Positions 1 through 64,000 of a stretch of 64,000 nt of DNA are shown in pieces. A program made the translations under genes and the position numbers. The notes beneath the pieces are model-generated. The model ran no database searches and was not told the DNA's origin. It saw only the letters and a list, made by a program, of their open reading frames with translations. The stretch lies in assembly GCF_017874475.1 (NCBI RefSeq), contig NZ_JAGGLO010000005.1, forward strand, positions 62,001 to 126,000, read 5' to 3'. This stretch comes from Anaerococcus degeneri (GTDB lineage Bacteria > Bacillota > Clostridia > Tissierellales > Peptoniphilaceae). Position 1 is the first letter of the stretch, and each line of letters begins with the position of its first letter.

Positions 1-1289
1 TGGGCTTCTTTGATTACTAGTGGGTAAACACCCCAAACAATTGATAGTTGTCTTGCAACGCTATCAGTTGTTGTAGCTGCAACTATATTGGTTCTAGGTC
101 TAAATTTAGATATTACCCTTGATGTATTACCTGATGATGTGCATGAGATGATTGCTTTAGCATCTAATTCTCTTGCTATTTGACAAGTAGATTTTGCTAT
201 AGAGTTGGTTGTGTTTCTTCTAGAAATAACTTTTGTATTGTAAACTTTTTCTATAAAGTCATCTGATAATTCTGTTGTGATACAGATGTCTCTCATTGTT
301 TTAACAGCTTGTACTGGGTATTTACCACCTGCTGTTTCACCTGAAAGCATAACACAGTCAGTACCATCAATAATAGCGTTGGCAACGTCTGTTGTCTCTG
401 CCCTTGTAGGTCTTGGGTTTCTGATCATAGAGTCAAGCATTTGAGTAGCAGTAATAACTGGTTTTGCAGCAGCATTACATCTTCTAATAATGTCCTTTTG
501 AACACCTGGGATTAGCTCAGTTTTGATTTCTATACCTAAATCTCCCCTAGCTACCATGATTCCGTCAGATGCTTCAATAATTTCTTCGATATTGTCTACA
601 CCTTCTTGGGACTCAATCTTAGAAATGATTTTAATATCTTCTCCACCGTGGTCTTCAAGGACCTTTCTTATATCATAAACGTCTTCTTTTTTACGGACGA
701 ATGAAGCAGCTATAAGGTCGATACCGTTTTCGATACCAAACTTAATGTCATCAACATCCTTAGGTGTGATTGATGGTAGGTTTGTTTTTGATCCTGGAAG
801 GTTTACTCCCTTGTGGTTTGAAAGTACACCATTGTTTTGAACTCTACAAACTACGTCTGTGCCATCTTTAATATCAATTACTTCAAGCTGAACAAGACCA
901 TCATCTATATAAATTTCACTACCTATTTTAACATCTTGTGGAAGACCTGCATGGGTAACAGAAACTATGTCTTGAGTTCCTATAATGTCTCTAGTTGTTA
1001 GGGTAAAGATATCATCTGGTTTAAGGAAGATTTCCTTTACATTGTAGTTACCAGTTCTAATTTCTGGTCCCTTTGTATCTAGCATGATTGCTATTGGCTT
1101 ATTTAGCTTTCTTCTTAGTCTTCTGATTGTTTTTATTTTTTCTAAGTGTTCTTCATGTGTTCCGTGTGAAAAGTTAAGTCTTGCAACGTTCATTCCGTTT
1201 TGGATAAGTTGTTCAAGAACTTCTGGTTTTTCACTTGCTGGTCCTATTGTACAAACAATTTTAGTTTTCTTTAAAATTTCTGGTTGCAT
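1..1289 (-). CDS. pyk: Pyruvate kinase (3' end outside window)
   Basis: Catalyses the last ATP-yielding step of glycolysis, phosphoenolpyruvate to pyruvate, in the cytoplasm. I translated it by eye from an ATG at 1289-1287, preceded by an AGGAG box at a good distance. About 429 residues are visible and the C-terminus runs off the left edge. The N-terminus KIVCTIGPASE is typical. KIISKIESQEGV (about residue 222), MVARGDLGIE (about 246) and ATQMLDSMIRNPRPTRAE (about 283) form the substrate and metal site. It lies 8 bp downstream of pfkA, so two control-point glycolytic kinases are cotranscribed, a common Firmicute arrangement. Whether it carries the extra C-terminal PEP-utiliser-like domain cannot be seen. 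Confidence 0.95.
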   Translation of the reverse strand, partial: MQPEILKKTKIVCTIGPASEKPEVLEQLIQNGMNVARLNFSHGTHEEHLEKIKTIRRLRRKLNKPIAIMLDTKGPEIRTGNYNVKEIFLKPDDIFTLTTRDIIGTQDIVSVTHAGLPQDVKIGSEIYIDDGLVQLEVIDIKDGTDVVCRVQNNGVLSNHKGVNLPGSKTNLPSITPKDVDDIKFGIENGIDLIAASFVRKKEDVYDIRKVLEDHGGEDIKIISKIESQEGVDNIEEIIEASDGIMVARGDLGIEIKTELIPGVQKDIIRRCNAAAKPVITATQMLDSMIRNPRPTRAETTDVANAIIDGTDCVMLSGETAGGKYPVQAVKTMRDICITTELSDDFIEKVYNTKVISRRNTTNSIAKSTCQIARELDAKAIISCTSSGNTSRVISKFRPRTNIVAATTTDSVARQLSIVWGVYPLVIKEA

Positions 1290-1297
1290 TTTTTCTC

Positions 1298-2257
1298 CTA
1301 TCTTGATAAGCTATTTGCTAAATCATATAAACTCTCATCAAAAACTGATTTAACAGATGTAGCTTCATCTATACTTACTTCTATAATTTGTCCATTTACA
1401 TAACCTATAGCAAGGCCTGTCTTCTCTTCTGATAATAATTCAACAGCCCTAGCACCCATTGCTGAACCTAGAAGTCTATCTACTGCAGAAGGTGACCCAC
1501 CTCTTTGAACGTGGCCCAAAACTGTTACCTTTGTTTCTATGCCAGTTTTTTCTTCAAGTTCATTTGCAAGAGCATATGGATCGCCAACGCCTTCAGCAAG
1601 GGTAATTAGGTGGTGGAGTTTTCCTCTCTTCCTACCATGTTCCATTTTGGCAATTATTTCATTAATTGAAAACTTATGCTCAGGCACGATAATGGATTCA
1701 GCACCACCAGCAAGACCAGAATATAAAGCAAGGTCTCCACAATGACGGCCCATTACCTCTATAACAACAGCTCTACCGTGAGAGCTTGATGTATCTCTTA
1801 ATTTACCTATGGCGTCTGCTACAGTTTCTATAGCTGTAAAAAATCCTACAGTGTAATCTGTATAGCCCATGTCATTATCTATAGTTCCAGGAATTCCGAT
1901 AGTTTTAATTCCTAAATCTGAGAGAGCCTTAGCTCCCTTGAATGATCCGTCACCACCAACTACAATTAGCCCTTCTATACCATAGTCAGCAAGGATTTCT
2001 GCTCCTCTTTTTTGACCCTCTGGTGTTTGAAATTCAAGACTTCTTGCAGTACCAAGGATAGTACCACCCTTGTGGATGATATCGGCTACAGAAGAAATGT
2101 TCATTTCATAAATATCACCCTTCATAAGACCATCGTATCCATTTCTGACGCCCTTAATTCTCATAGATTTATTTATTGCAGTTCTAACAGCACCCCTAAT
2201 GGCAGAGTTCATGCCCGGAGCGTCGCCACCGCTAGTAAGTATACCTATTGTTTTCAT
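1298..2257 (-). CDS. pfkA: ATP-dependent 6-phosphofructokinase
   Basis: Phosphorylates fructose 6-phosphate to the 1,6-bisphosphate, the committed step of glycolysis. At 319 residues it has the standard bacterial PfkA length. ILTSGGDAPGMN (residues 6-17) begins the ATP site, GGDGSFKGA (about 100) contacts the phosphates, and PGTIDNDM (about 124) carries the catalytic aspartate. GHVQRGGSPSAVDR near 245 is the fructose-phosphate site. A GGAGAG box lies just upstream of the ATG. It sits between dnaE (9 bp upstream) and pyk (8 bp downstream) and so belongs to the murB-to-pyk operon. The glycine after GGD favours ATP rather than pyrophosphate as donor (family knowledge). Confidence 0.96.
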   Translation of the reverse strand: MKTIGILTSGGDAPGMNSAIRGAVRTAINKSMRIKGVRNGYDGLMKGDIYEMNISSVADIIHKGGTILGTARSLEFQTPEGQKRGAEILADYGIEGLIVVGGDGSFKGAKALSDLGIKTIGIPGTIDNDMGYTDYTVGFFTAIETVADAIGKLRDTSSSHGRAVVIEVMGRHCGDLALYSGLAGGAESIIVPEHKFSINEIIAKMEHGRKRGKLHHLITLAEGVGDPYALANELEEKTGIETKVTVLGHVQRGGSPSAVDRLLGSAMGARAVELLSEEKTGLAIGYVNGQIIEVSIDEATSVKSVFDESLYDLANSLSR

Positions 2258-2266
2258 TATCTCTCC

Positions 2267-5200
2267 TCATTTTGTCTTAACATTTTCTTTTCCAAGCCTA
2301 TCTTCAAATAATTTTATTGTAGAGTCATTGATATCAACCCACAATTTAGAATCAAGGCCAACTAACTTTTTCTTATCTTCAAAATATATCTTTACAGGGT
2401 TTTTACCTAAATTTTCCATAATTAACCCTTTGATATCATTATACTCTTTATATCGCATTTTTAGATATAAAGTTTTAAGATTTGACTTTTCTATGTCAAT
2501 AAATTCTGACGCTAATAATTTTACGTCACTTTCATCAGTTTGCAATCTTCCTTTGATAATCACAATATTATCATCATCGATTAGATTTCTATATTGACTA
2601 TAAGTCTTAGGAAAGATTACCATTTCAATATTTCCATACATATCTTCAAGGGACGCAAAGGCCATTAGGTCACGTTTTTTTGTAGTTAATTCTTTTTTAT
2701 TATTGATAATCCCCGCCATGGTGACAAAGTTACCGTCAAGCCTTGCAATATTTTCTTCTCCGACTTCTTCCCTAAAATTTGTTGTAAAATTCACAATATT
2801 TGATAGGGCAAGACTTCTTTCTGACAAAGGATGTTCGGAAATATAAAATCCTAGGACTTCCTTTTCTAGTTTAAGCTTAACTTTTTTAGGATATTCGTCT
2901 ATATCTGGCATATCTATGTCAGTTTCTTCTTGTTTTTCTCCCATATCTAGAAGGTTCATCTGGCCTGTTACATTTATCTTATTATTGTCGTGAACTGTAC
3001 TTATGGCCTTTTCAAAAATCGCCATAAGTGACGACCTAGTATAGCCAAGGCTGTCAAAGGCTCCAGCCTTGATAAGGGATTCAATTCCCTTTTTATTCAA
3101 GGCCCTAGAGTCAGCATCTTCAACTCTTTCAAGAAAGTTTTTAAAATTTGTAAATCCACCGCCCTCTTGCCTAGCTTTGACAATAGCTTCTATGAGGTTA
3201 ATACCAACATTTTTAATACCTGAAAGGCCGAAAATAATTTTTTTATCTTCTACTTCAAAAGTACCAGTAGACTTATTTATATCTGGGGCAAGGACTTCTA
3301 TACCAAGCCTTTTTGTCTCTGACACATAGGTATAAAGCTTTCCTGTCTGATCCATTACTGAAGAAATCAGATTTGCCATATATTCCTCAGGATAATAGTG
3401 CTTTAGATATGCTGTTTGAACTGCCACAAGCGAATAAGCCGCTGAGTGCGACTTGTTAAATGCGTATTTAGCAAAGGAAATCATTTCATCATAGATGGTA
3501 TTTGCAGCTTCCCTATTTACACCATTTCTGACTGCGCCAGGAATTATAACTTTGCCACTTTCATCGACCTTGCCATTTATAAAAATATCCCTATTTTCTT
3601 CCATGACTGCCATCTTCTTTTTAGACATGGCACGCCTTAAATTATCCGCTTCTCCAAGCGAATAGCCAGCAAGCTGTTGGACTATCTGCATTACCTGTTC
3701 TTGGTAGACAATAATTCCATAGGTCACGCCAAGGATTGGCTTTAACTTTTCATCTAAAAAGGTGACATCTTCTGGATTATTTTTGTTGTGGATGTATTTT
3801 GGTATTTCATCCATAGGACCTGGCCTAAAAAGTGAATTTGCCGCAATTAGGTCATCAAAAACTGTTGGTTTAAGATTTTTTAAGAAGGCCCTCATACCCG
3901 CTGACTCAAACTGAAAGAGTCCTATGGTCTTAGCCTGGTTAAATTGTTTTATGACGTTTTTATCGTTTACGTCTATTTTTCTTAAATCAATATCTACGCC
4001 ATAATTCTTCTTGATGTCCTTGATGGTATCTTTGATAACTGTGAGGTTTCTTAGACCCAAAAAGTCCATTTTTAGAAGTCCCAATTCCTCAATTTCTGTC
4101 ATATCAAACTGGCTTACTACCTGGTCATTTGATAGGGCAAGGGGAATTATATCTGTGAGCGGGTCTTTAGAAATAACAACACCTGCAGCATGGATTGAAG
4201 TATGGCGTGGTAGGGCTTCAAGTTTTTTGGCCGTATCAATTAGTCTTTTCCCTTCGGCATCTTTTTCGTATGAGGCCCTAAAGACATCTGATTCTGCCAA
4301 AGCCTTATCAATAGTCATTCCTATTGTAGCTGGGATTTGCTTGGCAATGGTATCGACCTTCCCATAGGCAATATCAAGAACCCTACCCACATCCCTAATA
4401 GCATTTCTTGCCTGCATCCTACCAAAAGTTACGATTTGCGAAACGTGGTCCCTCCCATAAAGGTCATTGACATACTCCACTACCTTATCCCTTAGGACAT
4501 AGTCAAAGTCTATATCAATATCGGGCATGGATACCCTTTCAGGATTTAAAAACCTCTCGAAAATAAGATTGTATTTCAAAGGGTCAATCTGTGTGATATC
4601 AAGGGCATAGGAAACAAGAGACCCCGCCGCAGAACCCCTGCCTGGTCCTACTGCTATGTCATTTTTTCTAGAATAATTCACAAAGTCCCAAACAATTAAA
4701 AAATAATCAACGTAGCCCATGGAATCTATAACATCAATTTCCATCTTGGCTCTTTGGACAATCTCATCTGTCACCGTCTCATATTTCTCACTAATGCCTT
4801 CATTTACTAATAATTTCAAATAATCTAAATTTGTAAGGCCTTCTGGGAGTTTTGTGTAATAAGGAAGGTGAGGTTGGTGGAATTTAATTTCAACATTGCA
4901 ACGTTCTGCGATTTTCTCAGTGTTTTCTATAGCTCTTTCATAGTCTTTAAAAATTGTTGCCATCGTTTCAGGGTCTTTTAGGTAAAATTCCCTATTTGGC
5001 ATCTTCATCCTATTTTCATCTTTAATCAATGAACCAGTTTGGATGCACAATAGAACGTCCTGATAGTAGGAGTCTTCTTTGTTTATGTAGTGGACATCAT
5101 TAGTTGCCACCATTTCTATGCCTAGTTTTCTGTGAAGATATAGAAGACCTTGGTTTACTTTTTTTTGCTCAGCCATGCCGTGATCTTGGATTTCTAGGAA

Positions 5201-5713
5201 ATAGGAGCCCTTTCCAAATGAATTTTCATATTTTAAGGCAGTCTCTTCTGCAGCCTTCATATCTCCTTCCAAGATTCTCTGATTAACTTCGCCATTTAGA
5301 CAGGCAGAAAGGGCAATTAAGCCCTCTGTATGTTCTTTTATAAAATCAAAGCAAACCCTTGGTTTGTAATAAAAACCATTAACATAGGCTTCAGATACTA
5401 TTTTCACTAGGTTTTTATAACCAATATTATTTTCTGCAAGCAAAATTAGGTGGTAGTACCTCCTATTTGTCGGGTCTTTTATCTTATGGTCTCTTTCTGA
5501 AACATAAACCTCACAACCAATAATTGGCTTAATACCACGTTTTTGTGCTTGTTTATAAAATTCTATGACCCCGTACATTTGGCCGTGGTCTGTGATGGCA
5601 ACAGAATCCATGCCGAGTTCTTTACACCTATCCAAAAGCTCATCTATCCTTGTAAAACCATCAAGGAGAGAATATTCTGTATGGAGGTGGAGGTGGGTAA
5701 ATTTTGTAGTCAT
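2267..5713 (-). CDS. dnaE: DNA polymerase III alpha subunit, DnaE type
   Basis: Replicative polymerase subunit of 1148 residues, the usual DnaE length. Order seen: PHP domain from residue 5 (FTHLHLHTEYSLLDG, metal-site histidines), then the palm with PDIDIDFD near 397 and LLKMDFLGLRNL near 550 holding the three catalytic aspartates. Tandem helix-hairpin-helix follows around 860, then an OB-fold at about 990-1070. There is no DEDD exonuclease insert, so this is DnaE rather than PolC; low-GC Gram-positives usually carry a separate PolC (not in this window). The start ATG has a GGAGC box. It follows whiA by 28 bp and precedes pfkA by 9 bp, so replication and glycolysis genes share a transcript. 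Confidence 0.96.
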   Translation of the reverse strand: MTTKFTHLHLHTEYSLLDGFTRIDELLDRCKELGMDSVAITDHGQMYGVIEFYKQAQKRGIKPIIGCEVYVSERDHKIKDPTNRRYYHLILLAENNIGYKNLVKIVSEAYVNGFYYKPRVCFDFIKEHTEGLIALSACLNGEVNQRILEGDMKAAEETALKYENSFGKGSYFLEIQDHGMAEQKKVNQGLLYLHRKLGIEMVATNDVHYINKEDSYYQDVLLCIQTGSLIKDENRMKMPNREFYLKDPETMATIFKDYERAIENTEKIAERCNVEIKFHQPHLPYYTKLPEGLTNLDYLKLLVNEGISEKYETVTDEIVQRAKMEIDVIDSMGYVDYFLIVWDFVNYSRKNDIAVGPGRGSAAGSLVSYALDITQIDPLKYNLIFERFLNPERVSMPDIDIDFDYVLRDKVVEYVNDLYGRDHVSQIVTFGRMQARNAIRDVGRVLDIAYGKVDTIAKQIPATIGMTIDKALAESDVFRASYEKDAEGKRLIDTAKKLEALPRHTSIHAAGVVISKDPLTDIIPLALSNDQVVSQFDMTEIEELGLLKMDFLGLRNLTVIKDTIKDIKKNYGVDIDLRKIDVNDKNVIKQFNQAKTIGLFQFESAGMRAFLKNLKPTVFDDLIAANSLFRPGPMDEIPKYIHNKNNPEDVTFLDEKLKPILGVTYGIIVYQEQVMQIVQQLAGYSLGEADNLRRAMSKKKMAVMEENRDIFINGKVDESGKVIIPGAVRNGVNREAANTIYDEMISFAKYAFNKSHSAAYSLVAVQTAYLKHYYPEEYMANLISSVMDQTGKLYTYVSETKRLGIEVLAPDINKSTGTFEVEDKKIIFGLSGIKNVGINLIEAIVKARQEGGGFTNFKNFLERVEDADSRALNKKGIESLIKAGAFDSLGYTRSSLMAIFEKAISTVHDNNKINVTGQMNLLDMGEKQEETDIDMPDIDEYPKKVKLKLEKEVLGFYISEHPLSERSLALSNIVNFTTNFREEVGEENIARLDGNFVTMAGIINNKKELTTKKRDLMAFASLEDMYGNIEMVIFPKTYSQYRNLIDDDNIVIIKGRLQTDESDVKLLASEFIDIEKSNLKTLYLKMRYKEYNDIKGLIMENLGKNPVKIYFEDKKKLVGLDSKLWVDINDSTIKLFEDRLGKENVKTK

Positions 5714-5741
5714 AGTAGCTCCTTCAAAAAAAGACTTGCTC

Positions 5742-6644
5742 TCACAAATCTTTTGCTAATTTAATAAACTTTTGCAGTCTATAGTTAATCTTGGCTTTAC
5801 TTAGAGGTGGATTTAGCATCTCCCCAAGTTCATCTAAGGATAAATATGGGTTTTCAAGACGAAGTTTTCCTATTTTTTGGCTTAAGTCATCTACCTCGTC
5901 AAACCTTCCCTCGTCTATAATTTTATTAATAGCATCTAGCTGGGCTCTTGCGGCCTTTACAGTCCTATCGATGTTTGCATTGTCAAAGTTATTTACCCTA
6001 TTAACATCATTTCTGATAGATTTCATTGCCCTGACATTCTCTAACTCAAAAAGTGACTGCATGGCTCCGATAACGACCAAAAAGTCTGATATCTTATCAG
6101 AATCCTTAAGATAAATTATATTGTAATCAAGCCTTTGACTCACTTTTGCATTTAGGTTAAAGGCATCCATGGATTCTTTAATTATCCTTGCTTCTTCCTT
6201 ATTTTTGCCAACAATTTCCAGGTTGTATCCCCTTTGTGGATCATTAACCGAACCCCTAAAGATAAAGGCAATCTTCAAAAAACCTTTGATTTGATCTAGA
6301 CTTACATCCTCGATATTAGAATAATTTTCTAAAAAACTTTGGTTTCTTAAGCTAATTAATTTATCAGACACATCAGCATCTTCAATTATAACCACATAGT
6401 CTCTTTTGTTTTTCTTATCAGGGTTGTCCTGGATTTCAAAGGTTGGAGAATAGCCATAAAGGTCAGCAATTAACTTATATATATACCTGGCTTCTTGGTT
6501 AGAATCGGTTTTGAAAATCACATTAAAACCAACCGAAGAAATCCTAATTGACCCTATGAAGTGGGCTAGAGAAATCAATTCACCTTCTAGGTCTATTGGT
6601 TCTTTTTTTAAGAGTTCCTTCTTACATCTTTGGGAAAAACTCAT
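5742..6644 (-). CDS. whiA: WhiA-type DNA-binding protein
   Basis: Member of the WhiA (DUF199) family, 300 residues. The N-terminus MSFSQRCKKELLKKEP is characteristic. A degenerate LAGLIDADG homing-endonuclease-like domain covers about residues 80-200 and a helix-turn-helix domain about 215-295 (SLDELGEMLNPPLSKAKINYRL). In actinomycetes WhiA controls sporulation septation; in non-sporulating Firmicutes it is linked to cell division and chromosome segregation (family knowledge). It sits 3' of rapZ and the phosphatase gene, matching the conserved rapZ-whiA neighbourhood, although the usual yvcK/mgfK gene is replaced here by a tyrosine phosphatase. Confidence 0.92.
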   Translation of the reverse strand: MSFSQRCKKELLKKEPIDLEGELISLAHFIGSIRISSVGFNVIFKTDSNQEARYIYKLIADLYGYSPTFEIQDNPDKKNKRDYVVIIEDADVSDKLISLRNQSFLENYSNIEDVSLDQIKGFLKIAFIFRGSVNDPQRGYNLEIVGKNKEEARIIKESMDAFNLNAKVSQRLDYNIIYLKDSDKISDFLVVIGAMQSLFELENVRAMKSIRNDVNRVNNFDNANIDRTVKAARAQLDAINKIIDEGRFDEVDDLSQKIGKLRLENPYLSLDELGEMLNPPLSKAKINYRLQKFIKLAKDL

Positions 6645-6645
6645 A

Positions 6646-7362
6646 CTAGTCCCTAATCCTTCTCCTTAGTTTTTCTATATCTTCAGCATCAACACCCGCA
6701 TGAAGTAGATAAGCTTCAAAGCTGCCATATTTGTTTATAACATAGTCGTAGGCTTCTTTCATGTAATATGGGTCTGTAATCCTAAAAATTGAAAAAGGCT
6801 CATCTTCACCATAATTTTCTATATAACCAAGATGGGCTGATGATGTCTCATAGTCAGCTATAATATCTCCTCTAGGCACATCTGCAAGACCCATTATAAT
6901 CATCGATACAATACCAGTCCTATCCTTACCTTCCTGGCAATGGTAAAGAGCTGATCCTTCCGCATTGGCAAGGACTCTAACAATCTCTTTAACAGCTGGG
7001 TAATGGTCGATTAAGTTTCTATAAGACTGGCCAACAGTAATTTGTCCAGAAATAATTTTATCGATTTCTTCCTTCCTGAATTCCTTATCTGGAGCTAGGG
7101 AAATGTGGTGATAATCAAAATTCTCCTTGATTTTTTTGTGGGTATCAGATTCAAAGTCAATCTCATTTTCCCTTCTTAGGTCAATTATTGTTGAAACATT
7201 TAAATCTTTTAAATCATTTATATCAACATCTTCTACATAGTCAAGGCTTGCTGCCCTAAAATATTCGTGCCACTTTGTTGACCTCTTGTCCAAAGTGGGC
7301 ACTCCTCCCAGGTCTCTGGCATTTTTTATGTTTTTTAGGTCTAATCGTTTTAAATATCTCAT
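6646..7362 (-). CDS. Tyrosine-protein phosphatase (Y_phosphatase3 / PTP-like)
   Basis: 238-residue protein of the bacterial PTP/Siw14-like family. The P-loop HCQEGKDRTGIVS (about residue 141) is the CX5R phosphatase signature with catalytic cysteine and arginine. An upstream general-acid region and the N-terminal NARDLGGVPT motif are also typical of this family. The substrate is unknown; phosphotyrosine or phosphoinositide activity is reported for relatives. It lies between rapZ and whiA with 1-bp gaps on both sides, so it is certainly cotranscribed. The insertion of a phosphatase gene at the place where yvcK normally sits between rapZ and whiA is uncommon. Confidence 0.85.
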   Translation of the reverse strand: MRYLKRLDLKNIKNARDLGGVPTLDKRSTKWHEYFRAASLDYVEDVDINDLKDLNVSTIIDLRRENEIDFESDTHKKIKENFDYHHISLAPDKEFRKEEIDKIISGQITVGQSYRNLIDHYPAVKEIVRVLANAEGSALYHCQEGKDRTGIVSMIIMGLADVPRGDIIADYETSSAHLGYIENYGEDEPFSIFRITDPYYMKEAYDYVINKYGSFEAYLLHAGVDAEDIEKLRRRIRD

Positions 7363-7363
7363 C

Positions 7364-8212
7364 TTACCACTTATCCTTTTCTCTGTGTTTCTTAATTAAT
7401 ATATAATCGTCATCTTTCATCTTCTCATACATTTTCTCTACCATGTAAACCGACCTGTGTTGGCCACCAGTGCATCCAAATGCAATGGTAATGATATTCT
7501 TCCCTTCCTTTGCATAGGAAGGTAATAGGCTCTTTATAAGGCCATAAACCCTATCCTCAAAGTCACCTATTATATCAAATTGGCCAAGGTAATCACCTAA
7601 TTTTTCGTCTGTGCCGTTTAATTTCTTAAGGTCAGGAACATAAAATGGATTTGGAATAAATCTCATATCAAAAACAAAGTCGAAGTCAGCGCTTACGCCA
7701 TACTTATAACCAAAAGATATGAGGTTTATTATCATATTGTTAGTCTTGTTTGCACTTGACTCTATAACTTGCCTTAACTCAGCAATTTTATAATTTGTGG
7801 TGTCTATTAGCTTATCAGAAATATCCCTAAGAGGCTTTAAGAGTTTCTTTTCTTTTTCAAGTCCATCTGAAACATTGCCGTACTCCCCAAGTGGATGTGG
7901 CCTTCTTAGCTCGTTGTATCTTTTTTGGATAATTTCATCGCTAGAATAAATAAAGATTATTTCAGTATCATCATTGGCTTTCTTTAGACTTTTTATAGAT
8001 TTGTAAATATCATTGTCTACTGAAAATGACCTAAAATCTATAACAACAGCCATTTTTTCTATTGGATTTTTTTGGAATTTATTAAGTTCTATGAATTTTT
8101 CCACCAAATAGGCTGGGGCATTATCCATAGCATAGTATCCTAAATCTTCATAAGCCCTTAGGGCTGTTGTCTTGCCTGAGCCAGAAAGACCTGTAATTAT
8201 CTTTAATTTCAT
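7364..8212 (-). CDS. rapZ: RapZ/YvcJ nucleotide-binding protein
   Basis: 282-residue P-loop protein with Walker A GLSGSGKTTALRAYED at residues 8-23 and the C-terminal signature AFGCTGGQHRSVY near 245. In Enterobacteria RapZ is an RNase E adaptor in amino-sugar regulation; in Bacillus the homologue YvcJ hydrolyses GTP and is clustered with whiA (family knowledge). The role in this organism is therefore not certain. It directly abuts murB upstream, consistent with a cell-wall precursor link, and the phosphatase gene downstream. Confidence 0.93.
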   Translation of the reverse strand: MKLKIITGLSGSGKTTALRAYEDLGYYAMDNAPAYLVEKFIELNKFQKNPIEKMAVVIDFRSFSVDNDIYKSIKSLKKANDDTEIIFIYSSDEIIQKRYNELRRPHPLGEYGNVSDGLEKEKKLLKPLRDISDKLIDTTNYKIAELRQVIESSANKTNNMIINLISFGYKYGVSADFDFVFDMRFIPNPFYVPDLKKLNGTDEKLGDYLGQFDIIGDFEDRVYGLIKSLLPSYAKEGKNIITIAFGCTGGQHRSVYMVEKMYEKMKDDDYILIKKHREKDKW

Positions 8213-9115
8213 CTATAATTCTCCGACTAATTTTACCTCACGCTCTAAAACAAAGCCTGTTTTCTCCCTAACAATATCTGACACATGGTTGATAAATTTT
8301 AGCATATCCTCACAAGTAGCAACATCCCTATTTATAATAAAGCCGCAGTGTTTTTCGCTAACTTGGCAGTCGCCTTCCCTAAAACCTCTAAGGCCGCACT
8401 CATCAATTAACTTTGACGCATATGAGCCTGTTGGCCTTTTAAAAGTTGAGCCAGCTGATTTTTTATCAAGAGGCTGCTTTGTCTCTCGTCTATTTGTAAA
8501 ATCCTCATACCTTTCCCTGATCAAGTCTTTATCGCCCTTTTCAAGTTTAAACTTAGCACTAACTACGATAAGATTATCATCAAAAATTCTTGAATGTCTG
8601 TAAGAAAAATTCATCTCCTCGTTTTTAAAGCAATGAAGATTTCCTTCAAAATCAAAGGCTTTTATTTCTACAACTACGTCCTTGATTTCTCCACCATAGG
8701 CACCTGCATTCATAGCCACAGCTCCGCCTACTGATCCAGGTATGCCAGAGATTTCTTCCATGCCAGCAAGGCCAGCATCTATCGCTGCAAGACTTGCCTT
8801 ATTTAAAGATGTACCAGAAAGTGCTGTAAGATAGTCGCCGTCAATGTCTACCTTGTCAAAATTATCGCTCAGGATAATCACACATCCCCTGATTCCCTTA
8901 TCAGATACCAAAAGATTTGATCCCTTGCCCATGACAAAAGTTTCTATCTTGTTTTCATGATTGAATTTTAAAAGTTTTTCTAATTCTTCTATGGTAGTTG
9001 GTCTTACAAGTACATCAGCAGGACCGCCTATACCAAAAGTTGTATATGTTTTTAAATGTTTGTTAAAGTCTATTTGACCGAATTTATTGTTATTATAAAG
9101 AGATTTGTAGTCCAT
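8213..9115 (-). CDS. murB: UDP-N-acetylenolpyruvoylglucosamine reductase
   Basis: FAD enzyme that reduces UDP-GlcNAc-enolpyruvate to UDP-MurNAc in peptidoglycan precursor synthesis. 300 residues, the Gram-positive short type. TYTTFGIGGPADVLV (about 24-38) and MGKGSNLLVSD (about 61-71) form the FAD-binding part; MNAGAYGGEI (about 135) and SAGSTFKRP (about 220, proton-donor serine) are active-site segments. It is the first gene of the murB-rapZ-ptp-whiA-dnaE-pfkA-pyk operon; an extended -10 promoter lies just upstream, divergent from rpmB. Confidence 0.95.
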   Translation of the reverse strand: MDYKSLYNNNKFGQIDFNKHLKTYTTFGIGGPADVLVRPTTIEELEKLLKFNHENKIETFVMGKGSNLLVSDKGIRGCVIILSDNFDKVDIDGDYLTALSGTSLNKASLAAIDAGLAGMEEISGIPGSVGGAVAMNAGAYGGEIKDVVVEIKAFDFEGNLHCFKNEEMNFSYRHSRIFDDNLIVVSAKFKLEKGDKDLIRERYEDFTNRRETKQPLDKKSAGSTFKRPTGSYASKLIDECGLRGFREGDCQVSEKHCGFIINRDVATCEDMLKFINHVSDIVREKTGFVLEREVKLVGEL

Positions 9116-9144
9116 AATTTCTCCTTTTTTACTATTTCTTATAT

Positions 9145-9167
9145 ACTATACCATTTTGGGATGAAAA
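9145..9167 (-). promoter_or_regulatory. Extended -10 promoter of murB operon
   Basis: On the minus strand TGG-TATAGT (the -10 box is 9145-9150) lies about 30 bp before the murB ATG. No convincing -35 is present. Instead a 12-base element (read on plus as TTGGGATGAAAA, 9156-9167) fills the -35 side; the same element occurs at nearly the same place in front of the MATE gene. Confidence 0.4.
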
Positions 9168-9193
9168 CTCTCTTAAAAATATTGACTAAAAAT

Positions 9194-9222
9194 TTGTAAT
9201 TTTAATAAAACTTTGGTAGAAT
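9194..9222 (+). promoter_or_regulatory. Promoter of rpmB
   Basis: TTGTAA (9194-9199), a 17-bp spacer and TAGAAT (9217-9222). A strong AAGGAGGAGGTG ribosome-binding site follows about 15 bp later. A second possible -35, TTGACT, is at 9182-9187. Confidence 0.5.
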
Positions 9223-9252
9223 AATAAAGATGAATAAGGAGGAGGTGTAATT

Positions 9253-9441
9253 ATGGCAAGAGCATGCGATATATGTGGCAAAGGTACAGCTTCAGGTAAG
9301 TCTGTAACATTCTCACATAGACAAATTAACAGAACTTTTAAAGCAAACGTGCACAAAATAAAAGCTATTGTTGATGGCACTCCAAAAACTATTAACGCTT
9401 GTACAAAATGTATTAAAAGTGGAAAAGTAGAAAAAGCATAA
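9253..9441 (+). CDS. rpmB: 50S ribosomal protein L28
   Basis: 62-residue large-subunit ribosomal protein. MARACDICGKGTASGK and the basic middle segment are typical of L28; CDICGK near the N-terminus and CTKCIKSGK near the C-terminus make two CxxC pairs, the zinc-binding (C+) form. Monocistronic: its own promoter upstream, a terminator at 9476-9503. It is divergent from murB, which is the only protein gene on the plus strand in the first 34 kb apart from this one's own unit. Confidence 0.97.
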   Translation: MARACDICGKGTASGKSVTFSHRQINRTFKANVHKIKAIVDGTPKTINACTKCIKSGKVEKA

Positions 9442-9475
9442 GCTTTTTTAGTTTAGTACTAAATTAAAAATTTTT

Positions 9476-9503
9476 AAACTGGCCTTTGGGTCAGTTTTTT
9501 AAT
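9476..9503 (+). terminator. Terminator of rpmB
   Basis: AAACTGGCC, loop TTTG, GGTCAGTTT followed by a T run; nine pairs including one G-U. Confidence 0.85.
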
Positions 9504-9510
9504 TTAAACA

Positions 9511-9552
9511 AAAAATAAGCTGGTAAATGAGAAATCCCCATTACCAGCTTTT
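9511..9552 (-). terminator. Terminator of the def-to-rpe operon
   Basis: Perfect 10-bp stem AAGCTGGTAA (9517-9526) and TTACCAGCTT (9541-9550) with a 14-nt loop, followed on the minus strand by a T-rich run. It follows the rpe stop codon and can probably also act on the plus strand. Confidence 0.85.
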
Positions 9553-9559
9553 TGATTTT

Positions 9560-10219
9560 TTATTCGTATTCTTTAAAAATTTCGTGATAGGCCATTATTT
9601 GTGCCCTTATATCCTTGGCAAAGACATCTGAGCCTACTACAACCTCATCGACCCCAAGGTCTAAAACCTCCCTCACATTGGAAGTTTTAATCCCACCATC
9701 AACTTCAATTTTTATATCTAAATTATTTTCATCAATGTATTTCCTGTAAAGAGCCATGGTATCTTTTGTTTCTGTCATAAACTTTTGTCCACCAAAACCA
9801 GGTCTTACACTCATTACCAAAATCAAATCGATTTGGTCAAAATATTCTAAAAGCAATTTTGGATCTGTTTCAGGTTTAGCAGTCAATCCTACTTCCATAC
9901 CAGCATCTCTAATAGCTTTTAGGGTAGCCCTTAAATCCTTGCAGGCCTCATAATGAACGGTTATTCTGTCAGAACCGGCCTTCTTAAAATCTTCAATATA
10001 CCTGATTGGTTCCCCAATCATAAGATGAGTATCAAAGAAATAATCATTTTTATCCCTAATATCAGATATGATTTTAAAACCGAAGGAGATATTTGGCACA
10101 AAGGTCCCATCCATAATATCAATGTGAATCATTTTAAGTCCACAATCCTTGGTTTGGTCTAAATCTCCTTGTAAATTTGCAAAATTTGCTGAAAGTATCG
10201 ATGGTGCTAATCTTACCAT
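9560..10219 (-). CDS. rpe: Ribulose-phosphate 3-epimerase
   Basis: Interconverts ribulose 5-phosphate and xylulose 5-phosphate in the pentose phosphate pathway. 219 residues, a full TIM barrel. LAPSILSANFANL at the N-terminus, HIDIMDGTFVPNISFG (about 32-47, metal histidine and aspartate), MSVRPGFGGQKF (about 137) and the second catalytic aspartate in EVDGGIK (about 172) are all present. The gene overlaps rsgA by a few bases, matching the conserved prkC-rsgA-rpe order in Firmicutes. Confidence 0.95.
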   Translation of the reverse strand: MVRLAPSILSANFANLQGDLDQTKDCGLKMIHIDIMDGTFVPNISFGFKIISDIRDKNDYFFDTHLMIGEPIRYIEDFKKAGSDRITVHYEACKDLRATLKAIRDAGMEVGLTAKPETDPKLLLEYFDQIDLILVMSVRPGFGGQKFMTETKDTMALYRKYIDENNLDIKIEVDGGIKTSNVREVLDLGVDEVVVGSDVFAKDIRAQIMAYHEIFKEYE

Positions 10220-11082
10220 TTGTTAAGTCTCCTTTGTTTTAATTCTTCGAATAACTGAATATAATTTTTATATCGTGACTGGGAAATTTTTCCCTCTTCT
10301 AAGTCTTCCTTGACCCTGCAAGATGGTTCGTTGATGTGGTTACAATCCTTAAACTTACAAAGCCTGTTCCTAAATTCCACAAAAGTATTCTTAAGTTCAT
10401 TTTCGTCTTCCAAAAAATCCAGGTCAAAGGAATCAAAACCAGGAGTATCAAAGATAAAGCTATATTCGTCAAGCTTAAAAATCTCTGTGTGTCTAGTGGT
10501 ATTTTTACCCCTCTTTGACTTTTGACTTATATCTCCAATTTCAATTTCCTCATCAATAAGGTTTGATAAAAATGTTGATTTCCCAACACCAGAAGCCCCC
10601 GAAACCGCAGAAGTCTTGCCCTTTAAGATTTCCCTAATTTTTTCTTTTGGAAAATCCTTGTAATTATCAATTAAAACCACTTGGTAACCAATATTTTCAT
10701 AAATACTAGCCAATTCTTTGATTTTTTCATCAGGTGCTAGGTCTATTTTCGTAAGCATCATAGTCACGGAAATACTTAAATACTCGCACATTGCCAAGTA
10801 CTTATCGAGGTTATAGAGATTAAGTGGTGGATCATTTATGGTTACAAAAACCAAAAGCTGGTCAATATTTGCTATATTGGGTCTTTTGATTTGGTTTTTC
10901 CTATTAAGAAGCTTTGTAATATAGGCCTTAGAATCCTCTAGGACCTCTATTTCAACATTATCTCCTACCAAAGGTTTTTTGTCCTTGACCCTAAAGTTTC
11001 CTCTTGCCTTAGCCATATAAACTTTATCCTTGGCGTCCACATAATATAATTCTTTTTGACTTTTTATTATTTTTCCAATCAT
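10213..11082 (-). CDS. rsgA: Small-subunit-dependent GTPase RsgA
   Basis: Circularly permuted GTPase that checks late 30S subunit maturation. N-terminal OB-fold (about 1-65), then the G domain in permuted order: TKID (G4), SGASGVGKST (G1, about 162-171), DTPGFDSF (G3). The C-terminal zinc motif CKFKDCNHINEPSC follows near 250. I place the start at the ATG at 11082, which overlaps the prkC stop as TGATG; an in-frame TTG one codon upstream is less likely. Overlap implies translational coupling to prkC. Confidence 0.95.
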   Translation of the reverse strand: MIGKIIKSQKELYYVDAKDKVYMAKARGNFRVKDKKPLVGDNVEIEVLEDSKAYITKLLNRKNQIKRPNIANIDQLLVFVTINDPPLNLYNLDKYLAMCEYLSISVTMMLTKIDLAPDEKIKELASIYENIGYQVVLIDNYKDFPKEKIREILKGKTSAVSGASGVGKSTFLSNLIDEEIEIGDISQKSKRGKNTTRHTEIFKLDEYSFIFDTPGFDSFDLDFLEDENELKNTFVEFRNRLCKFKDCNHINEPSCRVKEDLEEGKISQSRYKNYIQLFEELKQRRLNKW

Positions 11083-13013
11083 CAATTAACCTGATATACT
11101 CCGTAAGATTCATTATCCACTAAGACTTCAACACTAGTACCAGACATGGACATAAACTTAAGTATTAGGACTCCATTTTCGTTTAAATCACTTGCTGTGT
11201 GGTAGTCGTTGTAAAGTAGGTCGCTTCTATTTCCATTATTATCTATCTTGTAGATTTTAACGTTGAAATTTTCCTTGTCACTCGCTACATTTAATCTAAT
11301 TTCGACTTCCCTATTAGGACTTTGCTTTTTCTCTTCTTGGCCAAGACTTATTACAAAATCTATAGCCGAATTTTCTGCAACCTCTGTTTCTGCACCAATT
11401 GATTGGCTGATGACATGACCTTTGTCAATACTTGATGAATATTGGTAATCAACATTTCTTACTCTAAGCTTGTTATTTCTTGCAGTTGCTATAGCATCCT
11501 GCTCTGACATACCAACATATTTTCCAACTTTGATTATCTCTGTAGTATCTTCTTTGCCAACTGAAATTACTAGATTTACCTCGGATCCTGATTGGACTTT
11601 GGCACCAGAAGTTGGTTCTTGCCTAATTACCAAATCTTTATCAACAGTATTTGAATAGTCTGTTGATGTTGTTCCTATTTTAAGTCCTAAGTCTTTTAGG
11701 GTTTCTTCCGCCTGGCTAAGGTTCATATTTTTAAGCTCTGGAACACTTATTTCCCTACCCGATGAGATAACAAGGTTGACTATGGTTCCCTTCTTAGCCC
11801 TTGTAGATGCATCAGGGTCTTGGCTCATGACCTTGCCTTTTTCGTACTCATCGCTTTCGGCATTTCTTGCTATATTCGCCCTAAAACCACGTTTTTCAAG
11901 TTGTTCAACAGCTTGTTCTTCTGTTAAATTTACAACTGTTGGCACTTCAATTTCATCTGTAGATTTTCTTGAACTAAAGAAATATACAGCTCCCACAAGG
12001 ATAAAGGCAAGAAGAGCCAGCGGCCAAATTTTTATAGAAGTTTTTTTCTTTTGTTTCTGGCTTTTTCCTTCGCCTGTTGATACATAAACAGCTTCCCTAT
12101 TATCATCGATAGGTTCTTGGTAAGATTCTTTTTTGGGAACTACAATCGGGATTCTAGCTGTGTCTTCAAAAGAATCCTCGCCTTTGACCAAAGATTCATC
12201 ATCAAGAGCCTCGATTAGATCGCTTGCATTTTGAAATCTCTCTGTTGGGTCTTTCTTTAAAAGCTTCATAATTATGTAATTTAAATGCTTTGAAAGATTT
12301 GGATTTATTTCTCTTGGAGGAATTGGATCATCTTGAATGTGCATAACTGCAATTCCTACAGAGTTATCCGCATCAAAAGGCACCCTTCCTGTCGCCATTT
12401 CATACATAACAGCTCCGAGAGAATAAAGATCAGATTTTAAATCTACAATCTTGCCCTTTGCTTGCTCTGGTGAAATATAATGAACTGTACCTAGGATCGA
12501 ACTGGTATAGGTGATAGTCGCATTTGATGAGACCCTTGCTATACCAAAATCAGTTACCTTACACAAACCATACTTATCAATCAAAATATTTTGTGGTTTA
12601 ATATCCCTGTGGACAATACCCGAATCATGGGCGGACTTAAGTGCTTGTGCGATTTGAGTTGAATAATCTATTATATCATGATTTTCTAGTACCTTTTCAC
12701 GATCTATCAAGTCTTTTAAAGTCTCACCTTCGACGTATTCCATAACTATATATTGGATAAGTTTTCCATTTAGCATATCTTTTCCAATATCATAAACATT
12801 TACAATATTTATATGAGAAAGCCTGGCTGCCGATTGGGCTTCATTATTAAATTTCTTTGAAAATTCATCATCTTCAGCGTATTGGTCTTTTAAAATCTTG
12901 ATGGCAACATATCTTCCAAGTAGTATATCCTTAGCCTTGTAGACTTTGGCCATGCCCCCTACGCCTATCTCTTTTATAATCTCATATCTACTGTCTAAAA
13001 TTATTTTATCCAT
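11082..13013 (-). CDS. prkC: PASTA-domain serine/threonine protein kinase
   Basis: Membrane eukaryotic-type kinase sensing muropeptides or lipid II, 643 residues. The cytoplasmic kinase domain (about 10-270) has the glycine loop GVGGMAKVYKA, catalytic HRDIKPQN near 135 and DFGIAR near 156. A single transmembrane segment is at about 327-345 (WPLALLAFILVGAVYFF). Three PASTA repeats follow (about 355-560), then an Ig-like C-terminal piece. It is the third gene after rlmN and stp in the conserved rlmN-stp-prkC-rsgA-rpe order. The adjacent PP2C phosphatase is its expected antagonist. Confidence 0.95.
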   Translation of the reverse strand: MDKIILDSRYEIIKEIGVGGMAKVYKAKDILLGRYVAIKILKDQYAEDDEFSKKFNNEAQSAARLSHINIVNVYDIGKDMLNGKLIQYIVMEYVEGETLKDLIDREKVLENHDIIDYSTQIAQALKSAHDSGIVHRDIKPQNILIDKYGLCKVTDFGIARVSSNATITYTSSILGTVHYISPEQAKGKIVDLKSDLYSLGAVMYEMATGRVPFDADNSVGIAVMHIQDDPIPPREINPNLSKHLNYIIMKLLKKDPTERFQNASDLIEALDDESLVKGEDSFEDTARIPIVVPKKESYQEPIDDNREAVYVSTGEGKSQKQKKKTSIKIWPLALLAFILVGAVYFFSSRKSTDEIEVPTVVNLTEEQAVEQLEKRGFRANIARNAESDEYEKGKVMSQDPDASTRAKKGTIVNLVISSGREISVPELKNMNLSQAEETLKDLGLKIGTTSTDYSNTVDKDLVIRQEPTSGAKVQSGSEVNLVISVGKEDTTEIIKVGKYVGMSEQDAIATARNNKLRVRNVDYQYSSSIDKGHVISQSIGAETEVAENSAIDFVISLGQEEKKQSPNREVEIRLNVASDKENFNVKIYKIDNNGNRSDLLYNDYHTASDLNENGVLILKFMSMSGTSVEVLVDNESYGVYQVN

Positions 13014-13022
13014 AATACCCTC

Positions 13023-13748
13023 TTATAGTAAAATCGTTGTAACAGTAATATTATCCCTGCCACCGTGGTTTATAGCTGCTTCTATTAAGTCTGATGAAAT
13101 CTGATAGGGATCTTTATTAGCTTTTACTATGTCTTTTATCTTCTCGTCTGTCAATTCATTTGTAAGCCCATCTGTAACCATCAAGACTATGTCTCCTTCC
13201 TCCATTGGAAGGGATTTACTGTCTGGGATAATTTTTTCTTCTGTACCCACAGCCCTTGTTATAGCAGACTTATTAATAAAGTTTTCTGCCTCATCTTCTG
13301 TTAATGACCCACTATCTAATAGGTCATTTACCAAGGAGTGGTCCCTGGTAAGTTGGCTTAGGGTGTCATTCCTATAAATATAGGCCCTAGAATCTCCCAA
13401 ATGAGTTAGGTGATAGGTATTGTTTTTGTGGTCTATGCAAAGACAAACTACTGTTGTCCCCATTCTAATATCGCCTTCCTCTAGGGATAATTTGTAAATT
13501 TCCTCATTTGCATAGAAGATTGCCTCTTCTTGGAGCTTTATATATGAGTCATAAGCACCTAAATCTGCTTCTTTTATGTATTTTATAAAAAGCTTGGATG
13601 CAAGTTTACTAGCAAGGTCACCCTTGCTGTGGCCACCCATACCGTCAGCGACTATGAAAAAGTCCAAGTCTCCCAGGCTAACATTTGAAAATGAATCTTC
13701 GTTTTCACTTCTAATCTTGCCAATATTTGTTATTGTGCTAAATTTCAT
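13023..13748 (-). CDS. stp: PP2C-family serine/threonine phosphatase
   Basis: 241-residue metal-dependent phosphatase, partner of PrkC. PP2C motifs in order: NIGKIRSENEDSF (N-terminus), DGMGGHSKGDLAS (about 36), GTTVVC (about 97), GDSRAYIYR, MVTDGLTNEL (about 190) and GGRDNITV (about 230) with the metal-binding aspartates. It ends 9 bp before prkC and starts 2 bp after rlmN, so kinase and phosphatase levels are coupled through the operon. Confidence 0.94.
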   Translation of the reverse strand: MKFSTITNIGKIRSENEDSFSNVSLGDLDFFIVADGMGGHSKGDLASKLASKLFIKYIKEADLGAYDSYIKLQEEAIFYANEEIYKLSLEEGDIRMGTTVVCLCIDHKNNTYHLTHLGDSRAYIYRNDTLSQLTRDHSLVNDLLDSGSLTEDEAENFINKSAITRAVGTEEKIIPDSKSLPMEEGDIVLMVTDGLTNELTDEKIKDIVKANKDPYQISSDLIEAAINHGGRDNITVTTILL

Positions 13749-13750
13749 CC

Positions 13751-14773
13751 TTACCTCGCATAATTATTTCTTAACTGGCCACATGAGGCATCAATATCTT
13801 GGCCCATGGACCTCCTAATTGTTGCGTTCAGGCCTCTTTTTGTAAGTCTTTCCTTGAAGTCTTCAAGAGCCCTTGCACCTGGTTTTTTATGATCAAATTC
13901 CTCTATTGGATTTAGGGGAATTAAATTTATGTGAACATTTTTTCCGAAAAGTAAATCGTGGAGATTTTCCACATCTTCCTTTAAGTTATTAACACCATCT
14001 ATTACAACATATTCAAAAGAAACCCTACGTCCGGTCTTATCAAAATAATAATCTGTCGACTCAATTAGGTCTTTGATTTTATATCTTTTGGCAACTGGCA
14101 TATAGACAGCCCTCTTTTTATCGTCTGCGTAGTGGAGACTTAGGGCCAAATTTACGTCAAGACCAGTATCTGCCAAGTCTTTTATCCTAGGACTAAGACC
14201 TGATGTGGACAAGGTTATAGACCTATGGGATAGGTTCCTTCCCTTTGAATCTGTAATTATTTCTATAAACTTTTTTATGTTAGAAAAATTATCTAAGGGT
14301 TCACCAATGCCCATGATAACAATATTTGAAATCGGTCCGTTAATTCTTTCTAAAAGATAAACTTCTTCGATTAGCTCTGAAGATGTCATATTTCTAACCA
14401 GGCCATTTTTGGTTGAGGCGCAAAAAGTACAGCCCATCCTACAGCCAACTTGACTAGAAATGCAGATTGTGGACCTATCATTATAGGCCATGTAAACCGC
14501 TTCCACTATATTCTTATCAGCTAATTCCAAGAGATATTTCTTAGTCGAATCCATTTTTGATTCAAAAGTCTTAAGGACCTTTATTTTATCAAAGTAAAAA
14601 TAAGATTTAAGGTCTTCTCGCATCTTAAGCGGTAGGTCAGTCATTTTGTCAAAGTCATTTATCCTATTTACGTGGATTGACCTATAGACCTGTTTGGCCC
14701 TAAATTTTTGATAGGATTTCTCCTTAAATAAGTCTTCAATTTCTCCTATTGTCTTGTCATTTATACTAATCAT
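13751..14773 (-). CDS. rlmN: 23S rRNA A2503 / tRNA A37 methyltransferase, radical SAM
   Basis: Radical SAM enzyme that makes 2-methyladenosine in 23S rRNA and some tRNAs. 340 residues. CRMGCTFCASTK (about 112) supplies the CxxxCxxC ligands for the 4Fe-4S cluster; GIGEPLDN (about 155) binds SAM; the second mechanistic cysteine lies in the C-terminal DIDASCGQL segment. It overlaps rsmB by 8 bp and abuts stp. Confidence 0.95.
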   Translation of the reverse strand: MISINDKTIGEIEDLFKEKSYQKFRAKQVYRSIHVNRINDFDKMTDLPLKMREDLKSYFYFDKIKVLKTFESKMDSTKKYLLELADKNIVEAVYMAYNDRSTICISSQVGCRMGCTFCASTKNGLVRNMTSSELIEEVYLLERINGPISNIVIMGIGEPLDNFSNIKKFIEIITDSKGRNLSHRSITLSTSGLSPRIKDLADTGLDVNLALSLHYADDKKRAVYMPVAKRYKIKDLIESTDYYFDKTGRRVSFEYVVIDGVNNLKEDVENLHDLLFGKNVHINLIPLNPIEEFDHKKPGARALEDFKERLTKRGLNATIRRSMGQDIDASCGQLRNNYAR

Positions 14774-16052
14774 TTATTTTCCTAAATTTACTGATAAAAA
14801 ATCCATCAGTTTTATCTTCAAAACTCTTATATTCTATAAAATCCATACCATCGATTTGCACTAATTCTAGGTTTTCTTTTCCTAATAGAAATTTAAAATT
14901 ATCCCTATTTTCAAGTGGACCAATGGTGCAAGTTGAATAAACAAGATAACCGTCTTTTTTGACGTATTTTATAGCATTTTCAAGAATTTCTCTTTGAAGG
15001 CTTCCTAGCCTTACAATCGTTTCCTTAGTTCTATTATATCTTATTTCGGGCTTTCTTCCTACTACTCCGAGCCCAGAACAAGGTGCATCGACTAAACAAT
15101 AATCAAATTTGTTTTCAAAATCACTCACAAAGCTTGAAGCATCATAGTTTGTAAGCCTTATGTTTTTTAGTCCTAATCTCTCGATATTTTCTAAAATAAG
15201 CTTATTTTTTGCTTTTGATATGTCATTTGCGACAATTTTTCCTGTATTATTTGTATATTCACCAAGGTAGGTAGTTTTTGTCCCAGGTGCCGCACATAAG
15301 TCTAAGATTTGAGTATTTTCTTTTGGACCTAAGACCTCAACAGCCTTCATAGATGCTTCTTGCTGGATAGTAAAAAGTCCATCTTTAAAAAGCTTGGATG
15401 CCGCAAGTCCTGCAGGATTTTTAACAATAAGACTATTTTTAGAAATATTTCCTTCTTGTATTTCAAATCCAGAATTTATAAAAAGATTTTTTAAATCTTC
15501 CTTATTAGTCTTTAAATTATTGACTCTGATAGTTAAATCTTTAATCCTGTCAGCATCCCTAAGAAAGGCTTTAGTGTAGTCCATTCCGTAAAAATCGTAA
15601 ACATATCTAGTGATTTCTTCTGGGAAAGAATACCTGATTGAAAGACTCTTTATATCATCTTTTTCATATATTATAGCAACTTCCTTTTCGTCCCTTATAA
15701 AGTTCCTAAGGATAGCATTTACAAAACCTGTTGACCTCTTATTTTTAGCCTTTGTTAAGTCTACAAGTTTATCAACTGTAGCATAGTCCTTTGTTTCTAA
15801 AAAATGGATATTATAAATTCCTATTTCTAGAATTAAAAGCACATTTTTGTGGATTTTCTTAAGCCTGATGTCAGATAATTTCCTAATCATGTAGTCGATG
15901 TAGATTTTATTTTCCAAAACTCCATAGACAGTTTTTGTAATTAGAGGAAGGTTATTAGCCCTGCCCGCATAGGCATTTATAATATCTGATGACTTTTGGT
16001 CCTCATAGATAACAGCTTTTAGTATATTAAAAATTATATCAAGGTCAGTCAT
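14766..16052 (-). CDS. rsmB: 16S rRNA m5C967 methyltransferase
   Basis: 428 residues. An N-terminal NusB-like RNA-binding domain (about 1-130, KRSTGFVNAILRNFI) precedes the methyltransferase domain. LDLCAAPGTKTTYLGE (about 245) binds SAM, DAPCSGLGV (about 320) and STCTIGPLENRD (about 372) hold the two active-site cysteines of the RsmB/Sun family. Overlaps fmt upstream and rlmN downstream by 8 bp each. Confidence 0.94.
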   Translation of the reverse strand: MTDLDIIFNILKAVIYEDQKSSDIINAYAGRANNLPLITKTVYGVLENKIYIDYMIRKLSDIRLKKIHKNVLLILEIGIYNIHFLETKDYATVDKLVDLTKAKNKRSTGFVNAILRNFIRDEKEVAIIYEKDDIKSLSIRYSFPEEITRYVYDFYGMDYTKAFLRDADRIKDLTIRVNNLKTNKEDLKNLFINSGFEIQEGNISKNSLIVKNPAGLAASKLFKDGLFTIQQEASMKAVEVLGPKENTQILDLCAAPGTKTTYLGEYTNNTGKIVANDISKAKNKLILENIERLGLKNIRLTNYDASSFVSDFENKFDYCLVDAPCSGLGVVGRKPEIRYNRTKETIVRLGSLQREILENAIKYVKKDGYLVYSTCTIGPLENRDNFKFLLGKENLELVQIDGMDFIEYKSFEDKTDGFFISKFRKIND

Positions 16053-16980
16053 TTTCTAATACGAGGCCCACTTCTATATCATTTCCTAAGAGGAAGGATG
16101 TAGTATCCATGGATTTTTTGCCTGGAAACTGGATTTTTTCTATCCTAATTGATCCGTCACCTGTTCCTATGACAATTTTATCCTTTTTATTAGCTGCAAG
16201 GATTTCCCCAGGCTTGCCCTTTAAATTTCCTAGACTTGCCTTGTGAACCTTAGCACTTTGGCCCTTATAGTCAAAAAAGGCAACAGGAAAACCTACTAAG
16301 GCTCTGATTTGATCTAAGATTTGGCGACTTGTTCTATTCCAGTCAATCCTTCCCATTTCCTTATCAATCTTTGTACAATAGGTTGCTTTTTCATCATCTT
16401 GGACTATTCTATTTTCATAAACTTGGTCAAAATTTAAAAGAGCATCCCTAATGGCTTCTGCACCGATTTTTCCAAGCTTATCTTCTAGGTCAAAATAATC
16501 ATCACTTGGATCAATGTCCATCTCTCTTTGGATGAGGATATCTCCAGAATCCATGGCTTTTTCAATTAACATGGCAGTTGCAGCAGTCTTTTCATCACCA
16601 TTTAGGAGGGTAAACTGCATTGGACTTGCACCTCTGTATAGTGGAAGAAGAGATGGGTGGAGATTTATGATCCTGTCCTTAAAACTATCTAGTAGTACAT
16701 CTTTAATTAGTTGACCAAAAGCAACTACAACAATGTAGTCGATTTCAAGGTCTTTAAGCATATTTACAAAGTCTTCTGTATTAACAGAATCTGGTGTTTC
16801 CACCCTAATACCATTGTCTTCTGCGTATTTTTTGACGGGAGTCGGACTAAATTTATTTCTAGACCTCCTCTTATCTTTTCCTGACACAACTAGCTTTAAA
16901 TTTATATTTTCATCCTTATAAAGAATATCCAAAGTCTGCAAAGCAAACTTTGGATTACCCATAAAACATATATTAATCAT
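16045..16980 (-). CDS. fmt: Methionyl-tRNA formyltransferase
   Basis: Formylates initiator Met-tRNA using 10-formyl-tetrahydrofolate. 311 residues, standard length. CFMGNPKFALQTL at the N-terminus; NLHPSLLPLYRGASPMQF (about 107-124) includes the catalytic asparagine-histidine part; the C-terminal OB-like domain follows from about 205. Overlaps def by 8 bp, the usual def-fmt pair acting at opposite ends of formyl-methionine use. Confidence 0.95.
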   Translation of the reverse strand: MINICFMGNPKFALQTLDILYKDENINLKLVVSGKDKRRSRNKFSPTPVKKYAEDNGIRVETPDSVNTEDFVNMLKDLEIDYIVVVAFGQLIKDVLLDSFKDRIINLHPSLLPLYRGASPMQFTLLNGDEKTAATAMLIEKAMDSGDILIQREMDIDPSDDYFDLEDKLGKIGAEAIRDALLNFDQVYENRIVQDDEKATYCTKIDKEMGRIDWNRTSRQILDQIRALVGFPVAFFDYKGQSAKVHKASLGNLKGKPGEILAANKKDKIVIGTGDGSIRIEKIQFPGKKSMDTTSFLLGNDIEVGLVLEND

Positions 16981-17458
16981 TGATTTCTACCAATTCTTCT
17001 GGCTTATACTCTTCGATATACTTATCCTTAAATAAAATACCGTTGAGGTGGTCTATTTCATGGCAAAGAATTACCGCTGGAAAACCGTGGGCGTCCCAGA
17101 TTTTCTCTTGGCCATTTTCGTCTAAATATTTAACTTTAACATGCTCTGGTCTTTTAACAGTAGCATTAAATTCAGGTATAGAAAGACAACCTTCTACACC
17201 AATTTGTTCTCCGTCTTTTTCTATTATTTCTGGATTTACAAGTTTAACTAGGCTATCTTCCCCGTCTCTTGGGTCAACAACAATAACCCTTCTAAGGATG
17301 CCAACTTGTGGGGCAGCAAGGCCAACCCCATCTGCATCATACATGGTCTCTGCCATATCGTCTAAAAGGACTCTAATCCTGTCTGTCACTTGATCAACGG
17401 GTCTTGATATCTTTCTTAAAATCGGATCTCCGTCTATTCTTATATTTCTAATTGCCAT
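16973..17458 (-). CDS. def: Peptide deformylase
   Basis: Removes the N-formyl group from nascent proteins; metal enzyme. The ATG at 17458 is chosen because an AAAGGAGG box (17463-17470) is correctly spaced; an upstream in-frame ATG has none. This gives 161 residues. GVGLAAPQVGI (motif 1), EGCLSIPEF (motif 2, metal cysteine) and CHEIDHLNGILF (motif 3, HExxH-type) are complete. First gene of the def-to-rpe operon, with a promoter at 17520-17547 overlapping the smc 3' end. Confidence 0.95.
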   Translation of the reverse strand: MAIRNIRIDGDPILRKISRPVDQVTDRIRVLLDDMAETMYDADGVGLAAPQVGILRRVIVVDPRDGEDSLVKLVNPEIIEKDGEQIGVEGCLSIPEFNATVKRPEHVKVKYLDENGQEKIWDAHGFPAVILCHEIDHLNGILFKDKYIEEYKPEELVEIND

Positions 17459-17519
17459 ACTTCCTCCTTTGGAAAAATTCCTAGAATTTATCTGCAATTT
17501 AATCTCTCTTATCCTTACT

Positions 17520-17547
17520 ATTTTACTAGTTTTAGGCTTTTATTCAA
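17520..17547 (-). promoter_or_regulatory. Promoter of def operon, overlaps smc stop
   Basis: Minus strand TTGAAT (17542-17547), 16-bp spacer, TAAAAT (17520-17525). The TGA stop of smc is part of the -35 box. Confidence 0.55.
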
Positions 17548-20500
17548 TTTTCTCCAAAGCCAATAGAATAAAGCTTTGAGATACCCTCGTCATCTATAGT
17601 TACACCGTGGATTTTCTCTGCAAGCTGCATGGTTGTCTGCCTGTGGGTAATCATAATAAATTGGGTCTTGTCTGATAAGCCCTTTAGGTATTCTATATAT
17701 CTTTTGATATTAGCTTCATCAAGGGCAGCGTCAATCTCATCTAGGATTGAAAATGGAGCTGGGTTTTGCTCAAAAATTGCAAATAAAAGGGCTACAGCTG
17801 TGAGGGCCTTTTCTCCACCTGATAATAGTGAGATTGATTTTAGGGACTTGCTTGGTGGTTTGGCCTCAATTTCAACCCCTGCTGTCAGAAAGTCTTCGCT
17901 ATCTAATATTAGCCTTGCATCTCCACCCATGAAAAGAATTTTAAAAATCTTGGTGAAATTCTCATTTATGATTGCAAAGTTTTTTGAAAACTCATCCTTC
18001 ATTTCCTTCTCAAGCCTTACTATCATTTTTTCTATGTCAGCCTTTGAATTTCTCAAATCTTCGACCTGATCTTTTATAAAATTAACTTCCTTATCGATAT
18101 TATCAAAGTCTTCAAGAGCTGTTTCTGTGAAAAATCCCACTTCATTTATCTTTTTTTGGATGTCTATTAATTCAGATTTTGTTGGATTTAATTTTTCATC
18201 TGCCTTGAATTTCTCAGCTAAATCATCAAGGCTCATTGTTATATAAGGGCCAACCTCATCTTCAAGGTTTTGATAGTTTTCATTAGCAGAGTCAATTTTA
18301 TAAGAAATTTTGACCCTTTCTAAGTCAAGGTTTTTTATCTGGTCTTCAAGCTTTTGATTTTCCTCAATTAATTTGCTGTTTTCACCCTCCCTTTTTGAAA
18401 GGCTATCTTTTAGGTCAGTGATTATTTGGCTTAGTTTTTCGGCTTCTTCTTGGTAAAGCTTTATTGATTTTTCAAGGGATTCTGCCTTTTTCTTTGACTC
18501 TTCCAGGTCATTTTCAAGATTAGCAAATAGTTTTTCTTGGATTTTTTTATTTTCCCTTATATCTTCCAAAGAATTTTTGATATTGACTAAGGAGTTTTCC
18601 AAAAGGCTCTTATCCCTCTTATTTATTTCAAGCCTATTTGTAAGGCTAATAATTTCTTCTTTTAAAATATCAAAAGCCTTAGACTTTTCAGTAAGTTTTC
18701 TATTTTGATTTTCTAGGTCTTCCTTAAGGCTAATTTCTTCTGCCTTAAGCCTTTCTATGTCGATGTCAGATTCCCTATCTTCATAGTCGAGCCCCTCGGC
18801 ACCAAGGTCTGCCTTGAGTTGACTAAGGGATTCTATCTTAAGTCTTAATCTTTCAATCTCACTTGCAAGATTATTTTTCTTCTTATCCTTTCCTTCAAAA
18901 TCTTCTTTGAGGTCTAATAATTCGTTTTTCTTGTAAGCTAGGTCTTGGTTTATTTCAGATATTCTTTTTTCAAAATCTTTTTGTTTGCCAGTCAAGTTTT
19001 TTATTGAATTTTCTAAATCATTTAGTTTTTTCTTCCTATTTAAAAGATTGGTTGATGAACGCTTATTTTTATTTGTTCCCGCAACCATTGATCCCCAAGT
19101 GTTGATTATATCAAGGTTTAAACTTATTATTCTGTAACCTTTTATCTTTTTAGATAAGGAAATGGCATCATCTATATCTTTTACAACCACTGTCGAGCCC
19201 AAAAAGTGACCTATAATTCCTCTTAATTTTGGATCATATGCCACAAGCTCATAGGCCATGGCCACAACTTCAGGTTCTATTGGTTTTTCTTTCAAAAAAG
19301 AATTTATAGAATCAATTGGTAGGAAGGTAAGCCTGCCTAGCTTTTCCCTATTTACAAAATTTATTAATTCTCTAGTATCATCCTTAGTCCTTGTTACAAT
19401 ATTTTGAAGTCCTGAGCCGATTAGAGTGTCAATTATTTCCTCATAACCATTTTTAACTGAAATCAAATTGGCAAGAGTATCTAAATAAAAACCTCCAAGG
19501 CCGTTTATCTTTGTCTTTTTAAGAAAATCTTGGACAGGGTAAAAATATCCCTGGTTATTTTCCAAGAGGTTCTTTTCGATTTTGTAATCAGAAAGGAGGG
19601 ACTTTAGGTCTAGTTTTAAATTATTTAGGCTAGATATTGACCTATCTAATTCTTCATTTGCCTTATTTATAGCCTCTGCAAGATTATTTGTCTTTTCTTT
19701 TAGGTCTAAAATTTCACCATCAAGTTTTTTTTCAGATGCTTTTAAAGATTCGTATTCTTTTTCAAGTTCACCTATTTCTATGTCAAGCTTATCGATTTTT
19801 TGCCTTTTCTCTTCAAGGTCTTTTTTTCTTTTTTCATCTATGATGGCTCTTGATTTTTCAAAGACTTGGTAGTCTAAAATCTTGGCCTTAACTTCTTCAT
19901 AGGCTATTTTTTCCTTGAAGATTTCATCATTCAAGGCCTTTATTTCCTTTTCTAATCCATCTCTAGTTTCTTTTTTGGTTTTTAAATCATTTTCGATTTC
20001 AAGAATAGATTTTTCTATTTGATTAAGACTATATTCTTTTTCCTCAAGTTCTTTGGATTCTTTATTAAAATTTGTCCCAAGACTTGATAAGACTTCAGAA
20101 ATTCTTGCCCTATCCTTTTCGTCATAATCGAGTTTTTGTTCATTTAATTTAAGGCTTGAATGGGCCTTTTCTATATTTTTCTCATAAGAAGAAAGGCTCG
20201 CTAAAAGATTTTCCAACCTTTCCTTATCAAGATCATAGTCTTTTTTGAAGGGACTTAGTTTTTCTTTTATTTTTGAATTTTGACTTTCTAGAGTTTTTAC
20301 CTTTTCATCAAGATCCCTAATTTGAATTTTAAGATTATCTCTCTTTTTTATTAGGTCATAAGACTTGTTTTTTAGATAAAAAAATGATTTTTTATTTATT
20401 TCATTGGTCAAATCCCTGTGTTTTAGGTAATTTTCCTTGTAGGTCTTGAAAAGATTGTAGTCTTTTTTCTTATATTCAAGTTCCTTTTCGATTATTTCAA

Positions 20501-21056
20501 GGTCATCATTAACAGACTCTAGTTTTTTGCTGGCTTCATCACGCCTATACTTGTGTTTAGAAATACCAGAAGCCTCTTCAAATATAGCCCTCCTATCCTT
20601 AGGAGAAGACAGAATTATCTCATCAATCCTACCCTGGCCAATTATAGAATAACCTTCCTTGCCAACACCAGTATCGAAAAATAATTCCCTAATATCCTTA
20701 AGCCTGACCCTCTTGTCATTTATTTTATATTCATTTTCCCCAGACCTATAGATCCTGCGTGTGATAGCGACCTTGTCATAGGGAATGTCAAGCTTCTTAT
20801 CTTCATTAGAAAAATTAAGCTTAACTTCAGCTATGTTCATTGAGCTTTTTGCTCCGGTAAAGATAACATCCTTCATATTAGCCCCACGGAGGCTTTTTAC
20901 GGATTGCTCTCCCAAAACCCACCTTACGGCATCGGAAATATTAGACTTGCCTGACCCATTTGGTCCAACAACCGCTGTTATCTGGCTATCAAATTTTATT
21001 GTTGTTTTTTCAGCAAAGGACTTAAAACCCTTAAGCTCTATACTTTCTAGTCTAAT
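17544..21056 (-). CDS. smc: Chromosome segregation protein SMC, apparent ATT start
   Basis: ATPase that condenses and segregates the chromosome. Read from an ATT codon at 21056-21054 it is 1170 residues, a normal SMC length. The first residues (RLESIELKGFKSFAEKT) match the SMC N-terminus, Walker A GPNGSGKSN is at about 33-41, the coiled coils and hinge (about 500-650) follow, and LSGGEKALTAVALLFA and FSILDEIDAALDEAN form signature and Walker B at the C-terminus. There is a stop codon immediately 5' of the ATT and no ATG, GTG or TTG before the Walker A; the first usual start (TTG, about 20920) would delete the ATP site. A GGTGGTGAT box sits 8 bp upstream. Overlaps the radical SAM stop. Confidence 0.9.
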   Translation of the reverse strand: MRLESIELKGFKSFAEKTTIKFDSQITAVVGPNGSGKSNISDAVRWVLGEQSVKSLRGANMKDVIFTGAKSSMNIAEVKLNFSNEDKKLDIPYDKVAITRRIYRSGENEYKINDKRVRLKDIRELFFDTGVGKEGYSIIGQGRIDEIILSSPKDRRAIFEEASGISKHKYRRDEASKKLESVNDDLEIIEKELEYKKKDYNLFKTYKENYLKHRDLTNEINKKSFFYLKNKSYDLIKKRDNLKIQIRDLDEKVKTLESQNSKIKEKLSPFKKDYDLDKERLENLLASLSSYEKNIEKAHSSLKLNEQKLDYDEKDRARISEVLSSLGTNFNKESKELEEKEYSLNQIEKSILEIENDLKTKKETRDGLEKEIKALNDEIFKEKIAYEEVKAKILDYQVFEKSRAIIDEKRKKDLEEKRQKIDKLDIEIGELEKEYESLKASEKKLDGEILDLKEKTNNLAEAINKANEELDRSISSLNNLKLDLKSLLSDYKIEKNLLENNQGYFYPVQDFLKKTKINGLGGFYLDTLANLISVKNGYEEIIDTLIGSGLQNIVTRTKDDTRELINFVNREKLGRLTFLPIDSINSFLKEKPIEPEVVAMAYELVAYDPKLRGIIGHFLGSTVVVKDIDDAISLSKKIKGYRIISLNLDIINTWGSMVAGTNKNKRSSTNLLNRKKKLNDLENSIKNLTGKQKDFEKRISEINQDLAYKKNELLDLKEDFEGKDKKKNNLASEIERLRLKIESLSQLKADLGAEGLDYEDRESDIDIERLKAEEISLKEDLENQNRKLTEKSKAFDILKEEIISLTNRLEINKRDKSLLENSLVNIKNSLEDIRENKKIQEKLFANLENDLEESKKKAESLEKSIKLYQEEAEKLSQIITDLKDSLSKREGENSKLIEENQKLEDQIKNLDLERVKISYKIDSANENYQNLEDEVGPYITMSLDDLAEKFKADEKLNPTKSELIDIQKKINEVGFFTETALEDFDNIDKEVNFIKDQVEDLRNSKADIEKMIVRLEKEMKDEFSKNFAIINENFTKIFKILFMGGDARLILDSEDFLTAGVEIEAKPPSKSLKSISLLSGGEKALTAVALLFAIFEQNPAPFSILDEIDAALDEANIKRYIEYLKGLSDKTQFIMITHRQTTMQLAEKIHGVTIDDEGISKLYSIGFGEN

Positions 21057-22122
21057 TTAAATCACCACCGTACTTTTTTTCTACATAGGATTTTGTAAAT
21101 GCTTTTAAATCCAAGTCGATTATCCTAGATTCATTTTCTAAATAAAATTTATGGTCATTTACAAAGGACATTTTTATCTTGTATTTATCGTAAAAATATT
21201 TTTTGTTAGATTTTTTATTACCTGCTATCAGAGAAATATCTTTGGCTTTTGCATGGATAAGGACATCTCTCCTTATTTTTTCACTTTTAATAATTTCTTC
21301 AAGGTAGAGCCTATAAATATAAGCCTCCACAAGCTGCCTCATAGCGGCATGAAAGGGTCCTGCAACCACATCTCTTCCTTCATTGATGTTTTCTGTTGGC
21401 TGAAGGCCAATTCTAATTACATTAATATCTTTATATGCAAATATCATTAGGATTTCCGCAGATATTTCTACCGCCTCTTCAAGGCTTAAAGGCTGATAAA
21501 GATCAGCCTGGTAAAGTTTTTCAAGCTTGGTATCCCTTATAACCAAGGTTGGATAAATCCTTGCTAGATCTGGTTTTATTCTCGCAGACTCAAGTGCAGT
21601 TGCAATGATTTTCTCACTGTCATCTTTATACAAACCTGGCATAATTTGATGGCCCAAAGTAAAACCATATTCTTTTATGACTTTGCTTGCATTTTTTGAA
21701 TCAAGAGCAGAATGGCCCCTTTCATTTGCGCAAAGCACCCCATCGTCAAAGGACTGGATTCCAAGTTCAATCGTATCTACCTCATAGGACTTTAAGGTAT
21801 CTAGAATGGAATTATTTATATAATCAGGCCTGGTTGAAAGTCTGATTCTATCAATAATGCCCTTCTTTTTATATTCTCCTGCAATCTCCAAATAGGAAAC
21901 CATAGTTTCATAGGGAAGGCCTGTAAAAGATCCACCATAAAAGGCAATTTCTTTTGGAGTATTTTTATCCTTAAAATATGACAAATAATCTTCAATTTGC
22001 TTTCTTATCGAAACATCATCTGCCTTGTCTTTATAATTTGTAATTTTCACTTGGTTACAAAAGGCACAGTCATGTGGGCAACCCAAAAATGGTATAAAAA
22101 TCGGAATGATTTGCCTAGTCAT
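21052..22122 (-). CDS. Radical SAM protein, Elp3-like without acetyltransferase domain
   Basis: 356-residue radical SAM protein. CPHDCAFCNQ (about 15) gives the CxxxCxxC cluster ligands, and YGGSFTGLP (about 62) and ELGIQSFDDGVL (about 137) are typical of the Elp3/HemN-like group. The GNAT acetyltransferase domain of full-length Elp3 is missing, as in the clostridial family found beside rnc and smc. Substrate unknown; tRNA modification is a guess from the Elp3 relationship. It overlaps rnc by 8 bp and smc by 5 bp. Confidence 0.75.
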   Translation of the reverse strand: MTRQIIPIFIPFLGCPHDCAFCNQVKITNYKDKADDVSIRKQIEDYLSYFKDKNTPKEIAFYGGSFTGLPYETMVSYLEIAGEYKKKGIIDRIRLSTRPDYINNSILDTLKSYEVDTIELGIQSFDDGVLCANERGHSALDSKNASKVIKEYGFTLGHQIMPGLYKDDSEKIIATALESARIKPDLARIYPTLVIRDTKLEKLYQADLYQPLSLEEAVEISAEILMIFAYKDINVIRIGLQPTENINEGRDVVAGPFHAAMRQLVEAYIYRLYLEEIIKSEKIRRDVLIHAKAKDISLIAGNKKSNKKYFYDKYKIKMSFVNDHKFYLENESRIIDLDLKAFTKSYVEKKYGGDLN

Positions 22123-22828
22123 TTTGGATCAACTCGCATGCAGCTTTGGCAGCCATCTGTTCTGCAGTTTTTTTATTCTTGCCTGAACCTTGAGCTAGGA
22201 CTCTATTTCCAAGCCTTACTTCCATAGTAAAAGTCTTGTCATGCTCTGGTCCTTCTTCCTTGATTAGTTCATAAGAAAGATTCTTTTTGCTGTGGGTATT
22301 GTAATATTCCTGAAGCCTAGTTTTGTAATCTAAAAACATTGAATCGTCTTTTATAATTTTTAGGACTTCTTCCTTATAATTATCCCTAAGAAATTGAAAA
22401 AGTCTCTCATATGAAGAATCCAAATATATTGCCGCACACATAGCCTCAAAAGTATCGGCCTTGACGTGTTTTTTAAGCTTGCCGCCTTGTTTTTTCTCGC
22501 CCATGCCAAACCTTAAATATTTTGTCAGGTCAAATTTTTCGCTTGCCTTGGCAAAGGAATCGGTGCACACAATCCTAGACCTGGTCCTTGTAAGCCAACC
22601 TTCAGGTTTTTCCTTATAGGTATTGAAAAGATATTCACTTACAACCATATCAAGGACAGTATCTCCCAAAAATTCAAGTCTTTCATTGGATTTGGTCTTG
22701 ACTCTTGCTTCATTTGTGAAGGATGAATGAGTAAAGGCTACATCTATCAATGCCTTGTCATTGAAGGTGTAGCCTATACTTTTTTCAAATTCTTCGATTT
22801 TTTCTAGTCTATCTTTTGACAAAGACAT
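22115..22828 (-). CDS. rnc: Ribonuclease III
   Basis: Double-strand RNA endonuclease for rRNA processing and antisense RNA turnover, 237 residues. The signature NERLEFLGDTVLDMVVSEYL (residues about 43-62) carries metal ligands; the second acidic cluster is DTFEAMCAAIYLD. A C-terminal dsRNA-binding domain (about 160-235) ends in KKTAEQMAAKAACELI. It overlaps acpP by one base, the conserved acpP-rnc-smc order. Confidence 0.96.
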   Translation of the reverse strand: MSLSKDRLEKIEEFEKSIGYTFNDKALIDVAFTHSSFTNEARVKTKSNERLEFLGDTVLDMVVSEYLFNTYKEKPEGWLTRTRSRIVCTDSFAKASEKFDLTKYLRFGMGEKKQGGKLKKHVKADTFEAMCAAIYLDSSYERLFQFLRDNYKEEVLKIIKDDSMFLDYKTRLQEYYNTHSKKNLSYELIKEEGPEHDKTFTMEVRLGNRVLAQGSGKNKKTAEQMAAKAACELIQND

Positions 22829-23052
22829 TAGTTTTTACTTTCTATTAAACTTACTATATCTGAAAGAGTTTCGATTTCGTCTAGCTCCTCATCAGTAAAT
22901 TCTATATCGAATTCTTCTTCAATAACCATGATAAAATCAACTAGGTCAATTGAATCAATATCCATATCGGAAATTTTGCTTTCAAAATCTAGGTTTGAAG
23001 TATCGATATCAAGATTTTCTTCTGCTAGTTTTACTAATTGTTCTCTAATCAT
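22828..23052 (-). CDS. acpP: Acyl carrier protein
   Basis: 74-residue acidic helical protein that carries acyl chains on a phosphopantetheine arm. The attachment serine is in DMDIDSIDLVDFIM (about 29-42), where DSID replaces the more common DSLD. Overlaps plsX by 8 bp and rnc by one base, so phospholipid acyl supply and RNA processing are translationally linked. Confidence 0.94.
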   Translation of the reverse strand: MIREQLVKLAEENLDIDTSNLDFESKISDMDIDSIDLVDFIMVIEEEFDIEFTDEELDEIETLSDIVSLIESKN

Positions 23053-24022
23053 TTAATTCTCCTTGTATTTTGTTAATAACGTCCATATTTATATATTCAA
23101 TGAGTCCTAAAATGGCATTTGAAATCGCTATATCATTTGAATTGCCGTGGGCTTTATACACATAAGACTTTACCCCTAGTAGTGGGACACCACCAATATT
23201 TTGCGAGCTGAACTTGCCCATTGATTTTGACAAATCATCCTTGATAGCAAGGGCCGCAAGTTTATTCTTAAAAGACTTATAAAAAATATCCTTCATCTGG
23301 GATTTAAAGATTGATATAACACCTTCAGCAGATTTAATTGCAACATTTCCTGCAAAACCATCTGCAACAATGACGTTAACCTTGCCTGTAAAAAGGTCTC
23401 TTGCTTCTACATTGCCCACAAAATTAACTTTTGAATCACTCAAAAGCTCGTAGGCTTCCTTGGTAAGCTTATCTCCCTTGTGGCTTTCTACCCCAACATT
23501 TAAGAGTCCAATCTTTGGGTTTTCAATATGGATAACATTTTCCAAAAATACCTTACCCATGATTGCAAATTCTTCAAGGTAGGCAGGCTTACAATCCATA
23601 TTTGCCCCTGTGTCCATTAGCAAAGTAGGCTCACCTATGCTTGGAAGGGGTGCTGCCAATGAAGGCCTTTCTATACCATCAATTCTCTTTGAAATAAAGA
23701 TTCCTCCTGCCAAGATGCCTCCAGTGGATCCTGCTGATAGGAGACCCTCATAGCCTTCTTCTTTTAATTTATTATAGGCTAAAACCAGAGAAGCATCTTT
23801 CTTTCTCCTGATGGCCCTAACTGGGTCTTCGTCGTTTGAAATATATTCGTCAGTGTGGATTATTTCATAATCTTTGATTTTCCCATCGATTAGCTTTTCT
23901 ATTTCTTTTTCATTTCCGACAAATACAGGTATAAAATCTTTTTGTTTTAGTGCTAGGATTGCCCCGTCAACAAGGACTTTTGCCCCCTCATCTGCGCCAA
24001 ATGTATCAATTAATATTTTCAT
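23045..24022 (-). CDS. plsX: Phosphate acyltransferase PlsX
   Basis: Makes acyl-phosphate from acyl-ACP for phospholipid synthesis at the membrane. 325 residues. LIDTFGADEGAKVLVDGA (N-terminus; DxFGxD in place of the common DxMGGD), GLLSAGSTGGILAGG (about 98), GANMDCKPAYLEEFA and VADGFAGNVAIK (about 215) are PlsX segments. First gene of plsX-acpP-rnc-radical SAM-smc. Confidence 0.93.
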   Translation of the reverse strand: MKILIDTFGADEGAKVLVDGAILALKQKDFIPVFVGNEKEIEKLIDGKIKDYEIIHTDEYISNDEDPVRAIRRKKDASLVLAYNKLKEEGYEGLLSAGSTGGILAGGIFISKRIDGIERPSLAAPLPSIGEPTLLMDTGANMDCKPAYLEEFAIMGKVFLENVIHIENPKIGLLNVGVESHKGDKLTKEAYELLSDSKVNFVGNVEARDLFTGKVNVIVADGFAGNVAIKSAEGVISIFKSQMKDIFYKSFKNKLAALAIKDDLSKSMGKFSSQNIGGVPLLGVKSYVYKAHGNSNDIAISNAILGLIEYINMDVINKIQGELND

Positions 24023-24046
24023 AAAATTCCCCTTCTAATTTAATAT

Positions 24047-24052
24047 ATTATA
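24047..24052 (-). promoter_or_regulatory. -10 box before plsX
   Basis: TATAAT on the minus strand, about 25 bp before the plsX ATG and downstream of the rpmF terminator. The -35 is weak. Confidence 0.35.
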
Positions 24053-24075
24053 CTATAAAGAAGTTAAATTTACAT

Positions 24076-24107
24076 AAAAAAAGAGCCTGTTGCTTGGCAA
24101 CAAACTC
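24076..24107 (-). terminator. Terminator of rpmF
   Basis: Stem GAGCCTGTTG / CAACAAACTC (ten pairs including two G-U) with loop CTTGG, ending in a T run on the minus strand. Confidence 0.85.
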
Positions 24108-24116
24108 CTTTAATAA

Positions 24117-24296
24117 CTATTGTTCATCAATTACTGCTACGCCTTTGTATTCCCCACAGGATGGGCAAACTCTGTGTGGTAATTTCATTTCGTGGCAATT
24201 TGGACACTCAACATAGTTTGATCTGTTCAAAGTATAAGCTGAGGCTCTTCTTTTATTTTTTCTAGTTTTTGATGTTCTTCTTTTTGGTACTGCCAT
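24117..24296 (-). CDS. rpmF: 50S ribosomal protein L32
   Basis: 59 residues from the ATG at 24296, which has a GGAGGTG box 8 bp upstream; a GTG inside that box is in frame but not a plausible start. [19 protein letters not shown] is the L32 signature. CPNCHEM and CPSCGEY give the four zinc-binding cysteines. Its own consensus promoter lies in the ackA 3' end. Confidence 0.97.
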
Positions 24297-24335
24297 CTTT
24301 GACACCTCCTCTTATCAGTTTTAGCAATCTTTAAT

Positions 24336-24364
24336 ATTATATAAGCTATTTTCTTTATTGTCAA
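24336..24364 (-). promoter_or_regulatory. Consensus promoter of rpmF
   Basis: TTGACA (24359-24364), 17-bp spacer, TATAAT (24336-24341) on the minus strand: a perfect sigma-A match. The ackA TGA stop codon lies inside the -35 box. Confidence 0.85.
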
Positions 24365-25554
24365 GCTTCTACAAGAGATTTTGTATCACGAGCGATCATT
24401 AATTCTTCGTTTGTAGCTATAACCATGATTTTAACCTTAGAATCATCGGTTGAAACTACATGGCAACCACCGCGTACATTGTTCTTTTCTGGGTCGATTT
24501 TGATTCCAAATTGCTCAAAACCTGCCATGATGTCTTCTCTCATTGGAATAGAATTTTCACCGATACCGCCTGTAAATACTATAGCGTCGCATGAACCAAT
24601 TTCTGCCATATATCCAGCAATGTATCTCTTAACTCTTGTTACAAACATATCTAGGGCTGCTTGAGCTCTTTCATTGCCTTCTTTTGCCGCATCTTCAAGG
24701 TCCCTAAAGTCGCTTGATACGCCAGAAACACCTAGGACACCAGATTCTTTATTAAGAACATTTTCCATTTGATCTGGAGATAAGTTATCTTTTTTCATTA
24801 TATAAGTTACAGCTGAAGGATCCATGTCACCAGATCTTGTACCCATTACAAGGCCTTCAAGTGGAGTAAGTCCCATTGATGTATCATAAGATTTACCATT
24901 TTTAACTGCACAGATAGATGAACCGTTACCTAGGTGGGCAGAAATTATATTCAAATCTTTTACATCCTTGCCAAGGGCTTCTGCTGTTTTATTAGTAATA
25001 AAGTTGTGGCTTGTTCCGTGGAAGCCGTATTTTCTAATAGCGTCTTCTTCGTAGTATTTATAATCTATACCATATAGATAAGTTCTTTTTGGCATAGTTT
25101 GGTGGAAAGCTGTATCAAATACTGCTACGTTTTTAACATTTGGTAATAGTTTTTCGCAAGCTTCTAGACCCATGAGGTTGGCTGGGTTGTGTAGAGGAGC
25201 AAATTTTTGATATTCTACTATAGCTTCCCTTACTTCTTTATCTATAAGAGCTGATTTTGTAATCTTTTCTCCGCCGTGGACAACCCTATGACCTACAGCG
25301 TCAATTTCTTTAAGGCTTGATATTACGCCATTGTCCTTGTCAACAAGGGCATCAAATACATGAGAAACTGCTTCTGTATGGTCTTTCATGTTTTCTTCTA
25401 TAATATACTTATCCCCATCTTTTTCTTGGATAAGTTTTGAGCCTTCAATGCCGATTCTTTCAACAAGCCCCTTTACCATTACTTCTTCATTATCCATATC
25501 AAATAACTGATATTTAAGTGATGATGAACCACAGTTAATTACTAATACTTTCAT
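24361..25554 (-). CDS. ackA: Acetate kinase
   Basis: Makes ATP and acetate from acetyl phosphate, the main fermentative ATP step outside glycolysis. 397 residues, standard. VINCGSSSLKYQLFD (residues 4-18), the catalytic region around VFDTAFHQTMP (about 145), AHLGNGSSICAV (about 206) and FTGGIGENS (about 325) are all ASKHA-fold motifs of AckA. A GGAGG box precedes the ATG. Monocistronic or read through from the pilus operon; a promoter is at 25590-25616. Confidence 0.97.
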   Translation of the reverse strand: MKVLVINCGSSSLKYQLFDMDNEEVMVKGLVERIGIEGSKLIQEKDGDKYIIEENMKDHTEAVSHVFDALVDKDNGVISSLKEIDAVGHRVVHGGEKITKSALIDKEVREAIVEYQKFAPLHNPANLMGLEACEKLLPNVKNVAVFDTAFHQTMPKRTYLYGIDYKYYEEDAIRKYGFHGTSHNFITNKTAEALGKDVKDLNIISAHLGNGSSICAVKNGKSYDTSMGLTPLEGLVMGTRSGDMDPSAVTYIMKKDNLSPDQMENVLNKESGVLGVSGVSSDFRDLEDAAKEGNERAQAALDMFVTRVKRYIAGYMAEIGSCDAIVFTGGIGENSIPMREDIMAGFEQFGIKIDPEKNNVRGGCHVVSTDDSKVKIMVIATNEELMIARDTKSLVEA

Positions 25555-25589
25555 TTTTCCTCCAATTTATTTTCTAAATTTCTATAATC

Positions 25590-25616
25590 ATTATACCATA
25601 AATGTTTTTTTGGCAA
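25590..25616 (-). promoter_or_regulatory. Promoter of ackA
   Basis: Extended -10 TGG-TATAAT (-10 box 25590-25595) with TTGCCA at 25611-25616, a short 15-bp spacer. It touches the end of the last pilus gene. Confidence 0.5.
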
Positions 25617-25618
25617 TC

Positions 25619-26020
25619 TTAATAGACCCTCTTGTATAGGATTTTGGCCTTCTTATTTTCATCTTCTTTGTAACTTGCAATCGCCCATGAACGAGTGCCT
25701 TGGTATTTTGCAGTCACAGATAAAACCTTCACGTCATTTTTATCATGAATCTTTGCCTTTGACTTATCCCTGCTAATTTCAAAGGAAGATTTGTGGTCAA
25801 AGGCACTTAATAAATCATAGTCATTTAAAGAAGAATTTATGTTTTTTTCTGCAATCAAGATATTAAGCATGGACTCTGCCTCATACATGGCAATTTTCTT
25901 ATTATAGAGAGCTTGGTTAGCGTCGAAATTTGTTTCATTTTCCTTGTAGATAAAAGTGATAGTAAGGCCAAAAACTAGGAGAATTAACAAAACATAAATA
26001 CTTATAAAGGCCTTTTTCAT
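25619..26020 (-). CDS. Small type IV pilus-associated protein (PilX-like position)
   Basis: 133 residues, not assigned to a named family. The N-terminus MKKAFISIYVLLILLVFGLTI is one hydrophobic helix without the G-F-T-L-x-E cleavage motif, followed by a soluble part rich in lysine and acidic residues. Being last in a pilin cluster, with a start overlapping the previous stop, it resembles the PilX/GspK-type minor protein in place and layout. That role is inferred. Confidence 0.55.
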   Translation of the reverse strand: MKKAFISIYVLLILLVFGLTITFIYKENETNFDANQALYNKKIAMYEAESMLNILIAEKNINSSLNDYDLLSAFDHKSSFEISRDKSKAKIHDKNDVKVLSVTAKYQGTRSWAIASYKEDENKKAKILYKRVY

Positions 26021-26508
26021 AATTTTTTATCTCCTACATAGATTGCTGTTTCAAAATTATACTTGCCATTCTTGCTTGTAAGATTAATTTTAATAATTTT
26101 TGTCATTTCATCATATTGAAGATTAATTGGTCCGCACTCGCTTATTTTATTAGGTGTGCCATTTGAATCTTTGCTTTCATCAGAACTGTGAACATATAAA
26201 AATCCATCTTTGGAATAAAATTTATAGCGCATTTCTCTATAAACATTGTTATTCTTATCATACCTGTATATAAAAGCATTGAAATTAGAATCTTTATTAG
26301 CAGCAACTTCTATTTTATGACTCATTCTTAAAGTATCATCCATATAAGCAATACCTGTATAGGCTTCCTTGTATTCTTTTTCTTCCACATAGGACCTATT
26401 CAAGGTATTTATATTAATAGAAAATAAATTTGATAGGACGAGGACCAAAAATGAAATGATAGCAAGGCTTATTATTAGTTCAATTAGGCTAAATCCTTTT
26501 TTATTCAT
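26017..26508 (-). CDS. Minor prepilin with type IV methylation motif
   Basis: About 163 residues. I use the ATG at 26508 because a GAGG box lies 6 bp upstream; it sits within the 3' end of the previous gene. KKGFSLIELIISLAIISFLV is a class III prepilin signal with the conserved glutamate at +5, followed by a hydrophobic assembly helix. The soluble part resembles PilW/GspJ-like minor pilins in size, but I see no diagnostic motif there. Confidence 0.75.
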   Translation of the reverse strand: MNKKGFSLIELIISLAIISFLVLVLSNLFSININTLNRSYVEEKEYKEAYTGIAYMDDTLRMSHKIEVAANKDSNFNAFIYRYDKNNNVYREMRYKFYSKDGFLYVHSSDESKDSNGTPNKISECGPINLQYDEMTKIIKINLTSKNGKYNFETAIYVGDKKL

Positions 26509-26836
26509 CATCGGCCTCAATCAATTCAAAAGTCTTTTCGCCAAAGCTTGCCCTAATTTTTTTATAATTTGCTTTAAGAGCTGGATTTGAGTATTTTTCG
26601 ATATTTATGACTACATCTTTGCCATTAATATTTTCTGTATAATCGCCAATTGGCTTCGACCTGTTTGTCTCTACTGCCTCTTGTAAAATAAAAATCGTAT
26701 CGGATGTATCTTTGGTTTTCTTTGAAGCATCAAGATTTACTCCCAGAGCTGGTAATAAAAATAAAGCCATCATACTTAAAATCAAGATAGCAAAGAGGAC
26801 TTCTATTAAAGTAAAGCCCTTACTTGTTTTTTTCAC
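26501..26836 (-). CDS. Minor prepilin (GspI/PilV-like)
   Basis: 111 residues. KGFTLIEVLFAILILSMMAL is a prepilin peptidase site with +5 glutamate; the V after IE and the short length resemble GspI/PilV. Overlaps both neighbours. Probable minor subunit that primes pilus assembly (family knowledge). Confidence 0.75.
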   Translation of the reverse strand: MKKTSKGFTLIEVLFAILILSMMALFLLPALGVNLDASKKTKDTSDTIFILQEAVETNRSKPIGDYTENINGKDVVINIEKYSNPALKANYKKIRASFGEKTFELIEADDE

Positions 26837-27245
26837 TTAGGTAACCTCCTACAGCTTCGATTGTAAAATACCATCTAATATTTGAATCTTTTTTTGAAAC
26901 AAAAACTAAATTATAAGCATCACTAGTTTTATCAGTGGAAACATAGGCATTTTCTGCAAAGGTAATTTTTGATGTATTTAAAGCTTTGATATATTTCAAA
27001 TTCCTAGTTTTATTACTCACTCCGCTCATTGTGTATCCACGGTTAGTAAATTCTATATAATTATTAAAACTGGTGGAAAGTGACAAATCTCTCAAATAGG
27101 AGTAATCATCGACAAAGGTTTGGATTTCATTTTTTGCACCAATTTTATCGATTATAGTAAAATTAAAAACTGAAACACCAAAACCAATGGCAATTATAGC
27201 CAAAACAATTATTAATTCTATTAGAGTAAATCCGCGTCTTTTCAT
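26820..27245 (-). CDS. Minor prepilin (GspH/FimT-like)
   Basis: 141 residues. MKRRGFTLIELIIVLAIIAI at the start is a textbook class III signal. The remaining beta-rich part ending in RWYFTIEAVGGYL is like GspH/FimT pseudopilins. Overlaps the peptidase gene by 4 bp. Confidence 0.78.
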   Translation of the reverse strand: MKRRGFTLIELIIVLAIIAIGFGVSVFNFTIIDKIGAKNEIQTFVDDYSYLRDLSLSTSFNNYIEFTNRGYTMSGVSNKTRNLKYIKALNTSKITFAENAYVSTDKTSDAYNLVFVSKKDSNIRWYFTIEAVGGYLSEKNK

Positions 27246-28003
27246 AGGAAATCCTTAAAAATTAATACAAGTAAAAATGCGATTGAAATGGCTGGACATA
27301 AAGCAATAGCTCCTTTTAGTGACCTTTGCCTTATGGCTTTTATAATTGCAATACCTGCTCCAACCCAAATTGAAAACATGACAAAAGAAAGAATTAGTGA
27401 ATTTTCTAAAAAACAAAATAGGATCAAGTAGAAAAACAAATCTCCATCACCTAGTCCGCCCTTGGAAATCCACCTTATCATCAAAAATCCTAAACTAAAA
27501 ATAAGACAATAAGCAAGAAATCTAAGGTCAACATGTAAAAATACCAACCTATAAACAAAGCCTAAAATTAAAAGTATTTTAAGGTCCCTATCGTAGATTT
27601 CCATAAATTTGTAATCTGTAAATGATATTAAAAGGCACAGAATTAAGGCAAAGGCGATAAAAAATCCCTCAAAAATACCATAAGAAAAAAAGGCAAAAAC
27701 AAAACCAAGACCTCCCAAAATTTCTAGAAAGACCTTGTCTATAGATATTTTTTTGCCACAACACCTAGTCCTTCCTCCTAATAAAATATAGGAAAAAACA
27801 GGGACTAAGTCTTTTTTAAAAATTCTTTTGCCGCAATAGTCGCAAAAAGAAGGCGGAGAAAGGATTGATATTCCTTCTTCTCGCCTATAAACCAAAGCCC
27901 CTATGAAAGATCCAATAGAAGCTCCTAGCATGAATATTAAGAAAGTTATAAAAATAATCGCTATTTTGTTTTCCATATTTACTATTATGTTCAGTTTCTG
28001 CAC
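27242..28003 (-). CDS. pilD: Prepilin peptidase / N-methyltransferase
   Basis: Membrane aspartyl protease that cleaves and methylates prepilins. About 253 residues with eight likely membrane helices. CDYCGKR and a paired CCGKK (about 54-82) are the cytoplasmic zinc motif; FTDYKFMEIYD and GGLGDGDLF carry the two catalytic aspartates. The start is uncertain: a GTG at 28003 or an ATG at 27976; neither has a clear ribosome-binding site. Confidence 0.88.
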   Translation of the reverse strand: MQKLNIIVNMENKIAIIFITFLIFMLGASIGSFIGALVYRREEGISILSPPSFCDYCGKRIFKKDLVPVFSYILLGGRTRCCGKKISIDKVFLEILGGLGFVFAFFSYGIFEGFFIAFALILCLLISFTDYKFMEIYDRDLKILLILGFVYRLVFLHVDLRFLAYCLIFSLGFLMIRWISKGGLGDGDLFFYLILFCFLENSLILSFVMFSIWVGAGIAIIKAIRQRSLKGAIALCPAISIAFLLVLIFKDFL

Positions 28004-28021
28004 TATTTTGGCTTTGCTTGT

Positions 28022-28393
28022 TTAATTATCAAAGGCCTTTTCATCTGGTGTTACAGTCAATTCTTTAGTTATATTGTTATATATAACCTTATATGATGAT
28101 TTCTCAGTTGTCTTTAGTCCATTAGGAATTTCAGGCCATTTTTCCATATAAATTAGATAGGTTTTCTTGTTATCTTTATCCACATCATCAGGCCAATTAA
28201 AATTTTCGTCCTCATCCAAAATCTTCATCCTAGCCGCAGATTTTAACATCTCCACATTTGCCTTATGGGCTGTAACTGCAGCCTGTATTCTAGATTTATT
28301 ATATTTAGGAATGGCAATAGCCGCCAAAATTCCTAAGATGGCTATTACAATTATTAATTCAACTAAGGTAAATCCCTTCCTCTTTTTCTTCAT
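28022..28393 (-). CDS. Major type IV prepilin candidate
   Basis: 123 residues. MKKKRKGFTLVELIIVIAIL followed by GILAAIAIPKY is the classic major pilin N-terminus: basic leader, glycine before the cut, +5 glutamate, proline kink at about residue 28. A short lysine-rich globular domain follows. It is the pilin next to pilC and the one most like known major pilins. Confidence 0.85.
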   Translation of the reverse strand: MKKKRKGFTLVELIIVIAILGILAAIAIPKYNKSRIQAAVTAHKANVEMLKSAARMKILDEDENFNWPDDVDKDNKKTYLIYMEKWPEIPNGLKTTEKSSYKVIYNNITKELTVTPDEKAFDN

Positions 28394-28395
28394 CT

Positions 28396-29496
28396 TTACA
28401 CCCCACTTAATCCATTTATAGAATCGAACATCGGTATAGAAACCGAAAATACAACAAAGGCTACAACCAAACCCATTATTATGATCAAAACTGGCTCAGC
28501 AAGGCTGGTTAGCCTTTTAATCTTAAATATGTATTCATTTGCAAAATATTCGTTGGCTTTTTTCATAGTGACATCAAGCTTTGAGGTCTCTTCCCCAATT
28601 TCAACCATAGAAAGTAATAAAGGTGAGAAAACTCCCGCATTCTTAAAAGCCTTAGTGAGGCTCATACCCTTATTGACTTCCTTTTTAATTCCAAGTAGAC
28701 ATTCCTTTACATAAGCATTTTTAAAGGAATCTGCTAGTATATCAAAGGAATAAATAGTTTCTATATCCCCTCTTTTTAGGATATAGTAGATTGATGTTAG
28801 TTGGTATTCGACTCTTAACCTATTGATTTCCCACAATGGTCCCCTAGTAAAAATAAATTTATCAATTTTTACCCTTCTCTCATAATTTGTCCTTAATAGC
28901 AAATATACCAAGACAAATAAGGTTATAAAAAGGAAAATCACTAGGTGGTATTCAGCAAAAAAGTTCGAAATGGCGAGCATTATCCTTGTAGGAAGTGGCA
29001 AGACCATATCAGAACTTTTAAAAATTTCAATAAAACTTGGCATAACAAATTTAATGATTGCAATAATTACCAGGATGCTTACTATGAGTACCAAGATTGG
29101 ATAGGTCATTGCTTGCTTAACTGTGGATTTATTCTTGCTTTCCTCAAAAATAAAATCTGACAAGTCCTTTAAAATTTTTCCCAAAGAACCTGTATCTATC
29201 CCAGTTTTAATAAAGGCAAGAACCAAAGGTGAAAAATAATCTTTTGCTTGATAAAAAGCCTCGTAAGTTTCACACCCCTTGTCTAGGCCATCTCTAATAA
29301 TCCTTACAGCCTTAGCGACTTTCTTGTCAGGTTTCTGCTTCAAAATAATATTTAAGCTATCATATAAACTTATGCCTGAATTTAAAAGCAAGGATAGCTC
29401 GTTTAGAAACAAGGACATAGTCCTTGAATCTATCTTCTTAGGTCCTATGTCCTTATTTAAAATACTTACTATCCTGTTATAATTTTCCCTATTCAA
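28396..29496 (-). CDS. pilC: Type IV pilus / type II secretion platform protein (PilC/GspF)
   Basis: 366 residues, with two GspF domains. FLNELSLLLNSGISLYDSL (about 30-48) and the repeat VEYQLTSIYYILKRGDIE (about 225) are the paired cytoplasmic helices; membrane helices at about 133-160, 175-205 and 335-360. It anchors the assembly motor in the membrane. No motor ATPase gene adjoins it: the next gene upstream is frr, whose stop codon abuts the start. Confidence 0.88.
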   Translation of the reverse strand: MNRENYNRIVSILNKDIGPKKIDSRTMSLFLNELSLLLNSGISLYDSLNIILKQKPDKKVAKAVRIIRDGLDKGCETYEAFYQAKDYFSPLVLAFIKTGIDTGSLGKILKDLSDFIFEESKNKSTVKQAMTYPILVLIVSILVIIAIIKFVMPSFIEIFKSSDMVLPLPTRIMLAISNFFAEYHLVIFLFITLFVLVYLLLRTNYERRVKIDKFIFTRGPLWEINRLRVEYQLTSIYYILKRGDIETIYSFDILADSFKNAYVKECLLGIKKEVNKGMSLTKAFKNAGVFSPLLLSMVEIGEETSKLDVTMKKANEYFANEYIFKIKRLTSLAEPVLIIIMGLVVAFVVFSVSIPMFDSINGLSGV

Positions 29497-30057
29497 TTAT
29501 ACATTCATTAATTCTTTGTTCTTTTTCTCTGCGATTTCTTCAATAGATTTAATGAATTTATCTGTGATTTTTTGGATCTCATCTTCAAGTGTATATCTAT
29601 CATCTTCTGTAACATCACCTGATTTTTCAGATTTTTTAACTTCATCCATAGAATCACGTCTTACATTTCTTACTATTATTTTTGCATCTTCTGCATAGGT
29701 ATTTACTTCTTTGGTGTATTCTTTTCTTCTTTCTTCTGTTAGGGCAGGGAAAGGAAGTCTTATGATTTCACCGTCATTACCTGGAGTGATGCCGATATTT
29801 GACTTAAGTATTGCTTTTTCAATTGGCCCAATATTGTTCTTATCCCATGGCTTGATTACAAGTAGTCTTGCTTCAGGAATTGAGATTGTGGCAGCTTGGT
29901 TGATTGGTGTTTCTGTTCCATAATATGAGAAAGTTATACCATCAAGGATTGCTTCTGTTGCTCTGCCAGCCTTGATTGTAGATATTCTTCTTTCAAAAGA
30001 TTCTACGGCTTTTTTCATTCCATCATTTGCGTCTTTTTTTATTTGTTCGTATAGCAT
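29497..30057 (-). CDS. frr: Ribosome recycling factor
   Basis: 186 residues, standard length, splits post-termination ribosomes together with EF-G. RAGRATEAILDGITFSYYGT (about 32-51) and EARLLVIKPWDK (about 73) are RRF segments, and the C-terminal half is helical. Two bp after pyrH, the conserved pyrH-frr pair. Confidence 0.96.
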   Translation of the reverse strand: MLYEQIKKDANDGMKKAVESFERRISTIKAGRATEAILDGITFSYYGTETPINQAATISIPEARLLVIKPWDKNNIGPIEKAILKSNIGITPGNDGEIIRLPFPALTEERRKEYTKEVNTYAEDAKIIVRNVRRDSMDEVKKSEKSGDVTEDDRYTLEDEIQKITDKFIKSIEEIAEKKNKELMNV

Positions 30058-30058
30058 T

Positions 30059-30772
30059 TTAAAAACTCTCCTTTACTCTTGTTCCAAGATTTTCATTTTC
30101 AAATACTCTTACCATATTTGCTGGATCATCAATTCCAAAAACAATTAATGGCATGTCGTTGTCCATACAAAGTGAGGTTGCTGTTGTATCCATAATCTTT
30201 AATTCCTTTTGAAGGATTTCCATGTAGGTTAATCTATCAAATTTTTTGGCATCTGGGTAAACATTTGGGTCCTTATCATAGATACCATCTGTGCCAGTCT
30301 TACCTAGCAAAATCACATCAGCACCAATTTCTAAAGCCCTAAGGCTTGCTGTAGTATCAGTTGAAAAATATGGAAGACCTGTTCCTGCTGAAAAGATGAC
30401 AACTCTGCCCTTTTCAAGGTGCCTTACAGCCCTGCGTCTGATATATGGCTCTGCTACTTCTTTCATAGAAATAGCTGTCATCAGCCTTGTATCAAGACCA
30501 ATTTCTTCAAGTGTTCCTTGGACCCTAAGTCCATTCATAACAGTTCCTAGCATACCGATATTATCAGAGCTTGCCCTATCTATTGTAGTGCCTGACCTTC
30601 CTCTCCAGAAATTTCCTCCACCAACAACTATGGCAACTTCAATCCCTTTTTCTGTAAGGATTTTGATATTTTCGCATATTTTACTAATCATCTCATCGTC
30701 AAATCCAAATCCAGTCTTACCGGAAAGGGCTTCGCCGCTTAGTTTTAATATAATTCTTTTTGTATCCTGCAA
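30059..30772 (-). CDS. pyrH: Uridylate kinase
   Basis: UMP kinase of the amino-acid kinase fold, 237 residues. [12 protein letters not shown] (residues 4-15), [10 protein letters not shown] (about 47) and [15 protein letters not shown] (about 155) are diagnostic. The start is TTG, with a GGAGG box 6-8 bp upstream. First gene of a pyrH-frr-pilus transcription unit, with a promoter at 30796-30825. Confidence 0.96.
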
Positions 30773-30795
30773 AATATTCCTCCTACTTATTATTA

Positions 30796-30825
30796 ATTAT
30801 AACCTATAAATGATAACATTTGCAA
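30796..30825 (-). promoter_or_regulatory. Promoter of pyrH operon
   Basis: TTGCAA (30820-30825), 18-bp spacer, TATAAT (30796-30801) on the minus strand. Confidence 0.6.
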
Positions 30826-30859
30826 GTCTTTATATTTTTATCTTTTTTGAGTTCAAAAG

Positions 30860-32248
30860 TTAAAATGACCCATTCATCCAATTGCCCCTTAAATAAATAA
30901 CATGGGCAATAATGCTAATCATTACATTAGAAATAGACATAGCAAGCCAAATTCCTGTAGCGGCCAGGTCTGTGAAATATTTAAAGAAAAATAATAGAGG
31001 AATTCTTATTACCCAAAGCCTTAATACATCAATAAACATTGAGTATTTGGCATTGCCAGATCCTTGGAAAAGTCCCTGGTAGATGAAAAACATATTTAAC
31101 ATTACAAGGGTAATTAAGGTATAGGCCATGTAGGTATCAGCTTCCTTCATTAGTGTTGAATCCAGTGGTGCATCTATAAAGAATTGGAGGATTTGGAACC
31201 TGTAGATATAGCTTATAATAGCAATTATAATCGACATAATTACTACTATTATAGAAGCCTTTTTGAAAGTTTCCTTGACTCTTTTTATATTGCCAGAGCC
31301 TATATTTTGGCCAATTATGCTTGTAATTGCAGAGCCTATCCCACCTGGCGGTATATTTAGAAGGCCTGAAATCCTATTAACCATACCATAAGCCGCAACT
31401 GTGTCTGTTCCGTAGGATTGGATAAAGGAATTTAGGATTATAAACCCTGCTGCTGTTCCCATTTGTCCTATAACTGCTGGTGTAGCTATAGTATAAATTT
31501 TCTTAACAACTTGCTTTTCCCATTTGATATAAAATAGGGATTCATAATTTAATTTTATTAGATCCTTGTTTGTCCTTAGGTGTATAAAACCAAATAGACA
31601 CATCAAAGCCTGGGTCAAAACTGTTGCTATGGCTGCACCCTTTACCCCAAGTCCAAGACCTGTAAATCCAAAAATAGGAATAGTATCAAAGATAAAAAAT
31701 GGATTTAAAACCATATTCAAAATTACACAAGTTGTACTGATTATGGTTGGAATTGTGTTTTTGCCCTGGGCCTGGAAAATTGCTGCGTAAATAAAATATA
31801 AAAATATAAAGGGTATCCCAAAATAAGAATATTTCAAATATTCCACAGAAAATATATGTAGGTCCCCAGTCGCTCCCATCATGGTTACAATAGCTTCGGC
31901 TGTAAAATATCCCACCACCATAAAAATTACAGAAAAATAAAGTGAAATATTTATTATTGTGTCATTATATTTTTGGGCTAGTTTTACATTATCCATGCCA
32001 ATTAGCTGGGAAATTAAGGAAATCGCAGCTATTGATAAGCCTATGCCTATGGAATTAAACAAAAAAATAACAGGCCAAGTAAAGGAAGTTGCTGCAAATT
32101 CTGCAGTTCCTAGCTTACCAAGCCAGAAGGCATCAGCTAATGAATATAATTGCTGGATAAAGTTATTTAATATAATTGGAATGGAAATTACAGCAATTGC
32201 CATGTAAATATTTCCATTTAAAATCAAATCTCTTCGGTCTTTTTTCAT
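30860..32248 (-). CDS. MATE-family efflux transporter
   Basis: Twelve-helix sodium- or proton-driven exporter of the MATE (NorM/DinF) group. 462 residues from the ATG at 32248, which has an AAGGAGC box; an upstream in-frame TTG is not preferred. Two internally related halves each begin with a segment like FIQQLYSLADAFWLGKLGT (about 33) and PAVIGQMGTAAGFIILNSFI (about 255). Substrate unknown. A terminator shared with thiD lies on the upstream side. Confidence 0.88.
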   Translation of the reverse strand: MKKDRRDLILNGNIYMAIAVISIPIILNNFIQQLYSLADAFWLGKLGTAEFAATSFTWPVIFLFNSIGIGLSIAAISLISQLIGMDNVKLAQKYNDTIINISLYFSVIFMVVGYFTAEAIVTMMGATGDLHIFSVEYLKYSYFGIPFIFLYFIYAAIFQAQGKNTIPTIISTTCVILNMVLNPFFIFDTIPIFGFTGLGLGVKGAAIATVLTQALMCLFGFIHLRTNKDLIKLNYESLFYIKWEKQVVKKIYTIATPAVIGQMGTAAGFIILNSFIQSYGTDTVAAYGMVNRISGLLNIPPGGIGSAITSIIGQNIGSGNIKRVKETFKKASIIVVIMSIIIAIISYIYRFQILQFFIDAPLDSTLMKEADTYMAYTLITLVMLNMFFIYQGLFQGSGNAKYSMFIDVLRLWVIRIPLLFFFKYFTDLAATGIWLAMSISNVMISIIAHVIYLRGNWMNGSF

Positions 32249-32275
32249 GTCTGCTCCTTGCAAAATCTTATGAAT

Positions 32276-32299
32276 ATTCTACCATAGTTGGGATGAAAA
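32276..32299 (-). promoter_or_regulatory. Extended -10 promoter of MATE gene
   Basis: TGG-TAGAAT (-10 box 32276-32281). Upstream at 32288-32299 is the same 12-base element found before murB. Confidence 0.35.
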
Positions 32300-32345
32300 A
32301 TATAGATAGTTATGATTACTAATTGATTTCTCTTTGAAATTTTTC

Positions 32346-32396
32346 TCAAAATAAAAACTAGCAAGGTAATTTTTTATTATCTTGCTAGTTTATTTT
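32346..32396 (-). terminator. Terminator after thiD
   Basis: Perfect 11-bp stem AAACTAGCAAG (32355-32365) / CTTGCTAGTTT (32381-32391) with T-rich tracts on both sides; follows the thiD stop. Confidence 0.85.
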
Positions 32397-33179
32397 TTAA
32401 ATTATTTTATAATTGTGCATTAATGGACCAGAGCCTTTGCCCAAGTCTAAACCAGCTCTTAGAGCTCCTGTTAGGTAGTCTTTTGCCATTTCTATTGCTT
32501 GGTCAATGTCATAACCCTTAGCAAGATTTGCTCCTATGGCACTAGAAAGAGTGCATCCTGTCCCGTGGGTGTTTGGATTGTCGATTCTTTCAGACCTAAA
32601 CCACTTAAATTCTCCGTCCCTATACAAAAGGTCATTGGCATCGTTAACCCTATGCCCGCCCTTAAGGAGGACAGCACAGTCGTATTTTTTGCCAATTTTT
32701 TCTGCTGCCTTAATCATTTGATTCTCATTTGTAATTTCCATACCCGCTAGGATTTCCCCTTCAGGAATATTTGGTGTAATTACATCTGCAAGTGGAATTA
32801 ATCTATTAATTAGACTATCCATGGCTTCTTCTTTTAAGAGTTTTGCCCCAGATGTGGCAACCATAACTGGGTCAAGAACTATATTTTTTGCCTTGTATTT
32901 TTCAAGAGAAGCCGCGATTGCTTCTACGATTTCTGGCGAAGATACCATTCCAATTTTAATTGCATCTGGGTAAATATCTGTAAATACTGCATCCATTTGC
33001 TCTGTGATGAATTCTGGGCTTACATCAAGGATGCCAGTCACTCCCTGGGTATTTTGGGCAGTAAGAGCTGTGATAACACTCATAGCGTAGACTCCATTTA
33101 CGGTCATAGTCTTAAGGTCGGCTTGGATACCTGCACCGCCTGATGAATCAGATCCTGCAATTGTCAAACAAGTTTTCAT
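32397..33179 (-). CDS. thiD: Hydroxymethylpyrimidine (phosphate) kinase
   Basis: Phosphorylates HMP to HMP-PP for thiamine synthesis. 260 residues, ribokinase fold. TIAGSDSSGGAGIQADLKT (N-terminus) and NTHGTGCTLSSAIGANLA (about 212, anion hole and catalytic Asp region) are ThiD signatures. Cotranscribed with thiW and under the TPP riboswitch. No other thiamine genes are adjacent, suggesting salvage of pyrimidine rather than full synthesis (inference). Confidence 0.94.
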   Translation of the reverse strand: MKTCLTIAGSDSSGGAGIQADLKTMTVNGVYAMSVITALTAQNTQGVTGILDVSPEFITEQMDAVFTDIYPDAIKIGMVSSPEIVEAIAASLEKYKAKNIVLDPVMVATSGAKLLKEEAMDSLINRLIPLADVITPNIPEGEILAGMEITNENQMIKAAEKIGKKYDCAVLLKGGHRVNDANDLLYRDGEFKWFRSERIDNPNTHGTGCTLSSAIGANLAKGYDIDQAIEMAKDYLTGALRAGLDLGKGSGPLMHNYKII

Positions 33180-33192
33180 ACTATTCTCCTTT

Positions 33193-33699
33193 TTAATTAT
33201 AGATTTCTTTTACAAATTTACTGTCCTTAAGCCTTGCTAAAATTATACAAGCAATGATTGTTCCACCTGCTGTTGATGCAAAAAATGGAAGGATGTAGGT
33301 ATAAAATGCTATATCTGCAGCAGATTTCCCCATAAGTAGGACTGCAACAGGGTAGGCAGCAAGACCACCTAAGATAGATGTGCCAAAGATTTCCCCACAG
33401 GCAGTCAAGGTTAGGTTTTTGGTTTTTTTGTAGACTATTCCACAAAGAAGGGCACCAAACATAGAACCGGGAAAGGCCATTAGACTTCCAAGGCCTGCCA
33501 TATTTCTAATTACTGAGGCAACAAAGGCTATCACTATTCCATAAAAAGGACCTAGGGTAACTGCTGCAAACATATTTACTATATGTTGGGCTGGTGCACA
33601 TCTGGAAAAAAAGACAGGAAATGAAAATGTAGATCCTACTACTGCGAGCCCTACTAAAAAAGACGCTAGAACTAATTTCTTAAGTTTTGTATTATTCAT
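33193..33699 (-). CDS. thiW: ThiW, thiazole-type ECF transporter S component
   Basis: 168-residue membrane protein with about five helices, the substrate-binding (S) subunit of an energy-coupling-factor importer for thiamine precursors. The FSFPVFFSRCAPAQHIVNM segment near residue 24-42 is characteristic of ThiW. It needs shared EcfA/EcfT subunits encoded elsewhere. Directly downstream of the TPP riboswitch. Confidence 0.88.
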   Translation of the reverse strand: MNNTKLKKLVLASFLVGLAVVGSTFSFPVFFSRCAPAQHIVNMFAAVTLGPFYGIVIAFVASVIRNMAGLGSLMAFPGSMFGALLCGIVYKKTKNLTLTACGEIFGTSILGGLAAYPVAVLLMGKSAADIAFYTYILPFFASTAGGTIIACIILARLKDSKFVKEIYN

Positions 33700-33743
33700 A
33701 AATACTCCTTTAAAATATACTCACAGAAAAGCAAATAAAAAAA

Positions 33744-33850
33744 GCTAACCGCAAGGTTAGCACATTAAAAAAAGACTCCTTACGCCGGCATTATCCGTAT
33801 CAAGTAAAGGGTCGAAGTCAAAACTTCCTCTCAGCTATAAGCTCCCCTGT
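33744..33850 (-). promoter_or_regulatory. TPP riboswitch with terminator platform
   Basis: On the minus strand the leader begins with GGGGAGC, then GCTGAGAGGA, GACCCTT, and TGATACGGATAATGCCGGCG: the conserved THI-box core (33774-33850). The expression platform is a perfect 7-bp hairpin GCTAACC-TTGC-GGTTAGC (33744-33761) ending in a T run. High thiamine pyrophosphate should terminate transcription before thiW. Confidence 0.96.
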
Positions 33851-33857
33851 TAAGTCT

Positions 33858-33886
33858 ATTTTATGTTAAATAAAAGATAGTGTCAA
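33858..33886 (-). promoter_or_regulatory. Promoter of thiW-thiD operon
   Basis: TTGACA (33881-33886), 17-bp spacer, TAAAAT (33858-33863) on the minus strand, about 7 bp before the riboswitch. The next 190 bases (33887-34078) are AT-rich and show nothing I can name except the tRNA terminator. Confidence 0.75.
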
Positions 33887-34037
33887 ATAATTATTAAATT
33901 GTAAATGAATTTAAGATCCATAAAGATGTGAAAACATTTATGAACGTAAAGAATTTTCAAGGCTAAATTAAGATAGTTTTTTAAAATTTATTAAAAATAA
34001 TCCTATCGGTAAGTGATTGGTAAATTTATTTTTTCGA

Positions 34038-34072
34038 CAAAAAAGAAGCACTGGAATCCAATGCTTCTTTTA
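34038..34072 (-). terminator. Terminator of the tRNA-His/tRNA-Leu unit
   Basis: Stem AAAGAAGCA...TGCTTCTTT with further inner pairs (TTGGATTCCAG), followed by a T run on the minus strand. Confidence 0.8.
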
Positions 34073-34078
34073 AATATT

Positions 34079-34164
34079 TGGTGCGGGATAAAGGAGTCGA
34101 ACCTTCACGAGAAATTCTCACTAGATCCTAAGTCTAGCGCGTCTGCCAATTCCGCCAATCCCGC
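34079..34164 (-). tRNA. tRNA-Leu (anticodon UAG)
   Basis: Acceptor GCGGGAT pairs with ATCCCGC; encoded CCA at 34081-34079; anticodon loop CTTAGGA gives UAG. The long variable arm (GTGAGAATTTCTCGT) is that of a class II tRNA, and GGTTCGACTCC is the T arm. Starts one base after tRNA-His ends. Confidence 0.95.
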
Positions 34165-34165
34165 A

Positions 34166-34243
34166 TGGGGTGAGTAGTGAGATTCGAACTCACGCTCTCC
34201 TGGGCCACAACCAGGTGTCGTAACCAACTGGACTATACCCACC
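34166..34243 (-). tRNA. tRNA-His (anticodon GUG)
   Basis: Anticodon stem CCTGG/CCAGG with loop TTGTGGC gives GUG. The extra 5' G (G-1, 34243) faces C73, the histidine identity element. Acceptor GTGGGTA/TACTCAC and the encoded CCA are intact. First gene after the promoter at 34279-34307. Confidence 0.95.
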
Positions 34244-34278
34244 ACGTTTGTATCTTCACTATTCATACTGACTATATA

Positions 34279-34307
34279 AGTATACAACTTTTATTTACTT
34301 TTGTCAA
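34279..34307 (-). promoter_or_regulatory. Consensus promoter of tRNA-His/tRNA-Leu
   Basis: TTGACA (34302-34307), 17-bp spacer, TATACT (34279-34284) on the minus strand. Confidence 0.85.
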
Positions 34308-34461
34308 ATATTTTTAATTATTTTTTTAGGATTTCCTAAGTTATTAGCCCAGGTCATTCCTACTGACAAATAATATAATACCACGGATTTAAAAATAATG
34401 CAAATTTTTTAAAATTTTTCTTTTTCTATTCTTTGTAGTAAAATATCTACAGAGGTGAATT

Positions 34462-34563
34462 ATGAAAAGTACAAGGAAATTAATTTTAAAAATATTTGCA
34501 ATCGTCATTTCTATAGCCATGGTTGCTCCATTAGTATATAATGCAATTCTTTCTATGAAATGA
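34462..34563 (+). CDS. 33-residue single-pass membrane protein
   Basis: ATG at 34462 with AGAGGTG box; the stop TGA overlaps the recX start as ATGA. The peptide starts MKSTRKLILKIF and has one hydrophobic helix (about 8-30, AIVISIAMVAPLVYNAI) after a basic N-terminus. It resembles the tiny DUF4044/Prli42-like membrane peptides of Firmicutes in layout, but that is only a visual impression. The overlap implies coupled translation with recX. Confidence 0.7.
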   Translation: MKSTRKLILKIFAIVISIAMVAPLVYNAILSMK

Positions 34564-35165
34564 TTATTGAAAATATAGAATATTCAGACAAATACAATTT
34601 AATTAGGCTTACAATATCAAATGAGAAGTTTTATGTAGATTATGATATGTACCACGAAAATGCCTTTGAAGTTGATAAGGAAATTGACTTTCCTACCTAC
34701 AAGCTGATTTTAGCCAATGATGAGTTTAACAAGGCCAAAAATTTCGCCCTTAATAAGATTTCTTATTCGCAAAAATCAACCTATGAAATTAGGCAAAAAC
34801 TTAAAGAACAAAAGTTTTCGGAAGATGTAATAGAAAAAATTATTGAATATCTTGATTCCTATGGATTTTTGGATGATGAGTCCTATGTCAAGTCCTACAT
34901 AAGGGATAAGGATGAGATTTCAAACTGGTCTAGGGGTAAGATTCGCTTTATGCTAAAAAGAAAGCACATCGATGATAATATAATAGAAGATTATATCTAT
35001 ATGATTTCTGACGAAAGAGAAGCTGAAAAGGCGAGATTCTTTGCTGATAAAAAAATCAAAAACGACTTTTCTTATGAAAATAGGGCCAAGATTTTTAGAC
35101 ACCTTGCCAGCAAGGGTTTTGACGTAGACATCATTAACCAGGTCTTAAACGAGAGATTTTCCTGA
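34560..35165 (+). CDS. recX: Regulatory protein RecX
   Basis: 201-residue, all-helical modulator that limits RecA filament growth. LNKISYSQKSTYEIRQKLKEQ (about 61) and YLDSYGFLDDESYVKSYI (about 96) are RecX repeats, with a third degenerate repeat at the C-terminus. RecA itself is not in the window. Starts inside the small membrane protein's stop and ends overlapping the GIY-YIG gene by one base. Confidence 0.88.
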   Translation: MIIENIEYSDKYNLIRLTISNEKFYVDYDMYHENAFEVDKEIDFPTYKLILANDEFNKAKNFALNKISYSQKSTYEIRQKLKEQKFSEDVIEKIIEYLDSYGFLDDESYVKSYIRDKDEISNWSRGKIRFMLKRKHIDDNIIEDYIYMISDEREAEKARFFADKKIKNDFSYENRAKIFRHLASKGFDVDIINQVLNERFS

Positions 35166-35419
35166 TGCACTTTGTTTATATTTTAAGGTGCGGGGATGGT
35201 TCCCTCTATACTGGCTATACCAATGATGTTAAAGAAAGGGTTAAAACCCACAATTCAGGCAAAGGTGCTAAGTACACTAGGTCAAGGCTACCTGTAAGCC
35301 TAGTTTATTACAAGAGAGTCGATAGCAAATCTATTGGCCTTAGGCTTGAGGCAAGGATAAAAAAACTAACAAAAAAAGAAAAAGAGGCTTTAGTAAAAGC
35401 ATTTAACCTAGAAAAGTAA
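35165..35419 (+). CDS. GIY-YIG domain protein (YhbQ/YazA type)
   Basis: 84 residues, one GIY-YIG nuclease domain. FVYILRCGDGSLYTGYTND carries the two tyrosine motifs (Y-I-L and Y-T-G), then R26 and a C-terminal glutamate (RLEARIKKL) complete the putative site. Role of this family is unclear; nuclease activity is known for relatives. Its 3' end overlaps the convergent RNase E/G-like gene by 12 bp. Confidence 0.88.
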   Translation: MHFVYILRCGDGSLYTGYTNDVKERVKTHNSGKGAKYTRSRLPVSLVYYKRVDSKSIGLRLEARIKKLTKKEKEALVKAFNLEK

Positions 35420-36334
35420 AGATCTTTTCGCAAGGTTGTCCTTCAAACTATCGCCTCTTCTTTTTATTGATATTTCAAAAAGTCCCATTTGGGAAAAACC
35501 AAATACTTCTGCCTCTAGACCGTAAGCTTCTGCTGCTTTTCTAAAACTTTCTTTTATCATCTCTTCCCCATCTGACCTTAAAAAATCAATAACAACCATG
35601 CCTCCAATATTTCTTAATTTGAGATTATAAGCAATAAAGTCAACTAAATCTAAATTTACATTCAATAGAAAATCTTTCTTCCCCTGTTTCGATTTTCTAC
35701 TACCGGAATTTACGTCAATTACTGTCAAAGTCTTAAGTTCATCAATAATAATCGACATATCCTTATAGGAAATTTCCGATTCTCTTATTTGGTCAGCTAG
35801 TTTTACAAAGTCTCTAGAATTTCTAATATCAAAATCTTTCAACTCGTAATCCTTGAATTCTTCTAGGTATTTTTCCTTTATCGAATTTTCCCTCAAAAGT
35901 TTTGGACTCGGTAGGAATTTCTCTTCATTAATAAGCCTTTCTTTTTCTGCTAAGATTTCTTTGTACAAAATATCATCTTTTACCTTGCCTTTTTTAAGTC
36001 TTGGTCTTTTCCTAATAGGATATCTTGTTAGAGTGTAGGCCTCATTTTCTATAGAAAAATTTTCGCTTCCTAGGCCTAGCTTGCCATTGGCTGGCTCTCT
36101 TACATATTCAACTATGGCGTTATCCCCTACTTTATAATTTAGGGTTGATTTTAAGAATAAAGTTTCCTCTTTGGATATTTCTACAAAATATGCTCCCAGA
36201 CTATCAATTTTATTGAGGACTTTCCCCCTGTAGATATTATGAAGAAGAGAGTCATAGAATATGACTTCCATGACTCTCCCGTCTTTTTGTCTCATAAGGA
36301 TTTTTTCTTTTTTATCATCAAAAATAACTTTCAC
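35408..36334 (-). CDS. Short RNase E/G family ribonuclease
   Basis: 308 residues. S1-like RNA-binding part (about 28-95, NIYRGKVLNKIDSLGAYFVEI), then the RNase-H-like/DNase-like catalytic part: LTVIDVNSGS (about 207) and GGMVVIDFLRSD (about 246) contain the two metal-binding aspartates. The protein ends soon after, without the CPxCxG zinc-link seen in most RNase E/G, which are normally 400-500 residues. Processing of rRNA or mRNA 5' ends is the family role. It overlaps the MinD-like gene by 4 bp. Confidence 0.8.
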   Translation of the reverse strand: MKVIFDDKKEKILMRQKDGRVMEVIFYDSLLHNIYRGKVLNKIDSLGAYFVEISKEETLFLKSTLNYKVGDNAIVEYVREPANGKLGLGSENFSIENEAYTLTRYPIRKRPRLKKGKVKDDILYKEILAEKERLINEEKFLPSPKLLRENSIKEKYLEEFKDYELKDFDIRNSRDFVKLADQIRESEISYKDMSIIIDELKTLTVIDVNSGSRKSKQGKKDFLLNVNLDLVDFIAYNLKLRNIGGMVVIDFLRSDGEEMIKESFRKAAEAYGLEAEVFGFSQMGLFEISIKRRGDSLKDNLAKRSLLF

Positions 36335-36954
36335 TTCTTAAAAATCCTCTTTACTTTTTCGAAAAATCCTAAATCTCCTATTGGCTCTGCCTCGCCTTTC
36401 ATAAGATTATCTATAACATCTTTGAAATAGTCATTTTCTTTTACAAAACCTAGGTAAGTCGCAGATTTACTAAGGAGTTTTTCTTTAATAGTTCTTGGAT
36501 CAAAACCTTCATCACAACGATTAATAAAGTAATAATCTGCATGAATATCCTTATCCAAATCATCTTTGTCAAGGATTTCAATTTTTATTGCATCCTTGAT
36601 TGCAAGATATAGATTATCTAGAATTATTATATCAGCATCTACTTCATCTATAAGGTTATATACATCCTGAACCCTAATATCATATTTATCCTCTACAAGT
36701 GGAGGAATGATGAATTTTAGGTTAGGATTTTCTTCAACAATTACCTTATCCAAGCTACAAAGACCTAGAAAATAGTCTGATATATCATAGCTTATCATCC
36801 CATCCTTTTTGTAATAATCTTCAATATTTGATTGGTCACTCCTGAAAAGAGATGTCAGTAAGACCATCTTATTTTCAGAAAGTCTTTCTGCTAGGTTTAC
36901 CGCAAAATCGGTCTTACCTATACTATTTTTCCCATTTATTAGATATATTTGCAT
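36331..36954 (-). CDS. MinD/ParA-like P-loop ATPase (divergent)
   Basis: 207 residues. The N-terminus LINGKNSIGKTDFAVNLAERL is a deviant Walker A motif where the usual KGGxGKT has become KNSIGKT; DADIIILDNLY (about 106) looks like Walker B. The last 13 residues (GFFEKVKRIFKK) could form an amphipathic membrane-targeting helix like that of MinD. The position after mreBCD-pbp2 is where minCD sits in many Firmicutes; no minC or minE is seen. Divergent, so the exact role is inference. Confidence 0.6.
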   Translation of the reverse strand: MQIYLINGKNSIGKTDFAVNLAERLSENKMVLLTSLFRSDQSNIEDYYKKDGMISYDISDYFLGLCSLDKVIVEENPNLKFIIPPLVEDKYDIRVQDVYNLIDEVDADIIILDNLYLAIKDAIKIEILDKDDLDKDIHADYYFINRCDEGFDPRTIKEKLLSKSATYLGFVKENDYFKDVIDNLMKGEAEPIGDLGFFEKVKRIFKK

Positions 36955-36966
36955 AATTTCCTCTTA

Positions 36967-39900
36967 CTAATGTCCGTGGTTGTGGTCCCCACCATTGGCT
37001 GATTCGCCAAGGTCTTGGATGTCTTTGGCGGTTGGCTCTGCGTTTATCATCTCAACATTCAAATCAAAGTACCTAGCAACAATATCTCTCATAATAGGAG
37101 AGGCATTGTAGGAAGTATCACCTTGGGTTAATACAATAGATATTGCTATTTCTGGATTATCATAAGGTGCAAAGCCTACCATCCATGCATAGGTATCATA
37201 GTCTGTGCCATCAGGGTTTTTACCCTCTACCTCAGCTGTACCAGTTTTTATACCAATATCCATAGGTAATTGACTTAATAAAGCATTTTTCTGAGCAACA
37301 AGTAGGGTACCATATTTGATATCTTCAAGATATTTCTTATCCTTAATATCTATTTTCTCGTTTTCTGGCACATTTTCAAATAAAACTTCACCAGAATCGT
37401 GGTTTTTAACCTTATTTATAAGGGTGAATTTATTTAGATAACCACCATTAGTTAGAGTAGCTATAGCCCTGTTCATCTGGATAGGTGTATAGGAGTTTTG
37501 GCCCTGGCCAATTACGATATTTAGCATATCTGTAATATCCCAAACAGCTTGATTTAGATATGTGTACTTGATTGTATCAGCAAGTCCATCTCTTTGACCT
37601 TCAGGAACCATCAAGGCATCATAACCTCTTTCATCAAAGAAGTCTATAATCGCTTTTCTTGACCATTCATTAGGATTATCTGTAAATTTGACTATATCTG
37701 TAATATCTTGCTCGTATTCATCCCTAGCTTTCTTGACCCCTTCCTTAATAAAAAGAGTAAGATTTTTTTCTAGGTAGTCTTTGAGCATTAACTTGGTTAC
37801 TTCAACTTTCTTTCCAATTGATGGGACATTACCTTTAGCTTCTTTTGGTATATTTATTTCTATTCCTGTTTCCTCATCAAGACCTAACATTTCAGCAGCC
37901 AACCTTATGTCATTTAATTCTAGCTTGGTTGTAAGAGTGTCGCCATCTTCTGGATTTTCTCCAAGGGCTAGGGTGTAGAAATAGTAGTTACAAGAATCTC
38001 TTATTGCTCCATATAGGTTTTCCTCACCGTGGGTCATACCACTTTCAGTATAAATCAAGCAAGAAAATCTCCTATTACCTATTTCCATAAAACCATGACA
38101 ATTATTTATAGCAAGTGGGTCTAGGCCCTTTTCTAGGGCTGCAAGTGCTGTCACTAGCTTAAAGGTTGAACCTGGCATTACTGCTGTTTGGGTTGCTATA
38201 TTTAACATAGGCCTTGGAGCAAGTGGACCTTCGCTATCCTCTACCTGAAGAGCTTCCCAGTCGGAAGTTGAAATACCAGTTGAAAATAAGTTTGGATCGT
38301 AGTTTGGATAAGAGGCTAAAGCAAGGACTTCCCCAGTCTTAACATTAGATACAACTACAGCCCCACTTTCAGCGTGAGGAGCCATTTTAAATGGTCTAAA
38401 AGACCCATATTCTGATTCATATAAGCCTGTCTCCCTAAGAGCCCTAAGAACACCTTCTAGTGAATCTTCTGCTTGTTTTTGAAGCTTAGCATCTATTGAT
38501 AAATAGACATCATCACCTGGTTCTGATTTGGTTTGAGAAATGGTCTCTCTCCTATTTCCAGAAGAGTCAACCGTAACTAAGGACCTTCCATTTTTGCCCT
38601 TGAGGTTATCTTGGTAGGATTCTTCTATACCAGTTTTACCAATAATTTCGTCTCTCAGATAGGCTCTTTCTTTGACATACTTATCAACTTCCTGGCTTGT
38701 TGCAATTGGGCCCATGTAGCCAAGAACATGACTTGCTAAGTTTCTATTTGGATAAGACCTGATTGGAATAGTTTCAACGACAACTCCTGATCCAGAATCA
38801 ATTTTTTCTTCTATTTTTAAAACTGTTGACTCATCGAGATTATAAACAATATTTATTGGTCTATAGCCAAAAGAACCTTGCCTATTTAAAGTATTGTCGA
38901 TAGTTAATATCCCAACAGCTTCAACATCACTATAAGAATCAAGTCCATTTACCTTCTTTAGGTATTCTAAGATTTTTTGTCCGTCATTTTCATTCATAAG
39001 TATATCTACAGTTTCCTTTGTAGAATTTGCCCTATCTTTATTGGCATAATGGGTATAAAAATCTTTCTTATCTATAGTAAAGGTGTATTTCCAGTCGTCT
39101 GGATCATCTTCTGTTATATCTATATTTGGATAAATATTATTTCTTGTATTGGCATTTTGAGCCATGTATTTTACATATTCTGACAAAATTAAAGGCTTTA
39201 TTAGGTCATGTTCTTCTGCAAGTCTTGCTAGTTCGTCTATGGCAGAACCTGCCTGTGGGTTTTTAAACCTTACATCTACAGAATATTGGTTCTTATCATC
39301 CTTGGTTTCTGTGATGACTTCTGTTTCAAAGTTTGCATAAATCCCCTTGTTTTCAAGCTCTTCTATGAGCATATTAGCAGGAATGATGTAGGCTCCCTTA
39401 TCATCTACCATGGCCGATGCCAAAACATCTTTGATTGTAGAATTTTTTACTATTTCACAAAAATCGTCACTTGGCTTTGAGTCAAGGGTGATTTTTTTGA
39501 ATACCTTATGAAGTCTAGCCTTTTTTTCAACTAGGTCCTGGTCGCTTTTAATTGCATAGGCATCCATAGTTAGGCTTCCTAAAAGCTTGTGCCTTTCCAA
39601 AATCCTATAGGCAAGTAGCCTTGCGTGTGAATTTTGAAGGATAGATAGTAAAACCGACCTATCTTCACCGACTGATTCTAGGATTACGTCTATAGGGTCG
39701 TCGTCTTTTTTGTGACCTATATTGGCAAGTTTTTTCTCATAATTTTTCTTATATTCTACCTTGAGCTTACCATTTTCCTGACTTATGTGAGCTGGCACAT
39801 CTATCCCCCTCTTTTTAAGTGCAAGAATGGCTGTATTTAAGGTTTCATACTTAATTCCATCTTCTTCATAAGTAGAAAGTAAAAACTCTTCTATAAGGTC

Positions 39901-40338
39901 ATTTTCTATTAACTTGTGGACCACATCTTCGATTGGCATTTCTTTTTTCTTGAAGTAGTCTAAGTCCTTTTTATATTTAAAAGTGTTTAATTTTATACTA
40001 AAATCTTCAGTATAGTTGACTCCATCTTCTTCAAGGATATCAACCAAGTTTGAGATCAATTCTATTCTTTTATCTTCATCCAAGCTCATCAACTCATCTT
40101 TATAGAGCTTAACTGCGAAGGATGGTATAGATGTGGCCAAGATTTTACCGTTTCTATCGTAGATATTGCCCCTACTTGCAAGTTCGTCGACTTCTTTAAC
40201 TTTCCTATTATCGGATAAGTCTCTGTAATAATCACCCTTGTTAACCATTACATTAAAAAGTCTAAAAACGATGGTGATAATAGCGAGCACCACAACTACT
40301 TGGATGAAAATAAATCTATTTTCCTTTTTATTTCTCAT
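36967..40338 (-). CDS. Penicillin-binding protein 2, unusually long
   Basis: Elongation-type transpeptidase of the Rod system. One N-terminal membrane helix (about 8-28) then a dimerisation/pedestal region and the transpeptidase. PGSTFKLV (SxxK serine), DSCNYYF (SxN) and IKTGTAEV (KTG) make the active site at about residues 730, 785 and 1020. At 1123 residues it is longer than the usual 600-750; the extra sequence lies mostly in the pedestal (about 90-480) with a further charged insert between SxN and KTG. It ends in a histidine-rich tail (DHNHGH). Downstream of mreD by 8 bp. Confidence 0.92.
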   Translation of the reverse strand: MRNKKENRFIFIQVVVVLAIITIVFRLFNVMVNKGDYYRDLSDNRKVKEVDELASRGNIYDRNGKILATSIPSFAVKLYKDELMSLDEDKRIELISNLVDILEEDGVNYTEDFSIKLNTFKYKKDLDYFKKKEMPIEDVVHKLIENDLIEEFLLSTYEEDGIKYETLNTAILALKKRGIDVPAHISQENGKLKVEYKKNYEKKLANIGHKKDDDPIDVILESVGEDRSVLLSILQNSHARLLAYRILERHKLLGSLTMDAYAIKSDQDLVEKKARLHKVFKKITLDSKPSDDFCEIVKNSTIKDVLASAMVDDKGAYIIPANMLIEELENKGIYANFETEVITETKDDKNQYSVDVRFKNPQAGSAIDELARLAEEHDLIKPLILSEYVKYMAQNANTRNNIYPNIDITEDDPDDWKYTFTIDKKDFYTHYANKDRANSTKETVDILMNENDGQKILEYLKKVNGLDSYSDVEAVGILTIDNTLNRQGSFGYRPINIVYNLDESTVLKIEEKIDSGSGVVVETIPIRSYPNRNLASHVLGYMGPIATSQEVDKYVKERAYLRDEIIGKTGIEESYQDNLKGKNGRSLVTVDSSGNRRETISQTKSEPGDDVYLSIDAKLQKQAEDSLEGVLRALRETGLYESEYGSFRPFKMAPHAESGAVVVSNVKTGEVLALASYPNYDPNLFSTGISTSDWEALQVEDSEGPLAPRPMLNIATQTAVMPGSTFKLVTALAALEKGLDPLAINNCHGFMEIGNRRFSCLIYTESGMTHGEENLYGAIRDSCNYYFYTLALGENPEDGDTLTTKLELNDIRLAAEMLGLDEETGIEINIPKEAKGNVPSIGKKVEVTKLMLKDYLEKNLTLFIKEGVKKARDEYEQDITDIVKFTDNPNEWSRKAIIDFFDERGYDALMVPEGQRDGLADTIKYTYLNQAVWDITDMLNIVIGQGQNSYTPIQMNRAIATLTNGGYLNKFTLINKVKNHDSGEVLFENVPENEKIDIKDKKYLEDIKYGTLLVAQKNALLSQLPMDIGIKTGTAEVEGKNPDGTDYDTYAWMVGFAPYDNPEIAISIVLTQGDTSYNASPIMRDIVARYFDLNVEMINAEPTAKDIQDLGESANGGDHNHGH

Positions 40339-40346
40339 AAAATCCC

Positions 40347-40838
40347 CTAAATTCTATAGGTTGGTATATACATTATCTTTTTGATAAGCATGTAATAAAC
40401 TAAGTAGATAAGTGAATTAAAAATTGCTTCTACCAGGATTTCAAGGCCAAAATAACCAGTTATTGAGTTTAAACTCTTGCCAAAAATATAGTAGATACCA
40501 TTCACTAACAGGAAGTTAAAAATAGTTGCTAAGACACAAACAATTAGTCCTGCCTGCTTGTCTTTTGATACCTTTATAAATTCTCCCGAAGAAACAACCC
40601 CTATTAGGTAGTAAGAAAGGGCCCTCACTCCTACTAGGCTTGAAAATAGAAAGTCTTCAAAGAGGCCTACTAAAAGACCCCCTAGCCTTCCAGTTCTGTT
40701 TGGCAAAATTTGGGATAAGGCTATGGTTGCAGGAATAAGAATGTTTACATTTGCCCCTATGATATCAATTTTAGCAAAGATTGAGGTTTGTAAAATAAAA
40801 CTTATTAATAAAATTAAAAAGCTTTTAAATTTATTCAT
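40347..40838 (-). CDS. mreD: Rod shape-determining membrane protein MreD
   Basis: 163 residues, about five membrane helices, scaffold between MreC and PBP2/RodA in the elongasome. Weakly conserved family; identified from hydrophobic profile, the NRTGRLGGLLVGLFEDFLFSS segment (about 46-66) and position between mreC and pbp2. Overlaps mreC by 8 bp. Confidence 0.85.
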   Translation of the reverse strand: MNKFKSFLILLISFILQTSIFAKIDIIGANVNILIPATIALSQILPNRTGRLGGLLVGLFEDFLFSSLVGVRALSYYLIGVVSSGEFIKVSKDKQAGLIVCVLATIFNFLLVNGIYYIFGKSLNSITGYFGLEILVEAIFNSLIYLVYYMLIKKIMYIPTYRI

Positions 40839-41733
40839 AGATTTCGCCCTCCTCTTGCTTTTTCTCCTTAGTTACAGGTTTTTTATCAATCGAATAAGTC
40901 GCGTCGTGTTTCAATACTAAGACCCTATACAAGTGTGAAAAATCAACAGGTGATTTGATAGTGATATTTTTTCTTAGGGAGTCCTCACTCATTGTTACTG
41001 TAGCAACCCTACCTATGTAGATTCCGTAAGGATAAATTCCGCCTAGACCACTTGTTAGGAGTATGTCCTTTTCGTTAATCTTGCTTTCAAGATCAATCAT
41101 AAAGCCTTGGATGGTGTTTTTATTGAAAACATCAATCACACCATAGTCACCAGAATTTGCATTTACAAAAGAAACGTCATTTTCATTTGAATTTAAGGTT
41201 TCAACCCTGGCTGTAGTTTTATATACTTCTGTGACCTTACCAACAAGTCCTGTGTAGAACTTGCTATCTCCAACAGCTTGAAGAATGATGTCGTTTTTTT
41301 CAATCCCATCCACAGCTCCCTTGTCGATTGTAAAATGAGTTGTCATTGCATTAACATCTGTGTTTATAAGCTTGGCCTTAATGTATTTATTTTCTGTGCC
41401 ATTTGTCGCAGCTGCTTCGTCTTTTAAAAACTCTTCCCTATTTATAGTTGCTAAAAGTCTCGCATTTTCCATTACAAGTGACCTGTTGTCTGCCTCAAGT
41501 TTCAATACTTGCTCACGAGTTTCCTTAGATCCAATTGTCCTTTCAACCTGCTCAATCATAGCAGATGATATAGAGTAAGTCACTTTTTCAATTGGTCTTA
41601 GGATTGTATTTGCAAGGTTTGATCCTGTTTGTGATATAGTTTCACTTTGGCTTGAAATAAGTATGAGCAGACCTAGGCCTACAACTGTAAATATGAAAGG
41701 TTTTTTATCTTTTTTTACTCTCTTATATGCCAT
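40831..41733 (-). CDS. mreC: Cell-shape protein MreC
   Basis: 300 residues: N-terminal membrane helix (about 15-33), a coiled coil (about 60-105) and two beta-barrel domains. VNAMTTHFTIDKGAVDGIEKNDI (shown in part) and LLTSGLGGIYPYGIYIG near 225 are typical. Links cytoplasmic MreB with PBP2. Gap to mreB only 6 bp. Confidence 0.9.
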   Translation of the reverse strand: MAYKRVKKDKKPFIFTVVGLGLLILISSQSETISQTGSNLANTILRPIEKVTYSISSAMIEQVERTIGSKETREQVLKLEADNRSLVMENARLLATINREEFLKDEAAATNGTENKYIKAKLINTDVNAMTTHFTIDKGAVDGIEKNDIILQAVGDSKFYTGLVGKVTEVYKTTARVETLNSNENDVSFVNANSGDYGVIDVFNKNTIQGFMIDLESKINEKDILLTSGLGGIYPYGIYIGRVATVTMSEDSLRKNITIKSPVDFSHLYRVLVLKHDATYSIDKKPVTKEKKQEEGEIYE

Positions 41734-41739
41734 ATTTAC

Positions 41740-42750
41740 CTACTTACGATATTTTAAATACTTATCTGGATTTTCTAGAATTAATCCCGCTCCTAGGATT
41801 GCATCTGTGCCTGGATCTTCTGAGCGATAGGATTTTAGACCGATTTTCTTTTCTATATATTCGGCAAGTCCAGCAAGCTTTGACAAGGATCCAGAAAGGG
41901 CAAAGCCATCTCTTCTGATATCTGAGGATATTTCTGGTGGTGTCTTTTCAAGGGCTACTAAGACCATTTCACAAACTTCGTCTGCAAAAGGAAGGATGCA
42001 AGAAACTAACTCGCTAGAACTTACACTTACAGTCTTTGGTCTAGCATCTAGAAGGTCTCTGCCGTTTACTTCCATCTGGTTGTTGCCATCTTTTATCTTT
42101 AGTGATGCAAGGTTAATCTTAACCTCTTCTGCAGTATTTTTGCCGATTTCAAGGTTCTTTTCTTCCCTAAAATAATCAACAATTTTTTCATCTAGGTAGT
42201 CACCGCCCTTGTTCATTGTGGCAGAAACTACTATTCCATTTAGTGAAATAACCGCAACTTGGCTTGTGCCGGCACCCATATTTATCATTAATATCCCCCT
42301 AGGTTCATCTGGGGAAAGGTTCATCCCATAGGCTGCTGCAAGCGATTCATCAACAAGGATAATATCCCTGCTGCCTGCATGAAGGGCAGCATCTTCAACT
42401 GCTCTTTTTTGTATATCTGTAATACCAGATGGGACAACAATCACAACTCTTGGTTGGATTAGGCTAAAGCCAGGATTCACCTTATCAAAAAAGTAATTGA
42501 GCATGGCTTCTGTGAGATTAAAATCAGTTATAACTCCGTTTTTGATTGGCTTTACAACTTGTATATCCTCGTGGGTTTTACCAAGCATATCCTTAGCCTT
42601 TTGGCCAACAGCTTCTACCTTGGTGTGATTTTCATCAAGAACCAGGCTTGAAGGCTCATTTATTATAAGGCCCTCGCCTTTTTTATATACTGAAATATTG
42701 CTAGTGCCAAGGTCTATGGCAAAGTCTGTAGCAATCATTTTAAATTTCAT
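41740..42750 (-). CDS. mreB: Actin-like rod-shape protein MreB
   Basis: 336 residues, forms filaments guiding cell-wall elongation. FAIDLGTSNISVYKKGEG (about 10, phosphate 1), VVIVVPSGITDIQKRAVEDA (about 105), MINMGAGTSQVAVIS (about 155, phosphate 2) and FALSGSLSKLAGLAEYI (about 286, adenosine) are present. The glycine-rich motifs differ slightly from canonical MreB (GAGTS for GGGTT), so an Mbl-like paralogue is possible. First of the mreBCD-pbp2 set, 9 bp after radC. Confidence 0.92.
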   Translation of the reverse strand: MKFKMIATDFAIDLGTSNISVYKKGEGLIINEPSSLVLDENHTKVEAVGQKAKDMLGKTHEDIQVVKPIKNGVITDFNLTEAMLNYFFDKVNPGFSLIQPRVVIVVPSGITDIQKRAVEDAALHAGSRDIILVDESLAAAYGMNLSPDEPRGILMINMGAGTSQVAVISLNGIVVSATMNKGGDYLDEKIVDYFREEKNLEIGKNTAEEVKINLASLKIKDGNNQMEVNGRDLLDARPKTVSVSSSELVSCILPFADEVCEMVLVALEKTPPEISSDIRRDGFALSGSLSKLAGLAEYIEKKIGLKSYRSEDPGTDAILGAGLILENPDKYLKYRK

Positions 42751-42759
42751 CCTAAACTC

Positions 42760-43440
42760 CTAAATATAATTATCTTTTTTTAAACTTACATAAGATCCGT
42801 GGCCAATAATCAAGTGGTCAAGGACGTTGATATCAAGGATTTCTCCCGCATCTATCAGCCTGTGGGTGATTAATAAATCTGCCTTTGAAGGGCTAGGATT
42901 GCCCGATGGATGGTTGTGGGCCAAAATCATTGACTTGGCAGACTTTTTTATGGCTGGCTTAAAGACTTCCCTAGGATTAACTATTGAAGAAGACAAGTCT
43001 CCAATTGAAATAAGTTCCTTGGAAATAACTTCATTTTTATTATTAAGAAGGATTGTATAAAAATATTCCCTGTCTTTAAGGCTGATGGTGTCTTTTATAT
43101 ATTTATAAGCATCCTCATTTGAGCTAATCTTATATTTTTCCTTATTTAAGATATTTTCCTTAATCCTCTTGCCTAGTTGAAGGCTTGCTATAATCTTTGA
43201 AGCCTTGGCCTCTTTAATCCCATTTATTTTTGTAAGCTCCTCGACTTCTATTTCTAAAAGAGCCTCCTCACTAAAGGTATCAAGTATTTCCTCAGCAAGG
43301 TCAATGGCATTTTTCTTATCTGTCCCAGTTGATATAATTATGGCAAGAAGCTCCTTTTCACTCAGGCTGTCGTGGCCCAACTTTATAAGTTTTTCCCTAG
43401 GCCTATCTATAAGCTTCATATCCTTGATAGTTTGTTTCAT
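42760..43440 (-). CDS. radC: RadC-family JAB-domain protein
   Basis: 226 residues: helix-hairpin-helix (about 45-75) and a JAB/MPN domain with ILAHNHPSGNPSPSKADLLI (about 172), where the histidines and serine/aspartate coordinate zinc. The long-standing name DNA repair protein RadC is not supported by function; the family's role is uncertain. Its location ahead of mreB is conserved in Bacillus and Clostridia. Confidence 0.9.
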   Translation of the reverse strand: MKQTIKDMKLIDRPREKLIKLGHDSLSEKELLAIIISTGTDKKNAIDLAEEILDTFSEEALLEIEVEELTKINGIKEAKASKIIASLQLGKRIKENILNKEKYKISSNEDAYKYIKDTISLKDREYFYTILLNNKNEVISKELISIGDLSSSIVNPREVFKPAIKKSAKSMILAHNHPSGNPSPSKADLLITHRLIDAGEILDINVLDHLIIGHGSYVSLKKDNYI

Positions 43441-43959
43441 TTAAACATTTTCTCCGATCTTTATTTTTTTCATATGCTTTATAATAAAGTTTGAAGAAAG
43501 TCCTACAAAAAATCCACTAAAGGTGCCGACCAAAACTAGGGCTGGAAAATAAGTAAACATCTTGATATTTTCCATAATGATAGCTGAAACTATAATTTGT
43601 CCTAGGTTGTGGGCAAAGGCTCCTATTTCGCTTACACCAATAAAAGAAAATAAGCGGTCGTGGTACTTTAAGGCGATTGCCATAGCGATTGATGAAAGAA
43701 TCGCACCTGCTGCTGAGTAGAAAAACGAAGTCACAGCCCCTGTTATCAATACCAACATAAAACTTTTTAAAAGTGCTATGGTGAGACTTGCCTTAAATCC
43801 ATAAAAATAAAGACTTACTAGTATTATTATATTTGAAAGTCCAAGTTTTGCACCTGGTATTGGCACAGGAACAGGGATTTGTAGTTCAATAAGTGAAATT
43901 ATTAGGGCAAGGGCCACCAAAAGCGCCATATTAGTTAAATCTTTGATATTTTTACCCAT
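43441..43959 (-). CDS. Gx transporter family membrane protein (HepT/HepS-like)
   Basis: 172 residues with five or six membrane helices (PVPVPIPGAKLGLSNIIILV near 30). It belongs to the ECF-S-like Gx group sometimes annotated as heptaprenyl diphosphate synthase component I. In Clostridia it often neighbours a NusG domain-II protein, as here. Substrate unknown. Overlaps that gene by one base. Confidence 0.75.
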   Translation of the reverse strand: MGKNIKDLTNMALLVALALIISLIELQIPVPVPIPGAKLGLSNIIILVSLYFYGFKASLTIALLKSFMLVLITGAVTSFFYSAAGAILSSIAMAIALKYHDRLFSFIGVSEIGAFAHNLGQIIVSAIIMENIKMFTYFPALVLVGTFSGFFVGLSSNFIIKHMKKIKIGENV

Positions 43960-44348
43960 TAGTTCACCACCTTATCTATTGCATCGTCATCTTTTTTCTT
44001 GTCCTTATGGCTTTCAAGCTCCAAAAACAACCTATGTGGCAGGCAGATAATTGTTTGGCCTTCCTTTTCTATAGGGTGCATATGGGCACAAATCTGGTCT
44101 TGGCAGTCAGCCTCGCTTATAAATGCTTTCTTGTTTTTAATAACAATTTTATTGTAATGGCCTCCATAATTAACCACGTATTCTGTATCCTTATCCATAG
44201 GGAGTTTTTTAATGACTTTTCCATCTTGTTCTACTACAAGCATATCTCCCTCATATCCTGTAGTCATCTTATCAATTGCAAAATTCAGGCCAAAACTTAA
44301 AAAAATCAGGCCAACAATTACAATTATATCTCCTTTTCTTATCTTCAT
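43959..44348 (-). CDS. NusG domain II-containing membrane-anchored protein
   Basis: 129 residues. An N-terminal membrane helix (about 9-24) and an outside domain with IVIKNKKAFISEADCQDQIC near 75-95 and CLPHRLFLEL. The paired cysteines CQDQIC and CLPH are typical of this NusG-II family found with Gx transporters and Rnf/ApbE genes. Function not established; a link with flavin or quinone-like redox processes is only suggested by context. Confidence 0.72.
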   Translation of the reverse strand: MKIRKGDIIVIVGLIFLSFGLNFAIDKMTTGYEGDMLVVEQDGKVIKKLPMDKDTEYVVNYGGHYNKIVIKNKKAFISEADCQDQICAHMHPIEKEGQTIICLPHRLFLELESHKDKKKDDDAIDKVVN

Positions 44349-44419
44349 AATAACCTCTATATCTATTTTAATATTTTATAAAATAATCATGGTTATATTA
44401 TATGGTTTTTGGCCAATAA

Positions 44420-44442
44420 AAAAAGACCCCGAAGGGTCTTCT
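44420..44442 (-). terminator. Terminator of the rnf operon
   Basis: Perfect 7-bp stem AAGACCC/GGGTCTT with a TTCG loop (minus strand), followed by a T run after the rnfB stop. Confidence 0.9.
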
Positions 44443-44449
44443 TTAAATT

Positions 44450-45250
44450 TTATTCAAAGATAGTTATACATTTATTTGGACATTTTTCACAAGCTGTCTT
44501 TAGCAATTCTTGATCGATTTCGTCAATATGAACTGCCTTAGATAAAAAGTTATCCATTTCAAAGGCTTCTGGATAAGTCTTAGCACAGATTGTACAACCT
44601 ATACAAGAATTAGAGCATTTACCCCTTGCGTCCTTGCCCTTATCATGTGATGAGCAAAGAACCGCTTGTTTTTGCTTAAATGGTACAAGGTCAATAATGT
44701 GTTTTGGACATACTTCCACACACTTTTTACAAGCTACACACTTATCTCTATTAACTTTGGCAACGCCGTTTATGATGTGGATTGCATCAAATGGACAAGC
44801 TTTTTCGCATGTACCACAACCTATACAACCATAATCACAGGCTTTTTTACCACCAAATAGTGCGATTTGTACCCTACAATCTTCAAGACCTTGGTATTTA
44901 TATTGGTCCTTGGCTGCTTCGCAAGTACCATTACAATGTACTAGGGCAACTTTTCTATCATCTGCACCTGTCGCTTCAACACCCATAGCTGCAGCTACCG
45001 CTGCTGTTACACTTGCACCACCAATGGCACAACCATTTACAGGAGCTTCTCCCTTAGCGATTGCTTCTGCAAGACCATCGCAACCAGGAAATCCACAAGC
45101 ACCGCAGTTAGCACCTGGTAGGCATTCCCTAACTGCTGCTTCTTTAACTGATTTTTCTACGTGAAATTTTTGTGAAATAAAGCCTAGGGCAATCGCAAAG
45201 ATAAAGCCCATTATAGCAAGTATTGCTACCGGCAATAATAAATTTTCCAT
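44450..45250 (-). CDS. rnfB: Rnf complex ferredoxin-type subunit RnfB
   Basis: 266 residues: membrane helix at about 8-26, then CLPGANCGACGFPGCDG (about 43, the 4Fe-4S domain), followed by clusters CIGCGTCEKACP, CVACKKCVEVCP and CIGC-TIC and a last CEKCPNKC at the end. It passes electrons from ferredoxin into the complex. Last gene of rnfCDGEAB. Confidence 0.95.
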   Translation of the reverse strand: MENLLLPVAILAIMGFIFAIALGFISQKFHVEKSVKEAAVRECLPGANCGACGFPGCDGLAEAIAKGEAPVNGCAIGGASVTAAVAAAMGVEATGADDRKVALVHCNGTCEAAKDQYKYQGLEDCRVQIALFGGKKACDYGCIGCGTCEKACPFDAIHIINGVAKVNRDKCVACKKCVEVCPKHIIDLVPFKQKQAVLCSSHDKGKDARGKCSNSCIGCTICAKTYPEAFEMDNFLSKAVHIDEIDQELLKTACEKCPNKCITIFE

Positions 45251-45259
45251 TCTTACCTC

Positions 45260-45835
45260 CTATGCTAAACCTGCAAAGCCCATGAAGGCTATAGCCATTA
45301 GACCTAGGGTTATAAGAGACATTGGAGCTCCCTTAAATGACTCAGGTATTTTGTTATATTCGATTTTTTCTCTTAGATAAGCAAGGATCATGATTGCTAA
45401 CATAAAACCAATTGATGCTGCAAAGGCATAAACTGTTGATTCTACAAGGTTGTATGATAGGTCGATTGCTTTTATAGCTACACCTAGTACAACGCAGTTT
45501 GTAGTAATAAGTGGAAGATATACACCAAGTGCGCCGTAAAGAGCTGGCATGGATTTCTTCATTACTGTTTCTACTGATTGAACAAGGGTTGCTATTACCA
45601 AGATAAAGACAACTGTCTGTAGGTATTGAACATTAAAAACTTCTAGTATGTAGTGTTGGATAAACCAAGTAATAACTGTTGCAAGTACTATTACGAAGAT
45701 TACTGCAAAGCCCATACCCCTTGCGGTTTCAACCTTGCTGGTTACACCGAGGGTTGGACAGATACCTAAGAATTGTCCTAATACATAGTTTGATACAAAT
45801 ATAGTTGCTATTATAATTTTAAATAATTCTGCCAT
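45260..45835 (-). CDS. rnfA: Rnf membrane subunit RnfA
   Basis: 191 residues, six membrane helices. FVSNYVLGQFLGICPTLGVT near 14-33 and ITTNCVVLGVAIKAI near 107 are the RnfA/NqrE signatures; the cysteines hold an iron-sulfur cluster between RnfA and RnfE (family knowledge). Confidence 0.95.
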   Translation of the reverse strand: MAELFKIIIATIFVSNYVLGQFLGICPTLGVTSKVETARGMGFAVIFVIVLATVITWFIQHYILEVFNVQYLQTVVFILVIATLVQSVETVMKKSMPALYGALGVYLPLITTNCVVLGVAIKAIDLSYNLVESTVYAFAASIGFMLAIMILAYLREKIEYNKIPESFKGAPMSLITLGLMAIAFMGFAGLA

Positions 45836-45843
45836 AATAACTC

Positions 45844-46473
45844 CTAATCAACTTTCTTTTTCTTATTCATTATAGCATGGAAGGCTCCAAAGATTAGACC
45901 TAGGACTATAAATGATGATGCTGGTTGAAGCATGAAGCCTATGGTGTATCCTTCTGGAATAACTGGCATGCCAAAAAGTGTTCCTGATCCTAATAATTCC
46001 CTAAAGAAAGCTAGGATTGATATAGCTATTGTATAACCAAGACCTTGGCTGATACCATCTACTATTGATGGGATTGGACCGTTTTGGCTTGCAAAACCTT
46101 CAGCACGGGCAAGGATTATACAGTTTACAACTATAAGTGGAATAAAGATACCTAGACTCTTATCAAGAGCTGGAGCATAAGCCTTTATTAGCATTTGAAC
46201 TATAGTTACGAAGCCTGCTATTACTACGATAAATGATGGGATTCTGATTTCATCTGAGATGAAATTACGAAGTAATGATATAACTAAGTTACTCATCACA
46301 AGTACGAATGTTACAGATATACCCATACCAACAGCATTAATTAATGATGAAGATATAGCTAGTACTGAACACATACCAACCATCTGTACTAGGACAGGGT
46401 TGTTTTTAATTATACCGTCGGTAAATATTTTGCCGTAATTTACCTTTGGTTTTTTATCTTTTTGTTTTTCCAT
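45844..46473 (-). CDS. rnfE: Rnf membrane subunit RnfE
   Basis: 209 residues, six membrane helices, paralogue of RnfA. NNPVLVQMVGMCSVLAISSS (about 19) and PLIVVNCIILARAEGFAS (about 112) are conserved, with the paired cysteines. The start overlaps nothing; 8-bp gaps on both sides. Confidence 0.95.
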   Translation of the reverse strand: MEKQKDKKPKVNYGKIFTDGIIKNNPVLVQMVGMCSVLAISSSLINAVGMGISVTFVLVMSNLVISLLRNFISDEIRIPSFIVVIAGFVTIVQMLIKAYAPALDKSLGIFIPLIVVNCIILARAEGFASQNGPIPSIVDGISQGLGYTIAISILAFFRELLGSGTLFGMPVIPEGYTIGFMLQPASSFIVLGLIFGAFHAIMNKKKKVD

Positions 46474-46481
46474 GATATCTC

Positions 46482-47024
46482 CTATTCTAAGCTAGTAAGT
46501 ACTTCTCTTGCGGCGTTGATACCTCTTAAGATAGTAGATGTTGAAATTGTCGCACCTGAGATGCCAACTATTTCATTTTCTCCGCCTGCTGCACTTGCCT
46601 TAACTTCTTGGTCCATGTTTACTCCAACCATTCCCTGTTTGAAATAATCTTGTTCCATTTCAGCACCAAAACCTGCTGATTCTGATTGGTTTAGAGGAGC
46701 AAAACCTGTTATGTTATGGTCTTTGTCAACACCGATTAAAAATTCAATGTCACCACCATAACCACCTGGCGAGTTGATTTGGAAAACATATCCGTCACCT
46801 TCAGCACTGCTTGCCTTGTAAACTGCTTCTACAACGTCTGGTTTTTCAACATCTAGCTCTTCATAGCTATCTGCCTTATATACTACTGCCAAGCTTTCTT
46901 TGAGCTCTTCTTGTTGGCGAGCCTCTATGATTGGCTTAGTCATATTGTTTGTAAAGGCAAGGGCTAGGGCTGTAACTGATGTGATTAAAAGTAATTTAAA
47001 ACCTAATTTTAAACTATTATTCAT
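46482..47024 (-). CDS. rnfG: Rnf flavoprotein subunit RnfG
   Basis: 180 residues from the ATG at 47024, chosen because an AAAAGGAGC box precedes it; the longer frame would start inside rnfD without a box. N-terminal membrane helix (about 6-26), then an FMN-binding domain in which the threonine of ISGATISTST (about 158) is the covalent flavin site. Overlaps rnfD by 8 bp. Confidence 0.94.
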   Translation of the reverse strand: MNNSLKLGFKLLLITSVTALALAFTNNMTKPIIEARQQEELKESLAVVYKADSYEELDVEKPDVVEAVYKASSAEGDGYVFQINSPGGYGGDIEFLIGVDKDHNITGFAPLNQSESAGFGAEMEQDYFKQGMVGVNMDQEVKASAAGGENEIVGISGATISTSTILRGINAAREVLTSLE

Positions 47025-47997
47025 TTTTAGCTCCTTTTTTTGCCTTGGCCTTACCAAAAATCCTGTCCCTAGTGTGTTTTTCAATAACAGGTACTAGGAG
47101 ATTCATTAGTAAGATTGAATAAGAAACACCTTCTGGATATCCACCCCAAAGTCTAATGACTGCTGTTAATAAACCGCAACCAAAGGCAAATACGATTTGT
47201 CCTTTAGGTGTGATTGGGGCTGTGGTGTAGTCTGTTGCCATAAAGAAGGCACCAAGGATTAGACCACCTGATAGGATGTTTTTAAGTATATAATCTAGAT
47301 TTACCTTATCCCCAAAAATTGCAAGGATTAGGGTAGTTGTTAGTATGTATACTAATGGAATTCTTATGTGAATTACTTTTCTAATTAATAGGTAGCATGC
47401 ACCGAGTAAAAGGGCTAGGGCACTTATTTCACCAAGACAGCCTGGGATGTGACCAATAAATAAGTCCATAATTGTGTAGGCTTTTGGATTAGAAAGTGGT
47501 GTTGCCGCACTTAGCATTGATACGTCGCTAACTGTTTTTAAGGTTGCTACTCTTTCTGTTGGTACAAAGTTTGTCATGGTTGATGACCAAGATGCCATCA
47601 AAAATGCTCTTGCACCGAGTGCTGGGTTTACAATGTTTTGACCGATACCACCATAGAGCATCTTACAAATTACTATCGCAAATACTGATCCTATTACAAG
47701 TTGCCATACTGGAAGTGTAAATGGCACGTTGTAGGCAAGTAAGATACCTGTTACAACTGCTGATAGGTCTTTGATTGTGTTTTCTTTTTTAATACATTTA
47801 TTAAAGATTGTCTCAGCTAATACACAAGTGATCACAGATGCTAAGATAAGAACTAAAGCCCTATAACCAAAGTAGTAAACAGAAACAGCGCCAGCAGGTA
47901 AAAGTGCAATGATAACATCGAGCATGTCATTTGCGACTGTTCTTTTACTCCTAATATGTGGAGAAGCTGTTACTAATAATTGTTTATTATTTTCCAT
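47017..47997 (-). CDS. rnfD: Rnf membrane subunit RnfD
   Basis: 326 residues, about nine membrane helices. SPHIRSKRTVANDMLDVIIA at residues 12-31 (RnfD/NqrB start) and NPALGARAFLMASW near 125. Carries a covalent flavin in homologues. The long membrane protein forms the coupling core that pumps sodium or protons. Confidence 0.94.
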   Translation of the reverse strand: MENNKQLLVTASPHIRSKRTVANDMLDVIIALLPAGAVSVYYFGYRALVLILASVITCVLAETIFNKCIKKENTIKDLSAVVTGILLAYNVPFTLPVWQLVIGSVFAIVICKMLYGGIGQNIVNPALGARAFLMASWSSTMTNFVPTERVATLKTVSDVSMLSAATPLSNPKAYTIMDLFIGHIPGCLGEISALALLLGACYLLIRKVIHIRIPLVYILTTTLILAIFGDKVNLDYILKNILSGGLILGAFFMATDYTTAPITPKGQIVFAFGCGLLTAVIRLWGGYPEGVSYSILLMNLLVPVIEKHTRDRIFGKAKAKKGAKNE

Positions 47998-48005
47998 ATT
48001 TCCCC

Positions 48006-49334
48006 CTATTTTCCTGCCTGTCTTATTTGTCTCTTAGCAAACTTGATAGCCTCAACTAGTGGTCTTCTGGCTGGGCAAACAAATGAACAAGATCCACACT
48101 CTATACAGTCGAGTGCACCTTCTTCATCTGCCTTTTCGAACCTACCATCTAGGGCATGTTTGTGGATGTAGTTTGGAAGTAAGAATACTGGACATACACT
48201 TACACACCTACCACATCTGATACATGGTGTTGGATCTTCTATAAAGGCATCCTTGCTATCAAATACTAGGATACAGTTTGTAGCTTTTTCTACTGGTTTA
48301 TTTAAGTCAGGTTGGGCTATACCACACATAGGTCCGCCGTTTATAACCTTTGCGATTTCTTCCGCACCGCCGGCTTCTTCGATAAGGTCGTTAAAACTTG
48401 TGCCGATTCTTACTACCATATTTTGTGGATTTTTAACAGTCCTACCTGTTACTGTAAGAATTCTTTCATAAAGTGGTTTTCCCATAAAAAGTGCTTCATA
48501 AATAGCATTTACAGTTGAAACGTTAGATACAACTGCTCCTACGTCCATTGGAAGACCGCCTGATGGGACTTCTCTTTTGAGGGTTGCATTTATAAGTCTT
48601 TTTTCATCACCTTGTGGGTATTTGGTTTCAAGGCTTGCAACTTTAATTGTGCCGTCAAATTTATTTGACTTAGCAAATTCCGCTAGGGCTTCTGTCATAG
48701 TTTTGTAGGCTTGTGGCTTATTATTTTCTATGGCGATTACGCCGTCTTTTGCATTTACAGCCTTCATTACTTGGATGAGTCCTTTTATTATATGTAAAGG
48801 ATAATTTTTCATTATGTAATCATCGCAAGTTATGTAAGGTTCACATTCTGCCCCGTTTACTATAACAGTATCGATTGGTTTATTTGGTGAATATTTAATG
48901 TGAGCTGGGAAAGCTGCACCACCCATACCAACGATTCCTGCCTCTTTAACCTTGGCTACAATTTCTTCTGAGCTTAAGTTTACGTTTTCTAGCTCAGTAT
49001 ATTGAACTTCTTGGTCGAAACCTTCTGTATCGATTACTACTGCCTTACAGTTTTTGCCTGAGGCACTTTGTATATCGATTACATCTTTTACAACTCCTGC
49101 TACTGAGGAGTGGATATTTGCTGAGAAGTTACCTACTGCAGATCCTAAAAGATCTCCTACAGCAACTTCGTCATTTTTCTTTACATTGCATTTGCTTGGT
49201 GCACCTATGTGTTGGGTAAGTGGAATGGTTACAAGCTTTGGAATAGCTGCAGTATGAAGACTGCTGTTTTCTGAAAGTTCTTTGTATTCTTCCATCTTAA
49301 CACCATGGGCAAATGTCACAGTATTAGCTGCCAT
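48006..49334 (-). CDS. rnfC: Rnf NADH-binding subunit RnfC
   Basis: 442 residues. Barrel-sandwich N-terminus (THGVKMEEYKELSE region, HIGAPSKC), NADH/FMN domain with VGMGGAAFPAHIKY near 135 and NGAECEPYITCDDYIM near 160, SLBB domain and two 4Fe-4S motifs CIRCGRCVSVCP and CIECGSCSFVCP (about 369 and 408). Oxidises or reduces NAD at the ferredoxin:NAD pump, which conserves energy in anaerobes. First gene of the operon. Confidence 0.95.
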   Translation of the reverse strand: MAANTVTFAHGVKMEEYKELSENSSLHTAAIPKLVTIPLTQHIGAPSKCNVKKNDEVAVGDLLGSAVGNFSANIHSSVAGVVKDVIDIQSASGKNCKAVVIDTEGFDQEVQYTELENVNLSSEEIVAKVKEAGIVGMGGAAFPAHIKYSPNKPIDTVIVNGAECEPYITCDDYIMKNYPLHIIKGLIQVMKAVNAKDGVIAIENNKPQAYKTMTEALAEFAKSNKFDGTIKVASLETKYPQGDEKRLINATLKREVPSGGLPMDVGAVVSNVSTVNAIYEALFMGKPLYERILTVTGRTVKNPQNMVVRIGTSFNDLIEEAGGAEEIAKVINGGPMCGIAQPDLNKPVEKATNCILVFDSKDAFIEDPTPCIRCGRCVSVCPVFLLPNYIHKHALDGRFEKADEEGALDCIECGSCSFVCPARRPLVEAIKFAKRQIRQAGK

Positions 49335-49360
49335 AAATTTCTCCTTCTTTAAAAAATTTC

Positions 49361-49403
49361 TTCCCGATACTTCTATTATAAATTATATCGGGAAATTTCT
49401 CAA
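49361..49403 (-). promoter_or_regulatory. rnf promoter inside an inverted repeat
   Basis: TTGAGA (49398-49403), 17-bp spacer, TATAAT (49375-49380) on the minus strand. A perfect 9-bp dyad TTCCCGATA (49361-49369) / TATCGGGAA (49386-49394) brackets the -10 region, a likely operator. Two further TATAAT-like sequences lie within the spacer. Confidence 0.65.
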
Positions 49404-49407
49404 TGGT

Positions 49408-50064
49408 TTATTTAAGATTTGCAAAAATATCTTCTATAAATACCATAAAGTTGTCAAAGGCTAATTGCTTTAAATCAGCCATTCTCTTCTCACTAGGCAA
49501 TCCATTTTTGTAAAATTTCTTATAGACATCATAATTTGCGTTAATTTTGGTTACATATTGCCTAGTTTCTTCAAAAGGAATCTTTAAAACATCTGGATTG
49601 TTAGGGTCAAGAATTCCTTCCTTTATCCATTTGTCAACATTTCCTACACCACCATTATAGGCTGCAAGGGCTAAGTCCCTATTATTGTAGTACCTATAAA
49701 GGTAATCGTAATAAGCGACACCTAAATCAAGATTATATTCAACGTCAGATAACTTATCTGGGTAAAATTCTTTGCCGGTTAACTCTGCTGCATGGGATGC
49801 AGTTTCGTCTAGAAGTTGCATTAGACCTTGGGCGCCTTGGTGACTTTGGGCATCCTTATCAAAGTCTGATTCTACCTTGATTATAGCTGCTGTTAAGAGT
49901 GGGTCTACGTTATATTTTTCAGATGACTTATAAATCTCATCTTGGTAGCTTATCCTTGTCCTTGATGTTTGGTAGGCTATAGTCCCGTAGCAAACTACAA
50001 ATAAAATTAGGATGGCAAGGAGGATAAAACCTATAAGTTTTCCAAACCATTTAATTACTTTCAT
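49408..50064 (-). CDS. Membrane-anchored lytic transglycosylase (SLT domain)
   Basis: 218 residues: N-terminal membrane helix (about 9-27), then an SLT/goose-lysozyme-like domain. AAIIKVESDFDKDAQSHQGA near 58 carries the catalytic glutamate, GLMQLLDETA and AAYNGGVGNVDKWI follow. Cleaves peptidoglycan glycan strands outside the membrane. Overlaps coaE by 14 bp. Confidence 0.92.
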   Translation of the reverse strand: MKVIKWFGKLIGFILLAILILFVVCYGTIAYQTSRTRISYQDEIYKSSEKYNVDPLLTAAIIKVESDFDKDAQSHQGAQGLMQLLDETASHAAELTGKEFYPDKLSDVEYNLDLGVAYYDYLYRYYNNRDLALAAYNGGVGNVDKWIKEGILDPNNPDVLKIPFEETRQYVTKINANYDVYKKFYKNGLPSEKRMADLKQLAFDNFMVFIEDIFANLK

Positions 50065-50653
50065 AAATTTTCTCCCTTCTTAGGATATTTTTTACATTTT
50101 CCCTTAGGTCTTCGAGGCTGGTGTTATTTTTTATTACAATTTCCCTGCCATCCCTTGGTCCCATTAGTGCTTCTTGGTTTCTGATTTTTGATTCAGCATA
50201 AAACCCACCAATATCATCTCTTTTGGCAAGCCTTTGGGCTTGGATATTTTTATCAGTTTCTACAAACAAAACCAAGTCAGCAGGAAATCTCACTGACATT
50301 TGATAGAAAAGTGGAATTTCAATAAAGATATTTTTTTCATCTGTCTCTTCAATTTTCCTTTCTATTTCCCTTATAATTATTGGATGGCTTATAGAATTGA
50401 GCCTTTTCATAAGGTCTGGGGCAGAAAAAATCATTTTTGCCAGGTGTTTTTTATCTAACTTCCCACCATCAAAGGCCTTTCTAAAGAAGGGGTCGGCCTT
50501 GATAGCTTCGTAATTTTCCCCACCTTCTTCTAAAAGTTTTTTATTAACTTCATCGGCACTTATGACCTTAAAGCCTAAATCTTTTACAATCTCGCTTACA
50601 GCAGATTTGCCAGACCCGATTGTGCCTGTGATTACAATTTTATTTGGATTCAT
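50051..50653 (-). CDS. coaE: Dephospho-CoA kinase
   Basis: Final step of coenzyme A synthesis. 200 residues from the ATG at 50653, preceded by GGAG; an upstream in-frame ATG exists at 50674. IVITGTIGSGKSAVSEIV is the Walker A; ADEVNKKL near 34 carries the acidic motif and PLFYQM the lid. Overlaps polA by 14 bp, the conserved polA-coaE pair. Confidence 0.95.
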   Translation of the reverse strand: MNPNKIVITGTIGSGKSAVSEIVKDLGFKVISADEVNKKLLEEGGENYEAIKADPFFRKAFDGGKLDKKHLAKMIFSAPDLMKRLNSISHPIIIREIERKIEETDEKNIFIEIPLFYQMSVRFPADLVLFVETDKNIQAQRLAKRDDIGGFYAESKIRNQEALMGPRDGREIVIKNNTSLEDLRENVKNILRREKIYESN

Positions 50654-53273
50654 ACATACTTTCTCCAAAACCAATATCTACTAGCAAATCTACCTTGAGA
50701 TCTGCTGCATTTTCCATACATTCCCTAAGGATATCGTGAGCCTTCTCCTTATCTTCCTCACTAGATTCAATGATTATTTCGTCGTGGATCTGGAGGATGA
50801 TTTTGGCATCAAGGCCTTCTGCCTTGAGTTTTTCGTAGGTTTTTATCATGGCTATCTTTATAATATCAGCAGCTGTACCTTGGATTGGTGTATTTAGGGC
50901 AATCCTTTCACCAAAACTTCTGACATTGAAATTTCTCGAAGAAATTTCTGGTACATACCTACGTCTTTTAAATAAAGTTTCTATATAGCCTTGGTCTTTA
51001 GCAAGTTTTACCACATTGTCCATGTATTCCTTGATTTGTGGGTAGGATTTTTTATACTTATCTATATAATCCTTGGCCCTAGCCCTTGGAATATTTAGGT
51101 TTTGTGATAGGCCATAGTCACTTATACCATAGATTATACCGAAATTTACCGCCTTAGCTTCTGATCTTTGAAGTTTTGTGACCTCACCAAGTGGGGTGTG
51201 GAAAACTTCAGAAGCAGTCTGGGTGTGGATGTCTATGCCATGGTTAAAGGCATCTTGCATATTTTTATCATCTGACAGACTCGCCAAGATTCTTAATTCA
51301 ATTTGTGAATAATCGGCATCGATTAAAACCTTGCCCTCGCCTGCCTTAAAGGCCTTTCTAATGGCCCTGCCTTCGTCAGTTTTGATTGGAAGATTTTGAA
51401 GATTTGGCTCTTGGCTTGATAACCTACCAGTTGAGGCAATGTTTTGCCTAAAGGTTGACCTAATCCTACCATCTTCGTCGATGGCGTTTTCGAGGCCTTC
51501 TATATAGGTAGAACGAAGTTTGTAAGTTTCCCTATATCTTTCAATTTTTTCTATAATAGGGTGCTTGTCCCTTAACTTATCTAGGACACTGGCATCTGTT
51601 GAAAAGCCAGTCTTGGTTTTCTTTATAACAGGAAGCTCAAGGTCCTTAAATAGAACTTCTCCTAATTGCTTGGTAGAATTTATATTAAATTCGCTACCAG
51701 CCAAGTCATAAATATCCTGGGTAAGTTCTTCGATTTGCTGATCAAGTTGGGCCTTGATTTCTTCTAGGATTTTCCTATCAGTGCCAAAGCCAATTATTTC
51801 CATAGAAGCGAGGACTTTTGCAAGTTTCTTCTCTATATTTTCATATAGATCTACCATTTCATATTCAGCTAGGTTTTTAAAAACCTTATCCTTGGCATCT
51901 TCTATGGCATTAACCTTGGATGCTAAGAGTATACTTAAGTCATCTTGGTTGACATCAGCGTATTTTTTAGTCTTAGCCCCCTTGCCAATTAAAGTCTCGT
52001 CGATGTCAAGTTCGTAGGCCAAATAAGACTGGCTTAGAAGCTTCAAATCATAAGAAGACCTGGATGGGTCAATTAAATAGTGCATGAGCATTAGGTCATC
52101 GTAAGGACCAATTAGGTCAATACCAAGCTTATCTAAAAGGACCATTTCTTCCTTAATATCAAAGGAAACTTTATTAATTGATTCGTCTTCAAAAACTTCT
52201 TTTAAATCTTTAATTTTTTCAGGTTCAACTATATAAACGTCAGTATCCTTACTTTTTATAGCTAGTCTATAGATTTCAGAATGGATATAATTTTCCCCAT
52301 TGTAAACCGACTTAAAGAAAATTTCCTTGTTTTTTTTGCTAGAATCGATTAATTTTTTTAATTCCTCGCTTATCTTGTAAGTAAATTCCTTGCTTGGTGT
52401 TTCAGCCGAACCGCCATCAAGTTCTTCCAAAAATTTGTTGAAATTAAGTTTGGAGAATTTCTCCCTAAGGCCAGGAATATCTGGCTCACCAAGGGCTAGG
52501 TCGTCGTATTCAAACTCCACTGGTGCGTGGGTTACGATTGTGCCAATTTTTTTGGACATATAAGCGACAGCTTCACCATTTTCAAGGTTTTCTTTGGTTT
52601 TTTTACCAGAAATATCATCCAAGTTGTCATAGAGATTTTCGATTGATCCGTACTTCCTAATGAAATCTAGGGCACGCTTTTCACCAATCCCATCAACTCC
52701 AGGAATATTATCCGACTTATCTCCCATAAGACCCTTGACATCAATAAGCTGCTTAGGAGTGATTCCGTATTCTTCCTCAATTTTCTCTACAGTGTATTCC
52801 ACAGTATCTGACACGCCTTTTTTAGTCAGATAAACCAAAACATCATCATCCACAAGCTGCAAATAATCCCTATCACCTGTGATAAGAACAGCCCTATCTC
52901 CAGCTTCCTTGGCCATTTCCGCATAAGTACCGACTATATCATCGGCCTCAAAACCATCAAGGTCAGTGTACTTGACCCCCATAGAATCAAGGACGTCTTT
53001 TAATATCCCAAACTGATAGGAAAGCTCATTTGGAGTCTTATCCCTATTGGCCTTATAATCCTTGTACTCGTCATTCCTAAAGGTCTTAGACGACCTATCA
53101 AAGGCAACAAGGACATAATCTGGTTTGTATTTATCAAAGGCGTTCCTATACATGGTCAAAAAACCATAAACGCCATTAGTCATAACTCCGTCATTGTTGG
53201 ATAGGTTTGGCAGGGCGAAAAAAGCCCTAAAGATCAAACTCGACCCATCAATCAACATAACAGTTTTCTTCAT
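50640..53273 (-). CDS. polA: DNA polymerase I
   Basis: 877 residues: 5'-3' exonuclease (about 1-290, VLITGDRDYLQLV and GLMGDKSDNIPGVDGIGEK), a 3'-5' exonuclease-like domain without its acidic residues (about 300-470, so proofreading is probably dead), and the polymerase with motifs LIDADYSQIELRILA (A), RSEAKAVNFGIIYG (B) and QIHDEIIIE (C). Replaces RNA primers and fills repair gaps. The exonuclease loss is common in Gram-positive PolA. Confidence 0.96.
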   Translation of the reverse strand: MKKTVMLIDGSSLIFRAFFALPNLSNNDGVMTNGVYGFLTMYRNAFDKYKPDYVLVAFDRSSKTFRNDEYKDYKANRDKTPNELSYQFGILKDVLDSMGVKYTDLDGFEADDIVGTYAEMAKEAGDRAVLITGDRDYLQLVDDDVLVYLTKKGVSDTVEYTVEKIEEEYGITPKQLIDVKGLMGDKSDNIPGVDGIGEKRALDFIRKYGSIENLYDNLDDISGKKTKENLENGEAVAYMSKKIGTIVTHAPVEFEYDDLALGEPDIPGLREKFSKLNFNKFLEELDGGSAETPSKEFTYKISEELKKLIDSSKKNKEIFFKSVYNGENYIHSEIYRLAIKSKDTDVYIVEPEKIKDLKEVFEDESINKVSFDIKEEMVLLDKLGIDLIGPYDDLMLMHYLIDPSRSSYDLKLLSQSYLAYELDIDETLIGKGAKTKKYADVNQDDLSILLASKVNAIEDAKDKVFKNLAEYEMVDLYENIEKKLAKVLASMEIIGFGTDRKILEEIKAQLDQQIEELTQDIYDLAGSEFNINSTKQLGEVLFKDLELPVIKKTKTGFSTDASVLDKLRDKHPIIEKIERYRETYKLRSTYIEGLENAIDEDGRIRSTFRQNIASTGRLSSQEPNLQNLPIKTDEGRAIRKAFKAGEGKVLIDADYSQIELRILASLSDDKNMQDAFNHGIDIHTQTASEVFHTPLGEVTKLQRSEAKAVNFGIIYGISDYGLSQNLNIPRARAKDYIDKYKKSYPQIKEYMDNVVKLAKDQGYIETLFKRRRYVPEISSRNFNVRSFGERIALNTPIQGTAADIIKIAMIKTYEKLKAEGLDAKIILQIHDEIIIESSEEDKEKAHDILRECMENAADLKVDLLVDIGFGESMYESK

Positions 53274-53355
53274 TATATCTCCTTAACTATACAAAATAGT
53301 TTTAAAACTCTGTCCTACCTTATAGTATAACTTATATTGGAAAATTTTTAAAGAA

Positions 53356-53388
53356 AAAAAGGAAACATCTACGAATGTTCCCTTAAAA
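53356..53388 (-). terminator. Terminator after the zinc-ribbon gene
   Basis: Stem GGGAACAT/ATGTTTCC (one G-U) with a 6-base loop, followed by seven Ts on the minus strand. Confidence 0.75.
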
Positions 53389-53394
53389 AAATTA

Positions 53395-53613
53395 TTAATC
53401 TTTAAACTTTTTCTCGATTTTTTGAATATTATCAGTATCTATCCATCCTTCAGAATATCCACAACTAGCACAAAGATACCTATCAACAGGGACAGCAGAT
53501 ATTGTAGTCATACCAACCATAATATTATTGCCAGTTCCATAGGCTCCAGCATGGCCAGGTATTTTGATAATATCACTTGACCCATATTTTGGACATTTAT
53601 TAGAATTTTTCAT
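53395..53613 (-). CDS. Small zinc-ribbon-like protein with a changed cysteine
   Basis: 72 residues of a family seen in many Firmicutes. The second knuckle YLCASCGYSEGWID (about 45) is intact, but the first reads CPKYGSSD where relatives normally have CPKCGS, so one zinc ligand is tyrosine. A hydrophobic middle (GTGNNIMVGMTTISAVPVD) is conserved in type. Function unknown. The gene has an AAGGAG-like box (CTCAAGGAG) before the ATG. Confidence 0.65.
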   Translation of the reverse strand: MKNSNKCPKYGSSDIIKIPGHAGAYGTGNNIMVGMTTISAVPVDRYLCASCGYSEGWIDTDNIQKIEKKFKD

Positions 53614-53699
53614 AAATAACTCCTTGAGAAAATAATACTTGATTAGTTTTTTCTTTCAAAACTTAGAGGAAACAGAAAAATATTGAATAAAACTAGTAG

Positions 53700-53777
53700 T
53701 ATAATAAACTTGAGTAAAAGGAATATAGAATCCATAAGATTCACGTAAAAAAGCAAGGAGACGAGCCTTGCTTTTTT
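53700..53777 (+). ncRNA. Candidate antitoxin RNA (RNA II-like) of a par/Fst-type locus
   Basis: A TATAAT at 53700-53705 (poor -35) would start a short RNA at about 53712 that ends at a perfect 12-bp hairpin (53747-53777). Within it, AAAAGGAATATAG (53716-53728) and ATCCATAA (53730-53737) repeat exactly the plus-strand (antisense) sequence at 53862-53874 and 53878-53885, which covers codons 1-7 of the peptide. The RNA can therefore pair with the peptide's mRNA start in trans as well as over the shared terminator. The layout is that of the pAD1 par locus; function is inferred. Confidence 0.6.
53747..53777. terminator. Bidirectional terminator shared by toxin mRNA and antitoxin RNA
   Basis: Perfect 12-bp stem AAAAAAGCAAGG / CCTTGCTTTTTT with a 7-base loop. 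It has T runs on both strands and follows the peptide gene stop (minus) and the small RNA (plus). Confidence 0.85.
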
Positions 53778-53784
53778 ATTTGGG

Positions 53785-53883
53785 TTAATTATCACTATTT
53801 AAATGTCTGTCTAACCACTTGATGACGTAGTGAGTAGTCACGCCAACCACAACAGACAATAAAAAGGAATATAGTCTATCCAT
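53785..53883 (-). CDS. 32-residue hydrophobic peptide, Fst/PepA1-like toxin candidate
   Basis: ATG at 53883 with an AGGAGGTGA box 5-6 bp upstream. The peptide begins MDRLYSFLLSVVVGVTTHYV and continues IKWLDRHLNSDN: one hydrophobic helix and a charged tail with a WLDR motif. This matches the pattern of Fst/PepA1-type I toxins (about 30 residues, one helix, -xWLxxR- tail). A TATACT -10 is at 53907-53912. Too short for ordinary gene callers. Assignment rests on shape and locus layout. Confidence 0.65.
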   Translation of the reverse strand: MDRLYSFLLSVVVGVTTHYVIKWLDRHLNSDN

Positions 53884-53906
53884 AAACTCACCTCCTAACT
53901 GTTATC

Positions 53907-53912
53907 AGTATA
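53907..53912 (-). promoter_or_regulatory. -10 box of the toxin candidate gene
   Basis: TATACT on the minus strand, giving a leader of about 15 bases before the ribosome-binding site. No clear -35. Confidence 0.4.
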
Positions 53913-53932
53913 GGTGTGTTTAGAGACAAGAA

Positions 53933-53989
53933 AAAAGGAAATCAGATTCATACGAATCACAAAAAGCAAGGATGCCAGCCTTGCTTTTT
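53933..53989 (+). repeat. Degenerate second copy of the antitoxin RNA 3' part
   Basis: AAAAGGAA (53933-53940), ATTCATA (53946-53952) and a hairpin AAAAAGCAAGG/CCTTGCTTTTT (53961-53989) mirror the antitoxin RNA at 53716-53777. Base changes in both pairing segments and the lack of a good -10 suggest a decayed duplicate; it may still serve as a terminator for plus-strand transcripts. Confidence 0.6.
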
Positions 53990-54024
53990 TCTTTGCAAAA
54001 ATTCTAGTAATTTCAAATCATATG

Positions 54025-54105
54025 AAAGCAGACTTTTATACATATTAAAGCAGGCTTTAAGGGGGTCATAAAGCAGGCTTTAAGAGGGGTATCAAAGCTG
54101 GCTTT
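54025..54105. repeat. Iteron-like array of four 12-bp palindromes
   Basis: AAAGCAGACTTT (54025), AAAGCAGGCTTT (54047), AAAGCAGGCTTT (54070) and AAAGCTGGCTTT (54094): each is an imperfect palindrome and starts are 22, 23 and 24 bp apart. Copies 2 and 3 are followed by AAGGGGGTC and AAGAGGGGT. A very AT-rich stretch (54106-54165) follows. Looks like initiator or regulator binding sites; no matching protein gene is adjacent. The 600 bases from 53614 to 54211 hold only these elements and the toxin-antitoxin locus. Confidence 0.65.
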
Positions 54106-54179
54106 AAAGATAATAATATAAATATGAATAATATAAAGTTAATAAGTAACCACACAAATTATTAATAATTTTTCAACAA

Positions 54180-54207
54180 AAAAGCGCTGGATATACCAAC
54201 GCTTTTC
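54180..54207 (-). terminator. Terminator of tRNA-Leu(CAA)
   Basis: Stem AAAGCGTTGG/CCAGCGCTTT (one G-U) followed by a T run on the minus strand. Confidence 0.8.
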
Positions 54208-54211
54208 TCTT

Positions 54212-54298
54212 TGGTGCCGGTGATGGGACTCGAACCCATACGCCCCGGAGGACAACAGATTTTGAGTCTATCTCGTCTGCCAGTTCCGACACACCGGC
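54212..54298 (-). tRNA. tRNA-Leu (anticodon CAA)
   Basis: Acceptor GCCGGTG/CACCGGC; loop CTCAAAA gives anticodon CAA; long variable arm (TTGTCCTCCGGGGCGTA) of the class II type; T arm GGGTTCGAGTCCC; encoded CCA at 54214-54212. Own promoter at 54318-54346. Confidence 0.95.
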
Positions 54299-54317
54299 GT
54301 AAATTGCTTACCTATAT

Positions 54318-54346
54318 ATTATACAACAATTTATGCCCAGTGTAAA
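54318..54346 (-). promoter_or_regulatory. Promoter of tRNA-Leu(CAA)
   Basis: TTTACA (54341-54346), 17-bp spacer, TATAAT (54318-54323) on the minus strand. The -35 lies within the 3' end of the PAP2 gene. Confidence 0.8.
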
Positions 54347-54891
54347 TTATATTTTGTTTTTATTTCCCTATATTTTTTAGAATTGTATATTTTTATTGAC
54401 AATATCCCTATAATTATTCCAAAAACAGCCCCTGCTAGGACGTCTGTTGGGAAGTGGACATAGAGATATAATCTTGAAAAGGCAATCAAGGCTGCCAGGA
54501 CATTTGTAAATATTTTTAGGGCCTTGTTTTTATTTAGCAAGGTCACAATTGTCGCAAAAGTGAAAGCATAGGAAGTGTGACCTGATGGAAAAGAATTGTC
54601 TGATAATTTGTGGACCAAAAGATTGGTGAAATTTACCACATCATAGGGCCTTGGTCTTGCTACTAGGTTTTTAACTAAGATATTTACTAGCAAAATATTT
54701 AGGACAAAGGCTAGAACCATGATTTTCCCCTGTTTTTTTAATTCTTTGGCTGCTAAAAATATAAATATAAAGGCTATCCAAATTAGTGACAAATTGCCAG
54801 CAGATGAGATTGTCACCATAAACTTATCCAGGGGCGTTGATCTCATATTTTGGATGGCATTTAGAATATTTAATTCAAAATTTACCATCAT
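54331..54891 (-). CDS. PAP2-family membrane phosphatase
   Basis: 186 residues, five or six membrane helices. The three PAP2 motifs are complete: KNLVARPRP (about 75), FPSGHTSYAF (about 101) and SRLYLYVHFPTDVLAG (about 143). Candidates for the substrate are undecaprenyl pyrophosphate or phosphatidic acid; these motifs do not decide. Overlaps the capA stop by 4 bp. Confidence 0.9.
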   Translation of the reverse strand: MMVNFELNILNAIQNMRSTPLDKFMVTISSAGNLSLIWIAFIFIFLAAKELKKQGKIMVLAFVLNILLVNILVKNLVARPRPYDVVNFTNLLVHKLSDNSFPSGHTSYAFTFATIVTLLNKNKALKIFTNVLAALIAFSRLYLYVHFPTDVLAGAVFGIIIGILSIKIYNSKKYREIKTKYNLHWA

Positions 54892-56216
54892 TCAACTCCT
54901 GTGTTTGCAATTTCTAGTGTCATATCGTGGGCCTGTTTTATCCTTGCCCTTTGACTTTCATTTACCAAATCATAGTACTTTCCGCCTTCCAAGAAGTCCT
55001 CTGTTAGGTGGTTTTTGATTAAAATTCCATAGTCATTGTAATAAGTCCCAACCCAAATTGGATGGAGCTTTACATTAGCAATTTTTTTATTGCCGCTTGT
55101 TAGGTCTTTTTCTAGGTCAATTTCAAGGGATAGTGAGTGTTCTGTCCTGATATCCTTGTTGTTTTCATAATTTTGGTTGGAAATAAAATTGCCGAGAGCA
55201 TAGGCAATTAGCCCTTTTCTCCCATCTTCTGATTGATAAATTTCAACAGGTTCGACCACGTGTGGGTGGTTTCCTATTACAAGGTCTGCTCCCCAGTCTA
55301 TCATTTTTCTTCCTAAGGTAATTTGGGCCTCATTTGGCATGGATTGATACTCGATTCCCCAGTGTGGATAGACAATCACAAAGTCCGCTCCCTGGGCCTT
55401 GGCCCTGCTAATATCCTTTTTAATTTGGTCTTCATCTGATAAATAACCGAGATTTTCAACTTCTTCCCTTGGGACAATTAAATTTTCCCTACCATTACAG
55501 CCGTAAGTATATGCCAAAAATGCGAGTTTAATTCCATTTACTTCTTTAAATAAAATCCTATCTGACTTGTCTTTGAAAGACCCAACATAATCAAGACCTG
55601 CTTCTTTGGCTGCTTCCATAGTAGAAAAAACTCCATCAAGCTCTGTATCCATAGAGTGGTTGTTGGCTGTCGAAACTATATCAAAACCAGTTTCTTTTAG
55701 GTTTTTTAAGTAGGCCGCTGGCACATTAAATCTTGGAAAACCGGCTACTGGTAAGTCTGGGTTAGTGGTTGTCTCGTAGTTTCCAATGGAAATGTCTGAA
55801 TCTTTTACAAAATCTTTTAGATAGGTAAATTGATCAGAGAAATCATATTCTCCGCCGCCCTTGTTGTAGGCATACTGAATTTGCGCCATATGGGCCATGA
55901 TGTCACCAAAGGCTTTTAATTTTACCTTTTTTATTTCAGGTTTTTTCTTAATTTCCTCGGCAACTTCCTTTCTTGCCCTTTCCTCTAAATCTTCCTTGCT
56001 GACTTCTTTTTTGCTTACTTCTTGGTTTTTTGCTTTTTCCTTTTCTTCGGCCAGTCTTTGTTCTTCTTCCTTGTGTTTTTGGTAATTATCAATCCTAGTT
56101 ATTAAATCTGTAACAGACTTGATTGAAATTTCTTCCATATCTTTATTATTTGAACAAGCCACAAGGCCCAAGGCCATGGTTAGGCTTAAGAATATTCTAA
56201 AAAATTTTTTCTTCAT
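54888..56216 (-). CDS. CapA-family lipoprotein
   Basis: 442 residues. Lipoprotein signal with lipobox LVAC (cysteine about residue 21), a charged coiled linker (about 45-95), then the PGA_cap metallophosphatase-like domain: KAFGDIMAHMAQ (about 102), GNYETTTNPD, STANNHSMD and YPHWGIEYQ / GNHPHVVEP carry the metal ligands. Name comes from poly-gamma-glutamate synthesis, but no capBC genes are near; a role in wall polymers is inferred. Confidence 0.88.
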   Translation of the reverse strand: MKKKFFRIFLSLTMALGLVACSNNKDMEEISIKSVTDLITRIDNYQKHKEEEQRLAEEKEKAKNQEVSKKEVSKEDLEERARKEVAEEIKKKPEIKKVKLKAFGDIMAHMAQIQYAYNKGGGEYDFSDQFTYLKDFVKDSDISIGNYETTTNPDLPVAGFPRFNVPAAYLKNLKETGFDIVSTANNHSMDTELDGVFSTMEAAKEAGLDYVGSFKDKSDRILFKEVNGIKLAFLAYTYGCNGRENLIVPREEVENLGYLSDEDQIKKDISRAKAQGADFVIVYPHWGIEYQSMPNEAQITLGRKMIDWGADLVIGNHPHVVEPVEIYQSEDGRKGLIAYALGNFISNQNYENNKDIRTEHSLSLEIDLEKDLTSGNKKIANVKLHPIWVGTYYNDYGILIKNHLTEDFLEGGKYYDLVNESQRARIKQAHDMTLEIANTGVE

Positions 56217-56331
56217 AAACGCTCCTTACCTATACATTTTATACTATTTAAGGAAATTATTCATCTTTTCTTTATAAAAGAATGAAAGATTTTCCAAAAA
56301 TCATATAATTATATAGATTAAAGGAGTTAAT

Positions 56332-56751
56332 ATGAGTTTTAGTGATCAATTTGATATAGAATTAAGAGAAATAGACGAAGACAACCTTATTTTAAGGTGC
56401 AAGATGGAAAAAAATTTCCTAAATGAATTAAATGCCGTCCACGGTGGAGTCTTAATGACCCTTGCTGATAATGCTTCTGGTTATATTGCTTCAGCCAAAA
56501 AATATACAGCCCCAACCCTATCCATGACAAGCCACTTCCTAAGACCCCTTATGGCAACGGACTACATCTACGCCAAGGCCAAGGTCATCAAAAGGGGTTC
56601 AAGGATAATCACTGTCGACTGTGAAGTCTACGGAGACGATGAAAAAATAGCCGCCATAACCAGGACAGAATTTGCTATTATTAATGACAAACTTGAGGAA
56701 TCAACAACTGGCGACATGGCTTATTCTAAAGGCAAGTACAAAACATTTTGA
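56332..56751 (+). CDS. Hotdog-fold thioesterase (PaaI-like)
   Basis: 139 residues. FLNELNAVHGGVLMTLADNA near 28-47 is the PaaI motif with the HGG and catalytic aspartate. Probable acyl-CoA thioesterase; substrate unknown. Clear GGAG box (AAAGGAG) and a TATAAT at 56304-56309 upstream, divergent from capA. Tandem with the lipid kinase gene 48 bp downstream. Confidence 0.87.
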   Translation: MSFSDQFDIELREIDEDNLILRCKMEKNFLNELNAVHGGVLMTLADNASGYIASAKKYTAPTLSMTSHFLRPLMATDYIYAKAKVIKRGSRIITVDCEVYGDDEKIAAITRTEFAIINDKLEESTTGDMAYSKGKYKTF

Positions 56752-56799
56752 TTTTTACAAATATAATTGTAGGACAAATAAAGGATAAATAGGATTATT

Positions 56800-57702
56800 A
56801 TGAGAAAGATTTTATTTATTATTAACTCAAAAGCTGGTAAGACAGAATTTGACATAAAAAAAGAAGATATAGAAGAAACTTTTAGAAAGGCCGGGAGGCT
56901 TTCTGAGATAGAAGTCGTCAACACTAGGTATAAAAACCACACCAAGTACCTGATCGACGCCTTTGACACCCTTAAATATGACGAAAAAATCGTTATAATT
57001 TGTGGTGGTGATGGGTCCTTAAACGAACTTGTAAACGTAGCCTATGGCAAAGATATGACCCTTGGCCTTATACCAACAGGTACAGGCAATGATTTTGCCA
57101 AAAATTTTGACTATGGGTCCTTCACCCTAAATTCCCTTTTGAATTTTAAGACAAAAAAAATCGACCTAATCAAGGTCAACGACTTTTATTCTATAAACGT
57201 GACAAGCCTTGGCTTTGACACCCAGGTTTTAAAAAGAGCCTACGGTTACCTTGATAAAAATCCTAAACTCGGCAAAAAAGCCTATGGCCTCGCCGTCCTA
57301 AAGTCCTTAAATAAGATTAATTGTGAAAATTTGGAATTAAAATTAGAATTAGTCGACGGATCAAATTTTGAAATCAAGGGGGATTATTTAATCTCTGCCC
57401 TATGCAACGGTGGATTTTATGGGTCTGGTTTTAACCCTGCTCCCGAGGCTAAAGTAGATGACGGAGTCCTAAACCTACTTTTGGCAGATAAGATTCCCTT
57501 TATACGCTTTGTCCCACTTATAAAAAAATACAAGGAAGGTCGCCATAAGGAAAGCAAGTATATCAACGAAATCCTTGTAAAATCCGGAACTATCAGGTCT
57601 AAAAACAAATTCATTGCCAACGCCGATGGAGAAATCTTTGAGACAGAAGAAATAAAATTCCAAGTCTTGCCAAAAGCCCTAAATTGGGTAATATTTGAAT
57701 AA
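56800..57702 (+). CDS. Diacylglycerol kinase-like lipid kinase
   Basis: 300 residues of the DagK/YegS/LCB5 family. KILFIINSKAGKTEFD at the N-terminus, IICGGDGSLNELVNVAYG (about 67, nucleotide loop), GLIPTGTGNDFAKNFDYG (about 90) and a C-terminal part with NADGE. It probably phosphorylates diacylglycerol or a related lipid at the membrane. No clear promoter of its own, so read from the thioesterase promoter. Confidence 0.92.
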   Translation: MRKILFIINSKAGKTEFDIKKEDIEETFRKAGRLSEIEVVNTRYKNHTKYLIDAFDTLKYDEKIVIICGGDGSLNELVNVAYGKDMTLGLIPTGTGNDFAKNFDYGSFTLNSLLNFKTKKIDLIKVNDFYSINVTSLGFDTQVLKRAYGYLDKNPKLGKKAYGLAVLKSLNKINCENLELKLELVDGSNFEIKGDYLISALCNGGFYGSGFNPAPEAKVDDGVLNLLLADKIPFIRFVPLIKKYKEGRHKESKYINEILVKSGTIRSKNKFIANADGEIFETEEIKFQVLPKALNWVIFE

Positions 57703-57722
57703 ATTTTATTGAATTATTTAAC

Positions 57723-57778
57723 AAAAAAACTGATCCTAGTTTTATGGGTACACATCACAAACAAGGATCAGTTTTTTT
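57723..57778. terminator. Terminator between lipid kinase and degV (bidirectional)
   Basis: AAACTGATCC (57727-57736) pairs perfectly with GGATCAGTTT (57765-57774), with T runs on both strands and a 28-base loop. Confidence 0.85.
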
Positions 57779-57787
57779 ATTTTTCTC

Positions 57788-58624
57788 TTAAATTTTTAGA
57801 AAACTTACAAGATAGGTTGATGGGCCAGAATGACAACCAAGAACGGCTGTAACTGGGGATTCTATATACAATTCAGCCCCATCTATAAGGTCAGATAACT
57901 TTTCCTTAATCGGTTCAGTATCTTCTGCATTTTCCCCATAGGCCAAAGCCAAATAATACCTATTAGCATTTTCCAGAGCCTTTCGAGTCTCCTTAGCAAT
58001 GAAAGAAATCGCTCTTTTCGTGCCCACAACTGACTTATGATTTGCTATTGCCCCTTTTTCATCAATGGTAAGGATAGGATTAATCCTCAAAGTACCTCCT
58101 ATAAGGCCACTAACCGCACTCAACCTCCCACCTCTTATTAGGTGGCTTAGGTCAGATACACTTGCAAAAATTCTTAAATCCTTAATCTTATCTTCAAGAA
58201 TTGTCCCAAGGTCTTCAAAGCCAATCCCTTGTGAAATCAGACTTTTTGCATACATCACCAAAAGCCCTTCGGTCATGGTAATATTTTTACTATCAATAAG
58301 TATATAGTCCAAATTTTGCTGGTCAAGAGCAAGCCTCATGGCATTGAAAGTCCCCGATAAGGCCTGAGAAATACCAATGGCAAGGATTTTTGTATATCCC
58401 TTATCTTTTATCAAATTGATTTTTACCAAAAAATCATCAACAGAAGGTGCCGAAGTAAATGGCATCTCAGAAATCCTTGAAAAAAGCTCATCAGGACTTA
58501 TCTCCACCAAGTCTTTTTTAGACTCATTTTCAAAATTCACATACAAGGGCACAACAAAAATCCCTTCACTTATATTTTCTTCTAAATTAGATGCCGAATC
58601 CGTTAAAATTCCTATCTTTTCCAT
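57788..58624 (-). CDS. DegV-family fatty-acid-binding protein
   Basis: 278 residues from the ATG at 58624, which has an AAAGGAA box; an in-frame start 39 bp upstream lacks one. IGILTDSASNLEEN at the N-terminus, TSAPSVDDFLV (about 60) and the C-terminal YIESPVTAVLGCHSGPSTY segment are DegV motifs. In Gram-positives DegV-like FakB binds fatty acids for the FakA kinase (family knowledge); fakA is not here. Confidence 0.9.
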   Translation of the reverse strand: MEKIGILTDSASNLEENISEGIFVVPLYVNFENESKKDLVEISPDELFSRISEMPFTSAPSVDDFLVKINLIKDKGYTKILAIGISQALSGTFNAMRLALDQQNLDYILIDSKNITMTEGLLVMYAKSLISQGIGFEDLGTILEDKIKDLRIFASVSDLSHLIRGGRLSAVSGLIGGTLRINPILTIDEKGAIANHKSVVGTKRAISFIAKETRKALENANRYYLALAYGENAEDTEPIKEKLSDLIDGAELYIESPVTAVLGCHSGPSTYLVSFLKI

Positions 58625-58701
58625 ATCAATTCCTTTACTATCTTTATAATTAGCCCTCGCCAATAAATCTTTTTTTAATTAAAATACTTTTAAAATCATT
58701 A

Positions 58702-58756
58702 ATCTAGTTTCCATAACTAGATGATGTTATTTTATCTTTAAAATTAATATTGTCAA
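58702..58756 (-). promoter_or_regulatory. Promoter and dyad in front of degV
   Basis: TTGACA (58751-58756), 16-bp spacer, TAAAAT (58729-58734) on the minus strand. A perfect 8-bp inverted repeat ATCTAGTT/AACTAGAT (58702-58722, 5-base centre) begins right at the expected transcription start: an operator or a leader hairpin. Confidence 0.6.
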
Positions 58757-58812
58757 GAAAAGAGAATTATTAGATATTTACAAATATTATATAAAAATAG
58801 CTATTAATAATA

Positions 58813-58856
58813 AATAAAAAAACCAACCTCCTCCATTTCGGATTTGGTTGGTAATC
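58813..58856 (-). terminator. Terminator of the surface protein gene
   Basis: ACCAACC...GGTTGGT stem with a 17-19 base loop and a T run on the minus strand, right after the stop codon. Confidence 0.8.
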
Positions 58857-58860
58857 TTAA

Positions 58861-61800
58861 TTAATATTTTTTCCTTATAGCTGTGTAAGCGCTTGATGAA
58901 AGAAGAATAATGGTTGAATATAAGGCAAAACCAGGTTCAACTCCTGTTTTTGGATTTTCTCTAGAATTTCTTAAATTCTCTTTATTAGCCTTGGCCAATA
59001 CATCTACATAAGCAAGCTTAGTAACCTTGCTTCCTGATTTATCAATCAAGCTATATTGTATTTCGTACCTGCCGGCTACCCTATTATCAAATTTTCCTTG
59101 GTCAATTATAACCGAATCGACTAGGTTTGATCCGTCTTCCTTGTCATAGGCCCTGGTAATCAAGGTTCTTGGGTCAAATTTTTCCCCAACTATGATTGCC
59201 CCATCCTTTACTTCAAGAACTGGAGGAGTATTTTCGGCCTCTTTTTCGTTAGGCTTTTCTTTTTCCTTTTCAATAGGTGAATCATCTTGTTTTAAACCAG
59301 GATCTACTTCTTTAATGTCATCTGGTATTTCAGTTTTTTCATCTGGTCTATAGTCAGGTACCGGACCTGGTCTATCATCAGATGGTTTAGGAGGATTCTT
59401 TTTATAGATAGCATATACAAGCCTATCTCCATTTACTATAGTAGCATCATTAAAGTTTTCCCCTTTGCCATCCTTCTTCTCATTCCAATTTTCAAAAGTG
59501 TATCCTGCTTTTGTAGGATTAGCTGGCATTGACTCATCTATTAAATCATCAGAATTAATAGATTTTCCATTTTGAACAAAAACTACCTTATAAACCTTGT
59601 CATCATTTATAAAAGTAACCCTACTAGTGTTGCTCTTATAATTTATATCGTTATTATTCAATAAACTAGGTCTATTTCCTACATTTTGCTTCACATCAGA
59701 GTCAGAACTGAAGTTTAAGTTATTAAACTCTTTAAAATTGTTTGGCGGATAAAATAAACCAGCCCTAGCAATATTACCCTTAAATAAAGTTGTGTCTTCT
59801 ATTGTAAGATTTTTATACTTATTAGTATCGGCCGGATCATTATAATACCAATCTTCTGTGAAAATAGCTCCACCCATACCAGCCTTATTGTCGATAAACT
59901 TAGTATTTTGACTAATATTTACATTAGCATCTTCACCAATATAAAGTCCACCACCTAGGCGCTGTTCTTGGTCCTCGCCTTCTCCTGTGTCATTGCCATT
60001 AAATTCACTGGCTTTAATGTCTGCGCTTCCATCATTAACAACCACACCAGCTCCACGAGGAGCGAAATTATTATTTATTTTTGCTCCATTGAATTTTAAA
60101 CTACCGCCATTAAAAGATATAATTGCTCCGCCATATTCTGCTGCTGCATTCTTTTCAAAAATAGTGTTCTCAATAGAATATTCTTTGAGACCATCCATGC
60201 AAAGTGCGCCGCCATGTTTATTACTAATATTATTTGTAAAATTTGTATTTTTTATAATAAGATGTGAATTTTTTACTATTATAGCTCCACCAAAAATCAT
60301 GCAGATATTTTGATTAAAATATGAATGACTAATAGTTAATTTTTCATTACGGTTATCAATTGCACCACCTTGTGAACCTGCTTTATTTTCTACAAATTTG
60401 CTATTTTCAATATTAGCACCCTTATATAGAAATAATGCACCACCGTTTTTGGTTGCATTGTTTTTATCGAAAATTACATTTTTTAATTTTAATGAATCTT
60501 CGCCATAAATGGCGCCTCCAAACTTTGAGCTATTATTTGAAAATTTTACAAATAATTGATTATCATCAGTTTTTACGCCATTTAAAGTAGACTCACCCTT
60601 TAAATACATAGCGCCACCCTGTGAAGATGCTACGTTATTTTCAAAAATACCATTAGTTACAATTAATTTCTGTTCTGAATAAACAGCTCCTCCCTTTTCA
60701 GCTTTATTATTATTAAATTTTAAATCTTTAATTTCTAATTTACCCGAAGAATGAATCGCCCCTCCTGTACTAGCTTTGTTATCATTAAAAGTTGCATTTT
60801 CTATACTTGCAGTTGCCCTTGAACCAACTAAAATAGCACCGCCAGATTTCTTAGCCTTGTTGTTTTCAAACTTTCCTCCAGTTATATTTAATTCACCGTA
60901 GGCTGCTAAGAAACCTCCATCGCTTGTATTAGATTCATTATTTGAAAAAGTACCCCCACTAATATTGACAGTAGTACCATTATAGGCTTGAATTACTCCA
61001 CCTTGCGTATTAGAGTTATTATTCTGAATAGTAGCTCCAGGTAAAATATTAAGAGTTCCGCCTGTAACGTGAATCGCAGGACCGCTTTCCTTATCTGTAT
61101 CAACGAAATTTTGTATAGTCGCACCATTGCCAATAGTTACCTTGCCATTATTTGAAATGAAAAGGCATTGGCATGTGCCACTACCATCAAGGGTGATATT
61201 ATCAATAGTAAGTTCACTATTTTCTTGTATAGCAAGGATTCCCCACTCACCTTCTCTTTTTAAAACAGAAGACACATTTTGCCCGGAAGTTATTCTAAAT
61301 TTATTATTAGACCTATAATAACCTCCCATTTCATCAGCTGGTACAGTTACATCTCTATTGACATAAATGGTATAAAATCCATCCTTACCATTGTTATCCA
61401 TGCTTCCCACTGCATCATAGAATTTATCAAATTCACCTACTATGATTTCTTCAGTGCCCTCTGCCCCTCTCTTTTTTACAGTAAAGGCTTTAGGTGTTTG
61501 GCTAGGATTGCCTAGAGGCACTGGTTTTATTTCCTCAGATAAATCAGCTTTCTCTGAATCTTTTTCTGGCTTTTCACCATTTTCCTGACCATTAGTTGAA
61601 TCTTTTTTCTCAGTTTGAGATTTTTCTTTACCTGCTTTTAAAGGATTAGTGTTGTTGTCTGATACTTCACCTGTTTCTGATTTTTTATCAGACTCTTGGC
61701 TCTTTTCTTTTGCTGGCTCGGTTGATGAATTTTGCTGGCCAGATTCACCTGAACTTTCGCTTGGTGTGGCACTTTCAACCCTAATCTCAGCCGACCCAGG

Positions 61801-61902
61801 ACTTTCTTCTTCAGCATAGACCTTTGGCAATCCATTTAAGAGGATTATTGAAAAAATCAACAAGCCCACTAGGTTCGTACTTATTTTTCTTAAATAATTC
61901 AC
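58861..61902 (-). CDS. Large cell-wall protein with Pmp-like GGA[I/V/L] and FxxN repeats
   Basis: 1013 residues, GTG start with an AAAGGAGC box. Signal peptide (about 1-30, GLLIFSIILLNGLPKVYA), an acidic Ser/Glu/Lys-rich linker (about 32-130), then a right-handed beta-helix domain (about 200-690) with about eleven GGAx motifs (GGAIY, GGAMY, GGALF, GGAID) and FxNN segments as in chlamydial polymorphic membrane proteins. Next an InlB-like B repeat (GYTFENWNEKKDGKGENF near 790), a DUF5011/Ig-like domain (about 895-975) and a sorting signal NPKTGVEPGF, hydrophobic helix, RKKY. Likely a sortase-anchored adhesin. Confidence 0.88.
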   Translation of the reverse strand: MNYLRKISTNLVGLLIFSIILLNGLPKVYAEEESPGSAEIRVESATPSESSGESGQQNSSTEPAKEKSQESDKKSETGEVSDNNTNPLKAGKEKSQTEKKDSTNGQENGEKPEKDSEKADLSEEIKPVPLGNPSQTPKAFTVKKRGAEGTEEIIVGEFDKFYDAVGSMDNNGKDGFYTIYVNRDVTVPADEMGGYYRSNNKFRITSGQNVSSVLKREGEWGILAIQENSELTIDNITLDGSGTCQCLFISNNGKVTIGNGATIQNFVDTDKESGPAIHVTGGTLNILPGATIQNNNSNTQGGVIQAYNGTTVNISGGTFSNNESNTSDGGFLAAYGELNITGGKFENNKAKKSGGAILVGSRATASIENATFNDNKASTGGAIHSSGKLEIKDLKFNNNKAEKGGAVYSEQKLIVTNGIFENNVASSQGGAMYLKGESTLNGVKTDDNQLFVKFSNNSSKFGGAIYGEDSLKLKNVIFDKNNATKNGGALFLYKGANIENSKFVENKAGSQGGAIDNRNEKLTISHSYFNQNICMIFGGAIIVKNSHLIIKNTNFTNNISNKHGGALCMDGLKEYSIENTIFEKNAAAEYGGAIISFNGGSLKFNGAKINNNFAPRGAGVVVNDGSADIKASEFNGNDTGEGEDQEQRLGGGLYIGEDANVNISQNTKFIDNKAGMGGAIFTEDWYYNDPADTNKYKNLTIEDTTLFKGNIARAGLFYPPNNFKEFNNLNFSSDSDVKQNVGNRPSLLNNNDINYKSNTSRVTFINDDKVYKVVFVQNGKSINSDDLIDESMPANPTKAGYTFENWNEKKDGKGENFNDATIVNGDRLVYAIYKKNPPKPSDDRPGPVPDYRPDEKTEIPDDIKEVDPGLKQDDSPIEKEKEKPNEKEAENTPPVLEVKDGAIIVGEKFDPRTLITRAYDKEDGSNLVDSVIIDQGKFDNRVAGRYEIQYSLIDKSGSKVTKLAYVDVLAKANKENLRNSRENPKTGVEPGFALYSTIILLSSSAYTAIRKKY

Positions 61903-61934
61903 ATTAGCTTGCTCCTTTCATTCTACTTCAATTC

Positions 61935-61940
61935 ATTATA
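61935..61940 (-). promoter_or_regulatory. -10 box of the surface protein gene
   Basis: TATAAT on the minus strand about 35 bp before the GTG; the -35 is poor. Confidence 0.4.
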
Positions 61941-62043
61941 TCGCTAATCTACAATAATTCCACAAAGTTTTTGTAATATTTCATTTAAATGATTTTAAAA
62001 GATCTGGAAAGTTGATTCTAAACTGATTGCTATTTTTCGCACT

Positions 62044-62070
62044 AAAAAAGGGACTTTTGCAACATCCCCT
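62044..62070 (-). terminator. Terminator of the methyltransferase gene
   Basis: Short stem AGGGGA/TCCCT with an 11-base loop followed by six Ts on the minus strand. Weak stem, so moderate confidence. Confidence 0.5.
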
Positions 62071-62105
62071 CCTTAATATTTATTTTTCATTATTCACAAA
62101 TTTTT

Positions 62106-62717
62106 TTATAATTTTCTAGCTAAAAATACTAGATGCTCTTCCTCGTCCAGATGGTATTCGCATTTAAATCCTATCTTATTCAATGTTTCTGTGAGATATT
62201 CGGGAGAATAAACTTCAAAATCTAGCATATCCGCCCATTTTTTTATATTTTTATGTTCTCTATATGCTCCTTCGTTGCATATTAGAAACTGACCGTCCTT
62301 AATTAGAACACGATGAATTTCCCTAAAAGATACTTCTATATTCTTCCAAAAATAAATGGTTTCGAAGGCAGTTACTATATTTATGGATTCATCTTCAAAA
62401 GGTAACTTAGCCACGTCTGCTTCAATAATTTTACACCTGCCATCTCTTATAGCTTCGCTATTTACTGAACTTGCGATATCTACACTTGTTTTAGAGTAGT
62501 CTATTCCATATACTTTTTTAGCCTTTGTTAAGAAGTATTGAACATTACGTCCACCACCACATCCTAGATCTAAAACTACATCCGAGGTTTTAATATGCAG
62601 AAAGGATCTGCCCCATTTCGCCAATTTTTCGTGACCAACGTTCATTCCTTTCACCATGAAACGACCACCGAAATTATTTTTAGGATTTTTTACATTTTCA
62701 AAAAATTTTTTTAACAT
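62106..62717 (-). CDS. Class I SAM-dependent methyltransferase
   Basis: 203 residues. The ATG at 62717 has AGGAG seven bases upstream; the ATG six bases earlier is too close to it. VVLDLGCGGGRNVQYFL (about 48) is motif I, IEADVAKLPFEDESINIVTA (about 98) follows, then a typical Methyltransf_11 end. Substrate unknown. It stands alone behind a promoter with a Fur/PerR-like box, which would make it a metal- or peroxide-responsive gene (inference). Confidence 0.82.
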   Translation of the reverse strand: MLKKFFENVKNPKNNFGGRFMVKGMNVGHEKLAKWGRSFLHIKTSDVVLDLGCGGGRNVQYFLTKAKKVYGIDYSKTSVDIASSVNSEAIRDGRCKIIEADVAKLPFEDESINIVTAFETIYFWKNIEVSFREIHRVLIKDGQFLICNEGAYREHKNIKKWADMLDFEVYSPEYLTETLNKIGFKCEYHLDEEEHLVFLARKL

Positions 62718-62730
62718 TTTCATCTCCTGT

Positions 62731-62745
62731 TGATAACAATTATCA
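62731..62745. promoter_or_regulatory. Fur/PerR-type 7-1-7 box
   Basis: TGATAACAATTATCA differs from the classic TGATAATnATTATCA inverted repeat at one position. It sits at the expected transcription start of the methyltransferase gene, downstream of the -10 box. Confidence 0.6.
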
Positions 62746-62750
62746 GTGTC

Positions 62751-62779
62751 ATTTTATCATAAATTTTACATTTATTCAA
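62751..62779 (-). promoter_or_regulatory. Promoter of the methyltransferase gene
   Basis: TTGAAT (62774-62779), 17-bp spacer, TAAAAT (62751-62756) on the minus strand. Confidence 0.65.
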
Positions 62780-62806
62780 TTTTATATCCTATCTACATTG
62801 ATGTAT

Positions 62807-62925
62807 TCAAGAATTTCGATAATCGAAATTCTTGATTTCCGATTTTCGGAATTCTGGACTTCTGCTTTTCGGAAGTCTTGTTATTTTGGGTATCTAAGGG
62901 TGTAACTTTTCGTTACTCCCTTAGA
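62807..62925. repeat. Row of four hairpins
   Basis: A 29-bp perfect palindrome (62807-62835), a 6-bp hairpin TTCCGA/TCGGAA (62837-62851), a hairpin GACTTC/GAAGTC (62857-62877) and a 14-bp hairpin with one mismatch and TTTTC loop (62893-62925). The second and third share the 3' sequence TTTTCGGAA. They sit between the conjugation-gene remnant and the methyltransferase promoter. Confidence 0.7.
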
Positions 62926-62926
62926 T

Positions 62927-63269
62927 TTATCTGGTCATATCTTTTTTGTTTGGTTTTACTTTTTCTTTTACTTTCCTTTTGACTTTTTCTTTTGTCTTAT
63001 CCTTGTTCTTGGATATGTCTTTGTATTTCTTTATTTGTTTTAGGATATTTTCTTTTTCTTTTTTATTTTCTTTGGCTATGACTTGCTTAAAGGCATATTC
63101 CATTACTTTTATGTCTTTGGCTTGGAAGAATATTTCATAGTTTTGTGTTTCTTTGTTTTTCATTACTGAAAAGTTTACTCCAAGTTTGTTTAGTTCTTTT
63201 TTTAAGTCTTTGAGGTCGCTTTGATCTATGGAACTGTCAAGATAAGTAGAGTCTTCAAACTCACTAAAT
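62927..63269 (-). pseudogene. 3' remnant of a PcfB/DUF3801 conjugation gene
   Basis: The minus-strand frame reads EFEDSTYLDSS, IDQSDLKDLKKELNKLGVNF, NYEIFFQAKDIKVMEYAFKQ and a Lys-rich tail ending KPNKKDMTR. The DLKDLxKxLxKxGV...FFxAKDxxVxxxAFK pattern matches the PcfB family next to conjugation coupling proteins. The N-terminal half is replaced at about 63269 by the IS3 element, so the gene is broken. Its frame upstream of the junction runs on inside the IS by chance. The rest of the mobile element must lie past the right edge or be lost. Confidence 0.55.
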
Positions 63270-64000
63270 TGTTTATGGTTCCTATGCTGCCAGAAGTTGA
63301 ACCTCCAGCAACTGCTTATACATAACCGGCGGAAGTCCATCCGGGTTTGATGTATATATCCGTTTTTGATTGTAATATATAAATACATACCTGAAGATCA
63401 TTGTTTTTACTTCTTCTCTTTTCATGCGATAGGTTGGAATCCTGTAAAGAAGTTCCTTCTTGAGCGTCGCGAAGAAGCTCTCCATCCTAGAGTTATCAAA
63501 GCAATGATTGACTCCGCTTAAACTTTGACTAACTCCTGCATTAGCAAGAACCTGTTTAAAGGCTTCGCTAATGTACTGACTTCCTCTGTCAGAATGCACA
63601 ATAGCACCGTTCAGATTGTATTTTTGAGTTACAGCTTTAAAAGTATCAATGCACAATGCTTTCTTCATGTTATCTTTCATTAGAATGGATAGTATCTCTC
63701 CATTACAACAATCCATAATAGGTGAAATATAAAGCTTTCCATCTTGACATTGTATCTGAGATAAATCAGTTAGAAGCTTTTTATATGGCAAAGTTGATGA
63801 AAAATCCTGCTTTATTAGATTTTCCTGTTCCTGTATTTCAGTTGTTGCATGTGTTAATCCTTTCGACTTTCGATGAGGAATATGAAGCCATCCATGCTCT
63901 CTCATAATACGTGTTATTCTGCGAATGCCTGCTTTGATTCCTTTATGTTTTAAAGCAATTTGCATTCTTGGTGTTCCATAATTATCGTTGTATGGAGATT
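63270..64000 (-). mobile_element. IS3-family insertion sequence, one end and part of orfB
   Basis: The outer end is probably at the TG of TGTTTATGGTTCC (63270), with the orfB stop at 63282-63284; IS3-family ends start with TG. The other end and orfA are beyond the window, so terminal repeats and target duplication cannot be checked. Confidence 0.7.
63282..64000 (-). CDS. IS3-family transposase OrfB (5' end outside window)
   Basis: The frame is open to the window edge (239 residues seen, upstream residues SPYNDNYGTPR continue it). HTH_21-like start (KHKGIKAGIRRITRIMREHG), then rve core: LTDLSQI (first Asp), VHSDRGSQYIS (second Asp) and CFDNSRMESFFATLKKE (Glu), an intact DDE triad, and the typical C-terminal YYNQKRIYTSNPDGLPPV. 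Moves by a circular intermediate in this family. No frameshift or stop in the visible part, so the element may be active. Confidence 0.92.
   Translation of the reverse strand, partial: SPYNDNYGTPRMQIALKHKGIKAGIRRITRIMREHGWLHIPHRKSKGLTHATTEIQEQENLIKQDFSSTLPYKKLLTDLSQIQCQDGKLYISPIMDCCNGEILSILMKDNMKKALCIDTFKAVTQKYNLNGAIVHSDRGSQYISEAFKQVLANAGVSQSLSGVNHCFDNSRMESFFATLKKELLYRIPTYRMKREEVKTMIFRYVFIYYNQKRIYTSNPDGLPPVMYKQLLEVQLLAA

Follow-up and report, generated by a model that had tools for sequence, protein, structure and literature searches.

Comparison of related genomes places the probable start of smc, a core gene of chromosome organisation, at an ATT codon in Anaerococcus degeneri, and at ATT or ATA in every sampled member of a clade that comprises its genus and two sister genera. 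In this clade the near-cognate start is accompanied by a Shine-Dalgarno (SD) sequence that is predicted to be stronger than in relatives and by an overlap with the gene upstream. We consider it likely that this clade-wide near-cognate start, together with a compensating extended SD sequence, results in low, probably IF3-sensitive synthesis of SMC. The window analysed here is a stretch of 64,000 nucleotides from A. degeneri (assembly GCF_017874475.1, contig NZ_JAGGLO010000005.1, positions 62,001 to 126,000), and the features of the locus lie in it as follows.

17544..21056, minus strand: smc, 1170 amino acids if read from ATT
21054..21056, minus strand: ATT start codon of smc, aligned with the initiator methionine of other SMC proteins
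21057..21059, minus strand: in-frame TAA stop codon directly 5' of the ATT
20943..20966, minus strand: Walker A motif GPNGSGKS, smc codons 31-38, 5' of the first canonical codon
20913..20915, minus strand: TTG at codon 48, the first in-frame ATG, GTG or TTG of smc
21061..21069, minus strand: extended SD sequence GGTGGTGAT of smc, predicted energy of pairing to the 16S tail -13.8 kcal/mol
21052..22122, minus strand: radical-SAM gene related to Elp3, 5' of smc, scoring below the NCBIfam cut-offs
22115..22828, minus strand: rnc (ribonuclease III), further 5', TIGR02191

The original prediction held that the smc frame has a stop codon directly before the ATT and no ATG, GTG or TTG until past the Walker A motif. 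The window agrees in full: TAA (21059-21057) abuts the ATT, two further stops lie within the 20 codons 5' of it, and the first canonical codon is the TTG at codon 48. A list of open reading frames bound to canonical start codons begins smc at that TTG, and gene finders using only ATG, GTG and TTG would drop the Walker A region of smc in this genome. The SMC head retains this motif only when translation starts before codon 31, as it would from the ATT. The protein read from the ATT also has the SMC-like N-terminus that had been claimed for it. The ATT lies nine codons 5' of GFKSF, with the same spacing as the methionine of relatives, and residue 3 aligns with residue 3 of the SMC chain 5h66. 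Read in this way, the protein matches TIGR02168 (SMC_prok_B) over its full length, from residue 2 to residue 1165, with 860.6 bits against a cut-off of 567.35. On the minus strand the start region reads GGTGGTGATTTAA-ATT-AGACTAGAAAGT, and a folded mRNA element there was rejected, since the predicted stability is not in excess of expectation (z 0.05).

The start codon was compared across 31 genomes of the genus within a sample of 130 family genomes. A match to smc was obtained in 125 of the 130 (the exceptions being G092, G099, G113, G114 and G118), and the codon at the homologous methionine position was read in 124 after G123 (locus L283), whose N-terminus was not resolvable, had been left out. 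This codon is ATT in 30 of the 31 genus genomes and ATA in the other one (G023), and all three genomes of the sister genera g33 and g30 have ATA. Hence none of these 34 genomes, which are referred to below as the clade, has a canonical codon at the homologous position (30 ATT, 4 ATA). The remaining 90 family genomes have ATG in 60, TTG in 19 and GTG in 7; the other four have a different codon there, with the canonical codon sitting one codon earlier. At these four loci, L061, L062, L277 (g42) and L069 (g43), that earlier codon is followed by CCT, TCT or CTT. In other families of the order, 10 of 16 genomes were read, with TTG in nine and ATG in one. The best 80 of 582 loci from named records, which overlap partly with the family genomes, have ATG in 59, TTG in 17, GTG in 2, ATA in 1 and CCT in 1; among these 80, the ATA belongs to a Peptoniphilaceae metagenome-assembled genome and the CCT to Kallipyga, in which TTG lies just 5'. 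Because 33 related genomes likewise have one of these two codons here, the sequencing or assembly error that had been raised against the ATT is excluded. Codons 2 to 47 behave as coding sequence: with methionine and tryptophan left aside, 25 of them encode an invariant residue across the 34 clade genomes, and synonymous variation is seen in 24 of the 25, so that the codons before codon 48 are evidently translated.

A tree of 60 genomes was built from SMC head and IF3 residues, with the start codon excluded; among its outgroups, the branch of G097 is very long and G091 lacks IF3. A branch with an SH-aLRT support of 99 separates the 34 clade genomes from the rest. A FastTree tree with an added third part, for which rnc had mistakenly been taken in place of the upstream gene in some outgroups, recovers the same clade with a support of 1.0, and parsimony counts are nearly the same on that tree and on the tree without the third part. 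When canonical codons are pooled as one state, the smc start codon changes three times over the whole tree, and the two changes inside the clade are both between ATT and ATA. Since the changes are so few and those inside the clade involve only ATT and ATA, the comparison is most simply explained by a single gain of the non-canonical start, which within the sample never reverted to a canonical codon. For 57 other invariant codons the mean is 8.8 changes, and the five isoleucine codons among them have 6-11. Five of the 57, all of them T-ending phenylalanine, asparagine or aspartate codons, have at most two changes, so that the conservation of the smc start codon is not extreme when taken alone.

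The SD sequence was likewise described correctly in the original prediction as a good match to the anti-SD sequence 8 bp upstream of the ATT: its GGTGG ends 8 nt 5' of the start codon. The clade has GGTGGTGA at this place in 30 of 34 genomes and GGCGGTGA in the other four. The 16S 3' end of the genus was taken as GGATCACCTCCTTTCT from four loci in two relatives; a 15-base pattern for this end had no match in the draft of the window's own genome. For the clade, the median of the predicted pairing energies at smc is -13.8 kcal/mol and the weakest value -11.0, as against medians of -8.3 in the 90 family genomes and -10.2 in the 10 order genomes. A value of -11 kcal/mol is reached at canonical smc starts in 8 of the 90 and in 3 of the 10, respectively. 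The difference between the clade and its relatives has a Mann-Whitney p of 7.6e-18, a value that ignores shared ancestry. Among 56 other complete open reading frames of at least 150 codons in the window, shadow frames included and each scored at its best start within 40 codons, none attains the smc value; the best has -13.4 kcal/mol. Because the start is conserved clade-wide and accompanied by a stronger SD sequence, the case for it is stronger than it was when first proposed from the window.

This SD sequence lies within the coding region of the radical-SAM gene, whose last codons, YGGD, encode it. The TAG stop of that gene (21054-21052) shares a T with the smc ATT and produces the ATTAG overlap that had been noted earlier. 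Counted from the first base of the smc start to that of the upstream stop, the distance is 1-22 nt in each of the 34 clade genomes, with an offset of 2 nt in 12 genomes, 1 in 4, 7 in 14, 16 in 3 and 22 in one (G015). In the G015 assembly the radical-SAM gene is frameshifted (L008), and its YGGDL tail with the SD sequence and the smc ATT are intact. An overlap is also present in many relatives that keep ATG, and, as judged from these genomes, it does not force ATT or ATA on smc.

The overlap invites other readings of the same codons. Ribosomes terminating on the upstream gene could re-initiate at smc with the help of the strong SD sequence, so that the identity of the start codon would hardly matter and ATT and ATA would have arisen by drift. 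The close stop in 34 of 34 genomes suits such coupling, and re-initiation at non-AUG codons has been found possible given a mutant initiator tRNA that matches the codon (PMC2268962). However, drift would be expected to yield a mixture of codons including ATG, whereas the clade has only ATT and ATA; many relatives retain both the overlap and ATG; and the SD sequence is predicted to be stronger in the clade than in those relatives. We therefore regard this explanation as rather unlikely, although, by analogy with other bacteria, smc translation may be coupled to the upstream gene.

A constraint from the overlapping gene, which is read in another frame, may also bear on the smc ATT. That this constraint fixed the ATT, instead of selection on smc initiation, is improbable. 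The third T of the ATT does belong to the upstream TAG in 12 of 34 genomes, but in the other frame relation, found in 22 of 34, ATG would simply make an ordinary ATGA overlap, and in the four ATA genomes it would merely convert the upstream TAA into TGA. Moreover, the C-terminus of the upstream protein past GGDL or GGEL is variable in both sequence and length.

Seven of the 34 clade genomes contain an in-frame GTG GTG, three and four codons 5' of the ATT or ATA, inside the SD sequence and with no intervening stop. By sequence this pair is a candidate alternative start of smc in those genomes. As an account of the smc start in at least some species we give it very little credence, because the other 27, among them the window, have no canonical codon in the interval from the in-frame stop to the ATT or ATA. 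Nor does one occur before codon 8 in these 27; the first is codon 8 itself in one of them, and the rest have none until codon 29 or beyond. The start assigned to smc in the original prediction thus holds as far as genome sequences can tell, with other starts absent from most of the clade.

That SMC arises from the upstream gene by readthrough or programmed frameshifting, with the ATT as an internal isoleucine codon, is barely credible even though the genes overlap and TTTAAAT lies just 5' of the upstream stop in the window, because TTTAAAT is not conserved, an in-frame stop lies 1, 3 or 9 codons 5' of the smc start in every clade genome, and the frame relation of the two genes varies within the clade (offset 2 in 12 genomes; 1, 7, 16 or 22 in 22), which argues against a frameshift fusion and led us to reject programmed frameshifting.

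The near-cognate start of smc has a counterpart in infC of the same genomes. The likely infC start, 5' of K-D/E-L and a few bases past GGAGG, is ATA in all 31 genus genomes (L098-L127, L253) and in the three sister-genus genomes. Elsewhere in the family, 24 genomes were resolved at this position, 17 with ATT, 5 with ATA and 2 with ATC; loci L236 and L256 were not parsed and were left out. These starts were assigned by conservation and SD position, and some loci have an adjacent 5' ATT, or an ATG before the SD sequence. In scpA, a canonical codon (ATG or TTG) is present at or before the conserved start in all 30 loci examined from 31 genomes. The window was scanned for similarity that begins before the first canonical codon, and 71 open reading frames, shadows included, were kept, 54 of them with at least 100 codons and a match beyond the nearest genome. 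In smc, similarity to relatives precedes the first canonical codon by 47 codons, and in the others by at most 12. A genus-wide habit of non-canonical starts was thus not seen in the genes sampled (the window frames and scpA), and among the genes examined the predicted non-canonical start is particular to smc and infC.

Two other regions stood out in the window. A run of genes at 25619-27245 on the minus strand has 29-46% identity to relatives excluding the nearest (G016), and most of the neighbouring genes are far more alike. We take these genes to be type IV pilin-like, three of them having GFTLIE-type N-termini. At 28-1353 on the plus strand, G016 and G012 share several short, highly conserved frames with the window, which may be shadows of a conserved feature at the window edge.

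The reading that we prefer, a near-cognate smc start with a compensating SD sequence, can be described as a sequence of steps. The smc mRNA of the genus and the two sister genera would be initiated at AUU, or in a minority at AUA, with which the initiator fMet-tRNA would pair despite the third-base mismatch. The 30S subunit would be held in place by an unusually strong SD sequence that reaches towards the start (GGUGGUGAU) and lies within the last codons of the radical-SAM gene. The outcome would be a low output of SMC that drops as IF3 rises, as is expected for infC. To our knowledge, SMC has no role in translation initiation. A further step is to suppose that smc in the clade is under IF3-dependent translational control and that AUU and AUA were selected for it, in which case SMC would follow the balance of IF3 to ribosomes, and with it the growth state, and would be low relative to ScpA, whose gene has a canonical start. 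We put this forward tentatively, as a possibility that we favour less than low output itself.

Some background bears on these steps. IF3 is reported to disfavour weak third-base pairs (PMC10158994). Excess IF3 also reduced re-initiation, at a site without an SD sequence of its own (PMC2268962), so that this effect may not carry over to smc. In Bacillus subtilis, a larger pool of Smc hampers chromosome organisation and affects growth little, as described in PMC8357415, which makes a brake on SMC synthesis plausible. The suggestion of the original prediction that initiation at smc would be low or regulated remains a reasonable one, and we infer it chiefly from the stronger SD sequence of the clade and from the precedents in PMC13009471 and PMC5472188. 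To its remark that ATT starts are very rare, with infC as the known example, further cases can be added: Staphylococcus aureus genes that start at AUU or AUA (PMC13009471) and Streptomyces sigR, which starts at GTC (PMC5472188). According to PMC5472188, the non-canonical starts characterised in bacteria are few. In the open literature searched, no published smc with a non-canonical start was found, and the term 'smc' is not found in the main text of PMC13009471. The interest of the present case lies in the gene concerned and in the connection that it may make between IF3 and the organisation of the chromosome.

With these starts, smc joins the near-cognate sites already known from Staphylococcus and Streptomyces. 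In S. aureus, cvfC1 (AUU), ccpN (AUA) and infC (AUA) all have an extended SD sequence. They resemble smc in that a near-cognate AUU or AUA is combined with a strong SD sequence extended towards the start, and the starts of cvfC1 and ccpN are conserved among relatives (PMC13009471). At the three non-canonical sites tested there, reporter expression in poor medium was about 10% of that from AUG; for ccpN in rich medium it reached up to 30% (PMC13009471). The products of those genes, a small protein, a repressor and IF3, differ from SMC, and their starts are backed by profiling and reporters (PMC13009471), whereas the support for the smc start is genomic. In Streptomyces, the GTC start of sigR is repressed by IF3 (PMC5472188). 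Like that of smc, the sigR start is kept genus-wide (GTC in 32 of 34, GTT in 2) and follows a long conserved ribosome binding site, AGGAGGTG; the two differ in that sigR uses GTC or GTT and smc ATT or ATA, and in that repression by IF3 has been demonstrated for sigR and is expected for smc (PMC5472188). The infC start (AUU, AUA or AUC) is near-cognate like that of smc and is probably ATA in the same genus, but its weakness closes an autoregulatory loop (PMC5472188), which smc is not known to do. Compared with these systems, smc offers a core chromosome-organisation gene in which a non-canonical start and a stronger predicted SD sequence extend through an entire clade, so that the evolution of such a start becomes traceable.
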